Shown one piece after another: positions 1-64,000 of a stretch of DNA of 64,000 nt. This stretch comes from an uncultured Kiritimatiellota bacterium (lineage in GTDB: Bacteria > Verrucomicrobiota > Kiritimatiellia > RFP12 > DVOR01). The translations under genes were made by a program, and so were the position numbers. How positions within the stretch are numbered: position 1 is the first letter of the stretch; each line of letters opens with the position of its first letter. The stretch spans positions 1-64,000 of the forward strand of contig CALXMT010000006.1 in assembly GCA_944389545.1 (NCBI GenBank). The letters run 5' to 3'. Below the pieces are notes generated by a model. That model did not search any database, had not been told where the DNA came from, and saw only the letters and a program-made list of their open reading frames with translations.

Positions 1-1050
1 AAGTTCCCTTTCTAGATTAACTTGGCCTCCATTCTCTGTCTCCCAATCACACGTTAAAAAACGTGTGAAAGTCCTTCCTATAGGGGTCTTTGGCCGACCC
101 TATAGTGGTCCGGGGCGACGGATGGAACCGCTGGAAGGGCGTGGAGGGTTTGCCCTGCGGGGCTGACACGAAGGTTCACGAAGAACCACGAAGACACACG
201 AAGACTGCCAGAATAGTTGGGAATCACAAAGGACACCGTGCAGGCGCGAAGCGACAAACCTTCCACGGCTAAGGACACAAAGGGGGCGACGCAGGGGGCG
301 GGCCGTGCGTGCGCGCAAGGCGCACGTCCGGCCCGGGGGCCTGAAGGGGCATGGCGGGCTTCGCACGCCATGCTTTGGTTTTTTGGGAGTCCTCCGGCGC
401 AGCTCCGTCCTATAGGTCCTATACGTCCTATATGTCCTACCGCGCTGTCCTTCTGGCACGTCGCAGACGTGCCGGGGGTGCAGGTGCAATTGGAAGCTTG
501 GAAGCTTAGAGGTTTAGAGGCTTGGAGGAGCCACAGAGGTTGGAGCCTGGGCTGCCGCCCTTGGCGGCGATGAGGCCGCAAGGGGCGCTGACGCGCCCCG
601 GAGAACGGAAAACGGAGAACGGAGAACAGAGCGCGCGCAAGCGCGCGACGGATAGGCCGCTGTACAGGGGATTTGTCCATCGCGCGTTTACGCGCGCTCC
701 TGCATCTCCTGTATCTCCTGCTGGGGCGTCCTTCTGGCACGTCGTAGACGTGCCGGGGGTGCAGGGAGAACTTCTCCCTGCCGGGGCGTGGGGCAGCGCC
801 CCACATTCCAATCAGCCAATCTCCCAATCAGCCAATTCCCTTTTGTGTCCTTTGTGTCCTTTGTGATTTTCAATCCATTCTGGCAGACCTTCACCCTTCG
901 TGCTCCTTCGTGGTTCTTCGTGAATCTTCGTGTCAGCCCCGCAGGGTAAACCTTCCACACTCTCCCAGCGGCTCCATCCGTCGCGCGCTTGCCGCGCGCT
1001 CTGTTCTCTGTTCTCTGTTCTCCGGGGCGGCGCTAGCCGCCCCAATTGTG
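1..1050. repeat. Intergenic mosaic of dispersed repeats, no gene
   Basis: No credible gene is seen here. The stretch is a patchwork of short modules that recur in other gaps of this window: a 'cacgaaggttcacgaag' module with 'ccctgcggggctgacac' (about 150-215, inverted copy at 895-985), the palindrome GGCACGTCGCAGACGTGCC (455-473, and a variant at 736-754), a 9-nt 'tcctatang' array (about 403-440), a 'ttggaagcttagaggtt' module (about 487-550) and 'gttctctgttctccgg' runs (about 1003-1025). Apparent reading frames are on both strands and have repeat-derived, low-complexity translations. Confidence 0.8.
74..111. repeat. Short CTATAG array (two units)
   Basis: Two CTATAG cores start at 78 and 100, flanked by GACC/GGTC-like arms. 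This is a minimal version of the 23-bp-period arrays at 22274-22464, 38743-38846 and 63733-63863. Confidence 0.6.
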
Positions 1051-1090
1051 GTATCATTAGTGGCGACTTTGAGAGAAGGAGCAGACCGCG

Positions 1091-1891
1091 ATGACCTGGG
1101 GATTTTCCTCGTTTGAGACGCGCTTCCGCTGGGCGGCGGCGCTATGGGCGATTCTGATGACGGTGTGGTGCATGAGCCCGCTGCCGTGGCAGGCACGCGT
1201 CATTGGCGGTTTGGTGTGGGTGGCCATCACGATCGGCGTTTCGCTGCGCTTCTCCTGGTGGCGTCCGCGGTTGCCGCGCGAGGTGCCCATCTGCCTGGTG
1301 GCGGGGGTCGACGTCGCGCTGTTGGAGCCGCTTGTGCGCAACCTCTTGGCCGCCGGTTACCGTTTTCAGACCGTGGGCGAGGCGTTGGAATCCCCCGTGC
1401 GCAAGGCCGTGGTGCTGACCTTCGACGGCGGCACGCGCGACCACTTCACCATTCTGCTTCCCTTCCTGCGCCGGATGGGCGTGAAGGCCACTTGCTTCGT
1501 CTCCGACAGCGGCATGCGCGACGCCGAGCACCTCAAGCCCATGGAGATGCAGGAGATGGTCCGCTCCGGACTCATCGAGCTCGGCGGCTGGCTGGATACC
1601 GCGGCGGACGACTCCGCGGCCCTGCGGCAGGCCGTCGTGCGCGGACGCCGCTGGCTGACCGGCGTCACGGGGCGTCTGCCCATGGCCTTTGCCTACGCGC
1701 CCGGCCCCCATGCCGAGGCCCTTGCCCAAGCGGCGCAGGAGGCCCATTACCGTCTGGCCCTCACCGAGGGCACGGGGCGGCCGCGACCCTTTGCCAAGGT
1801 CCCCTTTGCGGTGACATGCCGCCGCATTCCCGCCGGTCTGCGTCCGTGGCAGGCCTATCTTCTGGCGACGCGGGGGCGCTACCGGTGGTAA
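1091..1891 (+). CDS. Membrane-anchored NodB-like polysaccharide deacetylase homologue, probably catalytically impaired
   Basis: This 266-residue protein has two hydrophobic segments near the N terminus (about residues 13-30 and 36-53) followed by a divergent NodB-type deacetylase fold. The family's first catalytic motif TFDDG appears as TFDGG (residues 110-114), so the second Asp, normally a metal ligand, is Gly. The second motif HSxxH, expected about 50 residues later, is not recognisable; the matching stretch reads ELGGWLDTAADD. The protein may therefore bind glycan rather than deacetylate it, or act on another substrate. A ribosome binding site (gaaggag, about 1075-1081) lies 9 nt before the ATG, and a TATCAT -10-like element lies at 1052-1057. 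The next gene overlaps the stop codon, so the two are probably translated together. Confidence 0.6.
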   Translation: MTWGFSSFETRFRWAAALWAILMTVWCMSPLPWQARVIGGLVWVAITIGVSLRFSWWRPRLPREVPICLVAGVDVALLEPLVRNLLAAGYRFQTVGEALESPVRKAVVLTFDGGTRDHFTILLPFLRRMGVKATCFVSDSGMRDAEHLKPMEMQEMVRSGLIELGGWLDTAADDSAALRQAVVRGRRWLTGVTGRLPMAFAYAPGPHAEALAQAAQEAHYRLALTEGTGRPRPFAKVPFAVTCRRIPAGLRPWQAYLLATRGRYRW

Positions 1892-2784
1892 GGCGGGCGC
1901 TGAACTTCTGCGCGGCGGTCGCCGTCGCGGCGGTGGTGGGGTGCGAACGCCCCTCCGTGGAGGTACCCGCGAACCCTGATACGCCGCTGGAATCCGACGT
2001 GGTCGCCGCGGTGGACGAGGTCGCGTTGACCTGGGGCGAATTGACGCGGATGGCCCCGGAGGGCGCCTTTGAGGCGCGCCGGCAAGTCATCGAACGCTTC
2101 ATCTTCACGACCCTGCTCGTCAAGGAGGCGCAGGCCCACGGCATTGTCTTGGACGATGCCGCGTGGCGTGACTTCTCCGCTCAGTTTGCCGATGCGACCG
2201 GCCTCACCCCGGAGGCTTATGCCCAGGCCCATGGCGGCGAGGGGACGCTGGCGGCCCTTCGGGCGGAGGCGTTGGGGTGGCTCTTCCTCGACCGCGTCGT
2301 CTACCGGGGCCTCGCCGTCCCCGAGGAGGACTTGGCCGCAGACCGCGCCCGGGTCGCCGCCGAGGCGGCGGAGGCCCGCCGCAGGATGGAGGGCTTCCAG
2401 ACGCAGGTGGCCCTCGGCGCGGACTTCGAGGCCCTGGTGCGCGAGCACTCCGGCGTCACCGCCCCCATCCGCGTCTCCCTGGGGGAGATGGAGGCCAGCT
2501 GGCCGCCGGAATTGGTGCTCCGCGTGACGGGCATCCCCGTCGGCGCCGTGACGGACATCGTCGAGCTCCCCGGGATGCTGGCCATGTATCAGGTGGCGGC
2601 GCGCGAGGGCGAGGACTTCACGTTGCGCGTCTTGGCGCTGCCCCTGCCGACGCCCAACGAGGCGTTGGACGACTACCTGCTCCTCTGGCGCCGCGAGGAG
2701 GCCTACTGGGCCTGGTTCGAGGAGGCGTGCCATCGGCACCGCGTCCGTTGCCCACTCTTCCCGGACCTTGCCCCCGCGCAGTGA
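1885..2784 (+). CDS. SurA/PpiC-like peptidylprolyl isomerase lipoprotein
   Basis: A GTG start overlapping the end of the upstream gene gives 299 residues. The N terminus is a lipoprotein signal, with a hydrophobic run ending in AVVGC (Cys20), so the mature protein should be lipid-anchored in the envelope. Residues 35-150 resemble the SurA/PrsA N-terminal chaperone region (a 'VDEVALTWGEL' start, then charged helices). Residues about 185-265 resemble a worn parvulin domain (GADFEALVREHSG, later GAVTDIVELPGMLAMYQV). Proteins of this kind chaperone outer-membrane or secreted proteins; whether isomerase activity survives is unclear. No upstream ATG in this frame gives a signal sequence, which supports the GTG. 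A strong terminator follows immediately. Confidence 0.6.
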   Translation: MVRRALNFCAAVAVAAVVGCERPSVEVPANPDTPLESDVVAAVDEVALTWGELTRMAPEGAFEARRQVIERFIFTTLLVKEAQAHGIVLDDAAWRDFSAQFADATGLTPEAYAQAHGGEGTLAALRAEALGWLFLDRVVYRGLAVPEEDLAADRARVAAEAAEARRRMEGFQTQVALGADFEALVREHSGVTAPIRVSLGEMEASWPPELVLRVTGIPVGAVTDIVELPGMLAMYQVAAREGEDFTLRVLALPLPTPNEALDDYLLLWRREEAYWAWFEEACHRHRVRCPLFPDLAPAQ

Positions 2785-2786
2785 GC

Positions 2787-2812
2787 AGGCCCCCGATCGG
2801 GGGCCTTTTTTT
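2787..2812 (+). terminator. Rho-independent terminator
   Basis: A perfect palindromic stem GGCCCCCGATCGGGGGCC is followed by seven T residues, a few bases after the stop codon of the SurA-like gene. Confidence 0.9.
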
Positions 2813-2953
2813 GTGCCCTCGCCACCTTTCGGCGTGGATGCGCGCGGCGGGGTCGATGGCCCAACGCACAGGCTCTCACATCCCGCACCGGGCGCCCGCC
2901 AAACCGCGCGAGGAAGGTGCCGAATGGCCGCGGGGAACCGCCCCCCGCCAACC

Positions 2954-3026
2954 CCCAAGGGTTCGCCCGCGCACCCTATAAGGGGCGCGTCCCGGGCCTT
3001 ATAGGGTTCGCCCAAGAACCCTCAAG
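2954..3026. repeat. Decayed CTATAG-type array
   Basis: Cores CTATAA (2976), TTATAG (2999) and CTCAAG (3021), with a weaker one near 2954, are spaced 22-23 nt apart and carry CCC/GGG arms. This matches the period of the better preserved arrays elsewhere in the window. The rest of 2813-3088 holds no gene that I can support. Confidence 0.5.
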
Positions 3027-3088
3027 GGTTTCGCTTCCCCTGGGGCGGGGCGCATGGGCCGCCAAAGGGCGCGACGCAAAAAAAAGCC

Positions 3089-3124
3089 TTGACAAGAAGG
3101 GGGGGGGGTGGTACATTTGTGGCA
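3089..3124 (+). promoter_or_regulatory. Sigma-70-type promoter with GGCAT initiator
   Basis: TTGACA (3089-3094), a 17-nt G-rich spacer and TACATT (3112-3117) are followed by TGTGGCAT. The part from the -10 onward matches the sequences before the genes at 3894, 6009 and 55385 (minus strand). Confidence 0.75.
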
Positions 3125-3151
3125 TTCCTTACCTAATTGAAAGGGTGCGAG

Positions 3152-3802
3152 ATGAGAATCCGATTGGCTTGTTTGGGCATTTTGTGCGCGTTTGGCTTCG
3201 CCGGAGCCGTGTCGCTGGATTGGACGACCTCGGGCTGGACGGGGGTTGGCGGGGACGGCCATGGCATCACCGCCGATTCGGCCTTTGGCCTGAATGGCAA
3301 CAATTATGGGACGTTCGTGCTCGTCGGCTCGCTGAAGAGCGCGAGCGCTTACCAGTGGGTCACGGAGGTGTGGGGGCGGAACGCCTACGGTGATATGCAG
3401 AATTACGTGGCGGTCGGCATCGATAACAGCGGCAATTGGGCGATTCGGAACAACCTAGGCTGGGACAACGCCACCGTCACGACGATAAACACCGTGGCGG
3501 CGACGGCCGGGGCGTATGTGATTGGCTTCTCCATGGTGAACGAGGAGGGCACGGCCACCGTCACCGTCTCCGTCAACGGCACCGAAATCGCGACGATTGC
3601 CGGCGGCCTCACCGGCACCACCGGCATCGTGCAGATGAAGTGGGCGGATGCCTACGTGGATCCCGAGAAGGCAGGGGTCGTGGTGGGGGATTCGTCCGAC
3701 TGCGCGCTTTCCGCCGAGGACATCGCGGCGCTTCCCGAGCCGACGGCGCTGGCGTTGCTGGCGCTCGGCGTGGCCGGGTTGGCGCTCCGCCGCCGCGCGT
3801 GA
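3152..3802 (+). CDS. PEP-CTERM sorting domain protein
   Basis: A 216-residue exported protein. The ATG at 3152 is chosen because an AAAGGG ribosome binding site sits about 6 nt upstream and because it gives a clean signal peptide (about residues 1-20, ending near FAGAVS). The body is a Gly/Thr/Val-rich, probably beta-sandwich domain that I do not recognise. The C terminus reads LPEPTALALLALGVAGLALRRRA in outline: a PEP motif, a hydrophobic helix and an Arg cluster, the hallmark of PEP-CTERM exosortase substrates. In that system the exosortase removes the tail and the protein is displayed outside the cell, often with exopolysaccharide. No exosortase gene lies in this window. The gene is monocistronic, with its own promoter and terminator. 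Confidence 0.85.
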   Translation: MRIRLACLGILCAFGFAGAVSLDWTTSGWTGVGGDGHGITADSAFGLNGNNYGTFVLVGSLKSASAYQWVTEVWGRNAYGDMQNYVAVGIDNSGNWAIRNNLGWDNATVTTINTVAATAGAYVIGFSMVNEEGTATVTVSVNGTEIATIAGGLTGTTGIVQMKWADAYVDPEKAGVVVGDSSDCALSAEDIAALPEPTALALLALGVAGLALRRRA

Positions 3803-3824
3803 GAGGCGTTGCCCGGAAGACGCG

Positions 3825-3856
3825 CCCCCGGCCCGCGGGCCGGGGGTTTGTTTTTT
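3825..3856 (+). terminator. Rho-independent terminator
   Basis: Stem CCCCCGGCCC/GGGCCGGGGG is followed by a T-rich tract (tttgtttttt), 22 nt after the PEP-CTERM gene. The T tract overlaps the possible -35 of the next gene. Confidence 0.85.
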
Positions 3857-3893
3857 GCTATGTGGCGGGTTTATAATTTGGTAAACTGTAGGC
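3848..3893 (+). promoter_or_regulatory. Promoter of the C10-like protease gene
   Basis: TTGTTT (3848-3853), an 18-nt spacer and TATAAT (3872-3877) give one promoter reading. A second -10-like hexamer TAAACT (3882-3887) is exactly 6 nt before the ATG in the context GGTAAACTGTAGGCATG, which recurs at 5992 and, on the minus strand, at 55403. There is no ribosome binding site, so translation may start on a leaderless or very short-leader mRNA. Confidence 0.5.
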
Positions 3894-5816
3894 ATGGAAG
3901 GGATCGTACATTTCAGGGCCGCGTTGTGCGCGGTGGTTTGGGCGGGCATAGGCATGGCCGCGGAGCGGAGCGACGCGCCGGACTTCGAGATTGTCGCGCC
4001 GCGCTGCGAGGCGACCGACTGGGACCAGGCCGCCGAACTGAACGCCTATGTGGGGAAGAAAGACTTGCGCGGCTATGTGGATGGCGCGGGCAGGTCGGGC
4101 TTCGACGACGCGGTCTGCGGCTGCGACCCCTTGGCGTGGGGGCAGGTGCTGGTCTATCATGCGCTCAACCACAAAGTCCCCGCGCAGGGCTGGGAGCCGA
4201 CCCTCTTCGAGGGTTCCGTGGGCTATGGCTCGGAGAACGTGCCGCGCGCCTCCTGGCCGGGTAAGTACGACTGGGTGGCGGTGCGCGACAAAAAGACGCT
4301 CGACGCGGAGGGCGGCCTGAAGGACATCCCCGTCGCGCGGCTGATGTGGAACCTCGGTCTCCTCGGGAAGGTGAACTACCAATCCAAACTGGGGGCGGCG
4401 GGGACCATCAAGGTCGAGGACTTCAAGGCTTACTGCGGCTTCGCGGACGGCGCGATGTACAGCAAAATCCAACGGAGCGGCGCAATGGTGCCCTATTGGC
4501 CCGACCTGATGCGCCGCCTCCTGCGCGTGGGGGCGCAGGCCGAGGCGCCGACGGTGCTTCAGATCAACGGGCACATGGTCGTGGTGGACGGCTGGGGCGT
4601 GGACGCCGACGGCAAGGAGTGGTTCCACGTGGACAAGGGCTACGGCAGCGCCAGCGGGCGCTGGTGGGATCTGGATCAACTGGTCACTGAGGGTTTCGCC
4701 TTCTACCCCAACGTCTTCCCGACCGACCTCGGGGGCGTCATCGTCGGGCGCGTGGCGACTGACGGTGCGGTGCCCGTCCCCGACGCAACGGTGACCTTGT
4801 CCACGGCGGACGGCAAGATTAAGGACACCGCCACCACGGACGCGAACGGCTGCTACGTCTTCACCGACCTGCCCAAACCCTCCGCCGACGCGGTGGTCGA
4901 CCCCGCCGTGCCCTATCCCGTCGACCGCTATATCCTCTCCGTTCAGGTCGAGGGCTACGCCGACGCCCCCGCGCAGACCGTCACGGTCGAAAGCCACGTG
5001 GACGAGCCGACGCGCGCGGCCAAGCAGGCCGCCTGGGACGAGGCGCACAAGGGCGACAAGCCCGGGGAGGGCGAGGCTGCCTTCTTCGAGCTGGCCTACG
5101 CCGGCGCCGTCGCGGACTTCATGCTGACGCCCAACGCCATCTTCGTGACCGCCAAGGGCGACGGCGACGGGCGCTCCTGGGAGACCGCGGCCTCGCTCAA
5201 GGATGCGCTGGAACAGGCCGACGTCGTCCACCCCATCTACCTGGCCGCCGGCGATTACGCCCTCGGCGAGACGCTGGAGATCCCCGTCGGCCTCACCCTC
5301 CAAGGCGGCTACGACCCCACCACGGGGGCGCGCGACCCCCTGAACCGCCCCACGCGCCTGACCTTCGCCGGCGGCGCGCACCTCGATATCGGGAGCGACG
5401 CCACCCTCGACGGCCTCTGGCTTGAGGGCGCGGGGGCCGCCGACAGCCTGGTCACCTCCAGCGGCACGGGCGGGAGGCCCACCCTGCGCGGCTGCGTCCT
5501 CCAGGGTGGCAAAAACGGCAAGGCCGCTTCCTTCTGCGTGCTCGTCTGCTGCCTCTTCCCGGATACAAACGCCACCCTTCAGGGGTGCGAGCGGACGCAT
5601 TGCACCTTCGCGGGGACGCTTCCGATGGATGCCTGGTACTTGGATTTCGGCGGCCACCGTGCCGAGGTCGGGACGGCATGGCGCCCCGACGCCGAGGATC
5701 GTTGCGACGGGCAAGGCCACACCTGCCCGGAGACGGGCCTCGACGGCCGCCCGCTCGGCGGGCTCCGCGGAGCCCTCGGCCCTTCCCGTCCCGGTTACCG
5801 TCTTCGTTTCCGCTGA
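3894..5816 (+). CDS. Secreted C10-type (streptopain-like) cysteine protease with carboxypeptidase-regulatory-like and beta-helix domains
   Basis: 640 residues with a signal-like N terminus (residues 1-22). Residues 60-275 resemble peptidase family C10: a candidate catalytic Cys in CGCDPLAWGQVLVYH (Cys77) and the His motif INGHMVVVDGW (His227), followed by the expected aromatic/Gly segment EWFHVDKGYG. Residues about 280-345 form a carboxypeptidase-regulatory-like beta-sandwich (VIVGRVATDG, then TTDANGCYVFTDLP). From about 410 the chain turns into a DUF1565/pectate-lyase-like beta-helix (AIFVTAKGDGDGRSWETAASLKDAL). The predicted role is extracellular proteolysis by a surface protein; substrate unknown. 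The Cys-rich C-terminal tail (about 540-610) is odd, since strands there are interrupted. Stop at 5816 is followed by 150 nt without a gene. Confidence 0.6.
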   Translation: MEGIVHFRAALCAVVWAGIGMAAERSDAPDFEIVAPRCEATDWDQAAELNAYVGKKDLRGYVDGAGRSGFDDAVCGCDPLAWGQVLVYHALNHKVPAQGWEPTLFEGSVGYGSENVPRASWPGKYDWVAVRDKKTLDAEGGLKDIPVARLMWNLGLLGKVNYQSKLGAAGTIKVEDFKAYCGFADGAMYSKIQRSGAMVPYWPDLMRRLLRVGAQAEAPTVLQINGHMVVVDGWGVDADGKEWFHVDKGYGSASGRWWDLDQLVTEGFAFYPNVFPTDLGGVIVGRVATDGAVPVPDATVTLSTADGKIKDTATTDANGCYVFTDLPKPSADAVVDPAVPYPVDRYILSVQVEGYADAPAQTVTVESHVDEPTRAAKQAAWDEAHKGDKPGEGEAAFFELAYAGAVADFMLTPNAIFVTAKGDGDGRSWETAASLKDALEQADVVHPIYLAAGDYALGETLEIPVGLTLQGGYDPTTGARDPLNRPTRLTFAGGAHLDIGSDATLDGLWLEGAGAADSLVTSSGTGGRPTLRGCVLQGGKNGKAASFCVLVCCLFPDTNATLQGCERTHCTFAGTLPMDAWYLDFGGHRAEVGTAWRPDAEDRCDGQGHTCPETGLDGRPLGGLRGALGPSRPGYRLRFR

Positions 5817-5970
5817 CGTATTTCCGGGGTCCCGCGCGCATCCGTGGCGTCCCCCGCGTGGGGAAAGGGGCATCGTCAGTCGGTGCGCCACTTTGGGGGT
5901 GGGGTGTTTCCTTTTGGGGCATTGAGGTGCATTGTGCGTTTCCCTCCCTTGTGGGTCGGGTGGGGCAGGG

Positions 5971-6008
5971 TTGCCCGGGGGGTGGGGATTTGGTAGACTG
6001 TTGGCATT
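5971..6008 (+). promoter_or_regulatory. Promoter of gspF with TAGACT -10
   Basis: TTGCCC (5971-5976), a 17-nt spacer and TAGACT (5994-5999) are followed by GTTGGCATT and the ATG at 6009. No ribosome binding site fits between, so the message would be leaderless or nearly so. Nothing else is seen between 5817 and 5970. Confidence 0.6.
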
Positions 6009-7250
6009 ATGGCGACGTTTGGTTACGTGGCATTGAACAGGCAACGGGCGAAGGTGTCGGGGGCGATCGAGGCCGCCGACCGCCGGGGTGCGCTCGCGTC
6101 GCTGAAGGGGCAGGGGTTGACGCCGCTCTCCATCACGGAAGAGCAGGGGGCGAAAAAGGCGGCGAAGCAGGAAGCCTCGTTCTGGAAACTTTCCTCGGGT
6201 CCGGCGAAGAAGATGAAGCCCGGCGAGGTGTTGCTTTTCACCTCCGAGCTGGCGGACCTGATTGAGGCGGGCATGACGTTGGGCGCGGCGCTGAACTCCC
6301 TGGCGAACCAGGGCGACCCGAACAGCGGCATCTGCGTGGTCGCGGCGGATTTGCGCGACCGAATCATGCGCGGCGAGGCCTTCTCGGACGCGGTGGAGGC
6401 GCACCCGGACACCTTCCCGGCGATTTATGGCAACATGGTGCGCGCGGGCGAGGCCTCGGGCGCGATGGTGGAGGTGTTGCGGCGTCTGGGCGAGCACTAC
6501 GAACGCAATCAGTCGATGCGGAGCAAGATTGTCTCGGCGCTGACCTATCCGTGCATCGTGTTGGGTATGGGCGTGCTGGCGGTGATCTTCGCGATGGTCA
6601 AGATTGTGCCGCAGTTCACGGAACTCTTTTCGAGCATGGGCAAGGAACTGCCCCTGCCGACGCGGATGCTGATGGGGATGAGCGAAGGGCTCATCAAGTA
6701 TGGCGTCTTTATCGGCATCGGGCTGGTCTTCGGCGTCATCGCCCTGCGCAAGTGGTGCAAGGGCGCGGGGCGCACGCGGTGGGACCGCTTCAAGCTGCGG
6801 GTGCCGTTGGTGAAGGGCCTGGTGGCGAGCGGGGCCTACGCGTCGCTGGCCTATACGTTGCAGACGCTCTTGGCCAACGGCGTGAACGTGCTTCAGGCGC
6901 TGCGCATCTCCGAGGAGACCTGCGGCAACGCCGTGATCGAGGCCGAGTTGCGCAAGGCCCGCGAACGCGTGACCGACGGCACCACCATCTCCGGTCCGCT
7001 GGCGCAGAGCGGCGTCTTCCCGCGCTTGATGACCGACATGATGGCCCTGGGCGAGCAGACGGGCAACCTGCCCGGCGCCCTCGGCCGCATCGGCAAGCGT
7101 TACGAGGCCGAGCTCAACCGCAACATCAAGATTTTCACTACCGCCTTGGAGCCCATCCTGATTCTCTTGGTGGCGCTGGTGGTGGGTTTCGTGGCCATCG
7201 CCATCCTCTCGGCGGTCTTCTCCGCCACCTCGGCGATGGGCCAAGCTTAA
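6009..7250 (+). CDS. gspF: Type II secretion inner-membrane platform protein GspF/PilC
   Basis: 413 residues, the usual size of GspF/PilC. The N terminus (MATFGYVALNRQ, then a short alpha-helical domain to about 60) and two tandem T2SSF domains are clear: the first spans about 75-200 and contains LFTSELADLIEAGMTLGAAL, the second about 275-400 and contains LAYTLQTLLANGVNVLQAL. Transmembrane helices lie near 175-200, 225-245 and 380-408. GspF sits in the inner membrane and couples the assembly ATPase to pseudopilus growth. The pseudopilin gene follows 21 nt later, so they form an operon. The ATPase (GspE), secretin (GspD) and prepilin peptidase are not in this window, so the type II or type IV pilus genes are scattered. 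Confidence 0.9.
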   Translation: MATFGYVALNRQRAKVSGAIEAADRRGALASLKGQGLTPLSITEEQGAKKAAKQEASFWKLSSGPAKKMKPGEVLLFTSELADLIEAGMTLGAALNSLANQGDPNSGICVVAADLRDRIMRGEAFSDAVEAHPDTFPAIYGNMVRAGEASGAMVEVLRRLGEHYERNQSMRSKIVSALTYPCIVLGMGVLAVIFAMVKIVPQFTELFSSMGKELPLPTRMLMGMSEGLIKYGVFIGIGLVFGVIALRKWCKGAGRTRWDRFKLRVPLVKGLVASGAYASLAYTLQTLLANGVNVLQALRISEETCGNAVIEAELRKARERVTDGTTISGPLAQSGVFPRLMTDMMALGEQTGNLPGALGRIGKRYEAELNRNIKIFTTALEPILILLVALVVGFVAIAILSAVFSATSAMGQA

Positions 7251-7271
7251 CTTGAAGGAAAGGGACACAAC

Positions 7272-7661
7272 ATGAAGGTCAAGAACCGCAAACTCCGCCG
7301 CGCAGGCTTCACCCTGGTGGAACTCCTGCTCGTGATCACCATTCTGGGCATCCTCGGCACCGTGGTGGTGATGAACTTTGGTGACGTGGGCGGCGATGCC
7401 CGCAAGGAAACCACGCGCCAGTCCATCCTGGCCATCGATCAGGCCGTGGTCCTCTATAACACCAAAGTGGGGAAGATGCCGAAGGACATCAGCGACCTCA
7501 CCACGCCGATCAACGATGGCGACCAGGGCCTGCTGAAGGCCAAAGACGTCAACGATGCCTGGGGCAATGCCTTTGAGTACAAGGTCGACGGCAAGAAGTA
7601 CACCATCCGCTCCGCCGGTCCCGACGGCCAGATGAACACCGAGGACGACATCACGAACTGA
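7272..7661 (+). CDS. gspG: Type II secretion major pseudopilin GspG
   Basis: 129 residues with a class III prepilin signal: short basic leader (MKVKNRKLRRAG) cleaved before Phe13, with the conserved Glu at mature position 5 (FTLVE) and a hydrophobic N-terminal helix. The globular part has the GspG fold, and the C terminus GPDGQMNTEDDI matches the calcium-binding loop of major pseudopilins. It polymerises into the periplasmic pseudopilus. Ribosome binding site AAGGAAAGG lies before the ATG. It is cotranscribed with gspF and probably with the kinase gene 6 nt downstream. Confidence 0.9.
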   Translation: MKVKNRKLRRAGFTLVELLLVITILGILGTVVVMNFGDVGGDARKETTRQSILAIDQAVVLYNTKVGKMPKDISDLTTPINDGDQGLLKAKDVNDAWGNAFEYKVDGKKYTIRSAGPDGQMNTEDDITN

Positions 7662-7667
7662 GGCGCC

Positions 7668-9341
7668 ATGACGCTGGACGACACCATCGAAATCGCCATC
7701 GAGGGCGAGGCGCAAGAGCGCGTCGTGGACTACGGCACGCCGTTGGGGGACCTTCTGCCGAAGGAGGTGGGAGGCCTGCCTGTGCTGGCGGCCTTGGCGA
7801 ACAATGACGTGGTGCCGTTGGACGCGCCGGCCATCGTGGACTTGCGGGTGCGCCCGCTGACGTTGGCCGACGAGGAGGGGTGGCAGGTCTATCGCCGGAC
7901 GCTCTGTTTCCTCTTGGCCGCGGTGTTGCACGCGGAGTTTCCGGGGACCGATTGTCGGGTGCGGCAGAGTTTCGGCCACAATGCGCTCTTCTGGACGTGG
8001 GACGTGCCGCACGCGGAGCGCGAGGCGAAGGTGGCGGCGTTGCGCGGGCGCCTGGCGGCGCTCGTGGCGCGCGACGCGCCCATCAACCATCGCGTGGTGG
8101 GCTACGAACAGATGCTCCAGGGGTTCCGCGAGCATGGGCAGGAAGATAAGGCGATGCTGTTGGAGCACCGCAATCCGCCCTATTTGGGGATGGCCGTCTG
8201 CGAGGAGTTTTACGATCTGCCGCAGGGGGTGCTGGCCACGCACACGGGCGTCATCCGACTCTTCGATATTGTGCCGTTGCGGGATGGCTTCGTGCTGGAG
8301 TTCCCGGGCTTCCAGACGCCCACGGAGCTCGACCCGATGCCGCCCTACGACTTCCTCTTCGAGGTCTACGCCGAACATCTGCGCTGGGGCGAGATCATCG
8401 GCATCCGCAACGCGGGCGAGTTGAACGCCGCCATCGCCGACGGCTCGGTGGCGGATGTCATCAACACGGTGGAGGCCCTGCACGAGAAGCGTCTCTCCGG
8501 TTTCGCCGACCGTATCGCGGCGCGGGTGCCGCGGCCGCATGTGGTGTTGGTGGCCGGACCGAGCTCGGCGGGCAAGACCACCTTCGCCATGCGCCTCTGC
8601 ACGCACCTGCGCGTCTTGGGGTTGCGGCCGACCTTGCTCTCCACGGACAACTACTTTGTGGGGGACAAGCGCAACCCGCGCGACGAAAACGGGAATCTGG
8701 ACTACGAGTGCCTGCAGGCTGTGGACGTGCCGCGCCTGAACGCCGATTTGCTGAAGCTGATCCGGGGCGAGACCATCCCCTTGCGCAAGTTCAACTTCCG
8801 CGAGCACGAAGGCTACGATTCCGACGAGACGGTTTCGCTGGATTCGCAGCTGGGCGTGCTCGTCATCGAGGGCATCCATGCGTTGAACCCCGAGCTGACC
8901 CCGGAGATCCCGCGCGAGGAGAAGTTCCTCATCTACGTCAACGTCCTCACCCAGGTCTCCATCGACAGCCACAACCGCGTCTCGACCCTCGACAACCGCC
9001 TCCTCCGCCGCATGGTGCGCGACGGGCAGTTCCGCGGGCGCAGTCCCCTGGAGACGCTCCGCCTGTGGCCCAGCGTGCGCGCCGGCGAGGAAAAGTGGGT
9101 CTTCCCCTTCCAGCATTACGCCGACGCCGTCTTCAACACCGCGCTGGACTACGAAATCCCCGTGCTGAAGACTTTGGCGCGCCCCTTGCTCAACAAAATC
9201 AAGCCCCATCATCCGGAGTATGTCGTGGCCCGGCGCCTCTCCTGCTTCCTGCAGAACTTCGCCTCCATGCCGATGGCCGACGTCCCCACCAACTCCATTT
9301 TGCGCGAATATCTCGGCGCCTCGCGCCTGCGCTATAAGTAA
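7668..9341 (+). CDS. TGS-SAD-uridine kinase-family nucleoside kinase
   Basis: 557 residues. Residues 5-65 form a TGS (ubiquitin-like) domain, about 75-205 a threonyl-tRNA-synthetase second additional domain (SFGHNALFWTWDVPHAER; later NHRVVGYEQM), and about 288-500 a P-loop kinase of the uridine kinase/phosphoribulokinase family with Walker A GPSSAGKTT (297-305) and LSTDNYFVGDK as the nucleoside site. This fusion architecture is known in bacteria and is annotated as a nucleoside kinase; its true substrate is uncertain. It follows gspG by 6 nt and precedes the LpxC-like gene by 12 nt, so transcription is probably continuous, but the functional connection to secretion is not evident. Confidence 0.8.
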   Translation: MTLDDTIEIAIEGEAQERVVDYGTPLGDLLPKEVGGLPVLAALANNDVVPLDAPAIVDLRVRPLTLADEEGWQVYRRTLCFLLAAVLHAEFPGTDCRVRQSFGHNALFWTWDVPHAEREAKVAALRGRLAALVARDAPINHRVVGYEQMLQGFREHGQEDKAMLLEHRNPPYLGMAVCEEFYDLPQGVLATHTGVIRLFDIVPLRDGFVLEFPGFQTPTELDPMPPYDFLFEVYAEHLRWGEIIGIRNAGELNAAIADGSVADVINTVEALHEKRLSGFADRIAARVPRPHVVLVAGPSSAGKTTFAMRLCTHLRVLGLRPTLLSTDNYFVGDKRNPRDENGNLDYECLQAVDVPRLNADLLKLIRGETIPLRKFNFREHEGYDSDETVSLDSQLGVLVIEGIHALNPELTPEIPREEKFLIYVNVLTQVSIDSHNRVSTLDNRLLRRMVRDGQFRGRSPLETLRLWPSVRAGEEKWVFPFQHYADAVFNTALDYEIPVLKTLARPLLNKIKPHHPEYVVARRLSCFLQNFASMPMADVPTNSILREYLGASRLRYK

Positions 9342-9353
9342 AGGAATCTCCCC

Positions 9354-10382
9354 ATGGCAGACCCTATCATCGGACGTTTGGTGGCCGGCGAGGAATCGCA
9401 GGTCCGCCGCGCCTATGAGCGGTTCGAGGCCCAGCCCGTCACCGAGCAGCGCCTCACCGAAAACAAGTGCCCCTATGGCGAGCAGGAGACCACCCTCGCG
9501 GGCGAGGCCAGCGCCGAGGGCGTCGGCACCTTCGAGCGCAAGCGCCGCCCCGTCCTCACCTTCGGCCCCTCGCACATCCGCGGCTGGTGGATCCACCGCA
9601 ACGACCTCCGCGAGCAGCTCGACGTCAAGGTCTCCGTTCGCAACGTGTGGACCAGCGCCCGCAACATCGTGCTGCGCGCCGGCTCCCCGCACAACTACCT
9701 GCGCATGGTCGAGCACATCGTCGCCTTGCGCCTGGGGCTAGGCGTCGACAACGTGCGCCTCTCCATCGCCGGCGGCGACCCGCCCCTCTTCGACCGCTCC
9801 AGCCTCGACCTGGTGGAGGCCATCGACCGCGCCAAGATCGTCCCCACCGGCGCGCCCGCCCGCTATGTCACCGTCCGCGAGCCTGTCACCATCGGCGGCA
9901 CGCGCGGCGACTTCGTCACCCTGCTCCCCGCCGAGCCCGGCGACCGCCGCCTGCGCCTGGACGTCGCCATCTCCTGGGACACCGTCATCGGCGACCAGCG
10001 CCTGCAGGTCGACCTCACGCCCGAGACCTTCACCCGCGGCGCCGGCGCCCGCACCAACGCCACCCAGACGCAGTACGTCCTGTCCAAGACCATCGGCCGC
10101 CTCTTCGCCGAGACGCGCAACATGGGCTACACCCCCGCCAACATCCTCATCCACGGCAAGAAGGGCTTCATCACCCCGCCGCGCCCGGAGTTCGACCTTG
10201 GCGAGGGCCGCAGCTGCGAGCCCGTCTGGCACCGCACCATGCTCGACCTGGTCGCCGCCATCGCCCTCATCGACCGCGGCCGTTTCGTCGGCACCGTCAA
10301 GTCCTACCGCGCCGGCCACACGCTTGATGTCCGTCTCATGACCCTCCTCTACATGCTTGACCTGCTGGAGCCCCTCCCATGA
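9354..10382 (+). CDS. Divergent LpxC-like (UDP-3-O-acyl-GlcNAc deacetylase family) protein
   Basis: 342 residues. The order of features is that of LpxC, the zinc enzyme that commits sugar to lipid A: TFGPSHIRGWW at the start of domain 1, the MVEHIVALRLGLGVDN motif (Glu120, His121, matching E. coli Glu78, His79), a second domain with HRTMLDLVAAIAL (293-305), and AGHTLD (His322, matching catalytic His265). The second zinc-ligand motif is altered. Aligned on MLD, the canonical His238 is Arg294, with a His displaced one position, Lys239 is Thr, and the following Gly-Asp is Ala-Ala. Zinc binding is therefore doubtful or rearranged. The first 60 residues are an extra extension. It may be a paralogue with a new role in envelope glycolipid modification; the glycosyltransferase overlaps it by 4 nt. 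A canonical LpxC should be sought elsewhere. Confidence 0.65.
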   Translation: MADPIIGRLVAGEESQVRRAYERFEAQPVTEQRLTENKCPYGEQETTLAGEASAEGVGTFERKRRPVLTFGPSHIRGWWIHRNDLREQLDVKVSVRNVWTSARNIVLRAGSPHNYLRMVEHIVALRLGLGVDNVRLSIAGGDPPLFDRSSLDLVEAIDRAKIVPTGAPARYVTVREPVTIGGTRGDFVTLLPAEPGDRRLRLDVAISWDTVIGDQRLQVDLTPETFTRGAGARTNATQTQYVLSKTIGRLFAETRNMGYTPANILIHGKKGFITPPRPEFDLGEGRSCEPVWHRTMLDLVAAIALIDRGRFVGTVKSYRAGHTLDVRLMTLLYMLDLLEPLP

Positions 10383-11452
10383 AAACCGTTCTCTTCTGGG
10401 GCCGCTTTGGGCCCGAATACTCCCGCAACCGCGTCTACATCTCCCTCTTCAAGGAGCTGGGGTGGGACGTCCGCCTCTTCATGGTCAAATACTGTTGCGC
10501 CTTCGGCGACGGCGAGTGGCGTTTGCGCGGCGACAAATCCGTCAAGCCCGACCTCGTCTGGGTCCCCGTTTGCCGCCAGCGCGACGCCGCCGCCGCCACC
10601 CGCTGGGCCCACAAGCGCGGCATCCCCGTCGTCTTCGACCCCATGATTTCCTACTGGGACAAGAAGGTGCTCGAGCAGGGCAAGTGGCGCGCCGAGGAAG
10701 GCCGCGCCAAGCGCCTCCTCGCCTGGGAGACCAAGCTCTTCAACGGCGTCGACCGCCTCCTCTGCGACACCTCCTGCCACGCCGACTTCTTCCACGCCCA
10801 CATGGGCGTCCCCCGCGAGAAACTGCGCGTCCTCTTCACCGGCACCGACGAAACCGTCTTCAAGCCCGCCGACCGCCCCGAGGACGACCCGCCGCACGAC
10901 CCCAAGGCGCCCCTCCGCATTCTCTATCACGGCGCCTATCTCCCCCTCCACGGCACCGAGTACATCGTCGAGGCCGCCCGCCGCACCCAGGGACTCAACA
11001 TCCACTGGGACTTCCTCGGCTGGGGCGCTTACAAGGCCGCCACCGAGGAGAAGGCCAAGGGCATCTCCAACATCACCTTCCTCGAGCGCGTCCCCTACGT
11101 CGAGGTCCCCCGCGTCATCCGCACCGCAGACATCGTCCTGGGCGTCTTCGGCACCACCGAGAAGGCCTCGCGCGTCATCGGCAACAAGGTCTACGAAGCC
11201 ATGGCCTGCTGCCGCCCCGTCATCAACGAGTTCTGCACCGGCTATCCCCCCGAGGCCAAGGACTGCCCCGCCATCACCTTCGTGCCCCCCGGCGACCCCC
11301 AGGCCATCGTCGATGCCGTCCTCCCCTGGATCGACCGCCGCGACGAACTCTTCGCCCTGCGCAAGACCGCCCGTGACTTCTTCGAGCGCCACCTCTCCAT
11401 GGCCGTCATCAAGCAACAGCTCGCCGACATCCTCGCCGACCTCGGCCTCTGA
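10379..11452 (+). CDS. Family 4-type glycosyltransferase
   Basis: 357 residues, start ATG overlapping the LpxC-like stop (ATGA), implying coupled translation. The N-terminal Rossmann half begins MKTVLFWGRFGPEYSRNR; the C-terminal half (about 180-355) has the GT-B donor site: the LRILYHGAYLPLHGTEYIVE strand-helix and NKVYEAMACCRPVINE, an E-x7-E-like nucleotide-sugar motif. It transfers a sugar from a nucleotide donor, probably at the cytoplasmic face of the inner membrane. The pairing with an LpxC-like gene suggests a lipid-linked or lipopolysaccharide-related acceptor, but this is inference from position. Confidence 0.75.
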   Translation: MKTVLFWGRFGPEYSRNRVYISLFKELGWDVRLFMVKYCCAFGDGEWRLRGDKSVKPDLVWVPVCRQRDAAAATRWAHKRGIPVVFDPMISYWDKKVLEQGKWRAEEGRAKRLLAWETKLFNGVDRLLCDTSCHADFFHAHMGVPREKLRVLFTGTDETVFKPADRPEDDPPHDPKAPLRILYHGAYLPLHGTEYIVEAARRTQGLNIHWDFLGWGAYKAATEEKAKGISNITFLERVPYVEVPRVIRTADIVLGVFGTTEKASRVIGNKVYEAMACCRPVINEFCTGYPPEAKDCPAITFVPPGDPQAIVDAVLPWIDRRDELFALRKTARDFFERHLSMAVIKQQLADILADLGL

Positions 11453-11456
11453 CAAG

Positions 11457-11877
11457 AGAAGTTTGGAAGCTTGGGCGCTGACGCGCCCTGAGGAAGTTTG
11501 GAAGCTTAGAGGTTTAGAGGCTTGGAGGAGCCCCGGAGGTTGAAGCCCGGCCCGCCGCCCCCGGCGGCGATGAAGCCGGTCCCTGCAAAGACGGCGAGGG
11601 GGAACCGCAGATTTCGCGGATTTGTTGCAGATTAAGGGCGTGCTAGCGCACGCAGGACTGCCAGTGTGGGGAAACGCAGATGTTTCTTCGCTTCGCTCGA
11701 AAGACCTTCGGTAGTTCACAGATTTTGGTAGATTAAGGGCGTGCTAGCGCACGCAGGACGCATAAGTGGAAGTTTGGAGGCTTGGAAGCTTGGCAATATC
11801 CCACCCCTCTCACTCCGTCGCCCCGCAGGGGCGTCCGTTCTCCGTTCTCCGTTCTCCGTTTTCCAAGGAATAAGACC
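11457..11877. repeat. Intergenic mosaic of dispersed repeats
   Basis: Contains the 'ttggaagcttagaggtt' module with a CCGCCCCCGGCGGC-like hairpin (about 11460-11575), the palindromic GCGTGCTAGCGCACGC unit twice (near 11640 and 11740), and a 'gttctccgttctccg' run just before the next gene. No gene is seen. The ribosome binding site of the GH16 gene (AAGGAA, 11865-11870) lies directly in the end of the repeat block. Confidence 0.75.
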
Positions 11878-12699
11878 ATGAAACTACACTTCCTCCTCCC
11901 CTGCATTGCACTTCTAACCGGCTGTGCCACCGAGCGGCTTGTCTTCTCCGAAGAGTTCGACAAGCCCGGTTTGCCCGATCCCGCCACCTGGCGCTACGAA
12001 GAAGGCTGGGTCCGCAACCAAGAGGCCCAGTGGTACTCCAAGGCCGACCCCGCCAACACCTGGATTGAGGACGGCACCCTGCGCATCACCGCGCGCGAAC
12101 TCGAGGAGCCCCGCCCTAATCCCGCCGAGAATCCCGCCGGCCCCGGCCGCCCTTGGGGCCCCGCCCGCGACGCCATCCGTTACACCTCCGGTTCCATCGA
12201 CACCAAGGGCCGCTTCGCCTTCCAGTACGGTCGCGTCGAGGTCCGTGCCCGCCTCGCCCACGGTCAAGGCGCCTGGCCCGCCATCTGGACCCTCGGCGTC
12301 TGGGGCAATCACCCCGCCTGCGGCGAGATCGACATCATGGAATACGTCTGGTCCTCCCGCGACCGCGTCTGGTCCACGCTCCACTTCCCAGGCCGCTACG
12401 ATGTCCCCGCCAACGAGCGCTCCGGCGCCTACGCCGGACCCGAGGTCCAGGACAACGCGTTCCACCTCTACGGCATGGAGTGGGACGCCGAGCAAATCAC
12501 CTTCACCTTCGATGGCAAGCCCTTCTACACCTTCGCCCTCGACCGCGTCAATCAGCCCGACGGCACCAACCCCTTCCGCCAGCCCCACTACATCAAGCTC
12601 AACCTCGCCCTCGGCACCGAGCAGAACTGGGGCGGCAAGCTTGACCCCGCCATCCTCCCCCAGACCTTCGAAGTCGACTACGTCCGCGTCTACCAGTGA
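11878..12699 (+). CDS. Glycoside hydrolase family 16 lipoprotein (beta-glucanase/laminarinase type)
   Basis: 273 residues. The ATG at 11878 is chosen because AAGGAA lies 7 nt upstream and the product then starts with a lipoprotein signal (hydrophobic run, LLTGC, Cys16). The rest is one GH16 domain: LVFSEEFD start, the QYGRVEVRARLAHGQGAWPA segment and the catalytic signature GEIDIMEYV with nucleophile Glu150, Asp152 and acid/base Glu155, then a long beta-jelly-roll to the end (VDYVRVYQ). GH16 enzymes cut beta-1,3/1,4-glucans or galactans. Lipid anchoring places it on the outer or inner membrane facing the periplasm or surface. It stands alone between repeat blocks. Fine substrate cannot be told from sequence by eye. 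Confidence 0.9.
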   Translation: MKLHFLLPCIALLTGCATERLVFSEEFDKPGLPDPATWRYEEGWVRNQEAQWYSKADPANTWIEDGTLRITARELEEPRPNPAENPAGPGRPWGPARDAIRYTSGSIDTKGRFAFQYGRVEVRARLAHGQGAWPAIWTLGVWGNHPACGEIDIMEYVWSSRDRVWSTLHFPGRYDVPANERSGAYAGPEVQDNAFHLYGMEWDAEQITFTFDGKPFYTFALDRVNQPDGTNPFRQPHYIKLNLALGTEQNWGGKLDPAILPQTFEVDYVRVYQ

Positions 12700-12702
12700 G
12701 AT

Positions 12703-13470
12703 AGAAGTTTGGAAGTTTAGAAGCTTGGAAGCCTTAGAGGAGCCCCAGAGGTTGAAGCCCGGACTGCCGCCTCCGGCGGCGATGAGACCGAACGCTGCGC
12801 GGCAAGGGACGCTGTCGCGCCCCGGAGAACGGAGCGTGCAGGCCCAAAGGGCCAAACTTTCCACAGCCACAGAACACAGAGAACAGAACGCGCGCAAGTG
12901 CGCGACGAATAGACCTTAGTACAGCGCTCTCGTTCGTCGCCCCGCAGGGGCGCTCCTGCATCTCCTGCACCTCCTGAATCTCCTGTGCGCCGCCTATTGG
13001 CACGTTGCAGACGTGCCTGCGGGTGCAGGGGCAATTGGAAGCTTGGAAGTTTAGAGGCTTGGAGGCTTGGCTATTTTACCCACGCCCCATCTGTCGCCCC
13101 GCAGGGGCGCTCTCTGTTCACTGTTTTCTGTTCTCTGTTCTCTAGGGCGCGTTAGCGTCCCTCCCCTGCCGGGGTGTGGGGCAGTGCCCCACACCCTTTT
13201 CCAATCAGCTAATCAGCAAAAATCCCCTTTGTGTCCTTTGCGAATCTTTGTGCCTTTGTGGGTGCCCGCGCAGCGCAATTCATTCTGGCTGTCCTGCCGG
13301 CGGTAGCCGGCCCCAAATCTGCTCTAATCTGTGAAATCTGCGGTTCCCCCACGCTGGCAGTCTTCGTGTGCCTTCGTGGCCCTTCGTGGTACTTCGTGTC
13401 AGCCCCGCAGGGTAAATCTTCCACCCTCTCCCAGCGCCTGGCTGTGTTCCTCAGTCGCCACCTCATGGAC
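12703..13470. repeat. Intergenic mosaic of dispersed repeats
   Basis: Includes the 'ggaagtttagaagcttgg' module with its hairpin (12706-12785), 'gtgcaggcccaaagggcc' (about 12836-12855), 'ctcctgcatctcctgcacc' periodic tract (12955-12985), the palindrome near 12999, a 'cttcgtggcccttcgtgg' tract (about 13365-13395) and 'cagccccgcagggtaaa' (near 13400). No gene is supported. Confidence 0.75.
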
Positions 13471-13522
13471 TGAGTTGAATAGCGCTGTCGCGGGGGCGTG
13501 TCTATGCTACAATAGAGATGCT

Positions 13523-13975
13523 ATGAAAAAGATTGTACCCTTGCTTGCCATCGCGGCGCTCCTCTCCGGTTGCGCCACCGTCTCCTACCAGACCGCCACG
13601 CCCCTCCCGGGCGAGACGCTCTCCGTCCACCAGACCCTCTCGAAGTATGAGGGCACGGTGGACATGCCTTGCCGCTTCCGCACCGCGCAGTGCCCCAACC
13701 AGTGCGACCACGGCGGCAAGTACGCCAAGTTCACAGTCGTTGAGTACACCGGCTACGAGAAGCCCGGGAAGTACGGCGACGAGAAGCAGGCCGAGTTCCT
13801 CGTCCGCATCGCCCACAAGGACGGCACGCCCGACACGGAGACCCCCGAGGCCCTCCGCAAGGTCATCGACACGCTTGAGCCCGGCCAGGTCGTTGGCCTG
13901 GATTGGACCCACGTCTACGTGACCCAGGGCGGCGTCAGTGCCCCCGAGCGCATCGTCACCCGCCTGGCGGAATGA
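13523..13975 (+). CDS. Small cysteine-rich lipoprotein of unknown function
   Basis: 150 residues from the ATG at 13523. Lipoprotein signal MKKIVPLLAIAALLSGC (Cys17). The mature part has a compact Cys cluster, CRFRTAQCPNQCDHGG, i.e. C-x6-C-x3-C, suggesting a metal site or disulfides, followed by a beta-rich region ending with VDTLEPGQVVGLDWTHVYVT-like strands. I do not recognise the family. A possible -10 (TATGCT or TACAAT, 13503-13514) is close to the start and no ribosome binding site is evident, so initiation may be on a short leader. The stop overlaps the lpxB start (ATGA), so the two are translationally coupled; a link with lipid A or outer-membrane biogenesis is possible. Confidence 0.6.
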   Translation: MKKIVPLLAIAALLSGCATVSYQTATPLPGETLSVHQTLSKYEGTVDMPCRFRTAQCPNQCDHGGKYAKFTVVEYTGYEKPGKYGDEKQAEFLVRIAHKDGTPDTETPEALRKVIDTLEPGQVVGLDWTHVYVTQGGVSAPERIVTRLAE

Positions 13976-15126
13976 GCGCCGCGCCCCTCAAGATCATGAT
14001 TGCCGCCGGGGAAGTCTCCGGCGACATGTACGGCGGCGCCCTCATCCGCGCCCTGCGCGAGCGCTTCCCCGGCCGCGAACTCGACGTTCGTGGCATGGGG
14101 GGCGACGCGCTCCGCGCCGAGGGCGCCCAACTCCTCTACCACACCGATGCCCTCGCCGCCATGGGCGTCATCGAGGTCGTCGCCAAGATTCGCTTCTACA
14201 AACGCGTCTTGGCTGACATGGTCGCGCTGGCCGCCGAGTGGCGCCCCGACCTGCTCATCACCCTCGACTACTACTCCTTCAACATCGCCTTGGCCGAGCG
14301 CGTCAAGGCCCTGGGCATCCGCACCGCCCACTACATCTCCCCCAAGGTCTGGGTCTGGCGCCGCGGCCGCGTCAAACGCATTGCCCGCGCCTTCGACCTG
14401 CTCCTCTGCATCTTCCCCTTCGAGCCCGCGCTCTACGCGCCCACCGGCCTCCGCGCCGTCTACGTCGGCCACCCCCTCGTGGAACAGGCCGCCGCCACTC
14501 GCGCCGAGCCGCCGCCCGAACTGCCGTGGGGTGGGGGACGCCGCATCGCCATCCTGCCCGGCAGCCGCGCCGGCGAAATCCGCGCACTTCTGCCCACCTT
14601 CCTGGAGGCCGCCCGTCGCGTTCAGACCGAACTGGGCGGCGACTGCTCCTTTATCCTGCCCGCGCCCACCCCCAAGATGCGCGCCCTCGCCGAGAGTATC
14701 CTCGCCAAGCACCCCGCGCCCGACCGCCTGACGGTGGTCGATGGCCGTGCCCGCCACGTCATGGCCCAGGCCGACTGCGCCATGATCGCCAGCGGCACCG
14801 CCACCCTCGAGGCCTGCTTGATGGATTGCCCCGCGCTCTTGGCCTACCGCGTCAGCCTCCCCACCGAGTTGCTTGCCCGCCTCATCACCCTCAAGGCCGC
14901 CTTCCGCTACGCCGGACTCGTCAACATCGTTGCCAACCGCCTTGTGATGCCCGAGCTGCTCCAGCGCGACTGCAACCCCGCCAACGCCGCCCGCATCACC
15001 CTCGACTATCTCCGCGACACCCCCGCCCGCCGCGACCTCCTCGCCGCCTACGCCGAGGTCCGCGACCGCCTGGGTCCCCCCGGCGCCACCGCCCGCGCCG
15101 CCGCCGCCCTCGCCGAGCTACTGTAG
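13972..15126 (+). CDS. lpxB: Lipid-A-disaccharide synthase
   Basis: 384 residues. LpxB joins UDP-2,3-diacylglucosamine and lipid X to form the lipid A disaccharide at the inner membrane. Seen: N-terminal IMIAAGEVSGDMYGG, GMGGDALRAEGAQLLY, the AAMGVIEVVAKI stretch, YYSFNIALAERVK, YISPKVWVWRRGRVKRI (membrane/catalytic region), and the C-terminal donor site ASGTATLEACLMDCP. The start at 13972 begins exactly at the family N terminus and overlaps the previous stop by 4 nt. It shows that the cell makes lipid A. The structured element beginning 2 nt after the stop may serve as its 3' end. Confidence 0.95.
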   Translation: MSAAPLKIMIAAGEVSGDMYGGALIRALRERFPGRELDVRGMGGDALRAEGAQLLYHTDALAAMGVIEVVAKIRFYKRVLADMVALAAEWRPDLLITLDYYSFNIALAERVKALGIRTAHYISPKVWVWRRGRVKRIARAFDLLLCIFPFEPALYAPTGLRAVYVGHPLVEQAAATRAEPPPELPWGGGRRIAILPGSRAGEIRALLPTFLEAARRVQTELGGDCSFILPAPTPKMRALAESILAKHPAPDRLTVVDGRARHVMAQADCAMIASGTATLEACLMDCPALLAYRVSLPTELLARLITLKAAFRYAGLVNIVANRLVMPELLQRDCNPANAARITLDYLRDTPARRDLLAAYAEVRDRLGPPGATARAAAALAELL

Positions 15127-15127
15127 T

Positions 15128-15233
15128 TTCCACGAAGACACCAAAGGACGCAAGGGCCTGGGCACTTCACCGTTCGGCCTGCGGGCCTCACTACCGTGCC
15201 CATCCCTTGCGTCTCTTCGTTTTCCTGGAAGAC
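15128..15233 (+). other. Structured 3' element (copy A), directly downstream of lpxB
   Basis: A roughly 105-nt element beginning 2 nt after lpxB. The stem GACGCAAGG/CCTTGCGTC is extended outward by ACGAAGA/TCTTCGT. Inside lie GGGCAC/GTGCCC and a small GGCC-tgcg-GGCC hairpin, separated by the conserved loop CACTTCACCGTTCGGCC. A second copy at 63176-63282 keeps the loop but has compensatory changes in the stem. It could be an RNA processing or termination structure or an independent small RNA. Confidence 0.6.
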
Positions 15234-15440
15234 GCACTCAATCGATGCGTAGGCCCCCTAGAACGGCGGCTGATGTCACCCTCCACAATGCTCCACCCGT
15301 CGCCCCACAGGGGCGCTCTGTTCTCCGTTCTCTGTTCTCCGTTCTCCGGGGCGCGTCAGCGCCCTTTGCCGCGCAGTGTCCGGTTTCATCGCCGCTAACG
15401 GCGAGCGCTGAAAAGCAAGCGCCCACCGGGGACGGCAGGC
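15234..15440. repeat. Intergenic mosaic of dispersed repeats
   Basis: Short stretch with 'cgtcgccccacaggggcg' and 'gttctccgttctctg' modules and the GCGCGTCAGCGCCC-like hairpin. No gene is seen. Confidence 0.6.
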
Positions 15441-15529
15441 GCTCTAGAAGGCAGGTGACACCACTGTTAACTCGTGGCTCTACTGGCCCAGGCGTTCATG
15501 AGGTTAGTCCCAGGCAGTTGCCGCCAGCA

Positions 15530-16020
15530 CGGTTAGTATCCCACAACCTCGAACGGAACGCAAGCTACGACGACAAAAAACCACCGTCTGCGTGCGCAGG
15601 GGTGGCAACTGAGAACAAGGCAATGGGTGACGGCGCGACTTGCTAGTGGACGATTTTCCGGGGCTTCCCCTTGCGGTTCTTTCACGTGGACGGCCGCAAC
15701 CGGCCTCGCTACTTCCCGGCACCGCTACACCATGCAGCCCTCAGACCCTAGTCCGCATGGGGAGCCATTGCCTTGAACGCCTCATAGTATCCCACAAACT
15801 CGAACGGAACGCAAACCTATGGAACGCGAAGTGAAAAAAGTGGGCGGCATCCTCATGGATACCGCCCGATAAAAGGCAAGGGATTGGGGCTGACCATCTT
15901 GTGGGGGTTCCCCCCTGTCCAGGTTCCCAACCTCGCGCTTCCGCGACACGTATTGATTAGACGCAGAAGGTTGCCTGCCAGTACCCATACTATTCCACAA
16001 TCCCGAAAGAAACGCAAGCC
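15530..16020. repeat. Three diverged copies of a roughly 33-nt sequence in a lower-GC, gene-free stretch
   Basis: The sequence TATCCCACAANCTCGAACGG, continuing AACGCAA, occurs near 15536-15570, 15786-15820 and (more diverged, TATTCCACAATCCCGAAAGA) near 15990-16020. Each is preceded at about 20-25 nt by TTGCC. In one minus-strand frame all three read roughly LRS/FVR-x-CGI, so they may be remnants of a repeated coding end; no intact gene is seen. Between the copies, 15841-15960 has a hairpin GGGCGGCATCC...GGATACCGCCC. Confidence 0.5.
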
Positions 16021-16022
16021 AT

Positions 16023-16296
16023 GCAGTAGCAATACTGTTCGTGGAAAATGGAGACCGCAAAGATACAAATCTTGCAGGAAAGGTGTGGCGCTAACGCCGG
16101 GCGCACGGTCGTATGCCCTCCCGCGCCCACTTTCTTGCGCGTGAGTGACATGAAAGGCGGCCCAAGCGCGAAGACGATGGGCGGGAGGGCGCGATCAGTG
16201 GGCGTTTAGCCCGCAAAGCGACCGGCGTTAGCCCATCTGGTTTCGCGCGCACTCGCGTCTTTGCGAGAAGACTTCCCCGGCCCTTGTCGAGTCACG
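16023..16296. mobile_element. MITE-like element, copy 1
   Basis: The left end (TGTTCGTGGAAAATGGAG then ACCGCAAAGATAC) and right end (CGCGTCTTTGCG then CTTCCCCGG) are imperfect inverted repeats. The core has an outer stem GCGCGAAG-ac-GATGGGC pairing with GCCCATC-tg-GTTTCGCGC and an inner hairpin around GGGCGTTTAGCCC. Related copies are at 23785 and 63318, with a truncated one at 22680. It encodes no protein. Confidence 0.65.
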
Positions 16297-16302
16297 AGCG
16301 GA

Positions 16303-18180
16303 CTAGGCTCGCGTGTCGTGCTGGGCATTGGATAGGCGGTCAAGATGGGCTTGCGCGTCCGCATCGCCTTGCTCTGCCGCTTTGCGGTACCACTTGATGG
16401 CCTCTTGAATCGATTGCTTCACGCCGCGTCCTTTTTCGTACGCCTCGCCGAGATTGCACTGTGCGATCGCATTCCCGCGCTCTGCAGCCTTGCGATACCA
16501 CTTGGCGGCCTCTTTGTATGATTGTTTGACCCCGCGTCCTTCCTCATACATACAGCCCAAATTGCAGAGCGCATAGACGTGCCCCAACGCAATCGCTTTC
16601 CGATACAGCCTGACAGCCTCGGCATCCGACTGTTCCACCCCGTGCCCTTCCGCATACATGAGGGCCAAATTGTAGAGCGCACCCGCATGGTCTTGCTCAA
16701 TTGCCTTGCGATACCAGGCAACCGCCTGCTCGTAGGACTGCTCCACGCCGTGCCCATGGCTATACATCACGCCGAGATTGGCTTGCGCGTCCGCATCCCC
16801 TTGCTTGGCCGCTTTGCGGTACCATTTGACGGCTTCTGTGTATGATTGCTTCACGCCGCGACCGGTCTCATAAGACACGCCCAGAGCATTTTGCGCAGTC
16901 GCCTGACCTTGCTCTGCCGCCTTGCGAAACCACTTGACGGCTTCTGTGTACGATTGCTCCACGCCGTGCCCTTGTTCATACATCATGCCGAGATTGGTTT
17001 GTGCATCGGTATCCTCTTGTTTGACCGCCTTGCGAAACCACTTGACGGCTTCCGTGTACGATTGCTCCACACCACGCCCCGTTTTATAGAGCAGCCCCAT
17101 CATATTCTGTGCATACGCATAGCGCCGACTGGCCGCTTTGCGGAACCACTTTGCGGCCTCCACGTCCGACTGCGCCACGCCGCGCCCCTCCCGGTATTTC
17201 CAGGCAAGCACGTATTGTGCGTTCTCAAATCCTCCTTTTGCCGCTTTCAGATAGCATCGAAAAGCCTTGACGTCCGATTGCTCCACCCCGCGGCCTTTCT
17301 CGAATCGCTCTGCCAGTTTGAGTTGTGTATACGCATTGCCATGTCTTGCCGCTTTGTGAAACCACTTCTCGGCCTCTGCGTCTGACTGCTCCACGCCGCG
17401 CCCTGCTTCATAACGCTCGCCAAGCTCATATTGCGCGCCTGCGTGTCCTTGCTCGGCCGCTTTAAGGAACCACTTGAGTGCCTCAGCATCCGCTTCCGCG
17501 TCGTCATTAGAAGCATAGTAGGAGCCAAGAAGGAATTGCGCGTCCTCATGCCCTTGTTCCGCCGCTTTGTGATATAACCCGATGCAATCAACACAATCTG
17601 AGACGGGATAGAGTTCATGGAGCCAGGCGAGATTGAATTGCGCGTCCGCATAGCCCTGTTCAGCCGCTTTCCGGTACCACTTGTTGGCCGTTTCATATGA
17701 CTGTCTTACGCCATGTCCAGCCTGATACAGCACGCCCAGCTCGTTTTGCGCGGTCGCCTCGCCTTGTGTGGCCGCTTTGCGAAACAACTGTGCCGCCTTT
17801 GTGTAAGACTTCGTCACGCCCACTCCGTTTGCATAAAGCAAGCCCAGATTGGTTTGTGCGACCGTCTGCCCCTGTTTGGCCGCCTTGCGGCACCACTTGG
17901 CGGCCTCAGCGTACGACCGCCGCACGCCATGACCCTTCAGATACAGTGCGCCGAGATTCGCCTGCGCATCGGCCAACCCTTGCTCGGCTGCCCGACGATA
18001 CCACTTCGCGGCCTCCTTGGCCGACTGTTTCACGCCACGACCGGTTTCATGGCGCACGCCCAAATCACATTGCGCGATTGGATCGCCTTGCTCGGCGCGC
18101 GCACGCAGAATGGAGATAGCTTCAGCCCGGTCTTCCGCCTTCGAGGCGTAGCGAGGCTCTAGAATAAACAGTGGTGTCAT
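16303..18180 (-). CDS. Sel1-repeat (SLR) protein
   Basis: 625 residues composed almost wholly of Sel1-like repeats: about 16 full units of 34-36 residues with the pattern A-Q-x3-LG-x2-Y-x2-G-x-GV-x-QS-x3-A-x-KW-x-RKAAEQG, plus a partial last unit. These fold as alpha-alpha solenoids for protein-protein contacts. No signal peptide or membrane segment is seen; a 24-residue N-terminal stretch precedes repeat 1. Units 5 and 6 are irregular (one has CVDCIGLYHKAAEQG). Codon use is visibly less GC-biased than in the flanking genes, and the gene is alone on the minus strand between a MITE-like element and a repeat block, suggesting later acquisition or recent repeat expansion. Role unknown; members elsewhere act as signalling scaffolds or effectors. 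Confidence 0.9.
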   Translation of the reverse strand: MTPLFILEPRYASKAEDRAEAISILRARAEQGDPIAQCDLGVRHETGRGVKQSAKEAAKWYRRAAEQGLADAQANLGALYLKGHGVRRSYAEAAKWCRKAAKQGQTVAQTNLGLLYANGVGVTKSYTKAAQLFRKAATQGEATAQNELGVLYQAGHGVRQSYETANKWYRKAAEQGYADAQFNLAWLHELYPVSDCVDCIGLYHKAAEQGHEDAQFLLGSYYASNDDAEADAEALKWFLKAAEQGHAGAQYELGERYEAGRGVEQSDAEAEKWFHKAARHGNAYTQLKLAERFEKGRGVEQSDVKAFRCYLKAAKGGFENAQYVLAWKYREGRGVAQSDVEAAKWFRKAASRRYAYAQNMMGLLYKTGRGVEQSYTEAVKWFRKAVKQEDTDAQTNLGMMYEQGHGVEQSYTEAVKWFRKAAEQGQATAQNALGVSYETGRGVKQSYTEAVKWYRKAAKQGDADAQANLGVMYSHGHGVEQSYEQAVAWYRKAIEQDHAGALYNLALMYAEGHGVEQSDAEAVRLYRKAIALGHVYALCNLGCMYEEGRGVKQSYKEAAKWYRKAAERGNAIAQCNLGEAYEKGRGVKQSIQEAIKWYRKAAEQGDADAQAHLDRLSNAQHDTRA

Positions 18181-18950
18181 GTGTGGTCTTACGCGGTTGT
18201 GAGTTGAAGAACGATGGACACAACAAACGACATGAGCATCCCCGCGGATTTCACATCATCATCACTATCGCACAACGCCCCCTCCTTGTCAAGGAGGGCC
18301 GCTTCTCCGCCCCTCCTGTCCTTCCCACGAAGGCACAAGGGGCGCTGTCGCGCCCCGGAGAACGGAGAACGGAGCGTGCAGGCCTAAAAAGCCAAACCTT
18401 CCACGGCCACAGAGAACGGAACGCGCGGCAAGCGCGCGACGAAGAAGCCGCTGTGCAAGCGGCGTCAGCCGCCGTCCTATATGTCCTATAGGTCCTATAT
18501 GTCCTACCGCGCCGCCTGTTGGCACGTCGCAGACGTGCCGGGGGTGCAGGGAGAACTTCTCCCTGCCGGGGCGTGGGGCAGCGCCCCACATTCCTCCAAT
18601 CAACCGATCTGCCAATCAGCTAATCAGCCAAAAACCTTTGTGTCCTTTGTGTCCTTTGTGATTTCCAATCCATTCTGGCAGTCCAGCCGGCGGTAGCCGG
18701 CCCCTAATCGGCTTTAATCTGCGTAATCGGCGGTTCCCCTCGCTGGCAGTCTTCGTGTCCCTTCGTGGTTCTTCGTGTCCTTCGTGAATGCCGCGCAGCG
18801 TCCGGTCTCATCGCCGCCGGGGGCGGCGACCCGGGATTCAACCTCCGGGGCTCCTCCAAGCATCCAAACCTCCAAGCTTCCAAGCTTCCACTCTCGCGAC
18901 TTATGACTTATTGCGAGGCGGCTCTCGCGCAAAGTTTCGCCATGTAGAAT
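18181..18950. repeat. Intergenic mosaic of dispersed repeats
   Basis: From about 18290 come the 'gcgccccggagaacggag' run, 'gtgcaggcctaaaaagcc', a 9-nt 'tcctatang' array (about 18475-18505), the palindrome GGCACGTCGCAGACGTGCC (18521-18539), the 'tttgtgtcctttgtg' tract, the 'cttcgtggttcttcgtg' tract and an inverted copy of the 'aagcttcc' module (18810-18890). The first 100 nt hold nothing recognisable. No gene is supported. Confidence 0.75.
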
Positions 18951-18993
18951 CGTGAGATACGACTTTTCGTGTGCGGGGGCTTGCGAAAAAGTG

Positions 18994-19023
18994 TTGACAG
19001 GTGGGGTGGGGATGTTGTATCTT
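18994..19023 (+). promoter_or_regulatory. Promoter of the rplU operon
   Basis: TTGACA (18994-18999), an 18-nt spacer and TATCTT (19018-19023). The roughly 55-nt leader can form a small hairpin around GGCGCCCTGAGGCGTC, a possible site for ribosomal-protein feedback. Confidence 0.85.
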
Positions 19024-19083
19024 ATGCGGACTTTTGGCGCCCTGAGGCGTCTCGGATTTCTGAACCTATCCAAAAGGATGACT

Positions 19084-19398
19084 ATGGAAGCATACGCAGT
19101 GGTTGAGGCAGGCGGCGTGCAGTGCCGCGTGACCGTCGGCAGCGTGATCGAGGTGAACCGGATGGCCGGCGAGCCCGGCGCGGACATCGAGCTGACGGGC
19201 GTTCTGGCGCTGAACACCGGCGACGAGCTGAAGATTGGCATGCCGACCGTCGACGGCGCCAAAGTGGTGGCCACCGTGCTTGGGCACAAGCGCGGCGACA
19301 AGCTGATCCACTTCCGCAAGAACCGCCGCAAAGGCTATGAGCGCCGCGTGGGGCACCGCCAGGAGCTGACGGTCCTCAAGATCAAGTCCATCGCCTAA
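19084..19398 (+). CDS. rplU: 50S ribosomal protein L21
   Basis: 104 residues matching bL21: [15 protein letters not shown] at the N terminus (usual 'YAVIETGGKQYRV'), [31 protein letters not shown] as the RNA-binding C-terminal region, ending TVLKIKSIA. The second ATG (19084) is preferred over one 6 nt upstream because AAAAGG is better spaced from it. The Lys of the usual GGKQYRV motif is Val, a mild oddity. It opens the conserved L21-L27-Obg order. Confidence 0.95.
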
Positions 19399-19411
19399 AG
19401 GAGGAACGACT

Positions 19412-19651
19412 ATGGCAGGCAGCACCGGAAACGGACGCGACAGCAACGCGAAGCGCCTTGGCGTCAAGCGCTACGCCGGGCAGTATGTGAAGGCCGGCGA
19501 GATTTTGGTCCGCCAGCGCGGCACGAAGTTCGCCCCCGGGGCGAATGTGGGCTGCGGGCGCGATTTCACCCTCTTCGCCCTCATCGAAGGCACCGTCGCC
19601 TTCCAGAAGAACGGCAAGGTCGTCACCGTCCAGCCGTTGGCACAGGCCTAA
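19412..19651 (+). CDS. rpmA: 50S ribosomal protein L27
   Basis: 79 residues of bL27: [19 protein letters not shown], the [23 protein letters not shown] core, and a short C-terminal strand. The flexible N-terminal tail, which reaches the peptidyl-transferase centre, is shorter than usual ([11 protein letters not shown] instead of MAHKKGGGSSRNGRDS). The tail lacks the basic residues. AGGAGG precedes the start. It lies 13 nt after rplU and 22 nt before obgE. Confidence 0.95.
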
Positions 19652-19673
19652 AGGAACGGTTTCGGGAACGGCC

Positions 19674-20780
19674 ATGAAGAGCAGGGTGTTCGTCGATTCG
19701 GCCACGGCCGAGGTTCGCGCCGGGCGCGGCGGTGACGGGAGCGGAAGCTTCCGCCGCGAGTCGCACGTGCCCGAAGGCGGCCCCGACGGCGGCGACGGCG
19801 GCCGCGGGGGGAACGTCATCCTCCGCGCAAGCACCCATGCCGACAGCCTCCTGCGCATCTTCTACGAACCCCGCCTCATCGCCGAGAACGGCGTGAACGG
19901 CTCCGGACAGAAGATGCACGGCCGCAACGGCAAAGACTTGATCGTCGACGTCCCCTGCGGCACCGAGGTCTACAACGCCGAGACCGGCGCTTGGCTGGGC
20001 GAGGTCCTCGAGCCCGGGCAGACGCTTCTGCTCGCGAAGGGCGGCCGCGGCGGCTGGGGCAATGTCCACTTCAAGAGCTCCGTCAACCAGGCGCCCGAGA
20101 AGTTCATCCCCGGCAGCGACGGCGAGGCCTTCATGGCCCGCTTCGAGCTCAAGACCATCGCCGATGCCGGCCTCGTGGGCTTTCCCAACGCCGGCAAAAG
20201 CTCCCTCCTCGCCGCCCTCAGCGCCGCCAAGCCGAAAATCGCCAACTACCCCTTCACCACCCTCCACCCCATCGTGGGCACCGTGGTCTACGGGGACTAT
20301 GCGACGATCCGCGTGGCGGACATCCCGGGCATCATCGAAGGCGCCGCCGACGGCATCGGCCTCGGCCTCACCTTCCTCCGGCACATCTCCCGCTCCAAGA
20401 TGCTCGTCTACGTCTTGGACATGGCCGACGAGGAAAACCCCGCAGAGGAAGCCTACCGCATCCTCCGCGCCGAGGTCGAGAGCTACGACCCCGAGCTCGC
20501 CGCGCGCCCGGCCCTCGTCATCGCCAACAAGATGGACGAGCCCGCCGCCCAGGCCCGCTATGCCGAGGCCGCCAAAGCCCTCGGCTTCGAGCCCCTGCGC
20601 CTCTCCCTCACCGCCGAGGGCCGGCCCGGCCTCGAAGCTGTCCGCCAAGCCCTGCGCGATGCGCTCAAGCCCACGCCCCACGGCGCCCCCGCTGAGCCCC
20701 CGCCCGCCGAGGACGGCCCCGTCGACCACACCGAAGTCACCCCCGAGCGGCTTCGCATGGCCACCTTCCTGAAACTCTGA
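19674..20780 (+). CDS. obgE: GTPase ObgE/CgtA
   Basis: 368 residues. The glycine-rich Obg fold occupies about 1-155 (GRGGDGSGSFRRESHVPEGGPDGGDGG) and the G domain about 160-330, with G1 GFPNAGKSSL, G3 DIPGIIEGAADGIGLG, and NKMD as G4. Obg binds the 50S subunit, aids late ribosome assembly and links GTP/ppGpp levels to growth. The tail after 330 is short and acidic/Pro-rich; no large OCT domain is evident. Start at 19674 (MKSRVFVDSATAEVRAGRGG) agrees with the family N terminus. Third gene of the L21 operon. Confidence 0.95.
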   Translation: MKSRVFVDSATAEVRAGRGGDGSGSFRRESHVPEGGPDGGDGGRGGNVILRASTHADSLLRIFYEPRLIAENGVNGSGQKMHGRNGKDLIVDVPCGTEVYNAETGAWLGEVLEPGQTLLLAKGGRGGWGNVHFKSSVNQAPEKFIPGSDGEAFMARFELKTIADAGLVGFPNAGKSSLLAALSAAKPKIANYPFTTLHPIVGTVVYGDYATIRVADIPGIIEGAADGIGLGLTFLRHISRSKMLVYVLDMADEENPAEEAYRILRAEVESYDPELAARPALVIANKMDEPAAQARYAEAAKALGFEPLRLSLTAEGRPGLEAVRQALRDALKPTPHGAPAEPPPAEDGPVDHTEVTPERLRMATFLKL

Positions 20781-20813
20781 ACCACACCACTCTAACACCA
20801 AGGAGTCATTGAA

Positions 20814-21044
20814 ATGTCTCGTATCTGCGAAATCTGCGGCAAGAAGCCCATCGTTGGCAGCCGAATCGTCCGCCACGGCTTGGAAAAGGCCAAGGGCGGC
20901 ATCGGCCTCCACACCACCGGCATCTCCAAGCGCCGCTTCACGCCCAACCTGAAGAACGTGCACGTGCGCACCGCCAATGGCACCACCTGCCACATGACCG
21001 TCTGCGCCGCCTGCATCAAGGCCGGCCGCGTCACCAAGGCCTAA
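20814..21044 (+). CDS. rpmB: 50S ribosomal protein L28
   Basis: 76 residues of bL28: MSRICEICGKKPIVGSRIVRHG, TGISKRRFTPNLKNVHV, then CAACIKAGRVTKA. Two CxxC pairs (Cys5/Cys8 and Cys62/Cys65) mark a zinc-binding C+ form. AAGGAG lies 9 nt upstream. It ends the L21-L27-Obg operon; a GC hairpin (GCCCCGC/GCGGGGC, about 21050-21067) follows, without a T tract. Confidence 0.95.
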   Translation: MSRICEICGKKPIVGSRIVRHGLEKAKGGIGLHTTGISKRRFTPNLKNVHVRTANGTTCHMTVCAACIKAGRVTKA

Positions 21045-21072
21045 GCCAAGCCCCGCACACGCGGGGCGCCCC

Positions 21073-21102
21073 TTGACAAGGCCCCCGCATTTGTGCTATC
21101 TT
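21073..21102 (+). promoter_or_regulatory. Promoter of rpsL-rpsG
   Basis: TTGACA (21073-21078), 18-nt spacer, TATCTT (21097-21102), the same hexamer pair as the rplU promoter. Confidence 0.85.
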
Positions 21103-21124
21103 GCATGAGTTTATTTGGCGCGGA

Positions 21125-21153
21125 GCCCCAAGGCAGGTAGCGTCGCCTTGGGC
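21125..21153 (+). promoter_or_regulatory. Leader hairpin upstream of rpsL
   Basis: The roughly 145-nt leader of rpsL holds the stem CCCAAGGC/GCCTTGGG with a 10-nt loop, followed by 'aggagg' not linked to any start. It may be an autoregulatory site for S7 or S12; this is inference from position. Confidence 0.45.
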
Positions 21154-21248
21154 CCAGGAGGACGAGAGCCCCGTCCCATCGCTTCGGCCAGACCCGAACC
21201 GCCGGCACCGCCGGCACCGACTTGAACGAACCATCGAAGGACAACCGA

Positions 21249-21641
21249 ATGCCTACGATCAATCAGCTCGTGCGCAAGGGTCGCACCCCCCAGCGCAAAA
21301 AGAGCAAATCCCCGGCCCTGGTGGGCTGCCCCCAGCGCCGCGGCGTCTGCACCGTCGTCAAGACCCAGACCCCGAAGAAGCCGAACTCCGCATTGCGTAA
21401 GGTCGCCCGTGTGCGCCTCACCTCCGGCTACGAAGTCACCGCCTACATCCCCGGCGAAGGCCACAACCTCCAGGAGCACTCCGTGGTCCTCGTCCGTGGC
21501 GGCCGCGTCGCCGACCTTCCCGGTGTGCGCTACCACATCATCCGCGGCGCGCTCGACAGCCTCGGCGTCAATGGCCGTGGCCGTTCCCGCTCCAAGTACG
21601 GCGTCAAGAAAGACGCCGCCGCCCAGGCCAAGAAGAAATAA
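21249..21641 (+). CDS. rpsL: 30S ribosomal protein S12
   Basis: 130 residues that align to E. coli S12 without gaps through position 105. The decoding-site loop [11 protein letters not shown] (Lys43) is normal. At position 88, in the loop [14 protein letters not shown], the residue is Ala where nearly all bacteria have Lys; codon GCC is clear. Changes at Lys88 (Lys87 without Met) are classical streptomycin-resistance changes, so natural insensitivity is plausible. The start at 21249 ([11 protein letters not shown]) agrees with the family. S12 monitors decoding in the 30S A site. rpsG follows 13 nt later, the usual str-operon order; fusA and tuf do not follow. Confidence 0.95.
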
Positions 21642-21654
21642 GGAGGCGCGATAA

Positions 21655-22122
21655 ATGAGACGTCGTCAAGCCATCAAGCGCGTCCACCAGACCGACCCCC
21701 GCTTCAACAGCGAGCTCGTCGCCAAGGTCGTCCGCACCCTCATGAAGTCCGGCAAGAAGACCACCGCCGAGCGCATCGTCTACGGCGCCATCGAGGAACT
21801 CGCCAAGGAAACCGGCAAGGATCCCCTCGAGGTCATGGATGCCGCCATCAACAACATGAAGCCCAAAGTCGAGGTCAAGAGCCGTCGCGTCGGCGGCGCC
21901 ACCTACCCGGTGCCCGTCGAAATCCGCCCCGGCCGCCAACTCGCCCTCGCCCTCCGCTGGATGGCGCAGTATGCCGCCGCCCGCCGCGGTGTCCCCATGC
22001 CGCGCGCCGTCGCCCTTGAGCTCATTGATGCCTACAACAACACCGGCAACGTCCTCAAGAAGCGCGACGACACCCACAAGATGGCCCAGGCCAACAAGGC
22101 CTTCGCCCACTACGCCTTCTAA
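21655..22122 (+). CDS. rpsG: 30S ribosomal protein S7
   Basis: 155 residues of uS7, the organiser of the 16S 3' domain: MRRRQAIKRVHQTDPRFNS, LMKSGKKTTAERIVYGA, VEVKSRRVGGATYPVPVEI, and the C-terminal helix KRDDTHKMAQANKAFAHYAF. AGGAGGCG precedes the ATG. It ends the two-gene transcription unit with a strong terminator. Confidence 0.97.
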   Translation: MRRRQAIKRVHQTDPRFNSELVAKVVRTLMKSGKKTTAERIVYGAIEELAKETGKDPLEVMDAAINNMKPKVEVKSRRVGGATYPVPVEIRPGRQLALALRWMAQYAAARRGVPMPRAVALELIDAYNNTGNVLKKRDDTHKMAQANKAFAHYAF

Positions 22123-22148
22123 GGCCCCCGCGCCCAGCGCGACAAAAA

Positions 22149-22180
22149 GCCCCCGACCTTCCCGGTCGGGGGCTTTTTTT
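22149..22180 (+). terminator. Rho-independent terminator of rpsL-rpsG
   Basis: Stem GCCCCCGACC/GGTCGGGGGC with a 5-nt loop and a run of seven T; A residues on the left would let it work from both sides. Confidence 0.92.
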
Positions 22181-22273
22181 GGCTGATTAGCTGATTGGCT
22201 GATTGGCCGGTTGGCTGTCGGTGGGGCCTTGCCCCACACCCCAACATCTCCTAAAAACCGCACTCAAGTGGCT

Positions 22274-22464
22274 AGCCCCCCGCTTCAGACCCTATAGCCC
22301 CCCGCTTCAGACCCTATAGCCCCCCGCTTCAGACCCTATAGCCCCCCGCCTTGGACCCCTATAGGGTCTCGCCTCGGACCCCTATAGGGTCTCGACCCCG
22401 ACCCTTATAGGGTCTCACCACGGACCCCTATAGTGGTCGACCGCCGCCCCCTATAGGGTCTCCC
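22274..22464. repeat. CTATAG array, eight units with 22-23 bp period
   Basis: Cores start at 22292, 22314, 22336, 22359, 22382, 22405 (TTATAG), 22428 and 22451. The first three units are nearly identical 22-mers containing CCCCCCGCTTCAGACC; the rest are 23 bp and carry GACCC/GGGTC arms that make each unit a near-palindrome. Nothing codes here. From 22465 to 22679 follow 'ggagattcaggagatgcag', a palindrome-like 'ggcacatcgcagacatgcc' and 'cttgccacccctgccaggg', parts of the general repeat mosaic. Confidence 0.8.
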
Positions 22465-22679
22465 GAAGCCCCGTTAAGGCCCCACAGGAGATTCAGGAGA
22501 TGCAGGGCGCCCCTGCGGGGCGACGGGCAAGGCCGCTATACTACCTGTTGTGTTATGGCACATCGCAGACATGCCGGGGGTGCAAGGAGAACGAAGGGGC
22601 GTGGCCTTGCCACCCCTGCCAGGGTGTGTGGGGCAGCACCCATTTTCTTGTGCCAAAAGGGTTTCTTAAGACAATCCAA

Positions 22680-22820
22680 ACGCGAAGCCGATGGGCGGGA
22701 GGGAGCGATCAGCGGGCGTTTAGCCCGCAGAGCGACCGGCGTTAGCCCATCTGGCTTCGCGCGCACACTGGCGTTTTTGCGGGAAAAGGAGGCTTGCGGA
22801 TTTCCCCGGACACGATTGGC
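22680..22820. mobile_element. MITE-like element, truncated copy
   Basis: Holds the core with outer stem CGCGAAG-cc-GATGGGC/GCCCATC-tg-GCTTCGCG, inner hairpin GCGGGC-gttta-GCCCGC, and the right terminus (GCGTTTTTGCGGG, then TTTCCCCGGACACGATT). The left terminal repeat is missing; the mosaic of repeats abuts the core instead. Confidence 0.6.
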
Positions 22821-22877
22821 CGCAAGCATCCTGCGGATATGCTATACTACCGGTAGTCAACCCGCAAGGAGAAGGTT

Positions 22878-23738
22878 ATGTTTTGTCAGCAATGTGGAAC
22901 TGAAATCCCCGATACGGCCCGCTTTTGCCCCCAGTGCGGCGCAGATTTGAAGCCTGGTGCCGACCCCGCCTCGGTGCCCACGCCGGTGTCCATTGCCCTG
23001 CTCTCGCTCACGCTTGTCGTGGCCGGGTGCTTCACCGCTTTGACCGCCATCGGGCATTTCTCCGGGAGCTTGACGACGATTTCCGGCAATGGTGTCCTGA
23101 GTGCGGCCTTGGCGCTTTTGATCCTCTTTCAGGGGAAGAGCGCGGCCGTGCGCGTGCCGATCCTTGTCCTTGCCCTGCTTGCCGTCTTTGGCATGGGGGT
23201 TTACAACCACTGCATCCTGTGGGAGATTTACAAGGAAGGCGGCTTTACCTATGATTACTTCTTCTGGAAGCTCGGCGACTTCTTCATCTATTCCGACGTT
23301 TTGACAATGGTGTGCGGGTGCGCCTGGGTGGCCTTGGCCTATGCCGTCACGATGTGCGGCCATCGAACGGCACGGCGTATCCTGGGTTGGTCGGCGCTGT
23401 CGGTCGCGCTCCTCACCCAAGTCGCGACCATCGTTGTCTGCGTGGACTTCTTCCCGGCCTTTCAGGATAGTTTCCTGAGCCAAGACCCATGGAATTATGT
23501 TGGTTTCTTCGGACTGATTCCGTTCAATGTCCTTTTTCCGTTCCTGTTGGTCTTGCGCGATCATCTCGTCCGTACGCCGTTCGCCATTCTGTGTGGCTTG
23601 GTCTTCGTGGCCTCGCTCCTAGGCGCCTTCGAGAAGGAGATGCCCCCGATTTTTATCGCCTTTTCCATCCTCTTCTTCTTCAATGGCCTTTGCCTCTGCG
23701 CCATTCCCTATTGCATCCGCAAGCCGCAAGTGGAGTGA
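22878..23738 (+). CDS. Zinc-ribbon polytopic membrane protein of unknown function
   Basis: 286 residues. The N terminus is a short zinc ribbon with two CxxC pairs, MFCQQCGTEIPDTARFCPQCG (Cys3, Cys6, Cys17, Cys20 in outline), then a Pro-rich linker and about seven or eight hydrophobic helices (from about residue 35 to 280). No transport or enzyme motif is recognised. Such 'zinc-ribbon plus helices' proteins are common and mostly uncharacterised. AAGGAGAAGG precedes the ATG. TATACT at about 22850-22855 could be a -10, without a convincing -35. The gene sits between two MITE-like elements. Confidence 0.7.
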   Translation: MFCQQCGTEIPDTARFCPQCGADLKPGADPASVPTPVSIALLSLTLVVAGCFTALTAIGHFSGSLTTISGNGVLSAALALLILFQGKSAAVRVPILVLALLAVFGMGVYNHCILWEIYKEGGFTYDYFFWKLGDFFIYSDVLTMVCGCAWVALAYAVTMCGHRTARRILGWSALSVALLTQVATIVVCVDFFPAFQDSFLSQDPWNYVGFFGLIPFNVLFPFLLVLRDHLVRTPFAILCGLVFVASLLGAFEKEMPPIFIAFSILFFFNGLCLCAIPYCIRKPQVE

Positions 23739-23784
23739 TAGCTCCTGCGGTGAAACCCCTTGTTTTAACGAGACAAGAAAACGC

Positions 23785-24053
23785 AGTAGTGTCCGGGGAA
23801 GTTTTTCCGCAAAGACGATTTGGCGTGGAAACCCTGCGGGCTCCGTCGCTCCCGTTGGTCACGCCGCCCTTGGGATTTCCACGCTATCGCGCCCCTGAAG
23901 GGGCGCTCAAAAGAGAAAGAAAAGACCGATAAGGCGCGAAACGGAGGGCGGCGGTCGCGGTCAGCGGCGAAGCCGCAGAGCGACCGATGGAGCCCGAAGC
24001 GGTTCGCGCCCCCCTTGCGTCTTTGCGGTTCCATTTTCCCCAGACATTATTGC
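23785..24053. mobile_element. MITE-like element, copy 2 (most symmetrical ends)
   Basis: Left end AGTAGTGTCCGGGGAAG then CCGCAAAGACG; the right end, read as its reverse complement, is AATAATGTCTGGGGAAAA then CCGCAAAGACGC. The core (about 23936-24010) is a diverged version with inner hairpin GCGGC-gaa-GCCGC, flanking stem GGTCGC/GCGACC, and outer stem GGCGCGAA/TTCGCGCC. No coding capacity. The right end lies 11 nt before the tRNA promoter -35. Confidence 0.7.
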
Positions 24054-24064
24054 CAAAAAAGTGC

Positions 24065-24094
24065 TTGCTTTTCGGAGTCGGGTTTTGGTATCAT
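24065..24094 (+). promoter_or_regulatory. Promoter of the tRNA pair
   Basis: TTGCTT (24065-24070), an 18-nt spacer and TATCAT (24089-24094), 12 nt upstream of the first tRNA base. Confidence 0.8.
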
Positions 24095-24106
24095 AATCAG
24101 CGTTCT

Positions 24107-24180
24107 GCGGGCGTAATTCAATGGCAGAATAGGAGCTTCCCATGCTTCTTACGAGGGTTCGATTCCCTTCGCCCGCTCCA
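24107..24180 (+). tRNA. tRNA-Gly(CCC)
   Basis: Acceptor stem GCGGGCG/CGCCCGC, anticodon stem GGAGC/GCTTC with loop TTCCCAT (anticodon CCC), T arm GAGGG-TTCGATT-CCCTT, discriminator T and encoded CCA. Confidence 0.95.
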
Positions 24181-24189
24181 CCCGGTTAA

Positions 24190-24266
24190 GGGCTGTTAGC
24201 TCAGTTGGTTAGAGCACTACCTTCACACGGTAGGGGTCGCTGGTCCGAGTCCAGCACAGCCCACCA
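24190..24266 (+). tRNA. tRNA-Val(CAC)
   Basis: Acceptor stem GGGCTGT/ACAGCCC, D arm with AGCTCAGTTGGTTAGAGC, anticodon stem CTACC/GGTAG with loop TTCACAC (anticodon CAC), T arm CTGGT-CCGAGTC-CAGC, discriminator A and encoded CCA. It lies 9 nt after tRNA-Gly and is cotranscribed. Confidence 0.95.
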
Positions 24267-24281
24267 TATCTTCCGAAAGAC

Positions 24282-24302
24282 GGCGCCTCCGGCGCCTTTT
24301 TT
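24282..24302 (+). terminator. Rho-independent terminator of the tRNA pair
   Basis: Stem GGCGCC-tcc-GGCGCC followed by six T. Confidence 0.9.
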
Positions 24303-24480
24303 GTGCCCAGATGGAAGTTCGGAAGTTTGTTCTCTTTTTGCACGGTGCTCCATCCGTCGCCCCGCAGGGGCGTTCTGTTCTCCGTGGCCGTGGAAGGTTT
24401 GCGGCTTCGCCGTTGCACGCTCCGTTCTCTGTTCTCTGGGGCGGCGACGCCGCCCCTCCGCCCGCCTACATTAGGACACA
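24303..24480. repeat. Intergenic mosaic of dispersed repeats
   Basis: Carries 'cgtcgccccgcaggggcg', 'ccgtggccgtggaaggttt', 'cggcttcgccgttgcacgc' and the GGGGCGGCGACGCCGCCCC hairpin. No gene is seen between the tRNA terminator and 24569. Confidence 0.65.
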
Positions 24481-24568
24481 GGGGAGGATTTTTCTTTCGC
24501 GAGGGGAGTTTCTATGTTAAAATGGTTCCAATTCGCAAGCACGAGAATCAACCGAAAGGACCGCACAG

Positions 24569-25123
24569 ATGAAGAAAGAGACCCTGCTCCTCGGAGCCGC
24601 ATTCGCCGCCGGCGTCGCCGCCGCGGCCATCGACCAGAACGCCGCCGCCCAGGCTGCCCTCAAGCATGCCGGCGTCGCCGATCTCCCCGCCAACGCCCTC
24701 CTCGTGACCCCCGATTACGACGACGGCCGCGCGGTCTATGACGTCACCTTCCACAACGGCAAGGCCAAGTTCGACTACGAGATCGACGCCAACACCGGCG
24801 CCGTCCTCAAGGCCGAGCAGAAGCCCTTGCCCACCTTCACCGTGCCCGCCGCGCCCGTCGTCCCGGCCCAGCCTGTCGTGACCGTGCCCGCCGCGCCCGT
24901 CGGCAACATCTCCGAAGCGGAGGCCAAGGCCATCGCCCTTGCGCAGGCCGGTCTCGCCGAGGGCCAGATCAGCCGCTATCGTGCCAAGTTCGAGATTGAC
25001 GACGGCGTCCCGCAGTGGGAGCTCGAGTTCACCGCGAACAAGTACAAGTATGAGTACACCGTGAACGCCGCCACGCGCGCCATCATCGACTTCGAGCGTG
25101 AGCGCGACACCTGGTGGGACTGA
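24569..25123 (+). CDS. Exported protein with two PepSY domains
   Basis: 184 residues. Basic/hydrophobic signal peptide (MKKETLLLGAAFAAGVAAAA). Two PepSY-like domains: about 23-85 (AAAQAALKHAGV ... YDVTFHNGKAKFDYEIDANTGAVLKAE) and about 112-180 (EAEAKAIALAQAGL ... WELEFTANKYKYEYTVNAATRAIIDFE), joined by a Pro/Val/Ala linker containing the near repeat VPAAPV. PepSY domains occur in propeptides of proteases and in small secreted proteins, where they inhibit or bind peptidases. Here nothing else is attached and no protease gene is adjacent. The ATG at 24569 has only a weak ribosome binding site (GAAAGGA). Confidence 0.8.
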   Translation: MKKETLLLGAAFAAGVAAAAIDQNAAAQAALKHAGVADLPANALLVTPDYDDGRAVYDVTFHNGKAKFDYEIDANTGAVLKAEQKPLPTFTVPAAPVVPAQPVVTVPAAPVGNISEAEAKAIALAQAGLAEGQISRYRAKFEIDDGVPQWELEFTANKYKYEYTVNAATRAIIDFERERDTWWD

Positions 25124-25680
25124 GCGGGGCGGCGTTCGCCGCCCCGGAGAACGGAGAACAGAGCGTGCAGCGGCGAAGCCGCAAACCTTCCACGGCCACA
25201 GAGAACAGAGAGCGCGCGGCAAGCGCGCGACAAATGGGGCGGTGGGCGTAATGCCTGCCGCCCTATCAGTTACTATAAAGGGAACCGCAGATTTCGCAGA
25301 TTAGGGCAGATTTGGGGCCGGCTACCGCTGGCAGGACTGCCAGAATATTTTTCAATCACAAAGGACTCAAAGGATATTTGGAGGATTGGGGATTGGAAGG
25401 TGTGGGGCGCTGCCCCACACCCCGGCAGGGAGAAGTTCTCCCTGCACCCCCAGCACGTCTGCGACGTGCCATTAGGCAACGAGGTAGGACACATAGGACA
25501 CATAGGACGTATAGGACGTATAGGACGTATAGGACGAGTAGGACATATAGGACATATAGGACATATAGGACGGCGGCTTCGCCGCTTTGCTCACGGCTTC
25601 TCCGGTCGCGCGCTTGTCGCGCGTTCTGTTCTCTGTTCTCTGTTCTCTGGGGCGCGTCAGCGCCCCTTCTTATTCCTAAG
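25124..25680. repeat. Intergenic mosaic of dispersed repeats
   Basis: Starts with the hairpin GGGGCGGCGTTCGCCGCCCC right after the PepSY stop, then 'gtgcagcggcgaagccgc', 'tggggcgctgccccacacc', a palindrome (25452-25470), the 9-nt array at 25489-25572 and 'gttctctgttctctggggc'. An open frame crosses this block into rplM, but its translation is repeat-derived (runs of RTYRTYRT) and is not taken as coding. Confidence 0.75.
25489..25572. repeat. 9-bp minisatellite (TAGGACNNA)
   Basis: About nine to ten consecutive 9-mers (taggacaca, taggacgta, taggacata). Shorter versions lie near 403-440 (inverted), 18475-18505 (inverted), 29668-29702, 39238-39266 and 42757-42795, mostly 10-15 nt from the GGCACGTCTGCGACGTGCC palindrome. 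Confidence 0.85.
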
Positions 25681-25694
25681 CGGAAACTTCACGC

Positions 25695-25724
25695 TTGCAT
25701 TTCGGGTCTCATCTATGGTATCTT
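25695..25724 (+). promoter_or_regulatory. Promoter of rplM-rpsI
   Basis: TTGCAT (25695-25700), an 18-nt spacer and TATCTT (25719-25724). A leader of about 140 nt separates it from rplM, long enough for a ribosomal-protein regulatory structure, though I see no definite one. Confidence 0.75.
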
Positions 25725-25872
25725 ATTGGGACTTGCGTATGGGATTGGCGAGGCACGACCCGACTCCCTGTTGCTTCGCCCCGGCAGAACCCATGCGCGC
25801 GGGGTGCCCCGGACCGCCGGACCGTTGATGGTTGGCCGCGGGACGCCCGAACCAGAAAGACAGGGTATAGAC

Positions 25873-26307
25873 ATGACCAAGACGACTCTCCCTGAGTTGC
25901 CCAACAACGACAGCCGCAAGTGGTACATCATCGACGCGGCGGACAAGCCGCTCGGCCGCCTGGCCGTGCGCGTGGCGAACGCGCTCCGCGGCAAGGACCG
26001 CGCCGACTTCGCGCCCTCCGTGGACACGGGTGCCTTCGTGATCGTGATCAACGCGGCGAAGGTGGCGCTCACCGGCAAGAAGAACGAGCAGAAGCAGTAC
26101 GTGGACTTCACCGGCTGGCGCGGCGGCCAGACCAAGACGCCGGCCTCCGTGATCCGCGAGCGCAACCCCGAGCGCCTCATCACGCACGCGGTGTGGGGCA
26201 TGCTCCCGAAGAACAACACCGCCGACATCCGCATGACGCGCCTGAAAGTGTACGCCGGCGCCGAGCACCCCCACGCGGCCCAGAAGCCTGAGCCGTTGAG
26301 CATCTGA
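25873..26307 (+). CDS. rplM: 50S ribosomal protein L13
   Basis: 144 residues of uL13: KWYIIDAADKPLGRLAVRVANALRGKDRADF, VINAAKVALTGKKNEQK, YVDFTGWRGGQTKTPASVI, and the C-terminal RLKVYAGAEHPHAAQKPEPL. The ATG at 25873 agrees with the family; the N terminus has a 15-residue lead before KWY. L13 is an early 23S assembly protein. rpsI follows 22 nt later in the usual pairing. Confidence 0.95.
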   Translation: MTKTTLPELPNNDSRKWYIIDAADKPLGRLAVRVANALRGKDRADFAPSVDTGAFVIVINAAKVALTGKKNEQKQYVDFTGWRGGQTKTPASVIRERNPERLITHAVWGMLPKNNTADIRMTRLKVYAGAEHPHAAQKPEPLSI

Positions 26308-26329
26308 TTAGGCGAAAGGATTGCACACC

Positions 26330-26725
26330 ATGGCTGTCAACGAACTTTCCAAGGCCACCGGCCGCCGCAAAACCGCCGTCGCCCACGTCCGTCTCGTTTC
26401 CGGTACGGGCAAGTGGACCGTCAACGGCGTGGAGGTCGAGCGCTACATCCCCAGCGAGTCCCTTCGCGACTACATCAACCAGCCCTTCGTGATGACGGAG
26501 ACGGCCGGGAAGTACGACGTGCTCGTCTCGGCCAAGGGCGGCGGCATCGCCGGCCAGGCCGGCGCCATGCGCCACGCCCTCTCCCGCGCCCTCTGCGCCC
26601 TCGACGCGAATCTCCGCGAGGTGCTCAAGAAGGCCGGCTGCCTGACGCGTGATTCGCGCATGAAAGAGCGCAAGAAACCCGGTCAGCGTGGCGCCCGCGC
26701 CCGCTTCCAGTTCTCGAAGCGCTAA
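26330..26725 (+). CDS. rpsI: 30S ribosomal protein S9
   Basis: 131 residues of uS9: [68 protein letters not shown] with the basic tail that contacts P-site tRNA. GAAAGGA (26314-26320) is 9 nt from the ATG. Confidence 0.97.
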
Positions 26726-26732
26726 TTGGACC

Positions 26733-26758
26733 GCGCGCGGGCGGGTCCCGCGCCTTTT
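26733..26758 (+). terminator. Possible terminator after rpsI
   Basis: GC-rich stem GCGCGGG/CCCGCGC followed by only four T, so efficiency is uncertain. Confidence 0.5.
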
Positions 26759-26763
26759 CCGAA

Positions 26764-26799
26764 GGGGGCGGACGTCTTCTCGCGAGGACGTCGCCCCTC
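26764..26799 (+). promoter_or_regulatory. Strong hairpin in the 5' leader of the DEAD-box helicase gene
   Basis: The stem GGGGCGGACGTC/GACGTCGCCCC has a 10-nt loop; a second hairpin GGGCGGC/GCCGCC follows at about 26825-26840. Helicase messages of this family are often controlled through structured leaders, sometimes by the helicase itself; whether that applies here is inference. It could equally be an attenuator behind rpsI. Confidence 0.4.
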
Positions 26800-26877
26800 T
26801 TTCGCTTTCTTCCCGGGAGTCCCGGGCGGCATGGCCGCCTAAGCCTGGGCCGAACCCTTTTATAAGGAGGAAGCCAG

Positions 26878-29085
26878 ATGGGTCTTCTTTCCAAAATCAA
26901 ATCAGCCCTTGGCCTGGGCGGCCAGGCGCCGAAGGACGCACCCGCGCCCCGGCGCGACGCCCCCGCCGAAGGCCAGCGGCCCGGCGACGGACAGCCCGGC
27001 CGTAAGCGCCGCCGTCGCGGCGGGCGCAACCGCAATGGCCAGCCCCGCCCCGAGGGGCAGCAATCCCAAGACGCCGCGCGCGGTCCTGAGCCGCGTTCCC
27101 GTTCCGCCAAGCCCCGCACCGAGGGTGACCGCCCCGCGAGGGCCGAGGGCGCCAACGCCCCCGTCGAGAACCGTCCGCCCCGCGAAGGCCGCCCCGAGGG
27201 CCGTCGCGACCGTGGGCGCGGCGATCGCCGTGACCGTCGTGACAACCGCCGTGACCGTGGCCCGCGCGACCGCGGGGATCGCGGCGACCGCAACACGCCC
27301 GCCGGCCAGATGCGTCCGGGCGGCGCCTTCACCGAGGCGCAACTCAAGGAATACGCCGCCGCCCACGCGGCCTGGGACCCCGCGAGCTACGATGTGCCCC
27401 TGGCCGAAGGCAAGAAACGTTTCGTGGACTTTGGTCTGCCCGGCGAGATTCTTCACGCGGTGGCGGACTTGGGCTTCCAGTACTGCACGCCCATTCAGGC
27501 GCAGTCGCTGGAGTTCTCCCTCGCCGGCAAGAACGTGGCCGGCAAGGCGCAGACCGGCACCGGCAAGACGGCGGCCTTCTTGATCGCCGTGCTCACGCGT
27601 TACCTGCGCACCCCCGAGAAGCGCAACCTCAAGCCCGGCTGCCCGCGCGCCCTCATCCTCGCACCCACCCGCGAGCTGGTCATCCAAATCTGCAAGGACG
27701 CCGAGGCCCTCGGCAAGTACTGCGGCGACGTTCGCTCCCTGGCGATTTACGGCGGCATGGACCATGAGCGTCAGCGCCGCGAGCTCGAAGAGGCCCCCGT
27801 GGACCTGCTCGTGGCCACGCCCGGCCGCTTGAAGGACTACCTGCGTTCGCGCGTGGTGGACCTGCGCCAGGTGGACACCCTGGTGATCGACGAGGCCGAC
27901 CGCATGCTTGACATGGGCTTCATCCCCGACGTGCGCGCCATCGTCAACCGTCTGCCCGACCGCGACCACCGCTGCACGATGCTCTACTCCGCGACGCTCA
28001 ACGACACGGTGATGAACCTGGCCGCCATGTGGATGCGCGACCCCGTCCGCGTCGAGATCGAGAGCGACAAGCCCGCCACCGACACGGTCAAGCAGATCGT
28101 CTACATCGCGCGCTCCGAAGAGAAGTTCACCCTCCTCTACAACCACCTCGCGCGCAACCCCGAGGCCCGCACCCTCATCTTCTGCAACCGCAAGTTCACC
28201 ACCGAGCGCCTGGCCGAGAACCTCCGCCGCCGCGGCATCGACTGCGAGGTCCTCTCCGGTGACGTGAATCAGAGCAAGCGTCTGCGCATCCTCGAGGCCT
28301 TCCGTGCCGGCAAGATCCGCATTGTCGTCGCCACCGACGTCGCCGGGCGCGGCATCCATGTCGACGACATCGCCTATGTCGTGAACTACGACTTCCCCTA
28401 CGAGCCCGAGGACTACGTCCACCGCATCGGCCGCACCGGTCGCGCCGGCCACACCGGCACCGCCATCTCCTTCGCCGACGAGGACGAGAGCTTCATCATC
28501 CCCGACATCGAGCAGTACATCAACGAGCCCCTCAAGTGCTCCATGCCCGAGGAGTGGATGTTCACCGAGCCGCCCGCCCCCGCGCCCCGCGGTCGTCGCC
28601 GCGACCGCAAGGTCGAGGCCGACAAGCCCGAGGCCCCCGCGGCCGAAGGCGCCCCCGAGGACGCTCCGGTGCAGGATGCGCCTGTCGGTGAGGCTCCCGT
28701 GCCTGAGGCTTCCGTGACCGAGGCGGCCACCCCCGCCGAAGGCGGTGCCCCCGCGGTGACCGACACCCCCACCGTTGAGGCCAAGTCCGTCGAGGCGCCC
28801 ACCGCCGAGACTGATGCGTCTGCCGACGCGTCCGCCGAGGCCAAGCCCGAGGCCGACAAGCCCGAGCGGCCCCGTGAGCAGCGTCAGGACCGTGGTCCGC
28901 GCCGTCCTCGCGATAACAACCGTCGTGGCGGCAATCGCGGCAACCGTCCCGGTTGGGCCCGTACCCAGGCAGACGGTCCCCGCGATGGTTCCGAGAGCCA
29001 TCACGCCGCCCGCCCCGCCGCGCGTCCCATCTACGCCCCCGGCCGCCAAGGCCCCGTGGCCGATGAATGGTCCCCCGGCGAGTAA
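26878..29085 (+). CDS. DEAD-box ATP-dependent RNA helicase with long disordered tails
   Basis: 735 residues. The core (about 180-550) has the Q motif, motif I AQTGTGKT (224-231), Ia PTRELV, DEAD (338-341), SAT (371-373) and motif VI HRIGRTGRAG, close to RhlB/RhlE. The N-terminal 150 residues are Arg/Asp/Gly-rich (RRDRGRGDRRDRRDNR style) and the C-terminal 160 are Ala/Pro/Glu-rich ending in an Arg/Gly/Asn patch, both probably disordered RNA-binding or condensate-forming tails. It likely remodels rRNA or mRNA in ribosome assembly or decay, fitting the neighbouring ribosomal genes. AAGGAGG precedes the ATG; the leader has hairpins. Confidence 0.92.
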   Translation: MGLLSKIKSALGLGGQAPKDAPAPRRDAPAEGQRPGDGQPGRKRRRRGGRNRNGQPRPEGQQSQDAARGPEPRSRSAKPRTEGDRPARAEGANAPVENRPPREGRPEGRRDRGRGDRRDRRDNRRDRGPRDRGDRGDRNTPAGQMRPGGAFTEAQLKEYAAAHAAWDPASYDVPLAEGKKRFVDFGLPGEILHAVADLGFQYCTPIQAQSLEFSLAGKNVAGKAQTGTGKTAAFLIAVLTRYLRTPEKRNLKPGCPRALILAPTRELVIQICKDAEALGKYCGDVRSLAIYGGMDHERQRRELEEAPVDLLVATPGRLKDYLRSRVVDLRQVDTLVIDEADRMLDMGFIPDVRAIVNRLPDRDHRCTMLYSATLNDTVMNLAAMWMRDPVRVEIESDKPATDTVKQIVYIARSEEKFTLLYNHLARNPEARTLIFCNRKFTTERLAENLRRRGIDCEVLSGDVNQSKRLRILEAFRAGKIRIVVATDVAGRGIHVDDIAYVVNYDFPYEPEDYVHRIGRTGRAGHTGTAISFADEDESFIIPDIEQYINEPLKCSMPEEWMFTEPPAPAPRGRRRDRKVEADKPEAPAAEGAPEDAPVQDAPVGEAPVPEASVTEAATPAEGGAPAVTDTPTVEAKSVEAPTAETDASADASAEAKPEADKPERPREQRQDRGPRRPRDNNRRGGNRGNRPGWARTQADGPRDGSESHHAARPAARPIYAPGRQGPVADEWSPGE

Positions 29086-29107
29086 ATGACAAGGCGTTTT
29101 TGCCTAC

Positions 29108-29134
29108 AGCCCCGGCCCCGCCGGGGCTTTTTTT
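29108..29134 (+). terminator. Rho-independent terminator of the helicase gene
   Basis: Stem AGCCCCGGC-ccc-GCCGGGGCT followed by seven T. Confidence 0.92.
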
Positions 29135-29139
29135 GGCGG

Positions 29140-30170
29140 CAAGGCCGCCAAAAAGGAGAACAGAGCGTGCAGCGGCGAAGCCGCAAACCTTCCACGGCCA
29201 CGGAGAACGGAACGCCCCTGCGGGGCGACGGATGGGGCGTTGGGAGAGCGTGGGAGGTTTACCCTGCGGGGCTGACACGAAGGTACACGAAGGACCACAA
29301 AGGTTCACGCAGGACTGCCAGAATGGGAAACCGCCGATTACGCAGATTGGAGCCGATTAGGGGCCGGCTACCGCCGGCAGGACTCCAGAATATTTTTCAA
29401 TCACAAAGGACACGAAGGACACAAAGAGGATTTTGGCTGATTAGCTGATTGGATGTGTGGGGCGCTGCCCCACGCCCCGGCAGGGGAAGGGCGCTTTCGC
29501 GCCCTGGAGAACGGAGAACAGAGAACGGAGAACAGAACGCCCGACAAGCGGGCGACAGGCGAAATAGTTGTACAACGAGAAAGCCAAACTTCCAAGCATC
29601 CAAGCTTCCAAACTTCCACTTTCCCCTGCACCCCCGGCACGTCTGCGACGTGCCAATAGACTGCGCGGTAGGACATATAGGACGTATAGGACGAATAGGA
29701 CGGAGCTGCGCCGGAGGACTCCCCAAAACTAAAGCATGGCGTGCGAAGCCCGCCATGCCCCTTCAGGCCCCCGGGCCGGATGTGCGCCTTGTGCGCACGC
29801 ACGGCCCGTTCCCTGCGTCGTGCTCTTTGTGTCCTTTGTGGTTTCTAAAGACACACTGGCAGTCCTGCGTGCGCTAGCACGCCGCCCGTCTCTGTGACCC
29901 TCTGTATCCTCTGTGCCACTCTGTGTTCTTCCGCAATCTGCGGTAGCCGTGGAAGGTTTGGTGCTTCGCACCTGCACGCCCCACACTGGCAGTCTTCGTG
30001 GTTCTTCGTGAACCTTCGTGTCAGCCCCGCAGGGTAAACCTTCCACACTCTCCCAGCGGCTTCGCCGGTCGCGCGCTTGCGCGCGTTCCGTGGCCGTGGA
30101 AGGTTTGGCGCTTCGCGCCTGCACGCTCTGTTCTCCGTTCTCCGGGCGGCTGGCATCGGCCGCCCAAAAA
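29140..30170. repeat. Intergenic mosaic of dispersed repeats
   Basis: One of the richest blocks: 'gtgcagcggcgaagccgc', 'ccctgcggggctgacacga' with 'ggtacacgaaggacc' (29260-29310), 'ggggcgctgccccacgcc', the palindrome (29636-29654), the 9-nt array (29668-29702), a block with 'aagcatggcgtgcgaagcc' (29735-29815) that recurs inverted at 290-385 and direct at 39285-39375, and 'cttcgtggttcttcgtgaa' (29995-30015). No gene is supported. Confidence 0.8.
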
Positions 30171-30174
30171 GGGC

Positions 30175-30203
30175 TTGACGTTGGGGCATGATTGCGCTAT
30201 GCT
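30175..30203 (+). promoter_or_regulatory. Promoter of the TPR/ExbBD cluster
   Basis: TTGACG (30175-30180), 17-nt spacer, TATGCT (30198-30203), directly after a repeat block; the GTG/ATG-free leader runs to the ribosome binding site AAAGGA at 30253-30258. Confidence 0.8.
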
Positions 30204-30263
30204 TTAGGCACAGTGTTGAAATGCCCGCGGGATGAAGACGGGTGTGAGACCGAAAGGAACGCT

Positions 30264-33200
30264 ATGAGCTTTGACCGAGAGAGCCGGATGTGGGCGCCGT
30301 TGTGGCTGATGTGCGCGGCGGTGTTGCTGTTCCCGGCGACGACGTTGGCAGAGGCGGCCCCAGGCTCCCTGGAGGCTGAGATTGAGTATATCGATGCCCT
30401 GTCGAACAATGGCTATGCCGACTTCACCGCGGCGGTGATCGAGGCCGCGAAGAAGAAGTGGCCCACTGCCGGCGGCGTTCTCGAGGCGGCGCAGATTCGC
30501 GCCCAGCTGAGCGGCGGCCAACAGGAAGAGGTCGCCAAGCAAATCGCCAAACGTCCCGACCAGAATTCGCTGGACACTTGGCTGATGAAGCTCGAGCTCG
30601 CCCGCAGCTACTACGCCTACTCCAAGTTCAAAGAGGCGGATGATATTTACTCGGCCTTCTTCAAGCGTTTCACCAAGGTGCCCGACAGCGCCAAGCGTTC
30701 CTACGTCAATGCCGCGCTGATTTACATCCAGATGCTGGGCAAGCTGGACCGCGCCAAAGACTGCCTGCCCTACTACAAGCTGGCGATGGAGCAGTCCCCC
30801 GACGAGGAGACCCAGTATTTCATCCGCGCCGACTACCTCAAGGCCCTCTTGGCGCAGGCCGAACTCGCCCAAGGCGGCGCGCGTGAGCCCCTCCTCAAGG
30901 ATGCCGAGAAGCTCGCCAACGCGATGGTCTGGCGCCAGGATGCCTACTTCGGCGACGCCATCAACGGCCTGGCCCACATCAAGATGCTCCGCGGCGACGT
31001 CAACGGCGCCCAGGAGATGATTAAGGACTATCTCAAAACCCTCATGGCCATCCATGAGGAGTACAAGAAGACCGACCCCGACGGCTCCAAGGGCGTCCTG
31101 CGCATGAGCCCCCTGCCGCAGTGCCGCTACCTCATCGGCTCCATGCTCTACAAAGAGGCCCAGGCCGAGATCGCCAAGCCCAAACCCGACGAGGAGCGCA
31201 TCAAGAACCTCCTCCTCGGCGAGCGCAATCCCAAGACCAAGAAGCGCAACGGCCAGGGCGCCCTCAACCACTTGGTCAACGTCTACACCAACTATCCCGA
31301 GAGCCAGTCCGCCGCGGCCGCCGGCGAGGCGATGAACGCCATCGTCAAGATCATCAAGGACCGCTACGACACCGTCGTCAAGTTCTCCACCACGCCCGAG
31401 CAGGACGCCAAGGTGCGCCAGGCGCAGTATGTCGAAGCCGACGTGAAGTTCGACTCCGGCGACTGGAAGGGCGCCGCCGAGGCCTACAGCCGCGTTATCT
31501 CCCGCTACGGCTTCAATATGGAGGCCCTCCCCCGCATGCGCAAGATGGTGGAGTGCTTTGTCCGTGGCGGCACCCAGGGCACCGCCCTGACGCCCGACGC
31601 CGAGATGAACGCCCGCACCGTGGCCCTCGCCATGGCCGAAGGCTTCTCCGGCGTGCCCGACCAGCGCCTCCGCGACGCCGCCGGCAACGAGGTCAGCCGT
31701 CTGGCCGACTTCTTCGGCGAGGTCGGCCTCAAGCAGCTCCAGCGCGAGCTCAACGGCGCCTTCTTCCGCTACTATCCCACGCACCCCGACGCCGCGCGCC
31801 GCCAGCTCGACAACGCCAACGTCTTGGCGAAGAGCGAGAGCTCCGCCGATGTGGACCAGGCCATTCGCATCCTCACCGAAATCAAGGACAAGTCCACCGA
31901 TCCCTCGCAGTTCGACTTCCGCACCTCCGCCCTCGTCACCCTTGTCGAGATTTACCGCGTCGGCGGTCCCCGTGCCGACGTCGTTCAGGAACTCAAGTTG
32001 GCCAACGAGTTGGCCGAGCACATGACGCAGGTCGCGAAGCCCGGCGTCAACGGCGCCTACGCGCAGATCTTCTTGGCCAACGCCTATCAGCACCTCGGCG
32101 ATGCCGCCCGCAAGGAGAATAACGTCAAGGGCGCCCTCACCGCCTACTCGCGCGCCGTGAAGATCTATAGCACCCTCATCAAGGAGCTCGACGCGGCCGA
32201 CAGCAAGTATGTCACCACCGCCGAGGAGCGTCGCGAGAAGGCCCCCAACCAGATCGCCACCTCTTTGGTGCAGCAGGGCCTCTGCCTCCAGCGCATCAGC
32301 GCCCTCCAGGCCGACCTCGGCGACGCCGCCAAGGCCAAGGCCTTCTCCACCGCCGCCATCGCTTGCTACGACGACATCCTCAAGCGCAACGCGAAGGATG
32401 CCTTCGCGCCCCACGCGCTCTTGCAGAAGGGCGTCATCGCCACCGCCAACGATGACGTTGACGGTGCCCGCCGCGCCTTCGACCAGCTTCGCAAGGACTT
32501 CCCCGAGTCCACCGAGGCCAAGAACTCCACCCCGATGTTGGCCGCCGCGTTGGCCTCTTCCGGCCGCACCCGCCAGGCCGCCGAGACCTACGCCGAGATG
32601 TTCAAGGACGCCTCGAAGTACACGCCCGGCCAGTTTATGTCCGCGGCGCGCACCCTCAGCGAGGCCGGCCAGTATGACCTCGTTGTCCAAGCGTGCGACA
32701 TCGTTCTCAAGAGCGACGCCAAGAGCTACCTCACTGCGGCCATGCTCCTGCGCACCGGCGCCCTCTGCAACGCCGCGAAGCAGTCCGGCACCGCCGCCGA
32801 GAAGGCCGCCGACTACGCCACGAAGGCCTACCTCCAGTACGAGGCCATCATGGAGCAGTATGGCCGCACCACCGTCGCCATCGCGGCTGAGAAACTGCTC
32901 GTGACCGATGTCGCGCCCACCGTCATCGTGCTCCTCCCCAAGAGCACCGCCCTCTGCGAGGCCGTCATTTTCAAGGGCACCGCCAAGGACGATCGTCCCG
33001 CCGATGCTCAGGCCGCCCGCAACGCCCTCATCGCCGAGGTCAAGGAGGCCGTCAAGTTCGTCACCGTCCAAGAGAAGGACTACGTCACCACCGCGCGCCT
33101 CAACCTCGCCATCGCCCAGGTCGCCGAGCAGGGCTATGTCGCCGCCCGCGACAACGGCGCCGACGACGAGGCCAAGCGCAACGCCATCGGCTCCGCCCTC

Positions 33201-33635
33201 AACGCCTACACCGTCGCCCTGACGCCCGGCGCGAACCCGACCTTCCAGCAGACGGTCGCGCCCTTCCTCTCCGCCGACGGAAAGCTCAATGTGGAGGCCA
33301 TCAACAAGGCGGACAACCTTGACCCCAACGTCAAGGCCTTCCTCCTCAACATCGCCGGCGCCATCAAGCGCTCCCAGGATGCCGGGAACGAGGTGGCCCT
33401 CGTCGTCGCGGCGGCCTCGCTCGACCCCGCCCTCACGGACTTCGTCCAGGCCGCCTATGTCGGCTACGTCCGCCTGGCCACCGAGCGCGCGCAGCTTGGC
33501 ATCGACGAGGCCGACAAGAAGGCCTTCTACGGCGACGTCGTCGCCATCGGCAAGACCTACCTCACGCTCTTCCCCAATGGCAAGGACGCGCGTTTCGTCG
33601 ACACGCAGGTCAAGGTCGCCGAGCAGAACGATTGA
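30264..33635 (+). CDS. Large periplasmic tetratricopeptide-repeat protein
   Basis: 1123 residues from the ATG at 30264 (AAAGGA 6 nt upstream), with a signal peptide (about 1-29, ending TTLAEAAP). The chain is helical throughout and contains many TPR-like units, for example SYYAYSKFKEADDIYSAFFKRF, QYVEADVKFDSGDWKGAAEAYSRVI, and ACYDDILKRNAKDAFAPHALLQKGVIATANDDVDGARRAF. It resembles YbgF/BamD-type scaffolds enlarged severalfold. It opens a cluster with a second TPR protein, ExbB, two ExbD proteins and a TonB-like protein, so a role as a periplasmic scaffold for proton-motive-force-driven envelope work is likely; the exact partner is unknown. Confidence 0.75.
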   Translation: MSFDRESRMWAPLWLMCAAVLLFPATTLAEAAPGSLEAEIEYIDALSNNGYADFTAAVIEAAKKKWPTAGGVLEAAQIRAQLSGGQQEEVAKQIAKRPDQNSLDTWLMKLELARSYYAYSKFKEADDIYSAFFKRFTKVPDSAKRSYVNAALIYIQMLGKLDRAKDCLPYYKLAMEQSPDEETQYFIRADYLKALLAQAELAQGGAREPLLKDAEKLANAMVWRQDAYFGDAINGLAHIKMLRGDVNGAQEMIKDYLKTLMAIHEEYKKTDPDGSKGVLRMSPLPQCRYLIGSMLYKEAQAEIAKPKPDEERIKNLLLGERNPKTKKRNGQGALNHLVNVYTNYPESQSAAAAGEAMNAIVKIIKDRYDTVVKFSTTPEQDAKVRQAQYVEADVKFDSGDWKGAAEAYSRVISRYGFNMEALPRMRKMVECFVRGGTQGTALTPDAEMNARTVALAMAEGFSGVPDQRLRDAAGNEVSRLADFFGEVGLKQLQRELNGAFFRYYPTHPDAARRQLDNANVLAKSESSADVDQAIRILTEIKDKSTDPSQFDFRTSALVTLVEIYRVGGPRADVVQELKLANELAEHMTQVAKPGVNGAYAQIFLANAYQHLGDAARKENNVKGALTAYSRAVKIYSTLIKELDAADSKYVTTAEERREKAPNQIATSLVQQGLCLQRISALQADLGDAAKAKAFSTAAIACYDDILKRNAKDAFAPHALLQKGVIATANDDVDGARRAFDQLRKDFPESTEAKNSTPMLAAALASSGRTRQAAETYAEMFKDASKYTPGQFMSAARTLSEAGQYDLVVQACDIVLKSDAKSYLTAAMLLRTGALCNAAKQSGTAAEKAADYATKAYLQYEAIMEQYGRTTVAIAAEKLLVTDVAPTVIVLLPKSTALCEAVIFKGTAKDDRPADAQAARNALIAEVKEAVKFVTVQEKDYVTTARLNLAIAQVAEQGYVAARDNGADDEAKRNAIGSALNAYTVALTPGANPTFQQTVAPFLSADGKLNVEAINKADNLDPNVKAFLLNIAGAIKRSQDAGNEVALVVAAASLDPALTDFVQAAYVGYVRLATERAQLGIDEADKKAFYGDVVAIGKTYLTLFPNGKDARFVDTQVKVAEQND

Positions 33636-33639
33636 GGTC

Positions 33640-33668
33640 TTACACAACGCTTACGGATTTGATACACT
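33640..33668 (+). promoter_or_regulatory. Possible internal promoter before the second TPR gene
   Basis: TTACAC (33640-33645), 17-nt spacer, TACACT (33663-33668). The 47-nt gap also allows read-through from the upstream gene. Confidence 0.5.
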
Positions 33669-33682
33669 AAGGAATAGATGCC

Positions 33683-34504
33683 ATGAAAACGCTTCGTTAT
33701 ACGTTCGGCGCTCTGTGCGCGATTCTGCTGGCGGCCACCGCCGGCGCGGCGGACATCAAGCCCACCGGCACGGTCTATCTGGCCAATGGCGGCTCCTCCA
33801 AGGGTACCATCGTCTGGCGTAACGGCAGCAAGTCCTACGTCGTCACCGACGCCACCGGCCGCAGCACCTCCACCTTCAAGGAAGACGAGGTCGAGCGCGT
33901 CGACGTCACGCCTCCCAAAGATTTGGAGCGCCTTGCCAAGGCCGTCGTCGCCGGCTCCAACCTCCCCGCGACCGTCAAGTCCCTCGAAGAGATCGTCGAT
34001 GCCTACGACCACCTAACCTACGACGTCATCGGCACCCGTTGGCTCGCCCAGGCTTACCTCAAGCAGGGCAACACCGCCAAGGCCGTCTCCGCCTGCGAGA
34101 AGGTCATTCGCAGCAACCCCGAGGCCGCCTACGCCGGCGAGATGGCCCCCGCTTACTGGGAGGCCCTCCGCAAGTCCAATCCCGGCAAGCTCCAGGGCCT
34201 GCTTGACAAGGCCATCGCCTCCGGCGACCGCATCTCCGCCGCCTCCGCCCTCGTGGCCCGCGGCGATGCCGCCCTCGGCGCCGACAACGCGGCCGCCTCC
34301 ACCGCCGCCAACTGCCAGATCGCCCTCCGCGATGGCTACCTCCGCGTGATCCTGCTCTACGCCGACCCTTCCACCGAGGCTTATCCCGAGGCCCTCTACA
34401 AGGGCGCCCAGGCCTTCAAGAAGATGGGCCAGTCCAGCCGCGCCACCCAGTTGCTCGACACCCTCAAGGCCGAGTGCCCCAACTCCCCCTGGGCCCGTAT
34501 GTAA
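33683..34504 (+). CDS. Periplasmic TPR protein with N-terminal beta domain
   Basis: 273 residues with a signal peptide (MKTLRYTFGALCAILLAATAGA). Residues 25-75 look like a small beta-barrel or SH3-like domain (VYLANGGSSKGTIVWRNGSKSYVV), and the rest is TPR-like (RWLAQAYLKQGNTAKAVSACEKVIRSNPEAAYAGE; ALYKGAQAFKKMGQSSRATQLLDTL). The C-terminal arrangement recalls CpoB/YbgF, the TPR partner of Tol-Pal, although the coiled-coil domain is missing. Its place immediately before exbB supports an accessory role in the energy-transduction complex. Confidence 0.7.
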   Translation: MKTLRYTFGALCAILLAATAGAADIKPTGTVYLANGGSSKGTIVWRNGSKSYVVTDATGRSTSTFKEDEVERVDVTPPKDLERLAKAVVAGSNLPATVKSLEEIVDAYDHLTYDVIGTRWLAQAYLKQGNTAKAVSACEKVIRSNPEAAYAGEMAPAYWEALRKSNPGKLQGLLDKAIASGDRISAASALVARGDAALGADNAAASTAANCQIALRDGYLRVILLYADPSTEAYPEALYKGAQAFKKMGQSSRATQLLDTLKAECPNSPWARM

Positions 34505-34553
34505 TCCCTGAACCCACCCCAACCTCTTTCCCAATCCAACCGAGGAAAAAACA

Positions 34554-35330
34554 ATGAAGAAGATGATGATGGCTCTGGCGGTCTCCGCCCTTATGTTCGG
34601 CGCGGTTTTCACCGCAGGTTCCGTCTACGCTCAGGATGAGGCGGCCCCCACCGCCCAGACCGAGAATGCCAACCAAGAGGCCGCGGCGCCCAAGGAAACG
34701 ACCTTCTGGGACGTTATCGTGGGTTCCGGCTGGCTGGGCGTTGTGCTGTGGCTCGCCCTCTTTGCCTCCGGCATCTTCGCGGCCTACTTCATCATTGACG
34801 GCTTCATCCTCGTCCGTCCCACCAAGATGATGCCCCAGGGCCTCACCGATCAGGTCAAGGAGGCGATGGATCAGGGCGACGTCATGCGCGCCATTGAGAT
34901 CTGCGACAACGATCCCTCCTCCATGGCCAAGATTCTGAAGGCCGGCTTCGCCCACGTCGAGGAAGGCTTCGATGTGATTGACGAGGCCATCGGCGCCGCC
35001 GCCGACATCGAAATCGAGCAGATGATGCAGCGCCTCAACTGGATCTCCGTCTGCTCCGCACTCGCCCCGATGCTCGGTCTGCTCGGCACGGTGCAGGGCA
35101 TGATCATGACGTTCGCCACCATCGCTATTCAGGGCGTTGAGATCTCGTCCCTCTCCTTGACGATTTCTCAGGCACTGTACACGACGGCCGGCGGCCTTAC
35201 CGTCGCCATCCCCGCCATCACCTTCTTCTACGCTCTGCGCAACACCGCCAACCGCCTCGTCCTTCGCATGCAGGTCGTCACCAGCGACCTCATCAAGAAC
35301 CTGCGCAACGTCGAGGTCGTCGAAGAGTAA
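34554..35330 (+). CDS. exbB: ExbB/TolQ/MotA-family proton channel protein
   Basis: 258 residues. An N-terminal signal sequence (about 1-26, VYAQDEA) precedes the typical three-helix protein, as often seen in PVC and Planctomycetes relatives. Helices lie near 57-83, 165-187 and 205-228, with the hallmark APMLGLLGTVQGMIMTF and ALYTTAGGLTVAIPA (pore-lining Thr residues). ExbB pentamers enclose ExbD helices and pass protons, turning them into motion of a TonB- or TolA-like arm. GAGG precedes the ATG. Followed by two exbD genes. Confidence 0.92.
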   Translation: MKKMMMALAVSALMFGAVFTAGSVYAQDEAAPTAQTENANQEAAAPKETTFWDVIVGSGWLGVVLWLALFASGIFAAYFIIDGFILVRPTKMMPQGLTDQVKEAMDQGDVMRAIEICDNDPSSMAKILKAGFAHVEEGFDVIDEAIGAAADIEIEQMMQRLNWISVCSALAPMLGLLGTVQGMIMTFATIAIQGVEISSLSLTISQALYTTAGGLTVAIPAITFFYALRNTANRLVLRMQVVTSDLIKNLRNVEVVEE

Positions 35331-35404
35331 ACGGCGGATGCTTGGGGCGGCGCGCCCTTGCGCCCGCCCCTCACCCATAGGCATCCACAACCGGAGGCTC
35401 TCCC

Positions 35405-35923
35405 ATGGCCAAGAAGAAAAAGAATTCGCGCGAAAACGATGGTGCCGCGCTCGATATGACGCCGATGATCGACGTCGTCTTCCAGCTCATCATCTTCTTC
35501 GTCGTGACCTTGAAGACGGCCGACACCGTCAACCCGGACATCGTCCTGGAATATGGCAAGAACGGCCCCAATCTCAAGGAGCTCCTTGAGAAGAACAAAT
35601 CGACCCCGCCCGTCACCATCGAGGTCAAGACCTATCACACGCCTATGGACGTCGCGCGCAGTCTCTTTGCGAAGGACGGCGCGAAGGTGCATACCGGGTG
35701 CGTCATCTCCATGAATGGAGCCGTGCTTTCCGAGTCCCAGCTCCTCGCCATCCTCAAGCGCGTCGCCGCTGAGCGCGGCACGGGCTTCCCTGTCTTGATC
35801 CGCGCCGACCAGGACGCCAATCACTCGGACGTTCGCCGTGTGATGGACACCTGCGCGCGCGCCGGCCTGTGGAAGCTCTCCTTCGTCGCTATGATCAAGC
35901 CGGGTGAAGGCCCCAAGCAGTAA
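35405..35923 (+). CDS. exbD: ExbD/TolR-family protein (first)
   Basis: 172 residues: basic cytoplasmic tail (MAKKKKNSRE), one membrane helix MTPMIDVVFQLIIFFVVT with the proton-carrying Asp23, and a periplasmic domain from about 40. GGAGG lies 7 nt upstream. The periplasmic domain is longer than in the second copy, with HTGCVISMNGAVLSESQLLAIL-type elements. Two ExbD copies with one ExbB may give a heterodimeric rod. Confidence 0.9.
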   Translation: MAKKKKNSRENDGAALDMTPMIDVVFQLIIFFVVTLKTADTVNPDIVLEYGKNGPNLKELLEKNKSTPPVTIEVKTYHTPMDVARSLFAKDGAKVHTGCVISMNGAVLSESQLLAILKRVAAERGTGFPVLIRADQDANHSDVRRVMDTCARAGLWKLSFVAMIKPGEGPKQ

Positions 35924-35935
35924 GGAATCCGCGTT

Positions 35936-36364
35936 ATGGCAAAAAGTAAACGGTCCAACTCCGGAGACGGTGCCGCGCTTGACATGACGCCGATGATCGA
36001 CGTCGTCTTCCAGCTCATCATCTTCTTCGTCGTCACCATGCGCCAGGAAGACATCCTCTCGCACTTGGACGCGATCGCCCCCGCCGGCTCCGCCTCCAGC
36101 GCCGAGGAACAGCTCGATCTGTTGACCATCGACATCTGTAACCCCAAGACCAACAGCGGCGTCTCCTTCCTCTTCAACAACCGCCCCGTCACGAAGGAAC
36201 AATTGGATACGGAGATTGGACGCGCGGCCCGAAACAGCACCACTGCCACCGTCATGCTCCGGTGCACCACGGGCTCCCCGCATAAGTTCTTGGTGCAGGC
36301 CTTGGACCTGTGCAACAAGCACAAGATGACCAATTTGGCCATCTTCACCGTTGATGCCAAGTGA
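35936..36364 (+). CDS. exbD: ExbD/TolR-family protein (second)
   Basis: 142 residues, paralogue of the preceding gene 12 nt away. Residues 11-34 are almost identical (GAALDMTPMIDVVFQLIIFF, Asp22 in the membrane), while the periplasmic part has diverged (TIDICNPKTNSGVSFLFNN ... LVQALDLCNKHKMTNLAIF). The stop is 34 nt before the TonB-like gene. Confidence 0.9.
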   Translation: MAKSKRSNSGDGAALDMTPMIDVVFQLIIFFVVTMRQEDILSHLDAIAPAGSASSAEEQLDLLTIDICNPKTNSGVSFLFNNRPVTKEQLDTEIGRAARNSTTATVMLRCTTGSPHKFLVQALDLCNKHKMTNLAIFTVDAK

Positions 36365-36398
36365 CGGGCGCGAACGGCGAGATTTTGGAGGATTTGCG

Positions 36399-38300
36399 AT
36401 GGCAGACGAGAAAGAGAAGACCCCGCCCCCGGGCTCCGCGGAGGCGTCCCCCGGCACCCCTGTGGAAGAGGTGTTCGTTAACCCCTCGGAGTTGACGCGC
36501 GACGACCTCATCAAGATGATTGATGAGGCGGGCCGTTCCTATTTCCAGCGCTTGGGGGATATGGTCAAGGGCCTCCGCCAGCCGAAGGATTCCCTGGACT
36601 ACAAGAAGGCGATCATCGAGCTCCAGCGCCTCGGCGCGCCGTTGGGCGCCATCTTTCTCACCACCGTCTTCTTGGTGGTGATGAGCTTCGTGAGTTGCGC
36701 CGCCGAAGAAACCCCGCCCCCCGCCATCATCACCGAGATGGTCCAGGAGGCCGAGGAGGAGCAGCTCGAAGAACCCGAAGAGCCGCCGCCGCCCCCGGAA
36801 GAGATCCATGAACTCACCGAGGAGATGGAAATCACCGACGTCACGGTCGATATCCAGGCGCCGCCCACCACCTCCGCGGTGCAGTCTCCCGCCCCCGCGC
36901 CTGTCGACGCGGTCGCCATCACGCCCTCGCCCATCAAGATGCCCGGCGTCTACGCCAGCCGCTCCACCGGTGTCCGCGGCGCCAAGATCGGCGCCTATGG
37001 CTTGGGCCAGACCGAGGCACTCGTCTACGGCTTCCTCCGTTATCTCAAGATGACGCAGAAGCCCGATGGCCGTTGGGACAATGGCACGGTCTCCACCGGC
37101 GCCACCTCCCTCGCCCTCCTCTGCTTCCTTGCCCACGGCGAGACCCCCGGCAAGAGCGATGAATTTGGCGACACCGTTGAGAAGGCCATCCGCTGGCTCC
37201 TCAACGACCAAATCAAGACCGAAGGCGAGATTGACCATCGGAATGCCCCGCGGAAAGGTGGCAGCCATGCCTGGCGCCGCGGCGAGATCGGCTACTTCAA
37301 GGGCCGTGACACCTGCAACTACGCCCACTTCCTGGCCGTCTACGCCCTCTCCGAAGCGTACGCCATGACGCAGATCCCGGACATCAAGACTGCCCTCGAG
37401 CTCGCCATCCCCCACATCCTCAACGGCCAAAACGCCCAGGGCGGATGGTACTACAACTTGGATGCCTCCTGCCCCATCATCGACACCTCCTATGCCAGTT
37501 GGGCCGTCCAGGCGCTCAAGGCCGCCAAGCTCGCCCACGTTGGTGACCAGGCGAAGATCGTCACCGCCCTCAAGAAGGCCGCCAATGGACTCCTGGTGTT
37601 GCGCCACTCCGATGGTTCCTTCGGTTACACCACGGTCAACCAAGGCGAGCGCAATGCCTACAACGGCCTCACCGCCCCCTGTGTCCTGGCCCTTCAGATG
37701 CTCGAAAGAAGCAGCGACGCCACAGAGTCTCTGAAATACATGCAGAACTGGGGGCCGACCTTCGACAAGAAGAAGTTCAAGAGCAATTCCAGCCCGCAGT
37801 ACTACTGCTACTACCTCTCCCAGGTCCGTTTCAACCAAGGCGAGAAGCACCCCCAGTGGCTTGCCTGGCACAACCAGCAGAAGCGCCTTTACACCGCCGC
37901 CGCCATCACCATCCCCAAGGAGGCCTCCGGCTACAAGGATCACGAGGGTAAGCCGCAGTACATCACCTTCTGGCCGCGCAAGGGCGCCAAGCACAAGTTC
38001 GGCACCGAAGGCTCCGGCATCAGCGATGAAGCGCGTCTGCGTGCGCTCCCGGACACCAAGAATGGTGCGCGCCTCGGCATCCCCGTTGAGCAACTGATCA
38101 ACCAGGACGCCGCCACCAGCGAGTGGGAAGGCTCCAACTCCGACATCATCTCCAGTTGCTTCACCGCGCTCCAGTTGATGGTCTACTACCGCAACAGCCC
38201 GCTCTCCAAGGGCATGCTCACCGCCATCGAGGCCGAGGCCGAGGTCGAGGTCAGCGAAGGCGGCGCGGACGAGGTCGAGCTCGACTTCGGCGACCTGTAA
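36399..38300 (+). CDS. TonB-like anchor fused to a terpene-cyclase-like (squalene/prenyltransferase) alpha-toroid
   Basis: 633 residues from the ATG at 36399 (TTGGAGGA upstream). An unusually long cytoplasmic tail (1-79) is followed by one membrane helix (80-100), an acidic Pro-rich arm (105-140, EEPEEPPPPPEE) and, from about 205 to 560, helical repeats of the squalene cyclase/prenyltransferase toroid type: YLKMTQKPDGRWDNGTVSTGATSLAL, HILNGQNAQGGWYYN, GLLVLRHSDGSFGY. No catalytic DxDD or C-terminal TonB beta domain is seen. The layout suggests a periplasmic toroid moved or tensioned by ExbB/ExbD. Such fusions occur in PVC relatives but are uncharacterised. The C-terminal 20 residues are very acidic. 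A terminator follows. Confidence 0.75.
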   Translation: MADEKEKTPPPGSAEASPGTPVEEVFVNPSELTRDDLIKMIDEAGRSYFQRLGDMVKGLRQPKDSLDYKKAIIELQRLGAPLGAIFLTTVFLVVMSFVSCAAEETPPPAIITEMVQEAEEEQLEEPEEPPPPPEEIHELTEEMEITDVTVDIQAPPTTSAVQSPAPAPVDAVAITPSPIKMPGVYASRSTGVRGAKIGAYGLGQTEALVYGFLRYLKMTQKPDGRWDNGTVSTGATSLALLCFLAHGETPGKSDEFGDTVEKAIRWLLNDQIKTEGEIDHRNAPRKGGSHAWRRGEIGYFKGRDTCNYAHFLAVYALSEAYAMTQIPDIKTALELAIPHILNGQNAQGGWYYNLDASCPIIDTSYASWAVQALKAAKLAHVGDQAKIVTALKKAANGLLVLRHSDGSFGYTTVNQGERNAYNGLTAPCVLALQMLERSSDATESLKYMQNWGPTFDKKKFKSNSSPQYYCYYLSQVRFNQGEKHPQWLAWHNQQKRLYTAAAITIPKEASGYKDHEGKPQYITFWPRKGAKHKFGTEGSGISDEARLRALPDTKNGARLGIPVEQLINQDAATSEWEGSNSDIISSCFTALQLMVYYRNSPLSKGMLTAIEAEAEVEVSEGGADEVELDFGDL

Positions 38301-38326
38301 GGATTTTTCTCCTCCATTCCTCCCCA

Positions 38327-38351
38327 GGGCCCGGGATTCCCGGGCCCTTTT
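38327..38351 (+). terminator. Rho-independent terminator of the ExbBD cluster
   Basis: Stem GGGCCCGGGA/TCCCGGGCCC followed by TTTT. Confidence 0.85.
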
Positions 38352-39599
38352 GTTTGGGGCGCTACCGCGCCCCTTTTGGAAGTTTGGAGGCTTGGATGTT
38401 TGGAAGCTTGGAGGAGCCCCGGAGGTTGAAGCTCGGGCCGCCGCCTTTGGCGGCGATGAGACCGGATGTTGAAAAGACTGTCAAGGGAACCGCAGATTTC
38501 GTAGATTGGTTGCAGATTAAGGGCGTGCTAGCGCACGCAGGACTGCCAGAATGGGGCGTGCAGGTGCGAAGCACCAAACCTTCCACGGCTACCGCCGATT
38601 ACGCAGATTGGTTGCAGATTAAGAGCGTGCTACCGCACGCGGATTGGTTTGGACAGCGGCTTGTCCGTCGCGCGCTTGTCGCGCGTTCTGTTCTCCGTTC
38701 TCCGTTCTCCGTTCTCCGGGGCGGCGCAAGCCGCCCCTTCCGAGACCCTATAGTGGTCCGAGGTCAACCACTATAGTGGTCGGGGTCGAGACCCTATAGT
38801 GGTCGGGGTCGAAACCCTTAAGGGTCCGCGGAGACCCCTTTTAGGGCGTGCAATGGAGGCTTGGAAGGTTGGAAGTTTGGAGGCTTAGAAGGGAGGGCGG
38901 CTGACGCCGCCCGGAGAACGGAAAACAGAGCGTGCAGGCCCAGAGGGCCAAACCTTCCACGGCCACGGAGAACGGAGCGCGCGGCAAGCGCGCGAAGGGT
39001 GGGGCGCTGGGAGGGTGTGGGAGGTTCGCCCTGCGGGGCTGACACGAAGGGGCACGAAGAACCACGAAGGTTCACGAAGACTGCCAGAATATTTGGAAAT
39101 CACAAAGGACACAAAGGGGATTTTGGCTGATTGGCTGATTAGCTGATTGGAGGGTGTGGGGCGCTGCCCCACGCCCCGGCAGGGGGAAACACCCCCTGCA
39201 CCCGCAGGCACGTCTGCGACGTGCCAGAAGGACGACGCGGTAGGACATATAGGACATATAGGACGGGGCTACGCCGAAGGACTCCCCAAAACCAAAGCGT
39301 GGCGTGCGAAGCCCACCATGCTCCTACAGGCCCTCCGGGCCGGACGTGCGCCTTGCGCGCACGCACGGCCCGCCCCTGCATCGTACTTTGTGTCCTTCGT
39401 GTCCTTTGTGATTCCCAAAACACACTGGCAGTCCTGCGTGCGCTAGCACGCCCTTAATCTGCTCCAAATCTGCGAAATCTGCGGTTCCCTCTCTCGCAGT
39501 CTTTGCGGGTTTCGGTCTCATCGCCGCCAGGGGCGGCGGGCCGGGCTTCAACCTCTGGGGCTCCTCAAAACTTCCAAGCCTCTAAGCTTCCAAACTTCT
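38352..39599. repeat. Intergenic mosaic of dispersed repeats
   Basis: The longest block. In order: the 'ttggaggcttggatg' module with its GCCGCCTTTGGCGGC hairpin (38376-38465), GCGTGCTAGCGCACGC (38523-38538), 'gtgcaggtgcgaagcacc', 'gtcgcgcgcttgtcgcgcg', the CTATAG array (38743-38846), 'gtgcaggcccagagggcc', the 'ccctgcggggctgacacga' tract, the palindrome (39207-39225), a 9-nt array (39238-39266), the 'accaaagcgtggcgtgcg' block, and inverted copies of the first modules. No gene is supported. Confidence 0.8.
38743..38846. repeat. CTATAG array, about five units with 23-bp period
   Basis: Cores CTATAG at 38748, 38771 and 38794, CTTAAG at 38817 and a decayed one near 38840, exactly 23 bp apart, with GACC/GGTC arms; one unit reads ACCACTATAGTGGT, a perfect palindrome. 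Confidence 0.8.
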
Positions 39600-39636
39600 A
39601 AAAATGGTGCGGCGCGGGGCGCCGCGCCATTTTTTG
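39600..39636. terminator. Bidirectional terminator-like hairpin
   Basis: AAAATGGTGCGGCGC pairs (one G-T) with GCGCCGCGCCATTTTTT. With A on the left and T on the right it can end transcripts from either side; it separates the repeat block from the hydG promoter. Confidence 0.7.
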
Positions 39637-39637
39637 C

Positions 39638-39667
39638 TTGCGGCGGAGGGGTGGGGCGGTGTATCAT
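39638..39667 (+). promoter_or_regulatory. Promoter of hydG
   Basis: TTGCGG (39638-39643), 18-nt G-rich spacer, TATCAT (39662-39667). Confidence 0.6.
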
Positions 39668-39748
39668 ATCTGGGATTTTGCCTCATGGTGGCGCGCGGCA
39701 CGTCCGCACGAAGCGGAAAAGGCGCGCCCGGGCGAAGGAGAGACTGCG

Positions 39749-41173
39749 ATGTATCACATGGACACCACATTGCCCGCCGACGCGACGGACTTTATCGATG
39801 ACGCGAAACTGGAGGCGATGGTCGCCGGGTTGAAGGAAGACCCGGAGGCCGTGCGCCGCGTTATCGCGAAGAGCTTGCGCAAGGAGGCGCTGACCGTTGA
39901 GGAAACGGCGGTGCTGCTTGGCGCGGAGAGTCCGGAGCTGGTGGAAGAGATTTTCGAGGCCGCGCGCACGTTGAAGCGCGAGGTCTACGGCAATCGCATC
40001 GTCTTCTTCGCGCCGCTCTATGTGGGCAACTATTGCTGCAACGACTGCAAGTATTGCGGGTTCCGCCGGTCGCTCACGAGCGCGGTGCGCCACACGCTCT
40101 CCGACGAGGAGTTGGTGGGCGAGGTGGAGGCGTTGGAGGACCTGGGCCACAAGCGCTTGATTCTGGTCTACGGTGAGAGCCCGAAGTATGACCCCGACTT
40201 CATTGCGCACACCACGCGTTTGGTCTACGCCACCAAGAAGGGGCGGGGCGAAATCCGCCGCGTGAACATCAACGCGGCCCCGCTCGACGAGGCGGGCTTC
40301 CGCACGGTCAAGGCCGCGGGCATCGGCACCTATCAGATTTTCCAGGAGACGTATCACAAGAAGACCTATGCGCAGTGGCACCCCGCCGGCACGCAGAAGG
40401 CCGACTACATGTGGCGTCTGAACGCTTTCGACCGCGCCTTCCGCGCCGGCATCGACGACATGGGGCTGGGCGTGCTCTTCGGCCTCTATGATTGGCGCTT
40501 CGAGGTGATGGCGCTGGTGACGCATGCGCGTTACCTGCAGGAGAAGTTTGGCGTGGGGCCGCACACGCTCAGCTTCCCGCGCATCAAGCCCGCCGAGGGG
40601 CTGGACCTGAACCTGGAATATCAGGTGACGGACGAGCAGTACAAGCGTCTGGTGGCCATCCTGCGTCTGGCTGTGCCCTACACGGGGCTCATCATGACCG
40701 CGCGCGAGCCGGCGGAGCTGCGCCGCGAGGTGCTCGGCTTCGGCGTCTCGCAGATCGACGCGGGCACCAAGCTGGAGATCGGCGGCTACAACGAGAAGCG
40801 CGAGGAGGGCCAGCAGACCCTCAACCGCGAGCAGTTCCAGGTGGGCGACACGCGCAGCCTGGACGAGGTGATCGGCGAGATCCTCGAGGGCGGCTACATC
40901 CCCAGCTTCTGCACCAGCTGCTACCGTCTGGGCCGCACGGGCGAGCACTTCATGGAGTATGCCATCCCCGGCTTCATCGGTCGCTTCTGCACGCCCAACG
41001 CCATCATGACGCTCGCCGAATATCTCACCGACTACGCCAGCCCGGCCACCGCCGAGAAGGGCTGGGCCGTCATCGCCCGCGAGACCGCCAAGCTCGCCGA
41101 CCCCAAACTCCGCGCCGAGGTGGAGGCCCGTCTGGGCCGCATCCGCAACGGCGAACGCGATCTTTACTTTTAA
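39749..41173 (+). CDS. hydG: [FeFe]-hydrogenase H-cluster maturase HydG
   Basis: 474 residues. HydG is a radical-SAM tyrosine lyase that makes CO and cyanide for the hydrogenase H-cluster. The N-terminal cluster motif is CCNDCKYCGF (CX3CX2C). The C-terminal auxiliary-cluster motif CTSCYRLGRTGEHF... has the spacing CX2CX22C that separates HydG from ThiH. Ribosome binding site AAGGAG is 8 nt before the ATG. HydE, HydF and the hydrogenase are not in this window, so the maturation genes are dispersed. It points to an anaerobic, H2-making or H2-using metabolism, in keeping with ackA. Confidence 0.93.
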   Translation: MYHMDTTLPADATDFIDDAKLEAMVAGLKEDPEAVRRVIAKSLRKEALTVEETAVLLGAESPELVEEIFEAARTLKREVYGNRIVFFAPLYVGNYCCNDCKYCGFRRSLTSAVRHTLSDEELVGEVEALEDLGHKRLILVYGESPKYDPDFIAHTTRLVYATKKGRGEIRRVNINAAPLDEAGFRTVKAAGIGTYQIFQETYHKKTYAQWHPAGTQKADYMWRLNAFDRAFRAGIDDMGLGVLFGLYDWRFEVMALVTHARYLQEKFGVGPHTLSFPRIKPAEGLDLNLEYQVTDEQYKRLVAILRLAVPYTGLIMTAREPAELRREVLGFGVSQIDAGTKLEIGGYNEKREEGQQTLNREQFQVGDTRSLDEVIGEILEGGYIPSFCTSCYRLGRTGEHFMEYAIPGFIGRFCTPNAIMTLAEYLTDYASPATAEKGWAVIARETAKLADPKLRAEVEARLGRIRNGERDLYF

Positions 41174-41188
41174 CCAAAGGAACGACAC

Positions 41189-41899
41189 ATGGACATCCAA
41201 GCCCTCCTTGCCCTCCAAGAGGAAGACGGCCGCCTCCGCGACCTCCAACGTGAACTGAAGGTCTTGCTCCCCGGCCGGCGCGACGAAGCCGAGAAGCGCC
41301 TTGACGAGGCCAAACAGCGCGTCAAGGCCGCCGAGGCCGAGCATCTCCAGGCCGTCAAGGAATTCGAGCACTTCAACCGTCAGTATCAGCGCGACCGTGA
41401 CCGCATGGCCCGCGCCGAGCGCAACGCCGTCGGCCAGACCGGCGCCCGCGCCCTCGCCGCGGCCGACCAGGAGCACCGCGACGCCGCCGCCTCCGCGGCC
41501 GCCGCAGAGGCCGGCATGGCCGAGGCCGGCAAGGCCCGCACCCCCACCGAGCGCAAGCTTGACGAGGCCCGCCAGGTCGAGGCCGAGGAAGAGCTCGCCG
41601 TCAAGGAGATTCGCGAGGCCGTCGCGGCCCGCAAGGCCGCCGTCGAGGCCGAGCTTGAGAAGGTCAAGGCCAAGCGCGAGTCCCTCGTGGATGCCGTGCC
41701 GCCCGCGCAGCTGCGTTACTACGAGCGACTGAAGCTCACCCGCTGGCCCTGCGCCGTGGAATACAACCGCGCCGAGGGCGTCTGCACCGGGTGCAACCTG
41801 GTCCAGCCTCCCTCCGTGACTCAGGCCGTGCTGCACGCGGACAAGACGCCCAACGCGCCGCTCGTGACCTGCCCGGCCTGCGGCCGCATCTTGATCTAA
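41189..41899 (+). CDS. Coiled-coil protein with C4 zinc ribbon (CT398/DUF164-like)
   Basis: 236 residues. About 20-165 form a long, Ala/Glu/Lys/Arg-rich coiled coil; the C terminus has a four-Cys zinc ribbon (CTGC about 195-198 and CPAC about 229-232). This is the layout of the CT398-like family, proposed to bind nucleic acid or type III secretion partners in chlamydiae but widely conserved without a settled role. It follows hydG by 15 nt with AAAGGA, and RNase P RNA begins 9 nt after its stop. Confidence 0.8.
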   Translation: MDIQALLALQEEDGRLRDLQRELKVLLPGRRDEAEKRLDEAKQRVKAAEAEHLQAVKEFEHFNRQYQRDRDRMARAERNAVGQTGARALAAADQEHRDAAASAAAAEAGMAEAGKARTPTERKLDEARQVEAEEELAVKEIREAVAARKAAVEAELEKVKAKRESLVDAVPPAQLRYYERLKLTRWPCAVEYNRAEGVCTGCNLVQPPSVTQAVLHADKTPNAPLVTCPACGRILI

Positions 41900-41908
41900 C
41901 CCCCCTTT

Positions 41909-42254
41909 GTGCCGGGGTGGCCAATCGCCCGCGCAAGCGGGAGGAAAGTCCGGACTCCACAGAGCGGGAAGACCGGCTGTAATGGCCGGTGGGCGCGGGG
42001 CAAACCCGCGCGACGGAAAGTGCCACAGAGACAAACCGCCGCCTTCGGGCGGTAAGGGTGAAAAGGTGGGGTAAGAGCCCACCGGCGGCGGGTGAAAGCC
42101 CCCGCGCAAGGCAAACCCCTTCCGGAGCAAGCCCAAATAGGCGGAGAGGCGCTGCTCGCGCCGACAACGGCTTCGGCCGAATCCGCGGGTTGGGTGCTTA
42201 GTTTGATGATTGGCGCCCGCAAGGGTACAGAACTCGGCTTATAGCCCCGTGCAC
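41909..42254 (+). ncRNA. rnpB: RNase P RNA (bacterial type A)
   Basis: Catalytic RNA for tRNA 5' maturation. Seen: the conserved GAGGAAAGTCCGGACTCCAC of P4/CR-I near the 5' end, GACGGAAAGTGCCACAGAGA, the GGTAAGGGTGAAAAGGTG region, GAGCAAGCCCAAATAGGC, and the 3' universal ACAGAACTCGGCTTATAG. P1 forms between GTGCCGGGGT (41909-41918) and AGCCCCGTGCAC (42243-42254). No own promoter is obvious; it may be processed from the upstream message. Confidence 0.95.
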
Positions 42255-42256
42255 GC

Positions 42257-42284
42257 GCCCCGGCGGTCTCCGCCGGGGCTTTTT
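42257..42284 (+). terminator. Rho-independent terminator of rnpB
   Basis: Stem GCCCCGGCGG-tct-CCGCCGGGGC followed by five T. Confidence 0.92.
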
Positions 42285-42289
42285 GCGGC

Positions 42290-42955
42290 TTGCCGTAAAA
42301 AAAGGAGAACAGAGAACGGAGAACAGAGAACGGAGCGCGCGGCAAGCGCGCGACGGACGGGGCGTTGGGAGAACGTGGGAGGTTCGCCCTGCGGGGCTGA
42401 CACGAAGGGGCACGAAGAACCACGAAGGTTCACGAAGACTGCCAGAATATTTGGAAATCACAAAGGACACCGTGCAGGCGCGAAGCGACAAACCTTCCAC
42501 GGCTAAGGACACAAAGGGGATTTGGGTTGATTGGCTGATTAGCTGATTGGGTGATTGGAGAATTGGAAAGGTGTGGGGCGCTGCCCCACGCCCCGGCAGG
42601 GAGAAGTTCTTCCTGCACCCCCGGCACATCTACGATGTGCCAACAAGCACGATGGAATAATAGCGCTGAAGAAGCCAAGCCTCCAAGCCTCTAAGCTCCC
42701 AAACTTCCACTTACCCCTGCACCCGCAGGCACGTCTGCGACGTGCCAACAGTCGGCGCGGTAGGACGTATAGGACATATAGGACGAATAGGACGGGGCGG
42801 CGGGGCCGCCTGGATTACGGCTTTGCCAGTCGCGCGCTTGTCGCGCGTTCCTGTATCTCCTGCACCTCCTGTATCTCCTGAAAGCGCTTTGCCGGTCGCG
42901 CGCTTGCCGCGCGCTCTCTGTTCTCTGTTTTCTGTTCTCTGTTCTCTAGACGTTG
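42290..42955. repeat. Intergenic mosaic of dispersed repeats
   Basis: Contains the 'gagaacagagaacggag' run, the 'ccctgcggggctgacacga' tract, 'gtgcaggcgcgaagcgac', 'ggggcgctgccccacgcc', two palindrome copies (about 42617 and 42728), a 9-nt array (42757-42795) and 'ctcctgcacctcctg'. The end abuts the nnr stop codon. No gene is supported. Confidence 0.75.
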
Positions 42956-42958
42956 CGC

Positions 42959-44500
42959 TCACAAGCGCAACGTCTGAAGCAGGTCGGTGGCGACGAGGGA
43001 TTCTTCGCCGTGGGCGAAGGCGGCGGCGTCGCCGGCGAGGGCGTGGTGGTAGACGCCGAGGACGGCGGCGTCTTCGGTGCCGAGGCCGCGGGCCAGGAGG
43101 CCGGCGATGAGGCCGGTGAGGAGGTCGCCGGTGCCGGCGGTGGCCATGCCGGGATTGCCGCCCATGCAGACGCGGAGGCGTCCGCCGGGTTCGGCGACGA
43201 GGGTGTTGTGGCCTTTGAGGACGGCGATGGCGTGGTAGTTGGCGGCGATGGCGCGGGCGGCGGCGGGGCGGTCGCGCTGGATGTCGTGCGGGGTGACGCC
43301 GAGGAGGCGGGCGGCTTCGCCGGGGTGGGGGGTGAGGATGAGGCGCAGGGCGGTGGCGTCGGGCGTCCAGCCCTCTTCCAGACGGAGTTTGGCGAGGGCG
43401 GTGAGGGCGTCGGCGTCGACCACGGTGCGGGGGGCCTGGGCGTCGCTGACGAGGCGGCGGAGGAAGTCCAGGCTCTCGGCGTCGAGGGGGCCCATGCCGG
43501 GGCCGACGGCGATGGCCTGGTAGTCGGCGAGCTCTTTGGAGGTGCGGGGCCGCTCCGCGAAGATGGCTTCCGGGGCCCAGTGGGCGGCGGCCACGCGCGA
43601 TTCCGCGGGCACGGCGAGGGAGACGAGGCCGCAACCGGCGCGGTAGGCCGCCTGGGCGGCGAGGATGGGGGCGTGGGGATAGCGCGGGCAGCCGCCGATG
43701 ACGAGGGCGTGGCCGTAGGAACGTTTGTGGGAGTCGAGGACACGCTCGGGGCGGAGGACGGCGCGGATCTCGGGCGCGGCGATGAGCTCGGTGTCGTCCG
43801 GCGGGAGGGCGGCCTGGGTCTCGAGGACGTCGTTGGGGATGCCGATGTCGGCCACCAGGAGGTGCCCGATGTAGGGGCGGGCGGAGGGCGCGGCGAAGCC
43901 GATTTTGGGTCGGGAGAAGGTGATGGTGGCGTCGGCGCGGACGGCGGCGCCGGGGGCCGCGCCGGTATCCGCGTCCAGGCCGCTGGGGACGTCCACGGAG
44001 AGGACGGGGCAGGCGGGGGAGGTGCCGTTGATCCAGTTGATGGCGGCCTTGACGGCGTTGGTGGGGGCGCCCTTCGCACCGATGCCCAGGAGGGCGTCGA
44101 CGATGATGGCGCGGCGGGGGGCGACGGCGGGGTCGGCCCAGGCGCTCTCCAACCAGGCGTCGGAGGAGGGGAGGACGATGGCCTGAATGCCCACGGCGCC
44201 CATGTCTTTCCAGGCTTGGGCGGCGTCGCCGCGGAGGTGGGCCGGCACGCAGGTCATCAGCACCGTCACGTCCAGGCCGTCGGTCTTGAGGCAACGCGCG
44301 GCGATGAAGCCATCGCCGCCGTTGTTGCCGGGGCCGCAGAGGATGATGGCCCGGCGGATGCCGGCGCGCGTGGCGACGGTTTCGGCTTGGCGGGCCACGG
44401 CTGCGCCCGCGCGGCACATGGCGGTGTAGCTGGGCAGGTTTCTTTGGGCGAAGGCCAAGGTTTCGGCCTCACGAATGCCCGCGACGGTAATCCACTTCAT
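42959..44500 (-). CDS. nnr: Bifunctional NAD(P)H-hydrate epimerase/dehydratase
   Basis: 513 residues. The N-terminal half is the YjeF_N epimerase (IILCGPGNNGGDGFIAARCL, VDALLGIGAKG, DVPSGLDADTG); the C-terminal half, from about 225, is the ADP-dependent dehydratase (ALVIGGCPRYPHAPILAA, AVGPGMG, LILTPHPGEAARLLG, NPGMATAGTGDLLTG). Together they repair hydrated NADH and NADPH. The ATG at 44500 has AAGGAG 7 nt upstream on the minus strand; an ATG 21 nt further upstream lacks such a site. It is single, with repeats on both sides. Confidence 0.95.
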   Translation of the reverse strand: MKWITVAGIREAETLAFAQRNLPSYTAMCRAGAAVARQAETVATRAGIRRAIILCGPGNNGGDGFIAARCLKTDGLDVTVLMTCVPAHLRGDAAQAWKDMGAVGIQAIVLPSSDAWLESAWADPAVAPRRAIIVDALLGIGAKGAPTNAVKAAINWINGTSPACPVLSVDVPSGLDADTGAAPGAAVRADATITFSRPKIGFAAPSARPYIGHLLVADIGIPNDVLETQAALPPDDTELIAAPEIRAVLRPERVLDSHKRSYGHALVIGGCPRYPHAPILAAQAAYRAGCGLVSLAVPAESRVAAAHWAPEAIFAERPRTSKELADYQAIAVGPGMGPLDAESLDFLRRLVSDAQAPRTVVDADALTALAKLRLEEGWTPDATALRLILTPHPGEAARLLGVTPHDIQRDRPAAARAIAANYHAIAVLKGHNTLVAEPGGRLRVCMGGNPGMATAGTGDLLTGLIAGLLARGLGTEDAAVLGVYHHALAGDAAAFAHGEESLVATDLLQTLRL

Positions 44501-44529
44501 AAACGCTCCTTGTGACACCATTGTAGCAA

Positions 44530-44905
44530 AAGGGGCGCAGACGCGCCCCTTTTGGAAGTTTGGAAGCTTAGAGGTTTGGAGGCTTGGAGGAGCCCCAGAG
44601 GTTGAAGCCCGGGCCGCCGCCCTTGGCGGCGATGAGGTCGGATGTTGAAAAGGCTACCAAGAGGAACCGCAGATTTCGGAAGAACACAGAGTGGCACAGA
44701 GGATACAGAGGGTCACAGAGACGGGCGGCGTGCTAGCGCACGCAGGACTGCCAGAATGGGAAACGCAGATTACGCAGATTTTGGGCGTGCTGGCGCACGC
44801 TGATTGGAAGCTTGGAAGTTTGGTAACGCTGCGCGGCTATTACCGTGCAGGCCCGGAGGGCCAAACCTTCCACGGCTAAGAATACGCAGAACCACGAAGA
44901 ATTGC
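44530..44905. repeat. Intergenic mosaic of dispersed repeats
   Basis: The 'ttggaagtttggaagc' module with its CCGCCCTTGGCGGCG hairpin (44553-44640), 'gaacacagagtggcacag', GCGTGCTAGCGCACGC (44729-44744) and 'gtgcaggcccggagggcc' (44847-44864). No gene is seen. Confidence 0.75.
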
Positions 44906-44908
44906 GGG

Positions 44909-45799
44909 TTACCGGGGGAGGAAGGCCGCGGCATCCGTCAGGGCCGCTTGGCATTGTGCCACTGCGTCTTGAGAGACGGTATAGGTCCGCTCAATAAAGT
45001 CCGGTAGGCGCGCGAGGTCTTCGGGCAGGTCTGCTTCCGTGAGGGGGAGGGGGATTTCGCTCAACGCCGAGTAATAATCCTTAAACTTGAAGGCCCAGTC
45101 GGCCTCGTTGGCGCCTCCGATAAGGGAAAGATGGAGAAGTCGGTTGGGGATGCCCAGGCCGTCCGCCGCGATGCACCCATGCATGGCTGAGGAGAGGATG
45201 GTCCGGCACTGAGCCAGGCGCGTCAAGGTGCCCAGCGCGTCCGGGGCGGTCGCATCCAAGACACAAAGACGCTCCCCATAGCACTGCCGCAAGCGTTCCG
45301 TCAGCGGCGCACCGATTGTTTGGTCTGCGAAGTGGAGCATGAGGCCGACCTCATAGCGCGGCGCAGGCCGTTCCGGGAGGAGTCGGCCGAAGAGGAGGCC
45401 GGGGTCGCCAAGCGGCGTCTTGGGGTCGATGCGCGTCGTGCCGAACCACCCCTGCAACACGCGCAGCGTCTCTTGTCCCCGCAGGGCCAAGGGGCGGATA
45501 CGCCGCCAGGGGCGCGGGTCAAAGGTCGGACGTGGTTCGTAAAGGAAGCCGCTTCCCCACACGTAAAAGGGCAATGCACACTTGAAGAAGAAACGCCCGA
45601 TGTGCCGTCGCATGCCGGAGCGTGGATATTTTTTGTAGTTCCGGTGCTCCAAGATGCTGCCGAGGGCGAAGAGTTTGGCGCGCTCGGGGCAGGTCCATCG
45701 GACATCCTTGACGAAGGTGGCGACCACCAAGGGCGACAGCGCGTCCCCAAAGTTGTCTTGTCCTGTCCACCAGTTTCGCCACCAGTAAAGGGATGTCAT
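44909..45799 (-). CDS. Polysaccharide pyruvyl transferase family protein
   Basis: 296 residues with the PS_pyruv_trans pattern: N-terminal NFGDALSPLVVATFV, LGDPGLLFGRLLP in the middle, and ILSSAMHGCIAADGLGIPNRLL near 215-240. Such enzymes add ketal pyruvate from phosphoenolpyruvate to surface glycans or act in related GT-B chemistry. GGAGG lies 5 nt before the ATG. It is the last gene of the minus-strand glycan operon, 66 nt after the GT2-SGNH gene. Confidence 0.85.
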   Translation of the reverse strand: MTSLYWWRNWWTGQDNFGDALSPLVVATFVKDVRWTCPERAKLFALGSILEHRNYKKYPRSGMRRHIGRFFFKCALPFYVWGSGFLYEPRPTFDPRPWRRIRPLALRGQETLRVLQGWFGTTRIDPKTPLGDPGLLFGRLLPERPAPRYEVGLMLHFADQTIGAPLTERLRQCYGERLCVLDATAPDALGTLTRLAQCRTILSSAMHGCIAADGLGIPNRLLHLSLIGGANEADWAFKFKDYYSALSEIPLPLTEADLPEDLARLPDFIERTYTVSQDAVAQCQAALTDAAAFLPR

Positions 45800-45865
45800 T
45801 TTGCCTCCGTCTGCTCTTTGACAACGGAATGGATGAGTGTGATACGGATGGTGGGCCTAAAGGGT

Positions 45866-47962
45866 TTAGGCGCCGGATTTGCCGAGAATACGGAGGAGGT
45901 CGGCCTCGAGGTGCGGGGTGAAGAGCGCGGCGCCTTGGCGGTTGAGGTGGTGGCCGTCTGGGTCGAAGGCGATGTCCGGGAGGGGGAGGTCGGCGTAGTT
46001 GAGGAGGGGGCGGTTGCCGCGGACCTTGACTTCGTGGGCGTAGACATCGGGGACGCCGTCGCGGGCGGCGAACTCGCGGATCTTGGTGCGGTAGCCTTCG
46101 TGAAGGGGGGTGCGGACGACGATGGCTTTGCGACCGTCGCGCTCGATGGCGTCCAGGAGGCGTTTGAGCCATTTGACCTCGACGGGTTTGTAACGGGAGA
46201 TGGTCTCCCAATGGAAGCGGGCGCTGGAGCCGGTGACGCCAATCATGGCGTTGTGCGGGATTTCCACTTTGGGCTTGTTGGGATCGACTTTACTGAAGCG
46301 ATCGTCTTGTTGGCCGCTTTTGACGGAGTCGGGGAGGGAGGCGATGAAGCGGACGTAGGGCTCGTAGGGGCGGGAGAAGATGGTGGGATAGTAATAAGGA
46401 ACATCGAAGAAGATGTGGTTGGAGACGGCACGGAAGAAGTCGAAAGAACACTCCATGCGCGTGGCGGCCTGCCAGAAGTCCTCGCCGACGACCACGGCCT
46501 GACCTTCGCGGTAGGGCCAGCGTTTGCGATACCACCGGTAAATCCAGTAGAGCCCGTGATAGTCGCAAAAGCCGACGCCGCCGTTCCAAATGGCGAGGGA
46601 TTTGGCCGATTCGGGGCGGATACCGCAACGGATGTGGGAGGAGCCGAGGGCCAGAACATCGCAGGTGCCGTCGAAGGTCTTGACCAGGCCTGTGACCTCC
46701 TTGACGACGAAGCGATGGTAGTCGGTGACGCGGGCCTTCCAGAGGACGCGGGCGTGCAACATGCGCCCGAACACGCTCTTTTTGGGAACGAAGAGGAGGA
46801 GGAATTTGGCGAAGTAGCGCAGGGCTTTCTCAGAGAGGGTCCGGTTCCAGACAACGGTCTCGGGATCGCACTTACGTGGGGGGTAATTCTTCATTGCGGT
46901 TCTCCTATGGGACGGTGTACGGTCAGGTGTTACGAGGTGCTTGGCGCGGGCGCGGATCTTGAAGGCGAGCAAGAGGGCTTTGGGGTGGAAGTGGAGGCGA
47001 CGGACGAGGTGGCGGACGATGGTCCAGAGTAGATCGCGGCGGGCATCGTATTCCGCTTGGGTGAGGCCGGTCTTGGGGTGGAGGGCCATACGGATTTGGT
47101 TGAGGGCGAGGAGGGCGTAGGTGCGGCGGAGGGCGGGAAGGCCGTAAAGGTGGAGGCCGATGTAGGCGCGGGAGACAAGCCAGGCCTTCATGCCTTCGGA
47201 GAGATGGGACCAGGCGCCTTGGCCGACGAAGTAGACGGAGGAGGGCTCGTTCAAGTAGGCGATGGGGCCGAGAGACGCGAGGAGCTGGGGCTTGAACGCA
47301 TCGCCTTCCATCGGCAAGGGGATTTCGCGTACCAAGCGTTCGTAGGCGGCCTTTGAATAGAGGAGCGTGCTGGTCTGGAAATAGTAGCGCTGGATGTCCG
47401 TGGGCGGGATGAGGTCGCCGTTCGGCATGGGGATGGACCAACGGCGGCCATCGCGCACGTCCTCGAAAAAGAAGTTGGAGACGCAAAGGACGGCATTGTG
47501 GCGGCGGACGAGGTCAAGCTGGCGTTGGAGCTTGTGGGGGGTGAGCCAGAAGTCGTCGCTGTCGCACTCGGCAATCCAGTCTCCGCGGGCTTGCGTGTGG
47601 AGAAGCGCGTCAGCGACAAACATCCCGATGTTTTGCTTGGCGCGGAGGATACGGATTTTGTCGGGGTGTTTGGCCAACCACTCTCGACAGACGGCGGGGG
47701 TGCCGTCAGTGGAGGCGTCATCGGCGATGATAAGCTCGAAGGGGAAGTCGGTCTGCTGGGTGACGATGGACTCGATGGCGCGGCCGATGGTCGCTTCGGC
47801 GTTGTAGGCGCGCATGAGGACGGAGACGAGCGGGGTTTGGCAGAGGCACGCGGGGTCGGAGACCTCCGTGAAGGGGATGTCCGTGGGAATCCGGCTTGTG
47901 ACGAGGTAGGGCGTGACGGCGGGGTCACGCAACATATGCTCCAGACATTCGGCCAAAGTCAT
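45866..47962 (-). CDS. GT2 glycosyltransferase fused in frame to an SGNH-like hydrolase domain
   Basis: 698 residues. Residues 1-356 are a GT-A family 2 transferase (SVLMRAYNAEATIGRAIES, ADDASTDGT, ECDSDDFW as the DxD site), paralogous over its whole length to the gene at 49065-50108. That gene stops just after KIRSRARRL, matching KIRARAKHL here; this ORF instead runs on through about 15 residues into Met357, which has AGGAG 7 nt upstream. Residues 357-698 look like an SGNH/GDSL-like domain (LALGSSHIRCG; FDPDGHHLNRQGA near the end). The simplest reading is two ancestral genes joined by loss of the first stop codon. Sugar transfer and acyl or ester modification of the same glycan is plausible. 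AAAGGAG precedes the start. Confidence 0.8.
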   Translation of the reverse strand: MTLAECLEHMLRDPAVTPYLVTSRIPTDIPFTEVSDPACLCQTPLVSVLMRAYNAEATIGRAIESIVTQQTDFPFELIIADDASTDGTPAVCREWLAKHPDKIRILRAKQNIGMFVADALLHTQARGDWIAECDSDDFWLTPHKLQRQLDLVRRHNAVLCVSNFFFEDVRDGRRWSIPMPNGDLIPPTDIQRYYFQTSTLLYSKAAYERLVREIPLPMEGDAFKPQLLASLGPIAYLNEPSSVYFVGQGAWSHLSEGMKAWLVSRAYIGLHLYGLPALRRTYALLALNQIRMALHPKTGLTQAEYDARRDLLWTIVRHLVRRLHFHPKALLLAFKIRARAKHLVTPDRTPSHRRTAMKNYPPRKCDPETVVWNRTLSEKALRYFAKFLLLFVPKKSVFGRMLHARVLWKARVTDYHRFVVKEVTGLVKTFDGTCDVLALGSSHIRCGIRPESAKSLAIWNGGVGFCDYHGLYWIYRWYRKRWPYREGQAVVVGEDFWQAATRMECSFDFFRAVSNHIFFDVPYYYPTIFSRPYEPYVRFIASLPDSVKSGQQDDRFSKVDPNKPKVEIPHNAMIGVTGSSARFHWETISRYKPVEVKWLKRLLDAIERDGRKAIVVRTPLHEGYRTKIREFAARDGVPDVYAHEVKVRGNRPLLNYADLPLPDIAFDPDGHHLNRQGAALFTPHLEADLLRILGKSGA
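46892..46906 (-). promoter_or_regulatory. Relic (or active) internal ribosome binding site and ATG
   Basis: On the minus strand AGGAG is followed by 7 nt and ATG in frame with the surrounding ORF, exactly at the GT2-SGNH domain boundary. It could still start a separate 342-residue SGNH protein. Confidence 0.65.
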
Positions 47963-48008
47963 TTAATCTCCTTTTGTCAGACGCAGTTCAATGACACACT
48001 TGAACGCG

Positions 48009-49049
48009 TTATTCTATCCAAAAGTCAGATTCGGGGATAGGCTCTCCACGGCGAAACCAGAGGCGCTTGAGGCGGGCTCTCCGTCCACGCACCCAAGGGG
48101 GCGCCGCCATCCACCGCGGCAGGCGAAGCCACAACAATGGCGACAGCCAACGTTGCCACCACAGACCGCGCAACAGCGGCATCGCGTCGCGCCAAGGCGA
48201 ATCCTTTGGAATTATTTTATCTGCAGTCAGTCGCCACAGACGAGCCAATTCCCTGACATAGACGCCGGCGTACCAACAAAAGCGATCCCTGGTGGCACAC
48301 CATGGGACCATCCCCATGAAGGGGAAGGCACCTTGCAGTGCGCGTGGGGCACATTGGGGATCGATGGTTCCCCAAAAGTCCGGAAGAATCCCCATGTGTT
48401 CTCGGCAAACGGTGTTCAGCGCATCTTGATCCGGGGTCCGACTATCCAGATAGGTACGGCAGAAATCCAGACAGCGCGTCGTCAAGTCTTGTTCACGGAA
48501 GGCGCGCAGGTTCATCAGCAAGAGGCCGGAACAGACATAATGGGTCTTATCGTAAGGGAGCCCATGTGCTTCATGCCAACGATGTTGGGCGGCCGCCACG
48601 GATGGGAGTGCCGGCAGGTCATGGGAATGGCCAAGCATCCAGAAAGTTGAATCCGCCAGAGCGAAGAGATCCGTGAGGTCACCGGTGAAGAGAACGTCGC
48701 AATCGGCGTAACAGACCCAATCGACCTCGGGAAGTAAATCGGGGAGGGAGAGCCGTGCATAGGCGGCGAGGGAGCCCTTCCAGTGCGGGAGGTCCTTGAA
48801 GCGTGCGGGGTCGATGGGGTGACGGCGCACGGAGACGTCTGCACGGACTTTTCGAAGGATGGCCTCGATTTGGGCGAAGTCTGCATCGGGGATGCCAAGG
48901 TCCAGGACATGGACGGTGAGCGAGGCTTGCGGTGAGAGGTGGCGGAGGGCGGAGGCCGCGGCGACGGTCAAGCCGGCGAGATAACCGGGGTTGGCATCGG
49001 AGGCCAACGCCAAATGGAATGCTCCCGCCTGGGGCCCCTGTGCCGTCAT
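48009..49049 (-). CDS. GT8-family glycosyltransferase (cassette copy 1)
   Basis: 346 residues. GT8 features: HLALASDANPGYLAGLTVAAAS at the N terminus, DWVCYADCDVLFTGDL with the metal-binding DxD near 115, SGLLLMNLRAF, and DQDALN near 210. The C-terminal 50 residues (LWLRLPRWMAAPPWVRGRR) are a basic amphipathic tail suited to membrane contact, as in LPS GT8 enzymes. Paralogous to the gene at 50105-51166. It precedes the GT2-SGNH gene by 46 nt. Confidence 0.88.
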   Translation of the reverse strand: MTAQGPQAGAFHLALASDANPGYLAGLTVAAASALRHLSPQASLTVHVLDLGIPDADFAQIEAILRKVRADVSVRRHPIDPARFKDLPHWKGSLAAYARLSLPDLLPEVDWVCYADCDVLFTGDLTDLFALADSTFWMLGHSHDLPALPSVAAAQHRWHEAHGLPYDKTHYVCSGLLLMNLRAFREQDLTTRCLDFCRTYLDSRTPDQDALNTVCREHMGILPDFWGTIDPQCAPRALQGAFPFMGMVPWCATRDRFCWYAGVYVRELARLWRLTADKIIPKDSPWRDAMPLLRGLWWQRWLSPLLWLRLPRWMAAPPWVRGRRARLKRLWFRRGEPIPESDFWIE

Positions 49050-49064
49050 GGTCGCGGAGTCCCT

Positions 49065-50108
49065 TCAGTTTGCGGCGTGCAATCGGCGCGCGCGTGAGCG
49101 GATTTTGAGGTAGAGGGAGATGGCCGTTGGGTTAGGCAACAGACGCCAGAAGACGTGCTTGACGAGCGGGAGGATGAAGGGACGGATTTCCTGCCATTCT
49201 TGCGCCGAGAAGCCGGTCTTGGGGTGCAGAGCTTGGCGCAAGACTGTCAATACGGTGATGGCATGGGCCTTTTTGGCCGCCCGGGGACCATAACGAAAGA
49301 GCGCCAGTTGAGAGAGGATGACAATCATGGCCTTGTTTGCCTCGGAGCGGGAGGAGTAGGCCCCCCCACCAACGTGCCAGATGGAGGCGACATCGTGCAG
49401 GCAGACGACCTTGCCATAACGTGCCAGGCACTGCTCTTTTCTGGTATCGCCTTGAAAGTCGAGCGGGATCTCGCGGACCATTTGCTCGTAGGCGGCTCTG
49501 GAATAGAGGAGGGTGTTGGTTTGATAATAGGCTTGGGCGAACTCGCGCGGCGGGATGATCTCTGTTGTGGGCAAGACGTACATGTAGAGGCGGTTGTCTC
49601 TGACATCCCGGATGAGGTAATCCGTGACGCAGAGGACGGCGCCGTGCTTCCGGATAAGGATCATTTGGCGTTGGAGTTTACAAGTCTCCAGCCAGTAGTC
49701 ATCGCAGTCGCATTCAGCGATCCATTCGCCGCGGGCTTGGGAATGGGTGAGGACATCGTTGACGACGAGACCGCCGTTTTTGTGGGCGCGGAGGATACGG
49801 ATTTTATCGGGGTGTTTGGTCAACCACTCTTGACAGACGGCGACGGTGCCGTCTGTGGAGGCATCGTCGGCAATGATAAGCTCGAAGGGGAAGTCGGTCT
49901 CTTGAGTGACGATGGACTCGATGGCACGGCCAATGGTCGCCTCGGCGTTGTAGGCGCGCATGAGGACGGAGACGAGCGGGGCTTGGCAGAGGCGTGTGGG
50001 GTCGGAGAGCTCCGTGAAGGCGATGGACGACGGTTCGATATCGCGTGTGGCGCAAGAGAAATACTTCACTCGCTCAGTGACCTTATCGAAACAGTCTTGA
50101 AGAGTCAT
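49065..50108 (-). CDS. GT2-family glycosyltransferase (cassette copy 2)
   Basis: 347 residues from the ATG at 50108, chosen because AAAGGG lies about 7 nt upstream and the N terminus (MTLQDCFDKV) matches that of the paralogue (MTLAECLEHM). GT-A signatures: SVLMRAYNAEATIGRAIES, ADDASTDGTVAVC, ECDCDDYW. It ends KIRSRARRLHAAN. The start overlaps the GT8 stop by 4 nt; the next GT8 gene starts 15 nt after its stop. It lacks the SGNH domain of its paralogue. Confidence 0.9.
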   Translation of the reverse strand: MTLQDCFDKVTERVKYFSCATRDIEPSSIAFTELSDPTRLCQAPLVSVLMRAYNAEATIGRAIESIVTQETDFPFELIIADDASTDGTVAVCQEWLTKHPDKIRILRAHKNGGLVVNDVLTHSQARGEWIAECDCDDYWLETCKLQRQMILIRKHGAVLCVTDYLIRDVRDNRLYMYVLPTTEIIPPREFAQAYYQTNTLLYSRAAYEQMVREIPLDFQGDTRKEQCLARYGKVVCLHDVASIWHVGGGAYSSRSEANKAMIVILSQLALFRYGPRAAKKAHAITVLTVLRQALHPKTGFSAQEWQEIRPFILPLVKHVFWRLLPNPTAISLYLKIRSRARRLHAAN

Positions 50109-51166
50109 GGCATTCCCTTTTCTTCGTGGCAATGTTCGTATTGGAGCGGTTCACCGCGTCGCTTCCAGAGGCGTTTGGCGCGTCGTCGAGGGTCGCGCAC
50201 CCATGGAGGTGCGGCCATCCAGCGGGGCAGACGCAACCAGAGCGAAGGCGGGAAATGCCGACGCCACCACAGTCCGCGGAGCCTGGGCATGGCGGCGCGA
50301 AAGGGGGAATGCTTGGGGAGCAATTCATCTGCGGCACAGTCGTAGAGATGGTACGCTGTTCGCTGATAGACGTTGGCCAGCCCGGTATGCTTTTTGGGGG
50401 AATAAACCCATGGCGCCACGTCGGCGAAGTGGATGGCTCCAGGGATTGTTGTCACTGAACAATCGGCCAATAGGAAGAGAAGGGTCCCCCAAGCGTCCGG
50501 GAGGAGGCCGATTCTACCGAAGCAGACGGAGTTTAAGGTGTCTTGATCCACGAAAGGCACATCTGGATAGGTGTGTAGGAACTCCAAAGAACGTCGGGTT
50601 ATATCCTCGGCGCGGCAAGCCGCAAGATTTATGAGGATGAACCCAGAGCAAATGTAGCGATTGATGTCAAAAGGCAACTCCGGGCGCGCGGCAAACCATG
50701 CGCATTGTTCTGTCGGATTGGGCAGGTCGCGGAGGACATCGATGTGCCCCAGCAGGAGGGCGTCTTCGGTCGCATAAGTGAAGAGTTCGGCGAGGTCGCC
50801 GGTGAAGAGGATGTCGCAATCGGCGTAACAGACCCAATCAGCTTCCGGGAGCAACTCGGGGAGAATGAGGCGCGCGTAGACGGCAAGGGAACCCTTCCAG
50901 GGCGGGAAGTCCTTGAAGTCGGCGGGGTTGATGGGGTGGCGGCGCACGGTGACATCGGCGCGAACCTTGCGGAGGACGGCCTCGATGTGGGCGAAGTCCG
51001 CGTCCGGGATGCCACAATCCAAGATATGGACGATGAGCGAGGCGTTCGGAGAGAGGTGACGGAGTGCAGAGGCCGCGGCGACGGTCAAGCCGGCGATGTA
51101 GCCGGGATTGCCGTCAGAGGCCAACGCCAAGTGGAGTGGCTTTGCGTTTGGGGTGGGGTGAGGCAT
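50105..51166 (-). CDS. GT8-family glycosyltransferase (cassette copy 2)
   Basis: 353 residues, close paralogue of the gene at 48009-49049: HLALASDGNPGYIAGLTVAA, VCYADCDILFTGDL, SGFILINLAA, DQDTLNSVC, and the tail LWLRLPRWMAAPPWVRD. Divergence is concentrated in the acceptor-side middle region (about 120-260), which suggests different acceptors. It forms with the following GT2 gene a bicistronic cassette (ATGA overlap). Confidence 0.88.
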   Translation of the reverse strand: MPHPTPNAKPLHLALASDGNPGYIAGLTVAAASALRHLSPNASLIVHILDCGIPDADFAHIEAVLRKVRADVTVRRHPINPADFKDFPPWKGSLAVYARLILPELLPEADWVCYADCDILFTGDLAELFTYATEDALLLGHIDVLRDLPNPTEQCAWFAARPELPFDINRYICSGFILINLAACRAEDITRRSLEFLHTYPDVPFVDQDTLNSVCFGRIGLLPDAWGTLLFLLADCSVTTIPGAIHFADVAPWVYSPKKHTGLANVYQRTAYHLYDCAADELLPKHSPFRAAMPRLRGLWWRRHFPPSLWLRLPRWMAAPPWVRDPRRRAKRLWKRRGEPLQYEHCHEEKGMP

Positions 51167-51175
51167 ACCTGTGCG

Positions 51176-52078
51176 TCAGTTGAGGGGGCGCTTGGGGTTG
51201 TTGGCCTTGATGCGCTCGATTTTGTCGTGGTCGGCTTTGCGCTGGGATTCGTTCTTTTGGATGATGGCGTCGAGGTCGGCGCGCATGCCGTTGAGGCGCT
51301 CGGTGTCGGCGGTGGCGGGGTCGAGGAGGGATTGGGTGGAGCGGCGGACGAATTCGGCGGGGAGGGACCAGAAGACGTTGCGGACGTAGAACTCGGGGGT
51401 GGCGCGGTGGAGGACGACGATTTCGCCGGCGGGGGAGATGTTGAGGCGGGGGGTGACGAGCGGGAGGTAGGCGCCGAGCATGACGGTGGGGAAGAAGCGG
51501 CCGTCGGGGGTGTCTTGCACGCGGAGGAAGAGGCGGTCGACGTGGTCGCGGGGCCAGCGGACGAGGGTGAAGTGGCGCTGGCGGGTGGGGTCGTTGGCGA
51601 AGAGTTGGGTGCCTTCGAGGACGACGGAGCCGGGGACGATGTCGACGGCCTTGGGCTGGGTGTCGTAGCGGACGCCGTGGACGATGGCGCCGAAGGTGAC
51701 GAGGTATTTGCCCTGGCGGGAGAGGTCGGCGGCGACGGAGAGGTCGAGGTCGAAGACGCGTTCTTCGTTGGGCTTGAGGGTGAGGGGCTTGGGGAGGCAG
51801 CCTTTGGGCTCGCGGGCGAGGTTGCGTTGCTGGGGGTCGCCGTGGCGGATGACCTCGAAGGCGCCGGCGGGGTGGTCGCCCTTGCCGAGGGTGAGGGGGG
51901 CGGGCGTGTTGTTGCGGACCAGGACGCGGACGGGGAGGGTTTCGCCGAGGACGTAGCTGCCGGACTCGATGGCGATGCCGACGGAGACGGGCGCGAGACG
52001 TTTGGGCCCCTCGGCCGCGTGTGCGGCGAGGGGGAGGAGGGCGGTGAGGGTGAGGAGGAGGCGGGGGAGGAAACGCAT
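51176..52078 (-). CDS. Exported protein of unknown function
   Basis: 300 residues with a signal peptide (MRFLPRLLLTLTALLPLAAHA). Residues 30-160 look like a beta-sandwich (SVGIAIESGSYVLGETLPVRVLVRNNTPAPLTL), of a kind seen in BsuPI-like or Ig-like domains; the rest is mixed, ending in a basic coiled segment (DAIIQKNESQRKADHDKIER). Not recognised further. Its ATG overlaps the stop of the transporter gene (TGATG), so expression is coupled to it; a periplasmic partner of that transporter is possible. Confidence 0.65.
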   Translation of the reverse strand: MRFLPRLLLTLTALLPLAAHAAEGPKRLAPVSVGIAIESGSYVLGETLPVRVLVRNNTPAPLTLGKGDHPAGAFEVIRHGDPQQRNLAREPKGCLPKPLTLKPNEERVFDLDLSVAADLSRQGKYLVTFGAIVHGVRYDTQPKAVDIVPGSVVLEGTQLFANDPTRQRHFTLVRWPRDHVDRLFLRVQDTPDGRFFPTVMLGAYLPLVTPRLNISPAGEIVVLHRATPEFYVRNVFWSLPAEFVRRSTQSLLDPATADTERLNGMRADLDAIIQKNESQRKADHDKIERIKANNPKRPLN

Positions 52079-54699
52079 CAGGCTTCTTCTTTCTGCGGCG
52101 GGGAGAAGTGGGTGAGGCCGCGGGTGTCTTGCTTGTTGGGGAAGATGAAGGAACAGATCCAGGAAACGACGACGCAGGCCACCAGGCCGATGCCGCCGTA
52201 GGTGAAGAAGTGGAGGTCGGGGAAGACGTGGCCGATGCCCAGGCTGATGACGTAGTTGACGACGAGGCCGATCATGGCGGCGGCGCCGCTGACGCGGGGC
52301 ATGAAGATGCCGATGAGGAAGAGGGCGGAGAGGCCGCCGGTGAGGGTGCCGATGAAGTTCTGGAAGTCGTCGAAGAGCGAACGGCTGGGCAGGACGGAGA
52401 GGACGAGGGCGGCGGCGACGCCGAGGCCACCGACCACGATGACGAGCCAGCGGCCCCAGCGGACCTGCGCGTCGCCGTCCATGTCCTTGCGGAAGCGGGC
52501 GATGAAGTCGGTGACGATGGAGGTGGCGGAGCTGTTGAGGTTGGTGGCGAGGGTGGAGATGGTGGCCGCAAAGATAGAGGCGACGATGAGGCCGGCGATG
52601 ACGGGGTGGAGCTCGATGGCCATGAAGGTGGGGAAGATGGAGTCGCTCTTGGGCATGGTGACGTCCATCAGCTCGGGGTGCTTGAAGTAGTGGGTGTAGA
52701 GGGCGGTGCCGATGAGGTAGAAGATGACCGAGGAGATGACCGAGAGGATGCCGTTGAACCAGATGGAGCGGGCGGCGGCCTTTTCGTCGGGGGTGGTGAT
52801 GTAGCGCTGGACGACGCACTGGTCGGCGGTGTAGCTGTTGAGGTTCGAGACGAAGCCCATGATGAGGACCACCCAGAAGACGGGCTCGGAGAGGAGGGGG
52901 CGGAAGTCCCACATGGTGAACTTCTTGGCGTCCCAGGCGACGGAGGCGAACTCGCCCACGCCGCCGGATTCCATGACGAGGACGACGAGGACGACGATGG
53001 CGCCGCCGAGCAGGATGAGGCCCTGCACGAAGTCGCACCAGATGACGGCGTCAACGCCGCCGAAGAAGCAGTAGATGATGGTGGCGACGCCGCAGAGGAG
53101 GATGGCGGCCCAAATCGGGATGTCGGTGACGGCGCCCAGGGCGATGGCCGGCAGGAGGGTGACGACGGCCACGCGGCAGACCATGAAGACGTTGAAGGCC
53201 GCCGCGCCGAAGAGGCGCACGCCGACGTTGAAGCGCCGCTCGAGGTATTCATAGGCGCTGGTGATATTGAGGCGGCAGAAGAAGGGGAGGTAGAAGTAGA
53301 TGGCGATGGGCGCGAGGGCCAGGATGCAGAGGGCCATCGTGAAGTAGCGCCAGTCCGAGATGTAGGTCATCGTCGGGATGGAGATGAAGGTGATGGAGCT
53401 GAGCATGGTGGCGTAGATGGAGACGCCGGCGACGTACCACGGGATGCTCTTGCCGCCGCGGAAGTAGGTGTCCGCCGTTTTGGGCTTGAGGGCGAAGTAG
53501 ACGCCCATGCCGACCATGGAGGCAAAGAAGAGGCCGATGACCACCCAGCTCTCCCAGTCGAAGCGCCAGCCCTGGCGCGCGAAGGTGGCGAGATTCGCCT
53601 CAGCCGTGCGCACACGGGGCATGACCTCGCCGCCGACGACGAGCAGACGCGTGCCTTGGCCGTCTTTGGCGGAGAGGATGGCGGCGGCCGCGCCGCAACG
53701 GGGGAGCTGGCCCTCGGGCAATTCGCCCTGTTGCACCCACTTGCCGGTCACGGCGTGCCAGGAATAGAGGTTGCGGTTCCACCGGTAGTCCGCCGGCTGC
53801 CAGGTGGCGGTCTTGGCGGCCCACTCGGCGGCAGGGAGGGCGTTGGCCTCGTTCCAGAGGGCGCCGTTGTAGCCGCCCACGAGCATCGCGTGCTGGTCGC
53901 CCACGGACAGGAAGCTGGCGCCGACGGTGCAGACGGGGGCGCCCGCGAGCGGCTTCCACGCCCACTCGCCCTCAAAGGTCTTGGTGTAGCCCCAGCCGTC
54001 GGTGAGGGCCGTCTTGCCGTCGCTGCCGCCGAAGACGGCGAGGATGAAGCTCTTCTGGTCGCCGTTTTGGGTCACGGCCACGGCCTGTTCGCGGGCGGGG
54101 CCGGGGAGCGCGGGCAGTTCGGTCCAGTTCCACTTGCCGTCCTTCTGGCCGATGGCGAAGGCGCGGTTGGTCGGCTCGCCGTTGAGCTTGCCGCCCACGA
54201 GGACCGCGCCGTCGGTCCAGGTATCCACGGTCATGCCCTTTTTCCAGGCCGCGACGGCGGGCATGGAGAGGACGCCTTCGGGGAAGTCGGGGAGGTCGGT
54301 GACGGTACCCTCGGCGTCCAGCAGGAAGGCGTCGCCCGTGGGGCCCTCGGCGGTGACGCCGCCCACGCAGAGGAGGGCCGGCTTGGCGTCGATGTCGGTG
54401 CCGGTGTTGACGACCCACGCGCCGCCTTCGGCCGTGCCGCGCGGCAGGGCCTTGTCCAGCACCGTCCAGGTCTTGGCCTTGGTGTCGTAGACCGAGATGG
54501 TCGCGGAGTAGCCCTTGGCGTTCTCGAAGGTCGAGCCGCCCGCCACGACGAACTTGTCGCCGAGCATACCCGCGAAGGGCCGCGCCACGGCGGTCGGTGC
54601 CGCTGGGATGCCGCCGTCCCAGTTCAGGGTCATGGGGGTGGCGCACACCACGCCCGCCACGAACGCGGCGAGCATCGTCAAGGTTCCACGAAGGCGCAT
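52078..54699 (-). CDS. Kelch/mutarotase-like domain fused to a sodium:solute symporter (SSS family)
   Basis: 873 residues. A signal sequence (1-20) leads a periplasmic kelch beta-propeller (about 28-362) with repeated VVAGG/VLVGG/VFGG/LVGGY motifs, resembling the cyclically permuted mutarotase (NanM-like) group. From about 384 to 865 come 13-14 helices of the SSS family (VVIGLFFASMVGMGVYF, RGGKSIPWYVAGVSIYATMLS, NSYTADQCVVQRY). In relatives such fusions are linked to sialic acid or other sugar uptake: the propeller speeds anomer conversion and the carrier imports with Na+. The substrate here is not proved. GGAG is 8 nt before the ATG at 54699. The SDR gene lies 14 nt upstream. Confidence 0.85.
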   Translation of the reverse strand: MRLRGTLTMLAAFVAGVVCATPMTLNWDGGIPAAPTAVARPFAGMLGDKFVVAGGSTFENAKGYSATISVYDTKAKTWTVLDKALPRGTAEGGAWVVNTGTDIDAKPALLCVGGVTAEGPTGDAFLLDAEGTVTDLPDFPEGVLSMPAVAAWKKGMTVDTWTDGAVLVGGKLNGEPTNRAFAIGQKDGKWNWTELPALPGPAREQAVAVTQNGDQKSFILAVFGGSDGKTALTDGWGYTKTFEGEWAWKPLAGAPVCTVGASFLSVGDQHAMLVGGYNGALWNEANALPAAEWAAKTATWQPADYRWNRNLYSWHAVTGKWVQQGELPEGQLPRCGAAAAILSAKDGQGTRLLVVGGEVMPRVRTAEANLATFARQGWRFDWESWVVIGLFFASMVGMGVYFALKPKTADTYFRGGKSIPWYVAGVSIYATMLSSITFISIPTMTYISDWRYFTMALCILALAPIAIYFYLPFFCRLNITSAYEYLERRFNVGVRLFGAAAFNVFMVCRVAVVTLLPAIALGAVTDIPIWAAILLCGVATIIYCFFGGVDAVIWCDFVQGLILLGGAIVVLVVLVMESGGVGEFASVAWDAKKFTMWDFRPLLSEPVFWVVLIMGFVSNLNSYTADQCVVQRYITTPDEKAAARSIWFNGILSVISSVIFYLIGTALYTHYFKHPELMDVTMPKSDSIFPTFMAIELHPVIAGLIVASIFAATISTLATNLNSSATSIVTDFIARFRKDMDGDAQVRWGRWLVIVVGGLGVAAALVLSVLPSRSLFDDFQNFIGTLTGGLSALFLIGIFMPRVSGAAAMIGLVVNYVISLGIGHVFPDLHFFTYGGIGLVACVVVSWICSFIFPNKQDTRGLTHFSPPQKEEA

Positions 54700-54713
54700 G
54701 GGTCTGACTCCAA

Positions 54714-55385
54714 TCAACCGAGCGGGATACGCTCGAATAACGCACGCGGCATCAGCCGCATCAAAACACCTATCCAGCGCCAGCGGGGCGTCACATAAGC
54801 CACGCTCCGACCGCGCTCCAATACCTTTAGTATACAAAACGCGGCCTCGCTTGTCGAGCATTTCCAAAAGTTCGAGGCGCGTCCCATCTCCGTGTCCACG
54901 AAACCCGGCAGGAGCGTGACGTAACGGCAGGGGAATCCGCCGTGTCGCGCCAGGCGCCGGTAACCCTCCATCGCGTTGATCATGTAGGCCTTCGAGGCCG
55001 AGTAACCGTTGGTGCGCTCCAGCCCCCGCAGGCCCGCCACGCTCGCCGTCGCAGCGAAGGTCTCGCAATGGGTCAGTGCCCACTGCGCCACCCGCTCGAA
55101 GGCCAGCACGTTCAACCGCAGGGTCTGCTCGGTGAGCGCCCAATCGGGCGTCTCCGAACGTTGGCCGAAACCGGCGTTGAAGATCACCGTGTCCGCCCCC
55201 ACCGCTTCAATCTTCTCCAGTGCGTCCGGCGCCGTCGCGTCCAGTTCCACTGTCTCCCCGCCGATTTCCTTTAATAGGGCCGTGCGTCGACCCGCGGCCA
55301 CGGCCTCATAACCGTGCGCCCGCGCCGTCTCGACCAGCGCCCGTCCGATGCCCGACGTCGCCCCAATCACCAAGATGCGTTTCAT
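54714..55385 (-). CDS. Short-chain dehydrogenase/reductase
   Basis: 223 residues, first gene of the minus-strand operon. Rossmann start ILVIGATSGIGRAL, FNAGFGQ (NAG motif), and the catalytic Ser...Tyr-x3-Lys as ATASVAG and GYSASKAYM. NADP preference is suggested by GRR after strand 2. Substrate unknown. ATGs at 55391 and 55385 are both possible; the second fits a leaderless start 6 nt after the TAGACT -10. No ribosome binding site is seen. Confidence 0.85.
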   Translation of the reverse strand: MKRILVIGATSGIGRALVETARAHGYEAVAAGRRTALLKEIGGETVELDATAPDALEKIEAVGADTVIFNAGFGQRSETPDWALTEQTLRLNVLAFERVAQWALTHCETFAATASVAGLRGLERTNGYSASKAYMINAMEGYRRLARHGGFPCRYVTLLPGFVDTEMGRASNFWKCSTSEAAFCILKVLERGRSVAYVTPRWRWIGVLMRLMPRALFERIPLG

Positions 55386-55404
55386 GCCCATAGTCTACCA
55401 CAAG
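55386..55404 (-). promoter_or_regulatory. -10/initiator element of the glycan operon
   Basis: On the minus strand GTGGTAGACTATGGGCATG: TAGACT is followed by six bases and ATG, as in front of 3894 and nearly so in front of 6009. A hairpin CAAGGGCGGC/GCCGCCCTTG sits directly upstream (55401-55423), where a -35 would lie; no good -35 is visible. Confidence 0.5.
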
Positions 55405-55423
55405 GGCGGCAAAGCCGCCCTTG

Positions 55424-56095
55424 TGATAGACGAGGCTTGGAGGCTTGGAAGTTTGGAGGAGCCCCGGAGGTTGAGGCCCGTGCTGCCGCCCCTGGCGGCG
55501 ATGAGGCCGGATGTTACGCGGCAAGTGCGAGGACTGCCAGTGTGGGGAACCGCAGATTCCGCAGATTTGTTGCAGATTAAGGGCGTGCTGGCGCACGCTG
55601 ATTGCCAGTGTTTTTTTGGAAATCACAAAGGACACGAAGGACACAAAGAGTATTGGCTGATTAGCTGATTGGAGGGTGTGGGGCGCTGCCCCACGCCCCG
55701 GCAGGGAGAAGTTCTCCCTGCACCCCCGGCACGTCTGCGACGTGCCCATGAACACGCCCCACAGGAGATTCAGGAGCGCGCGTAAACGCGCGACGGACGA
55801 AGGCGCTGGGAGAAAGAATCAAGCCTCCAAGCTTCCATTATGCGTCCTGCGTGCGCCAGCACATCCTTAATCTACTCAAAATCTGTGTTACCGAAGGTCT
55901 TTCGAGCGAAGCGATGAAACAATCTGCGGTTCCTCCCTTCGTGTGGCTTCGTGGTTCTTCGTGAATCTTCGTGTCAGTCCCGCAGGGTAAACCTTTCACG
56001 TTCTCCCAATGCCCCATCCGTCGCGCGCTTGCCGCGCGTTCTCTGTTCTCTGTTCTCTGTTTTCTGTTCTCTGGGGCGCCAACGGCGCCCTCGCC
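55424..56095. repeat. Intergenic mosaic of dispersed repeats
   Basis: The 'ggcttggaagtttgg' module with GCCGCCCCTGGCGGC (55436-55505), GCGTGCTGGCGCACGC, 'ggggcgctgccccacgcc', the palindrome (55728-55746), 'cttcgtggttcttcgtgaa', 'cagtcccgcagggtaaacc' and 'gttctctgttctctg'. No gene is supported. Confidence 0.75.
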
Positions 56096-56097
56096 CT

Positions 56098-56126
56098 TTG
56101 ACTTTGGAAAGGAAGTCGGTTATACT
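56098..56126 (+). promoter_or_regulatory. Promoter of ackA
   Basis: TTGACT (56098-56103), 17-nt spacer, TATACT (56121-56126); AGGAGA precedes the ATG. Confidence 0.88.
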
Positions 56127-56162
56127 ATGGAGACTTTCTTTCTTCCATAGGAGATTCAACGT

Positions 56163-57371
56163 ATGTCCACCGCCATTCGCAATGTTCTGGTCGTCAACGC
56201 CGGGAGTTCGTCGCTGAAGTTCATGCTCTTCGATATGGAGAGCGAGAAGATGCTGGCCAAGGGCCAGGTGGAGCGCATCGGCATCGGCAATTCGCTCTTC
56301 ACCTTCTCGACGGAGGGTTTTTCCGAGAAGCAGAGCCCCTGTGAGGCGCCTGACCACACGGCGGCGGTGCGCTTGGCGTGCGGCGCGCTGACGGACCCCG
56401 CGAAGGGCGGCTGCCTGAGGCAGATCTCCGACATCGACGCGGTGGGCCACCGCATTGTGCACGGCGGCGAGAAGTATTCCCAGCCGGTGAAGCTGGATGA
56501 GCACGCGTTGGCGGAGATTGAGAAGCTCTCCCCCTTGGCGCCGCTCCACAACCCCGGCGCGTTGCAGGGCATCCGCGGGTGCGAGCAGGTGCTCCCTGGC
56601 GTGCCGCACGTGGCGGTCTTCGACACGGCCTTCCATCAGACGATGCCTGAGGAGAGCTACCTCTACGCCCTGCCGCGCGAGTTGCACGACAAGCTGGGCG
56701 TGCGCAAGTACGGCTTCCACGGCACGAGCCACCGTTTCGTGACCGAGCGCGCGGCGGAAATCCTGGGCAAGCCTCTGGACCAGGTGAACCTAGTGACCTG
56801 CCACCTGGGCAACGGCTCCTCCATCACGGCGGTGAAGGGCGGCAAGTGCTACGACACCTCGATGGGCATGACCCCCCTCGCGGGTGTGGTGATGGGCACG
56901 CGCTCCGGCGACGTGGACCCGGCCATCGCCTTCTATCTGATGAAGAACGGCTACACCGCCGACGACGTGGACAACCTCTTCAACAAGCAGGGCGGCGTGC
57001 GCGCGCTCGGCGGCTCCAGCGACATGCGCGACATCTGCGCGGCTTGCGAGGCCGGCGACCACAACGCGCAGGTGGCCTTGGCCCGTCTGGTCCACAGCTA
57101 CGCGATGTACATCGGTGGTTACGTGGCGCTCCTCGGCCACACCGACGCCATCATCCTCACCGGCGGCATCGGCGAGAACAGCTGGGAGACCCGCCAGGCC
57201 CTCCTGAAGGTGCTCGGCGGCCTGGGCATCACGCTGGACGCGGAGACCAACCGCCACGTCCGCGGCGTGGAGGCTGTCATCTCCGGCAAGGACTCCGCCA
57301 TCCCCGTCATCGTCGTGCCGACGAACGAGGAGCTCATGATCGCGCGTGAGACCTTCACCCTGCTGAAGTGA
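56163..57371 (+). CDS. ackA: Acetate kinase
   Basis: 402 residues. Interconverts acetyl phosphate + ADP and acetate + ATP, giving ATP in fermentation. Seen: NAGSSSLKFMLFD (family signature 1), GHRIVHGGEKYSQ, FDTAFHQTMPEESYLYALP, RKYGFHGTSHRFV, THLG-type CHLGNGSSITAVKGG, MGTRSGDVDPA and FTGGIGEN-type LTGGIGENSWETR. All expected active-site residues (Asn, Arg, Asp, His, Glu) are there. pta is not adjacent. The glycosyltransferase gene overlaps its end by 4 nt. Confidence 0.97.
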   Translation: MSTAIRNVLVVNAGSSSLKFMLFDMESEKMLAKGQVERIGIGNSLFTFSTEGFSEKQSPCEAPDHTAAVRLACGALTDPAKGGCLRQISDIDAVGHRIVHGGEKYSQPVKLDEHALAEIEKLSPLAPLHNPGALQGIRGCEQVLPGVPHVAVFDTAFHQTMPEESYLYALPRELHDKLGVRKYGFHGTSHRFVTERAAEILGKPLDQVNLVTCHLGNGSSITAVKGGKCYDTSMGMTPLAGVVMGTRSGDVDPAIAFYLMKNGYTADDVDNLFNKQGGVRALGGSSDMRDICAACEAGDHNAQVALARLVHSYAMYIGGYVALLGHTDAIILTGGIGENSWETRQALLKVLGGLGITLDAETNRHVRGVEAVISGKDSAIPVIVVPTNEELMIARETFTLLK

Positions 57372-58525
57372 ACGCCACGCAGTCCGTCCACATTCTCTTC
57401 GACCTGCGCACGCTCGGCTCGTTGCCGCCGCCTGCGCAGGCCTATTTGTTGGCGTTGGTGGATGGATTGTTGCCGGCGCTCCTGGAGGGGCACCGCGCAA
57501 CGGTGGCTTTGGCGGAGGGGACGCCCTTCCCGCCGCAACCCATCGAGCACCCGAACATCGCCTATCGCACGCTGAAGCAACCCGCGCAGTCGCGGGCCGG
57601 CGCCAAGGAGATGCAGGCACTGATGCGGTCCGCGCGGCCGGATGTCTACTGGAGCGCGGACGCCTCGTTGCCGCCGCCCACGGTCGCCTGGAATTACCGT
57701 CGACTTCGCGTGGTCTACGCCTTCCAGACGTTGCCGCGACCCTCGGAGCACGGGGTGGCACGCTGGGCGGCGCACCTCTGGCGGCGGCTGACGGTCTATC
57801 GGCGGCTGCTCAGCGCGGACGCGCTGATTTGTCCCTGCCACGCGATGGCGGTGCGCCTGGTGGTGCGGTTGGGGTTGTGGTCGCGGCGGCGGGTGCGCGT
57901 CATCCGCAACGGCGTGCACCCGCTCTTCCGCCGGCACACCGAGGAAGAGATTCTGCAGGCGCGGCGAACCTGGCTGGTGCCGCGGCGCTATGTGATGTTG
58001 GCGGGCCATTCCTCTTTCGCGGAGGACTTGGCGGTGCCCCTGCGGGCGCTGGGCCAGAACGAGGAGGTCTCCTCCGTGACGTGTGTGGCCGTGGGCGACG
58101 CGAAGTTGCCCGGGGCTCTGCGCGAGACCATCCGCGACTGCCACCTGGAGGGCATGGTGCGCTTCATCAATGCGGCGGCCATCCCGCCGGAAGACCTCTC
58201 GGCGCTCTACAGCGGGGCGGTGGCGACCTTCGAGCCGGCCTACGGCGCGGATTACCGGCCCTCCATCCTGCGGAGCATGGCGTGCGGCACGCCCGTCATC
58301 TGCGCCGCCGATGCGGCCAACGGCGAGCTTTACGGCAACGCCGCCCTGCGCGTCCACCCCACCGACCCCGCGGAATGGGCGCGCGCCTTCGTCAGCCTCA
58401 CCCTTTCCGCGCCGTTGCGCGAGCGCCTGGTGGCGCGGGGCGAGGCGTGCGCCGCGGAGCGGTCGTGGGGTGCCACCGCGCGGGCCTCCTTCGCCATCGC
58501 GGCGGAACTGTGCAAGAGGCGTTGA
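57368..58525 (+). CDS. Family 4-type glycosyltransferase
   Basis: 385 residues with a GTG start overlapping the ackA stop. GT-B enzyme: N-terminal half HILFDLRTLGSLPPPAQAYLLAL and DVYWSADASLPPPTV, C-terminal half VIRNGVHPLF, YVMLAGHSSFAEDL, then AYGADYRPSILRSMACGTPVICA with the E/D-x7-E-like donor site and NGELYGNAALRVHP. Similar enzymes build O-antigen or capsule (mannosyl-like transferases). Coupling with ackA is probably genomic chance, as the next gene is an editing deaminase. Confidence 0.82.
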   Translation: MNATQSVHILFDLRTLGSLPPPAQAYLLALVDGLLPALLEGHRATVALAEGTPFPPQPIEHPNIAYRTLKQPAQSRAGAKEMQALMRSARPDVYWSADASLPPPTVAWNYRRLRVVYAFQTLPRPSEHGVARWAAHLWRRLTVYRRLLSADALICPCHAMAVRLVVRLGLWSRRRVRVIRNGVHPLFRRHTEEEILQARRTWLVPRRYVMLAGHSSFAEDLAVPLRALGQNEEVSSVTCVAVGDAKLPGALRETIRDCHLEGMVRFINAAAIPPEDLSALYSGAVATFEPAYGADYRPSILRSMACGTPVICAADAANGELYGNAALRVHPTDPAEWARAFVSLTLSAPLRERLVARGEACAAERSWGATARASFAIAAELCKRR

Positions 58526-58526
58526 G

Positions 58527-59099
58527 ATGGCGGCCCTCACTCCACAGGAACGGTTTGCCGCGCTCCCCGAGGGCGTGCGGCGTTTCCATGAACACTTCAT
58601 GGCCATGGCCCTGCGCGAGGCCGAGCAGTCGGCCGAGGCGGGCGAGGTGCCGTGCGGGTGCGTCATCGTGCGCCTGCCGGAGGGCACCTATGAAAAGGGC
58701 CTGGCGAATCCCGCGCCGCTCGAGGATCCCTGGTCCGCGCGCCTCCTGGCGCGGGCCCACAATCAGACCGAGCTGTTGCGCGACCCGACGGCCCACGCCG
58801 AGACCATCGCCATCACGGCGGCCGCGTCGGCCTTGGGCGATTGGCGGCTCACCGGCACCGCGGTCTACGTGACGAAGGAGCCCTGCCCGATGTGCGCGGG
58901 GGCCTTGGTCTGGGCGCGCCCCACGCTGGTGGTGTGGGGCCTCTCAGATTCCGATCGCGGCGGGGAGAGCGCTTTTGGTATACTGTCCAGTGAACGTGTG
59001 AACCACCGTGCCACGTTGCTCGCCGGCGCGCTGGAGGCGCGTTGCCGGGCGCAGTTTGCGGACTTTTTCAGGAATCGACGAAAGGAACCCCACGGATGA
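58527..59099 (+). CDS. tadA: TadA/CMP-dCMP-type zinc deaminase with an insertion
   Basis: 190 residues. The deaminase site is complete: HAE (90-92) and PCPMC (119-123) binding zinc with proton-relay Glu92. The C-terminal part, GLSDSDRGGESAFGILSS, is close to TadA, which makes inosine at tRNA-Arg position 34. Between the EVPCGCVIV strand and the usual 'ARAHNQ' there is an extra loop of roughly 20 residues (about 50-72, PEGTYEKGLANPAPLEDP). The start ATG is 1 nt after the upstream stop. A guanine deaminase or other nucleoside role is the alternative. Confidence 0.8.
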   Translation: MAALTPQERFAALPEGVRRFHEHFMAMALREAEQSAEAGEVPCGCVIVRLPEGTYEKGLANPAPLEDPWSARLLARAHNQTELLRDPTAHAETIAITAAASALGDWRLTGTAVYVTKEPCPMCAGALVWARPTLVVWGLSDSDRGGESAFGILSSERVNHRATLLAGALEARCRAQFADFFRNRRKEPHG

Positions 59100-61000
59100 A
59101 ACAGAGAGTGAAGCTGGTTTTGGCGGCCGTGGCCATGTGCGCGATGGGGAGCGCGGCCTTCGCGGAGGATGCCGGGAAGGCGCCCGCGGCCGGCGCCCCG
59201 GAGGCGGAGGTCGCCGTTGACCTCACGCAACCCTTCGACTCCTTCCCCGGCCCCGAGTGGCAGGATTTGCCCGACCCCAGCGCCTCGCCCTACGCGGTGC
59301 CCGGCGGCATGCTTGTCTACGCCGGCAACACCCCGCCCAAGAGCTTCAACGGCTACCTGGACAACAACACCTTCACCATGATGGTCTTCGGCCTGCTCTA
59401 TCCCTCGATGCTGGCCCTCGACACCCGCACGGGCGACTACGGCCCCAGCCTGGCCGACCGCTGGCAAATCAGCAGGGACAAGAAGATCTTCGTCTTCCAC
59501 ATCAACGAACGGGCGAAGTGGAGCAATGGCACCCCCGTCACCGCGCACGACGTGAAGGCGACCTTCGACGCCGTCACCGCCAAGGAGAGCCTCACCGGCC
59601 AATACCAGGTGCTCTTCAACGACATCGAGCGGGCCGAGGTGGTGGACACGCCCGACGCGGACGGCCAGCTCCGCACCATCCGTTTCATCTGCAAGCGCGT
59701 CCACTGGCGCAACTTTGGCAACCTGGGCGGCTCGCTCTACATCATGCCCAAGGCCCTCATCGACGAGGCCCGCGCCGCCTGCCGCGCGGAGGGCCTCGAC
59801 GAAAAGACCGCCTTCAACCGCCTCAACTTCAACCTCCACATCGTCGGCGGGCCCTACATCGTCTCCGACCACCGCGAGGGCCGCGACATGACCCTCTCGC
59901 GTCGGCCCGATTGGTGGGGTTTCAAGCTCCCTAGCGGCCAGGGCGTCTACAACTTCGACAAGATCCGCATCCGCTTCTTCATGGACCAGAACAACGCCTA
60001 CGAAGCCTTCAAGAAGGGCGAGGTGGACGTCTACGCCGTCTATTCCGCCCGCATTTGGCACACCGAGAGCGTGGGCGAGCGCTTTGAGAAGAATTGGATC
60101 GTGAAGCAGGATGTCCGCAACCACGAGCCCATCGGCTTCCAGGGCCTGGCCTTCAATATGCGCCGCAAACCCTACGATGACCCGCGCGTCCGCCAGGCCA
60201 TCGCCCTGCTCTTCGACCGCGAGCGCATGGTCCGCTCCCTCATGTACAATGCCTACTTCCTGCAGAACTCCTTCTGCCGCGACCTCTACGACGAGAAGAA
60301 CTTCAACACCAACCCCTCCTTCGACTACGACCCCGACCGCGCCTTCGCCCTGCTCCAGGAGGCCGGCTTCGTCTTCAATCCGAAGACCGGCAAGCTTGAG
60401 CGCGACGGCCAGCCCTTCGTCGTGCGTATCCTCACCCGCTCCGCCGGCGACGCCACCTACCTCGCCCTCTTCAAGGAGTCCCTCGCCCGCCTGGGCATCG
60501 AGCTGGCTATCACCCAGCGCGACTTCGCCACCTGGATGCGCGAGATGAAGGACTACAACTTCGACGTCACCGTCGCCGCCTACTCCGGCTCCCTCTTCCG
60601 CGACCCCGAGGCCATGTGGTCCAGCGCCTACGCCGACACCCCCAACGGCCCCAACCTTCCCGGCTTCAAGGATGAGCGCGTCGACGCACTCGTCGAGCGC
60701 CAGAAGACCGAATTCTCCCTCGCCCGCCGCAACGAAATCATGCGCCAGATCGACAAGATCGCCACCGAGGCCGTCCCTTACGTCCTCACCTGGGGCACCG
60801 ATTCCGTCCGCCTCCTCTACTGGAACAAGTTCGGCACCCCGGACTCCGTCCTCGGCAAATACGGCGACGAACTCTCCATCCCTGTCTATTGGTGGTATGA
60901 CACCGACTCCGCCCGCGAGCTCGAAACGGCCATGAAAGACGGCACACCCCTCCCCGCCCGCGCCGCCGAAGTCGACTACGACACCGTCACCGCCCCCTAA
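59096..61000 (+). CDS. ABC-transporter extracellular solute-binding protein family 5 (oligopeptide type)
   Basis: 634 residues. Signal peptide MKQRVKLVLAAVAMCAMGSAAFA. The SBP_bac_5 pattern is clear: YGPSLADRWQISRDKKIFVFHINERAKWSNGTPVTAHDVKATFD, GPYIVSDHREGRDMTLSRRPDWWG, RQAIALLFDRERMV, and RNEIMRQIDKIATEAVPYVLTW. Members bind oligopeptides, nickel or sugars for an ABC importer (Opp/Yej type). AAAGGAA precedes the ATG, which overlaps the deaminase stop. No permease or ATPase gene follows; the next gene is topoisomerase. Confidence 0.9.
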   Translation: MKQRVKLVLAAVAMCAMGSAAFAEDAGKAPAAGAPEAEVAVDLTQPFDSFPGPEWQDLPDPSASPYAVPGGMLVYAGNTPPKSFNGYLDNNTFTMMVFGLLYPSMLALDTRTGDYGPSLADRWQISRDKKIFVFHINERAKWSNGTPVTAHDVKATFDAVTAKESLTGQYQVLFNDIERAEVVDTPDADGQLRTIRFICKRVHWRNFGNLGGSLYIMPKALIDEARAACRAEGLDEKTAFNRLNFNLHIVGGPYIVSDHREGRDMTLSRRPDWWGFKLPSGQGVYNFDKIRIRFFMDQNNAYEAFKKGEVDVYAVYSARIWHTESVGERFEKNWIVKQDVRNHEPIGFQGLAFNMRRKPYDDPRVRQAIALLFDRERMVRSLMYNAYFLQNSFCRDLYDEKNFNTNPSFDYDPDRAFALLQEAGFVFNPKTGKLERDGQPFVVRILTRSAGDATYLALFKESLARLGIELAITQRDFATWMREMKDYNFDVTVAAYSGSLFRDPEAMWSSAYADTPNGPNLPGFKDERVDALVERQKTEFSLARRNEIMRQIDKIATEAVPYVLTWGTDSVRLLYWNKFGTPDSVLGKYGDELSIPVYWWYDTDSARELETAMKDGTPLPARAAEVDYDTVTAP

Positions 61001-61014
61001 TTCGCTTCCCGACC

Positions 61015-63165
61015 ATGCCCAAGACCGACGACCCCCAAGACGAACTCTTCGCCACCCCTCAAGACCCCACGCCCGAACAGCCCCAGGAAGAGACCGACGC
61101 CTCCGCCCCCGCGGAGGAGGCATCTCCCGCCGGCGCCGTCCCGGACATCCGCGACCGCGGCCCCTTCGGCCGCCTGATGGACGACAACTTCCTCAAGTTC
61201 GCCGCCTATTCCATCTGCGACCGTGCCCTCCCCACCGTCGAGGACGGCCTCAAGCCCGTTCAGCGCCGCATCCTCCACGCCATGTGGGAGAAGGACGATG
61301 GCCGCTTCTCCAAGGTCGCCGGCGTCGTCGGCAACACCATGCACTACCACCCGCATGGCGACGCCGCCATCAAGGATGCCGTCGTCACCCTCGCCAACAA
61401 GCGCTATCTCATCGAGGGCCAGGGCAACTTCGGCAACATCCTCACCGGCGACGAGGCCGCCGCAGGCCGTTACATCGAGTGCCGCCTCACCAAGCTCGCC
61501 CGCGAGCAGCTCTTCTCCCCCAAAATCACCGAATACGTCCCCAGCTACGACGGCCGCAACAAGGAGCCCGTCCTCCTCCCCGCCAAGATTCCCCTCTGCC
61601 TCATGCTCGGCGTCGACGGCATCGCAGTCGGCCTCTCCACCGCCGTCCTCCCGCACAACTTCATCGAGCTCCTTCAGGCCGAGATTGAGATTCTCAAGGG
61701 CCATCCCTGCCCCGTCCTGGTGCCGGACTTCATCACCGGCGGCGAGATGGACGCCTCGGACTACGACGATGGCCGCGGCTCCGTCAAGGTCCGCGCCCGC
61801 ATCGAGGAGCGCAAGGGCGAGAAGAACAAGCTCTTTGTCACCTCCGTCCCCTACGGCGTCACCACCGACCGCCTCGCCGAGTCCATCGAGAAGGCCATCA
61901 AGTCCAAGCGCCTCCCCATCAAGCACATCGATAACTTCACCGCCGAGACCGTCGAGATCGAGCTCACCCTCAATCCCGGCTCCGATGCCGACAAGGTGCG
62001 TAAGTCGCTCTACGCCTTCACCGACTGCGAGCGCCGCATCCCCAGCCGCATCGTCGTCCTCTCCCAGAACCGCCCCTGCGAGATGACCGTCTCCGAGGTC
62101 CTCTCCCGCCACGCCGAGCTCCTCCAAGACATCTTCCGCCGCGAGTTCCAGGTCCGCCTCCGTGAGATCGAGGAGCTCATCCTCCGCAAGACCCTCGAGG
62201 CCCTCTTCATCGAAAAGCGCATCTACAAGCGCATCGAGGGCGTCAAGACCGCCGAGGCCGTCTTCGCCGAGGTCCGCGCCGGCTTCGAGCCCTACGCCAA
62301 CCTCCTCGAACACCCCCTCACCGACGACGAGATCGACCACCTCCTCAAGATTCCCATCCGTCGCATCTCCCTTTACGACATCAACAAGCACAACGACGAA
62401 CTCAACGCCCTCCGCGCCGAGTACGCCCAAATCAACGACGACCTCGCCCACCTCTCCCGCTACGCCGTCAAGTACCTCAAAGGCCTCATCAAGGAATACG
62501 CCTCCAAGTATCCCCGCCTCACCCAGGTCACCGACGGCTTCCAGCAGATCGACGAGCGCGCCCTCACCTCCACCGAGCTCACCCTCCGTCTCTCCGAAGA
62601 CGGCTACCTCGGCTACGACGTCAAGCAGGGCCAGGTCCTCTTCCCCTGCTCCAGTCTCGACAAGCTCTACATCCTCTGGAGCGATGGCCGCTACCGCTTT
62701 GCGCCCCCGCCCGACAAATTCTTGGTCGACGCGACCTACGCCCCCGGCCACGCCTGGCTCGACGCGCTCCGTCCCCGTGCTCCCATCCGCTTCTTCGATG
62801 TCGGTATCTACGCCCGCGATGACGTCTTCACCTGCGTCTATTACGAGCCCGTCTACGGCTTCACCTACTTCAAGCGCTTCACTTGGGGCGGCATGATCAT
62901 GAACAAGGATTACGCCCTCGTCCCCGAAGGCGCCACCATCCTCCTCTTCTGCAAGGGCACCCCCGAGGCCATCTACGTCAAATACAAATACATGAAGAAC
63001 CAGCGCATCACGCAGCAGGTCTTCGACCCCTCCGAGGCCCGCCTCACCGCCGCCTCCTCCAAGGGCATCCAGATGACCCCCAAGCAGATCGAGCGCATCT
63101 CCACCAAGCAAGAAGCCTGGTGGGTCCCCGCCGAAGGCGCCACCAAAGGCGCCCTCTTCACCTGA
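61015..63165 (+). CDS. parC: DNA topoisomerase IV/gyrase subunit A-like protein
   Basis: 716 residues. An acidic 40-residue N-terminal extension precedes the breakage-reunion core: FAAYSICDRALPTVEDGLKPVQRRIL, HPHGDAAIKDAVV (112-124), and the catalytic Tyr153 in AAGRYIECRLT. The coiled tower domain and a truncated C-terminal part follow; the six-bladed pinwheel with the GyrA box is not seen, so it is called ParC-type. At the quinolone position (GyrA Ser83) the residue is Ala117; Asp121 (Asp87) is kept. The partner ATPase subunit is not in the window. Starts 14 nt after the binding-protein gene; a structured element follows at 63176. Confidence 0.88.
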   Translation: MPKTDDPQDELFATPQDPTPEQPQEETDASAPAEEASPAGAVPDIRDRGPFGRLMDDNFLKFAAYSICDRALPTVEDGLKPVQRRILHAMWEKDDGRFSKVAGVVGNTMHYHPHGDAAIKDAVVTLANKRYLIEGQGNFGNILTGDEAAAGRYIECRLTKLAREQLFSPKITEYVPSYDGRNKEPVLLPAKIPLCLMLGVDGIAVGLSTAVLPHNFIELLQAEIEILKGHPCPVLVPDFITGGEMDASDYDDGRGSVKVRARIEERKGEKNKLFVTSVPYGVTTDRLAESIEKAIKSKRLPIKHIDNFTAETVEIELTLNPGSDADKVRKSLYAFTDCERRIPSRIVVLSQNRPCEMTVSEVLSRHAELLQDIFRREFQVRLREIEELILRKTLEALFIEKRIYKRIEGVKTAEAVFAEVRAGFEPYANLLEHPLTDDEIDHLLKIPIRRISLYDINKHNDELNALRAEYAQINDDLAHLSRYAVKYLKGLIKEYASKYPRLTQVTDGFQQIDERALTSTELTLRLSEDGYLGYDVKQGQVLFPCSSLDKLYILWSDGRYRFAPPPDKFLVDATYAPGHAWLDALRPRAPIRFFDVGIYARDDVFTCVYYEPVYGFTYFKRFTWGGMIMNKDYALVPEGATILLFCKGTPEAIYVKYKYMKNQRITQQVFDPSEARLTAASSKGIQMTPKQIERISTKQEAWWVPAEGATKGALFT

Positions 63166-63175
63166 GCGCCTTCTG

Positions 63176-63282
63176 TTCCACGAAGACAGCAAGGGGTGCA
63201 CGGGCCTGGACACTTCACCGTTCGGCCCTTCTGGCCTCTTTGCCGTGCCCATCCCGTGCACCTCTGTCATTTTCTTGAAAAC
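63176..63282 (+). other. Structured 3' element (copy B), directly downstream of the topoisomerase gene
   Basis: Begins 10 nt after the stop. It shares TTCCACGAAGACA, GGGCCTG, CACTTCACCGTTCGGCC and CCGTGCCCATCCC with copy A at 15128-15233. The long stem is GGTGCACGGG/CCCGTGCACC, different in sequence from copy A but again fully paired. Confidence 0.6.
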
Positions 63283-63317
63283 TAATCCCCTCCGTCGCCC
63301 TAGACGGGGTGCGCTCC

Positions 63318-63690
63318 AATTATGTTCGGGGAAAATTGGGACCGCAAAGACGCGAATTTTGCAGGAAGGGTGGGGGCGCTAACGCCGGGCGCACAGGCGT
63401 GCGCCCTCCCGCGCCCCACTTTCCTGCGCCAATAAGGGATAAGGGAGTTTGGAAGCTTGGCAGCTTGGAAGTTAGCCGTGAAAGGATCGCGCTTTACGCT
63501 TCCGGGTTTTGGGGGAGGGGCTTCGCCCTACACCCTACGTCTCTCCTTCAAGCGCGAAGACGATGGGCGGGAGGGAGCGATCAGCGGGCGTTTAGCCCGC
63601 AAAGCGACCGGCGTTAGCCCATCTGGCTTCGCGCACACTAGCGTTCTTGCGGGGAAAGGAGGTTCGACGATCTCCCCGGATACTATTGCA
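63318..63690. mobile_element. MITE-like element, copy 3
   Basis: Left end AATTATGTTCGGGGAAAA then ACCGCAAAGACGCG; right end GCGTTCTTGCGGGG then CTCCCCGGATACTATTG, its imperfect inverse. The core with GCGCGAAG-ac-GATGGGC/GCCCATC-tg-GCTTCGCGC and hairpin GCGGGC-gttta-GCCCGC is at about 63555-63635. A 100-nt insertion relative to copy 1 (about 63430-63550) includes a 'ttggaagcttggcagc' module, so mosaic repeats have entered the element. Confidence 0.65.
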
Positions 63691-63732
63691 AGTCGCCCTC
63701 ATTCCCTGTGGAATCTTTAAGGGGGCTTCACG

Positions 63733-63863
63733 AGACCCTATAGGGATCCGAGTTCAACCACTATAGGGGTCCGCATTGAGACCCTATAGTGGTCCGAGGT
63801 CGACCCCTATAGTGGTCCACATCGAGACCCTATAGTGGTCCAGGGCCGACCCCTATAGGGTCT
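63733..63863. repeat. CTATAG array, six units with exact 23-bp period
   Basis: Cores start at 63738, 63761, 63784, 63807, 63830 and 63853, each exactly 23 bp apart. Arms are ACC(C/A) before and (T/G)GGTC(C) after in most units, so each is a near-palindrome of about 16 bp followed by 7 variable bases. Confidence 0.85.
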
Positions 63864-64000
63864 CAGAGGGGAACGTGCGATAGTCTTTGCTTTATCCGTC
63901 GCCCCGCAGGGACGCTCTGCTCTCCGGGGCGGCGTTTAGCCGCCCCACTAATCAGCTAATCAGCCAATCAGCTAATCAGCCACAAAAAGGGCGAGCCCCA
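63864..64000. repeat. Intergenic mosaic of dispersed repeats (window edge)
   Basis: 'cgtcgccccgcagggacg', the GGGGCGGCGTTTAGCCGCCCC hairpin and the 'aatcagctaatcagcc' tandem run to the end of the window. No gene is seen. Confidence 0.65.

Follow-up and report, generated by a model that had tools for sequence, protein, structure and literature searches.

Intergenic palindrome arrays with a 22-23 bp period recur with unrelated sequences in gut Kiritimatiellae

The window, meaning the whole stretch of DNA analysed here (positions 1-64000 of contig CALXMT010000006.1, called C6), belongs to a 2.53-Mb draft genome from the gut Kiritimatiellae that is labelled G000, with G003 as its sister species; among the relatives of one protein encoded in the window are Candidatus Spyradenecus and further MAGs of Kiritimatiellae or Lentisphaeraceae. 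It carries several arrays of a short palindrome with the core CTATAG (Table 1). In the six-unit array all five steps between cores are exactly 23 bp, while those of the eight-core array are 22, 22, 23, 23, 23, 23 and 23 bp. The eight-core array starts 161 bp past the end of the S7 gene, beyond that gene's separate intrinsic terminator, and is also found at the same position in G003; the terminator itself is retained in most congeners that lack the array. The array at 38739 is a copy of a common master element, with steps of 23, 23 and 23 bp followed by a CTTTTAG-like remnant. A first-pass annotation of the same DNA had described six cores with an exact 23-bp period at 63733-63863, eight cores at 22-23 bp at 22274-22464, two cores at 74-111 and decayed units at 2954-3026, all of which are borne out, with the qualifications that the step at 74-111 is 22 bp and not 23 and that the decayed units amount to one pair. 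Its five cores at 38743-38846 were correct as to the 23-bp steps and generous as to the count, there being four clear cores plus a remnant. A second dispersed repeat, consisting of tandem 9-mers of the TAGGACGTA/TAGGACATA type in up to 9.7 copies, occupies several intergenic regions, and GTTCTCC 7-mers, AATCAGCC 8-mers and TTGGAAGC 8-mers are other recurring short intergenic tandem repeats.

Table 1. Coordinates of arrays and other features in the window and, where a contig or locus is named, in related genomes
Feature	Position	Strand	Remarks
Six-palindrome array GACC-CTATAG-GGTC	63729..63866	.	Between convergent genes; cores span 63738-63858
Eight-core array	22283..22464	.	Cores 22292-22456, one of them TTATAG
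Three CTATAG, one CTTAAG and one decayed outer unit	38739..38846	.	First core at 38748
Two CTATAG units	74..111	.	Cores at 78 and 100, 22 bp apart
Decayed units CCTATAAGG / CCTTATAGG, 23 bp apart	2954..3026	.	Decayed pair at 2974-3007
Ribosomal protein S7 gene (sequence reading)	21655..22122	+	Upstream of the array at 22283; anchor for orthologous sites
Intrinsic terminator of the S7 gene (read from sequence)	22144..22180	+	Separate from the array at 22283
TAGGACGTA/TAGGACATA-type 9-mers	406-439, 18474-18506, 25485-25571, 29669-29702, 42761-42794		
7-/8-mer tandem repeats (GTTCTCC, AATCAGCC, TTGGAAGC)	599-631, 11834-11864, 25625-25649, 38690-38718		
7-/8-mer tandem repeats, further sites	56038-56073, 808-840, 63948-63982, 38376-38412		
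RNase P RNA (class A)	41909-42258		Well above threshold
Two TTCATACYRGTATGAA arrays of G013	C2:726-810, C16:35087-35171		Each no more than about 750 bp from the end of its contig
Cas9-like or IscB-like protein of G007 (by eye)	L041:5934-8231		766 residues
Cluster of TTATCAACA DnaA-box-like sites	L049:20300-20410		Directly adjoining a CTTAAG-type array

Counted across the 2.5-Mb genome G000, as the first-pass annotation had proposed, the pattern CTATAG-N17-CTATAG gives 137 exact pairs against 0 for the reversed-pattern control, and 12 pairs with at most one mismatch in the window compare with 0 in 100 shuffles of it, so that chance spacing does not account for the arrays. Detailed mapping covered 855 kb of G000 (contigs C1-C6 in stretches) and 421 kb of G003, where a position matrix found 60 arrays of 3-8 units and none in reversed sequence. 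Among neighbouring CTATAGs no more than 80 bp apart in these 1.28 Mb, 107 are separated by 23 bp and 6 by 22 bp, 10 by 46 bp and 4 by 45 bp, with 10 at all other distances; 180 of the 249 CTATAGs fall inside arrays.

The unit consensus is GACC(C/A)CTATAG(T/G)GGTC, a dyad without a loop. In most units GACC/GGTC touches the core on one side and stands one base off on the other (77 and 67 units); in the rest it is gapped from it on both sides (64 units) or on neither (4 units), and the asymmetric GAGACC-CTATAG-TGGTC is commoner in G000 than the symmetric unit. The arrays usually end in CTTAAG units set off by a 22-bp step, beyond which come more weak units of the CTAAAG/CTTTAG or CAAAAG kind. The arms of the CTATAG family occur in two alternative forms, with an information content of about 1 bit per position; wide variation is limited to about three positions in the middle of the spacer. 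The earlier description of kept arms around a variable 7 bp therefore stands for the palindromes and their fixed period and fails for the spacer, which is not free in G000.

Genes are avoided altogether (0/60 arrays inside one), with 24 arrays in convergent, 25 in same-strand and 11 in divergent gaps; an early impression that divergent gaps are array-free was refuted by this larger sample. An array is present in 24 of 59 long convergent gaps (41%) as opposed to 36 of 235 elsewhere (15%, P=5e-5). How an array is oriented does not depend on the direction of transcription (12:9 relative to the gene strand, P=0.66), which indicates a role at the level of DNA and not of RNA. Compared with a null that assigned arrays at random to intergenic gaps of matching types, the distances between arrays are too even (CV 0.55 vs 0.84, P=0.004; 0.65 vs 0.90, P=0.034), for which operon structure could partly account. 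Separate intrinsic terminators are commoner at gene ends that face an array (19/48 vs 10/76, P=0.001; in a second comparison 13/25 vs 47/182, P=0.01). Both the even spacing and the siting beyond terminators are compatible with use by the host and with mere tolerance alike. No gene type common to the array neighbourhoods was found, and a G003 gene between the close arrays C2:138342 and 139776, considered as a transposase, is by eye a leucine-rich-repeat surface protein.

Copying has clearly contributed to this distribution. Because they share the order of units and spacers, 25 of the 60 arrays were judged to be recognisable divergent copies of one element of about 130 bp, whose flanking sequence is not conserved; conservation within the genome thus overstates selection. 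The first-pass annotation had named copying as the alternative that would undo its reading, and this is true in part, namely of these 25. Between G000 and G003 (median protein identity 96%, 87 reciprocal best hits), five gaps with an array have conserved neighbours, and four of these carry it in both genomes, with units gained or lost in whole 23-bp steps; at two of the shared orthologous sites no array was seen in any of 12-13 congeneric species. CTATAG pairs number 137 in G000, 293 in G003 and 52 in G013, where the sampled arrays carry other arms, and three CTATAG in a row occur in 5 of 388 genomes of the phylum. The CTATAG family is missing from most congeners and so is not essential. The close sister G008 has instead a CTTAAG form with a 22-bp step, present as 151 pairs, copies of which share a tail beyond the array. 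The arrays are lineage-specific, and by their dispersal and lineage-specific expansion they also behave as interspersed elements. Seven matches to the triple pattern in viral contigs proved by eye to be unrelated and without GACC/GGTC arms. At one locus a cluster of DnaA-box-like sites lies beside a CTTAAG-type array (Table 1).

The geometry is found beyond these words. A word-free scan for three palindromes in a row at an equal step, applied to 1.70 Mb of DNA drawn from further genomes in the order, returned 12 triples with a step that is not a multiple of three, of which 11 are at 22 bp (4) or 23 bp (7 distinct) and one has another such period between 13 and 44 bp, an excess with a rough P of 4e-11. 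Ten further cases have steps in multiples of three and look like coding repeats, judging from their GC-rich, codon-periodic sequence. A 400-kb control from S. meliloti pSymB and E. coli gave no palindrome triple at any step. The palindromes at 22-23 bp are mutually unrelated and include TTCATACCGGTATGAA and others: ACCCTATAGGGT, TTGGGCTATAGCC and TTCATACYRGTATGAA in G013, CCCTTATAAGGG in G005, AAACCCTTAAGGGTTT in G008 (Spyradenecus), TTGCTATAGCAA with six positions in register in G044, a member of another family, and GTCTCACAGTGAGAC in G423, where four units 23 bp apart make up one locus. Arrays of four units recur with different words, and the geometry is strictly kept even where a family comprises a single array or two (in G044, in G423 and in the TTCATAC family of G013). 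In this last family, that of TTCATACYRGTATGAA, units are 85% identical and spacers 26%, which is about random, while all six spacers are 7 bp long; this argues for selection on the palindromes and their spacing and not on the spacer letters, a pattern that would fit selection on fixed-distance palindromes and not copying alone. Both arrays of this family lie near a contig end, perhaps a sign that a longer repeat continues past it. In G007, about 250 bp separate the start of the Cas9-like or IscB-like protein from an array of GACACGCCGTGTC palindromes with a 22-bp period. The array format outlasts its sequence, in that the spacing is kept while the words differ between species.

A limited literature search found no matching description of such arrays, in agreement with the first-pass statement that no family of this form is described, and the nearest kind is REP/BIME. 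These are likewise dispersed intergenic palindromic repeats with more than 50 copies, near-identical copies and lineage-specific families, and both kinds favour convergent and same-strand gaps; high-copy intergenic dispersal is evident here from 60 arrays in 1.28 Mb with none in genes. REPs prefer convergent and unidirectional gaps, occur in enterobacteria, pseudomonads and Verrucomicrobia such as Opitutus, and in their CGTC form have been reported without a dedicated transposase (PMC3733652). However, REP units are hairpins of 20-40 bp tagged GTAG or CGTC, the GTAG ones tied to RAYT transposases, whereas the arrays consist of 3-8 loopless dyads of 14-16 bp in exact 22-23 bp phase. The unit profile has neither a GTAG or CGTC tag nor a 20-40 bp hairpin, and a reading as RAYT-driven REPs failed since no match to a cognate RAYT (Y1_Tnp, PF01797) was found in G000 or G003 (drafts that are 96% and 92% complete). 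Because tagged hairpin and RAYT were both looked for and not found, the arrays are not filed as REPs, which together with BIMEs are their nearest relatives in behaviour.

Other systems share single traits. Like MITEs, the arrays are short, non-coding, dispersed elements with roughly inverted outer parts (segments CCCCTAAAGGGGCCTTTCTGAGACC and its complement were seen), a likeness of form and dispersal, while no empty site, target duplication or parent transposase was seen; unlike in MITEs, the outer repeats are additional palindrome units that keep to the same 22-bp phase. Cooperative operator arrays (lambda cI, ArgR) and plasmid iterons or centromeres consist of palindromes or iterons at steps of about 21-24 bp that are bound side by side. 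The step is similar, but those systems are single loci, as opposed to 60 arrays in 1.3 Mb and several unrelated words across species. CRISPR, which also has regular palindromic repeats, is excluded as the first-pass annotation had maintained: its repeats measure about 23-50 bp and its unique spacers about 20-70 bp, whereas the arrays occupy many loci, their repeats are not of CRISPR length and their spacers are 7-9 bp, those of 7 bp being partly shared between loci.

Binding of dimers at the level of DNA, which the first-pass annotation had suggested for palindromes at a fixed period, is the most economical reading of the sequence, and it is favoured by the loopless dyads, the unbiased orientation, the intergenic position and a spacing that is conserved while the sequence changes. 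The further notion of a row on one face of the helix has to be given up: with 10.5 bp to a turn, 23 bp equal 2.19 turns, and successive dimers would be rotated by about 69 degrees (about 34 for 22 bp). We propose that the arrays are rows of sites for homodimeric DNA-binding proteins that touch their neighbours, and that these rows have spread as interspersed elements, an account that we regard as evenly poised between right and wrong. One dimer would sit on each 14-16 bp palindrome, contact between adjacent dimers would hold their centres 22-23 bp apart, and the row would twist gently with a step of about 2.1-2.2 turns. As short interspersed elements, rows of 3-8 units would come to be scattered over the chromosome and be tolerated or kept just past the ends of transcription units, mostly in convergent gaps and more evenly than chance. 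The specificity of the binder may drift or be replaced while the oligomer geometry stays, and different palindromes in the same geometry are as expected from such a change. The asymmetric units of G000 speak against the model, as a simple homodimer does not predict them. The patterns themselves are observed; the protein, the touching of its dimers and whatever part the rows may play at boundaries or in organising the chromosome are inferred from them.

The main competitor, which we consider rather unlikely, is that the arrays are non-autonomous selfish repeats of MITE or REP type without a host role, whose unknown transposase needs the palindromes and their period and whose insertion sites are simply harmless. 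The 25 copies with unconserved flanks, the shared tail of the G008 copies, an expanded family of its own in each species, the absence of arrays from two orthologous sites in congeners and the siting past terminators all agree with this; it is harder to reconcile with the lack of a Y1/RAYT transposase in G000 and G003 and of any transposase between closely paired arrays, with the strict geometry of families of one or two arrays and with the more even than random spacing. Slippage, by which tandem repeats would grow neutrally in a repeat-rich genome, could draw on the many other short intergenic repeats of G000 and on the exact 23-bp steps of gain and loss, but is already disfavoured, and to our minds very improbable, given the random spacers beside kept palindromes in G013, a period common to unrelated sequences and near-identical arrays at many loci.

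Clustered operators of an ordinary transcription factor are improbable as well. Operators of the phage lambda type are also about 23-24 bp apart, a resemblance that might suggest a regulon, and the single array of G044 lies upstream of a glutamine synthetase gene; yet relatives of this glnN without an array led to its rejection as a general promoter mark (the same search turned up the new word of G423), the 24 arrays between convergent genes have no promoter to regulate, and a single operator regulon is hard to square with wide dispersal and with flanking genes that share no function. A role as transcribed hairpins that terminate transcription or stabilise mRNA, which has been proposed for REPs, seems highly improbable: the palindromes fold and mostly lie at 3' ends, but their orientation to the gene strand is random, their dyads pass through the centre without an unpaired loop, and intrinsic terminators (a GC hairpin with a T run) were rejected with only 4 of 60 arrays scoring as such and a separate terminator often present. 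Since the arms vary among families, the conserved CTATAG was also considered as the loop of a hairpin; this was dropped, as the dyads of other families have no loop and no strand bias is seen.

The usual view of interspersed bacterial palindromes is that they are hairpins which RAYT transposases move about. What is conserved here is the spacing of dyads, kept while words change by species and in genomes where no RAYT was found, and the main new result is that the 22-23 bp format outlives its sequence across the order. Extending the dimer-row model to the gut Kiritimatiellae as a whole, a tentative possibility is an order-wide class of elements set by geometry, bound by fast-diversifying oligomerising dimers, that would mark transcription-unit boundaries or organise the nucleoid. 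If confirmed, this would point to an unknown family of oligomerising DNA-binding proteins, and the spacing would serve as a simple handle with which any genome could be searched for such elements by their geometry. The arrays would also offer a testable system in which a binding protein would co-evolve with dozens of sites at once.
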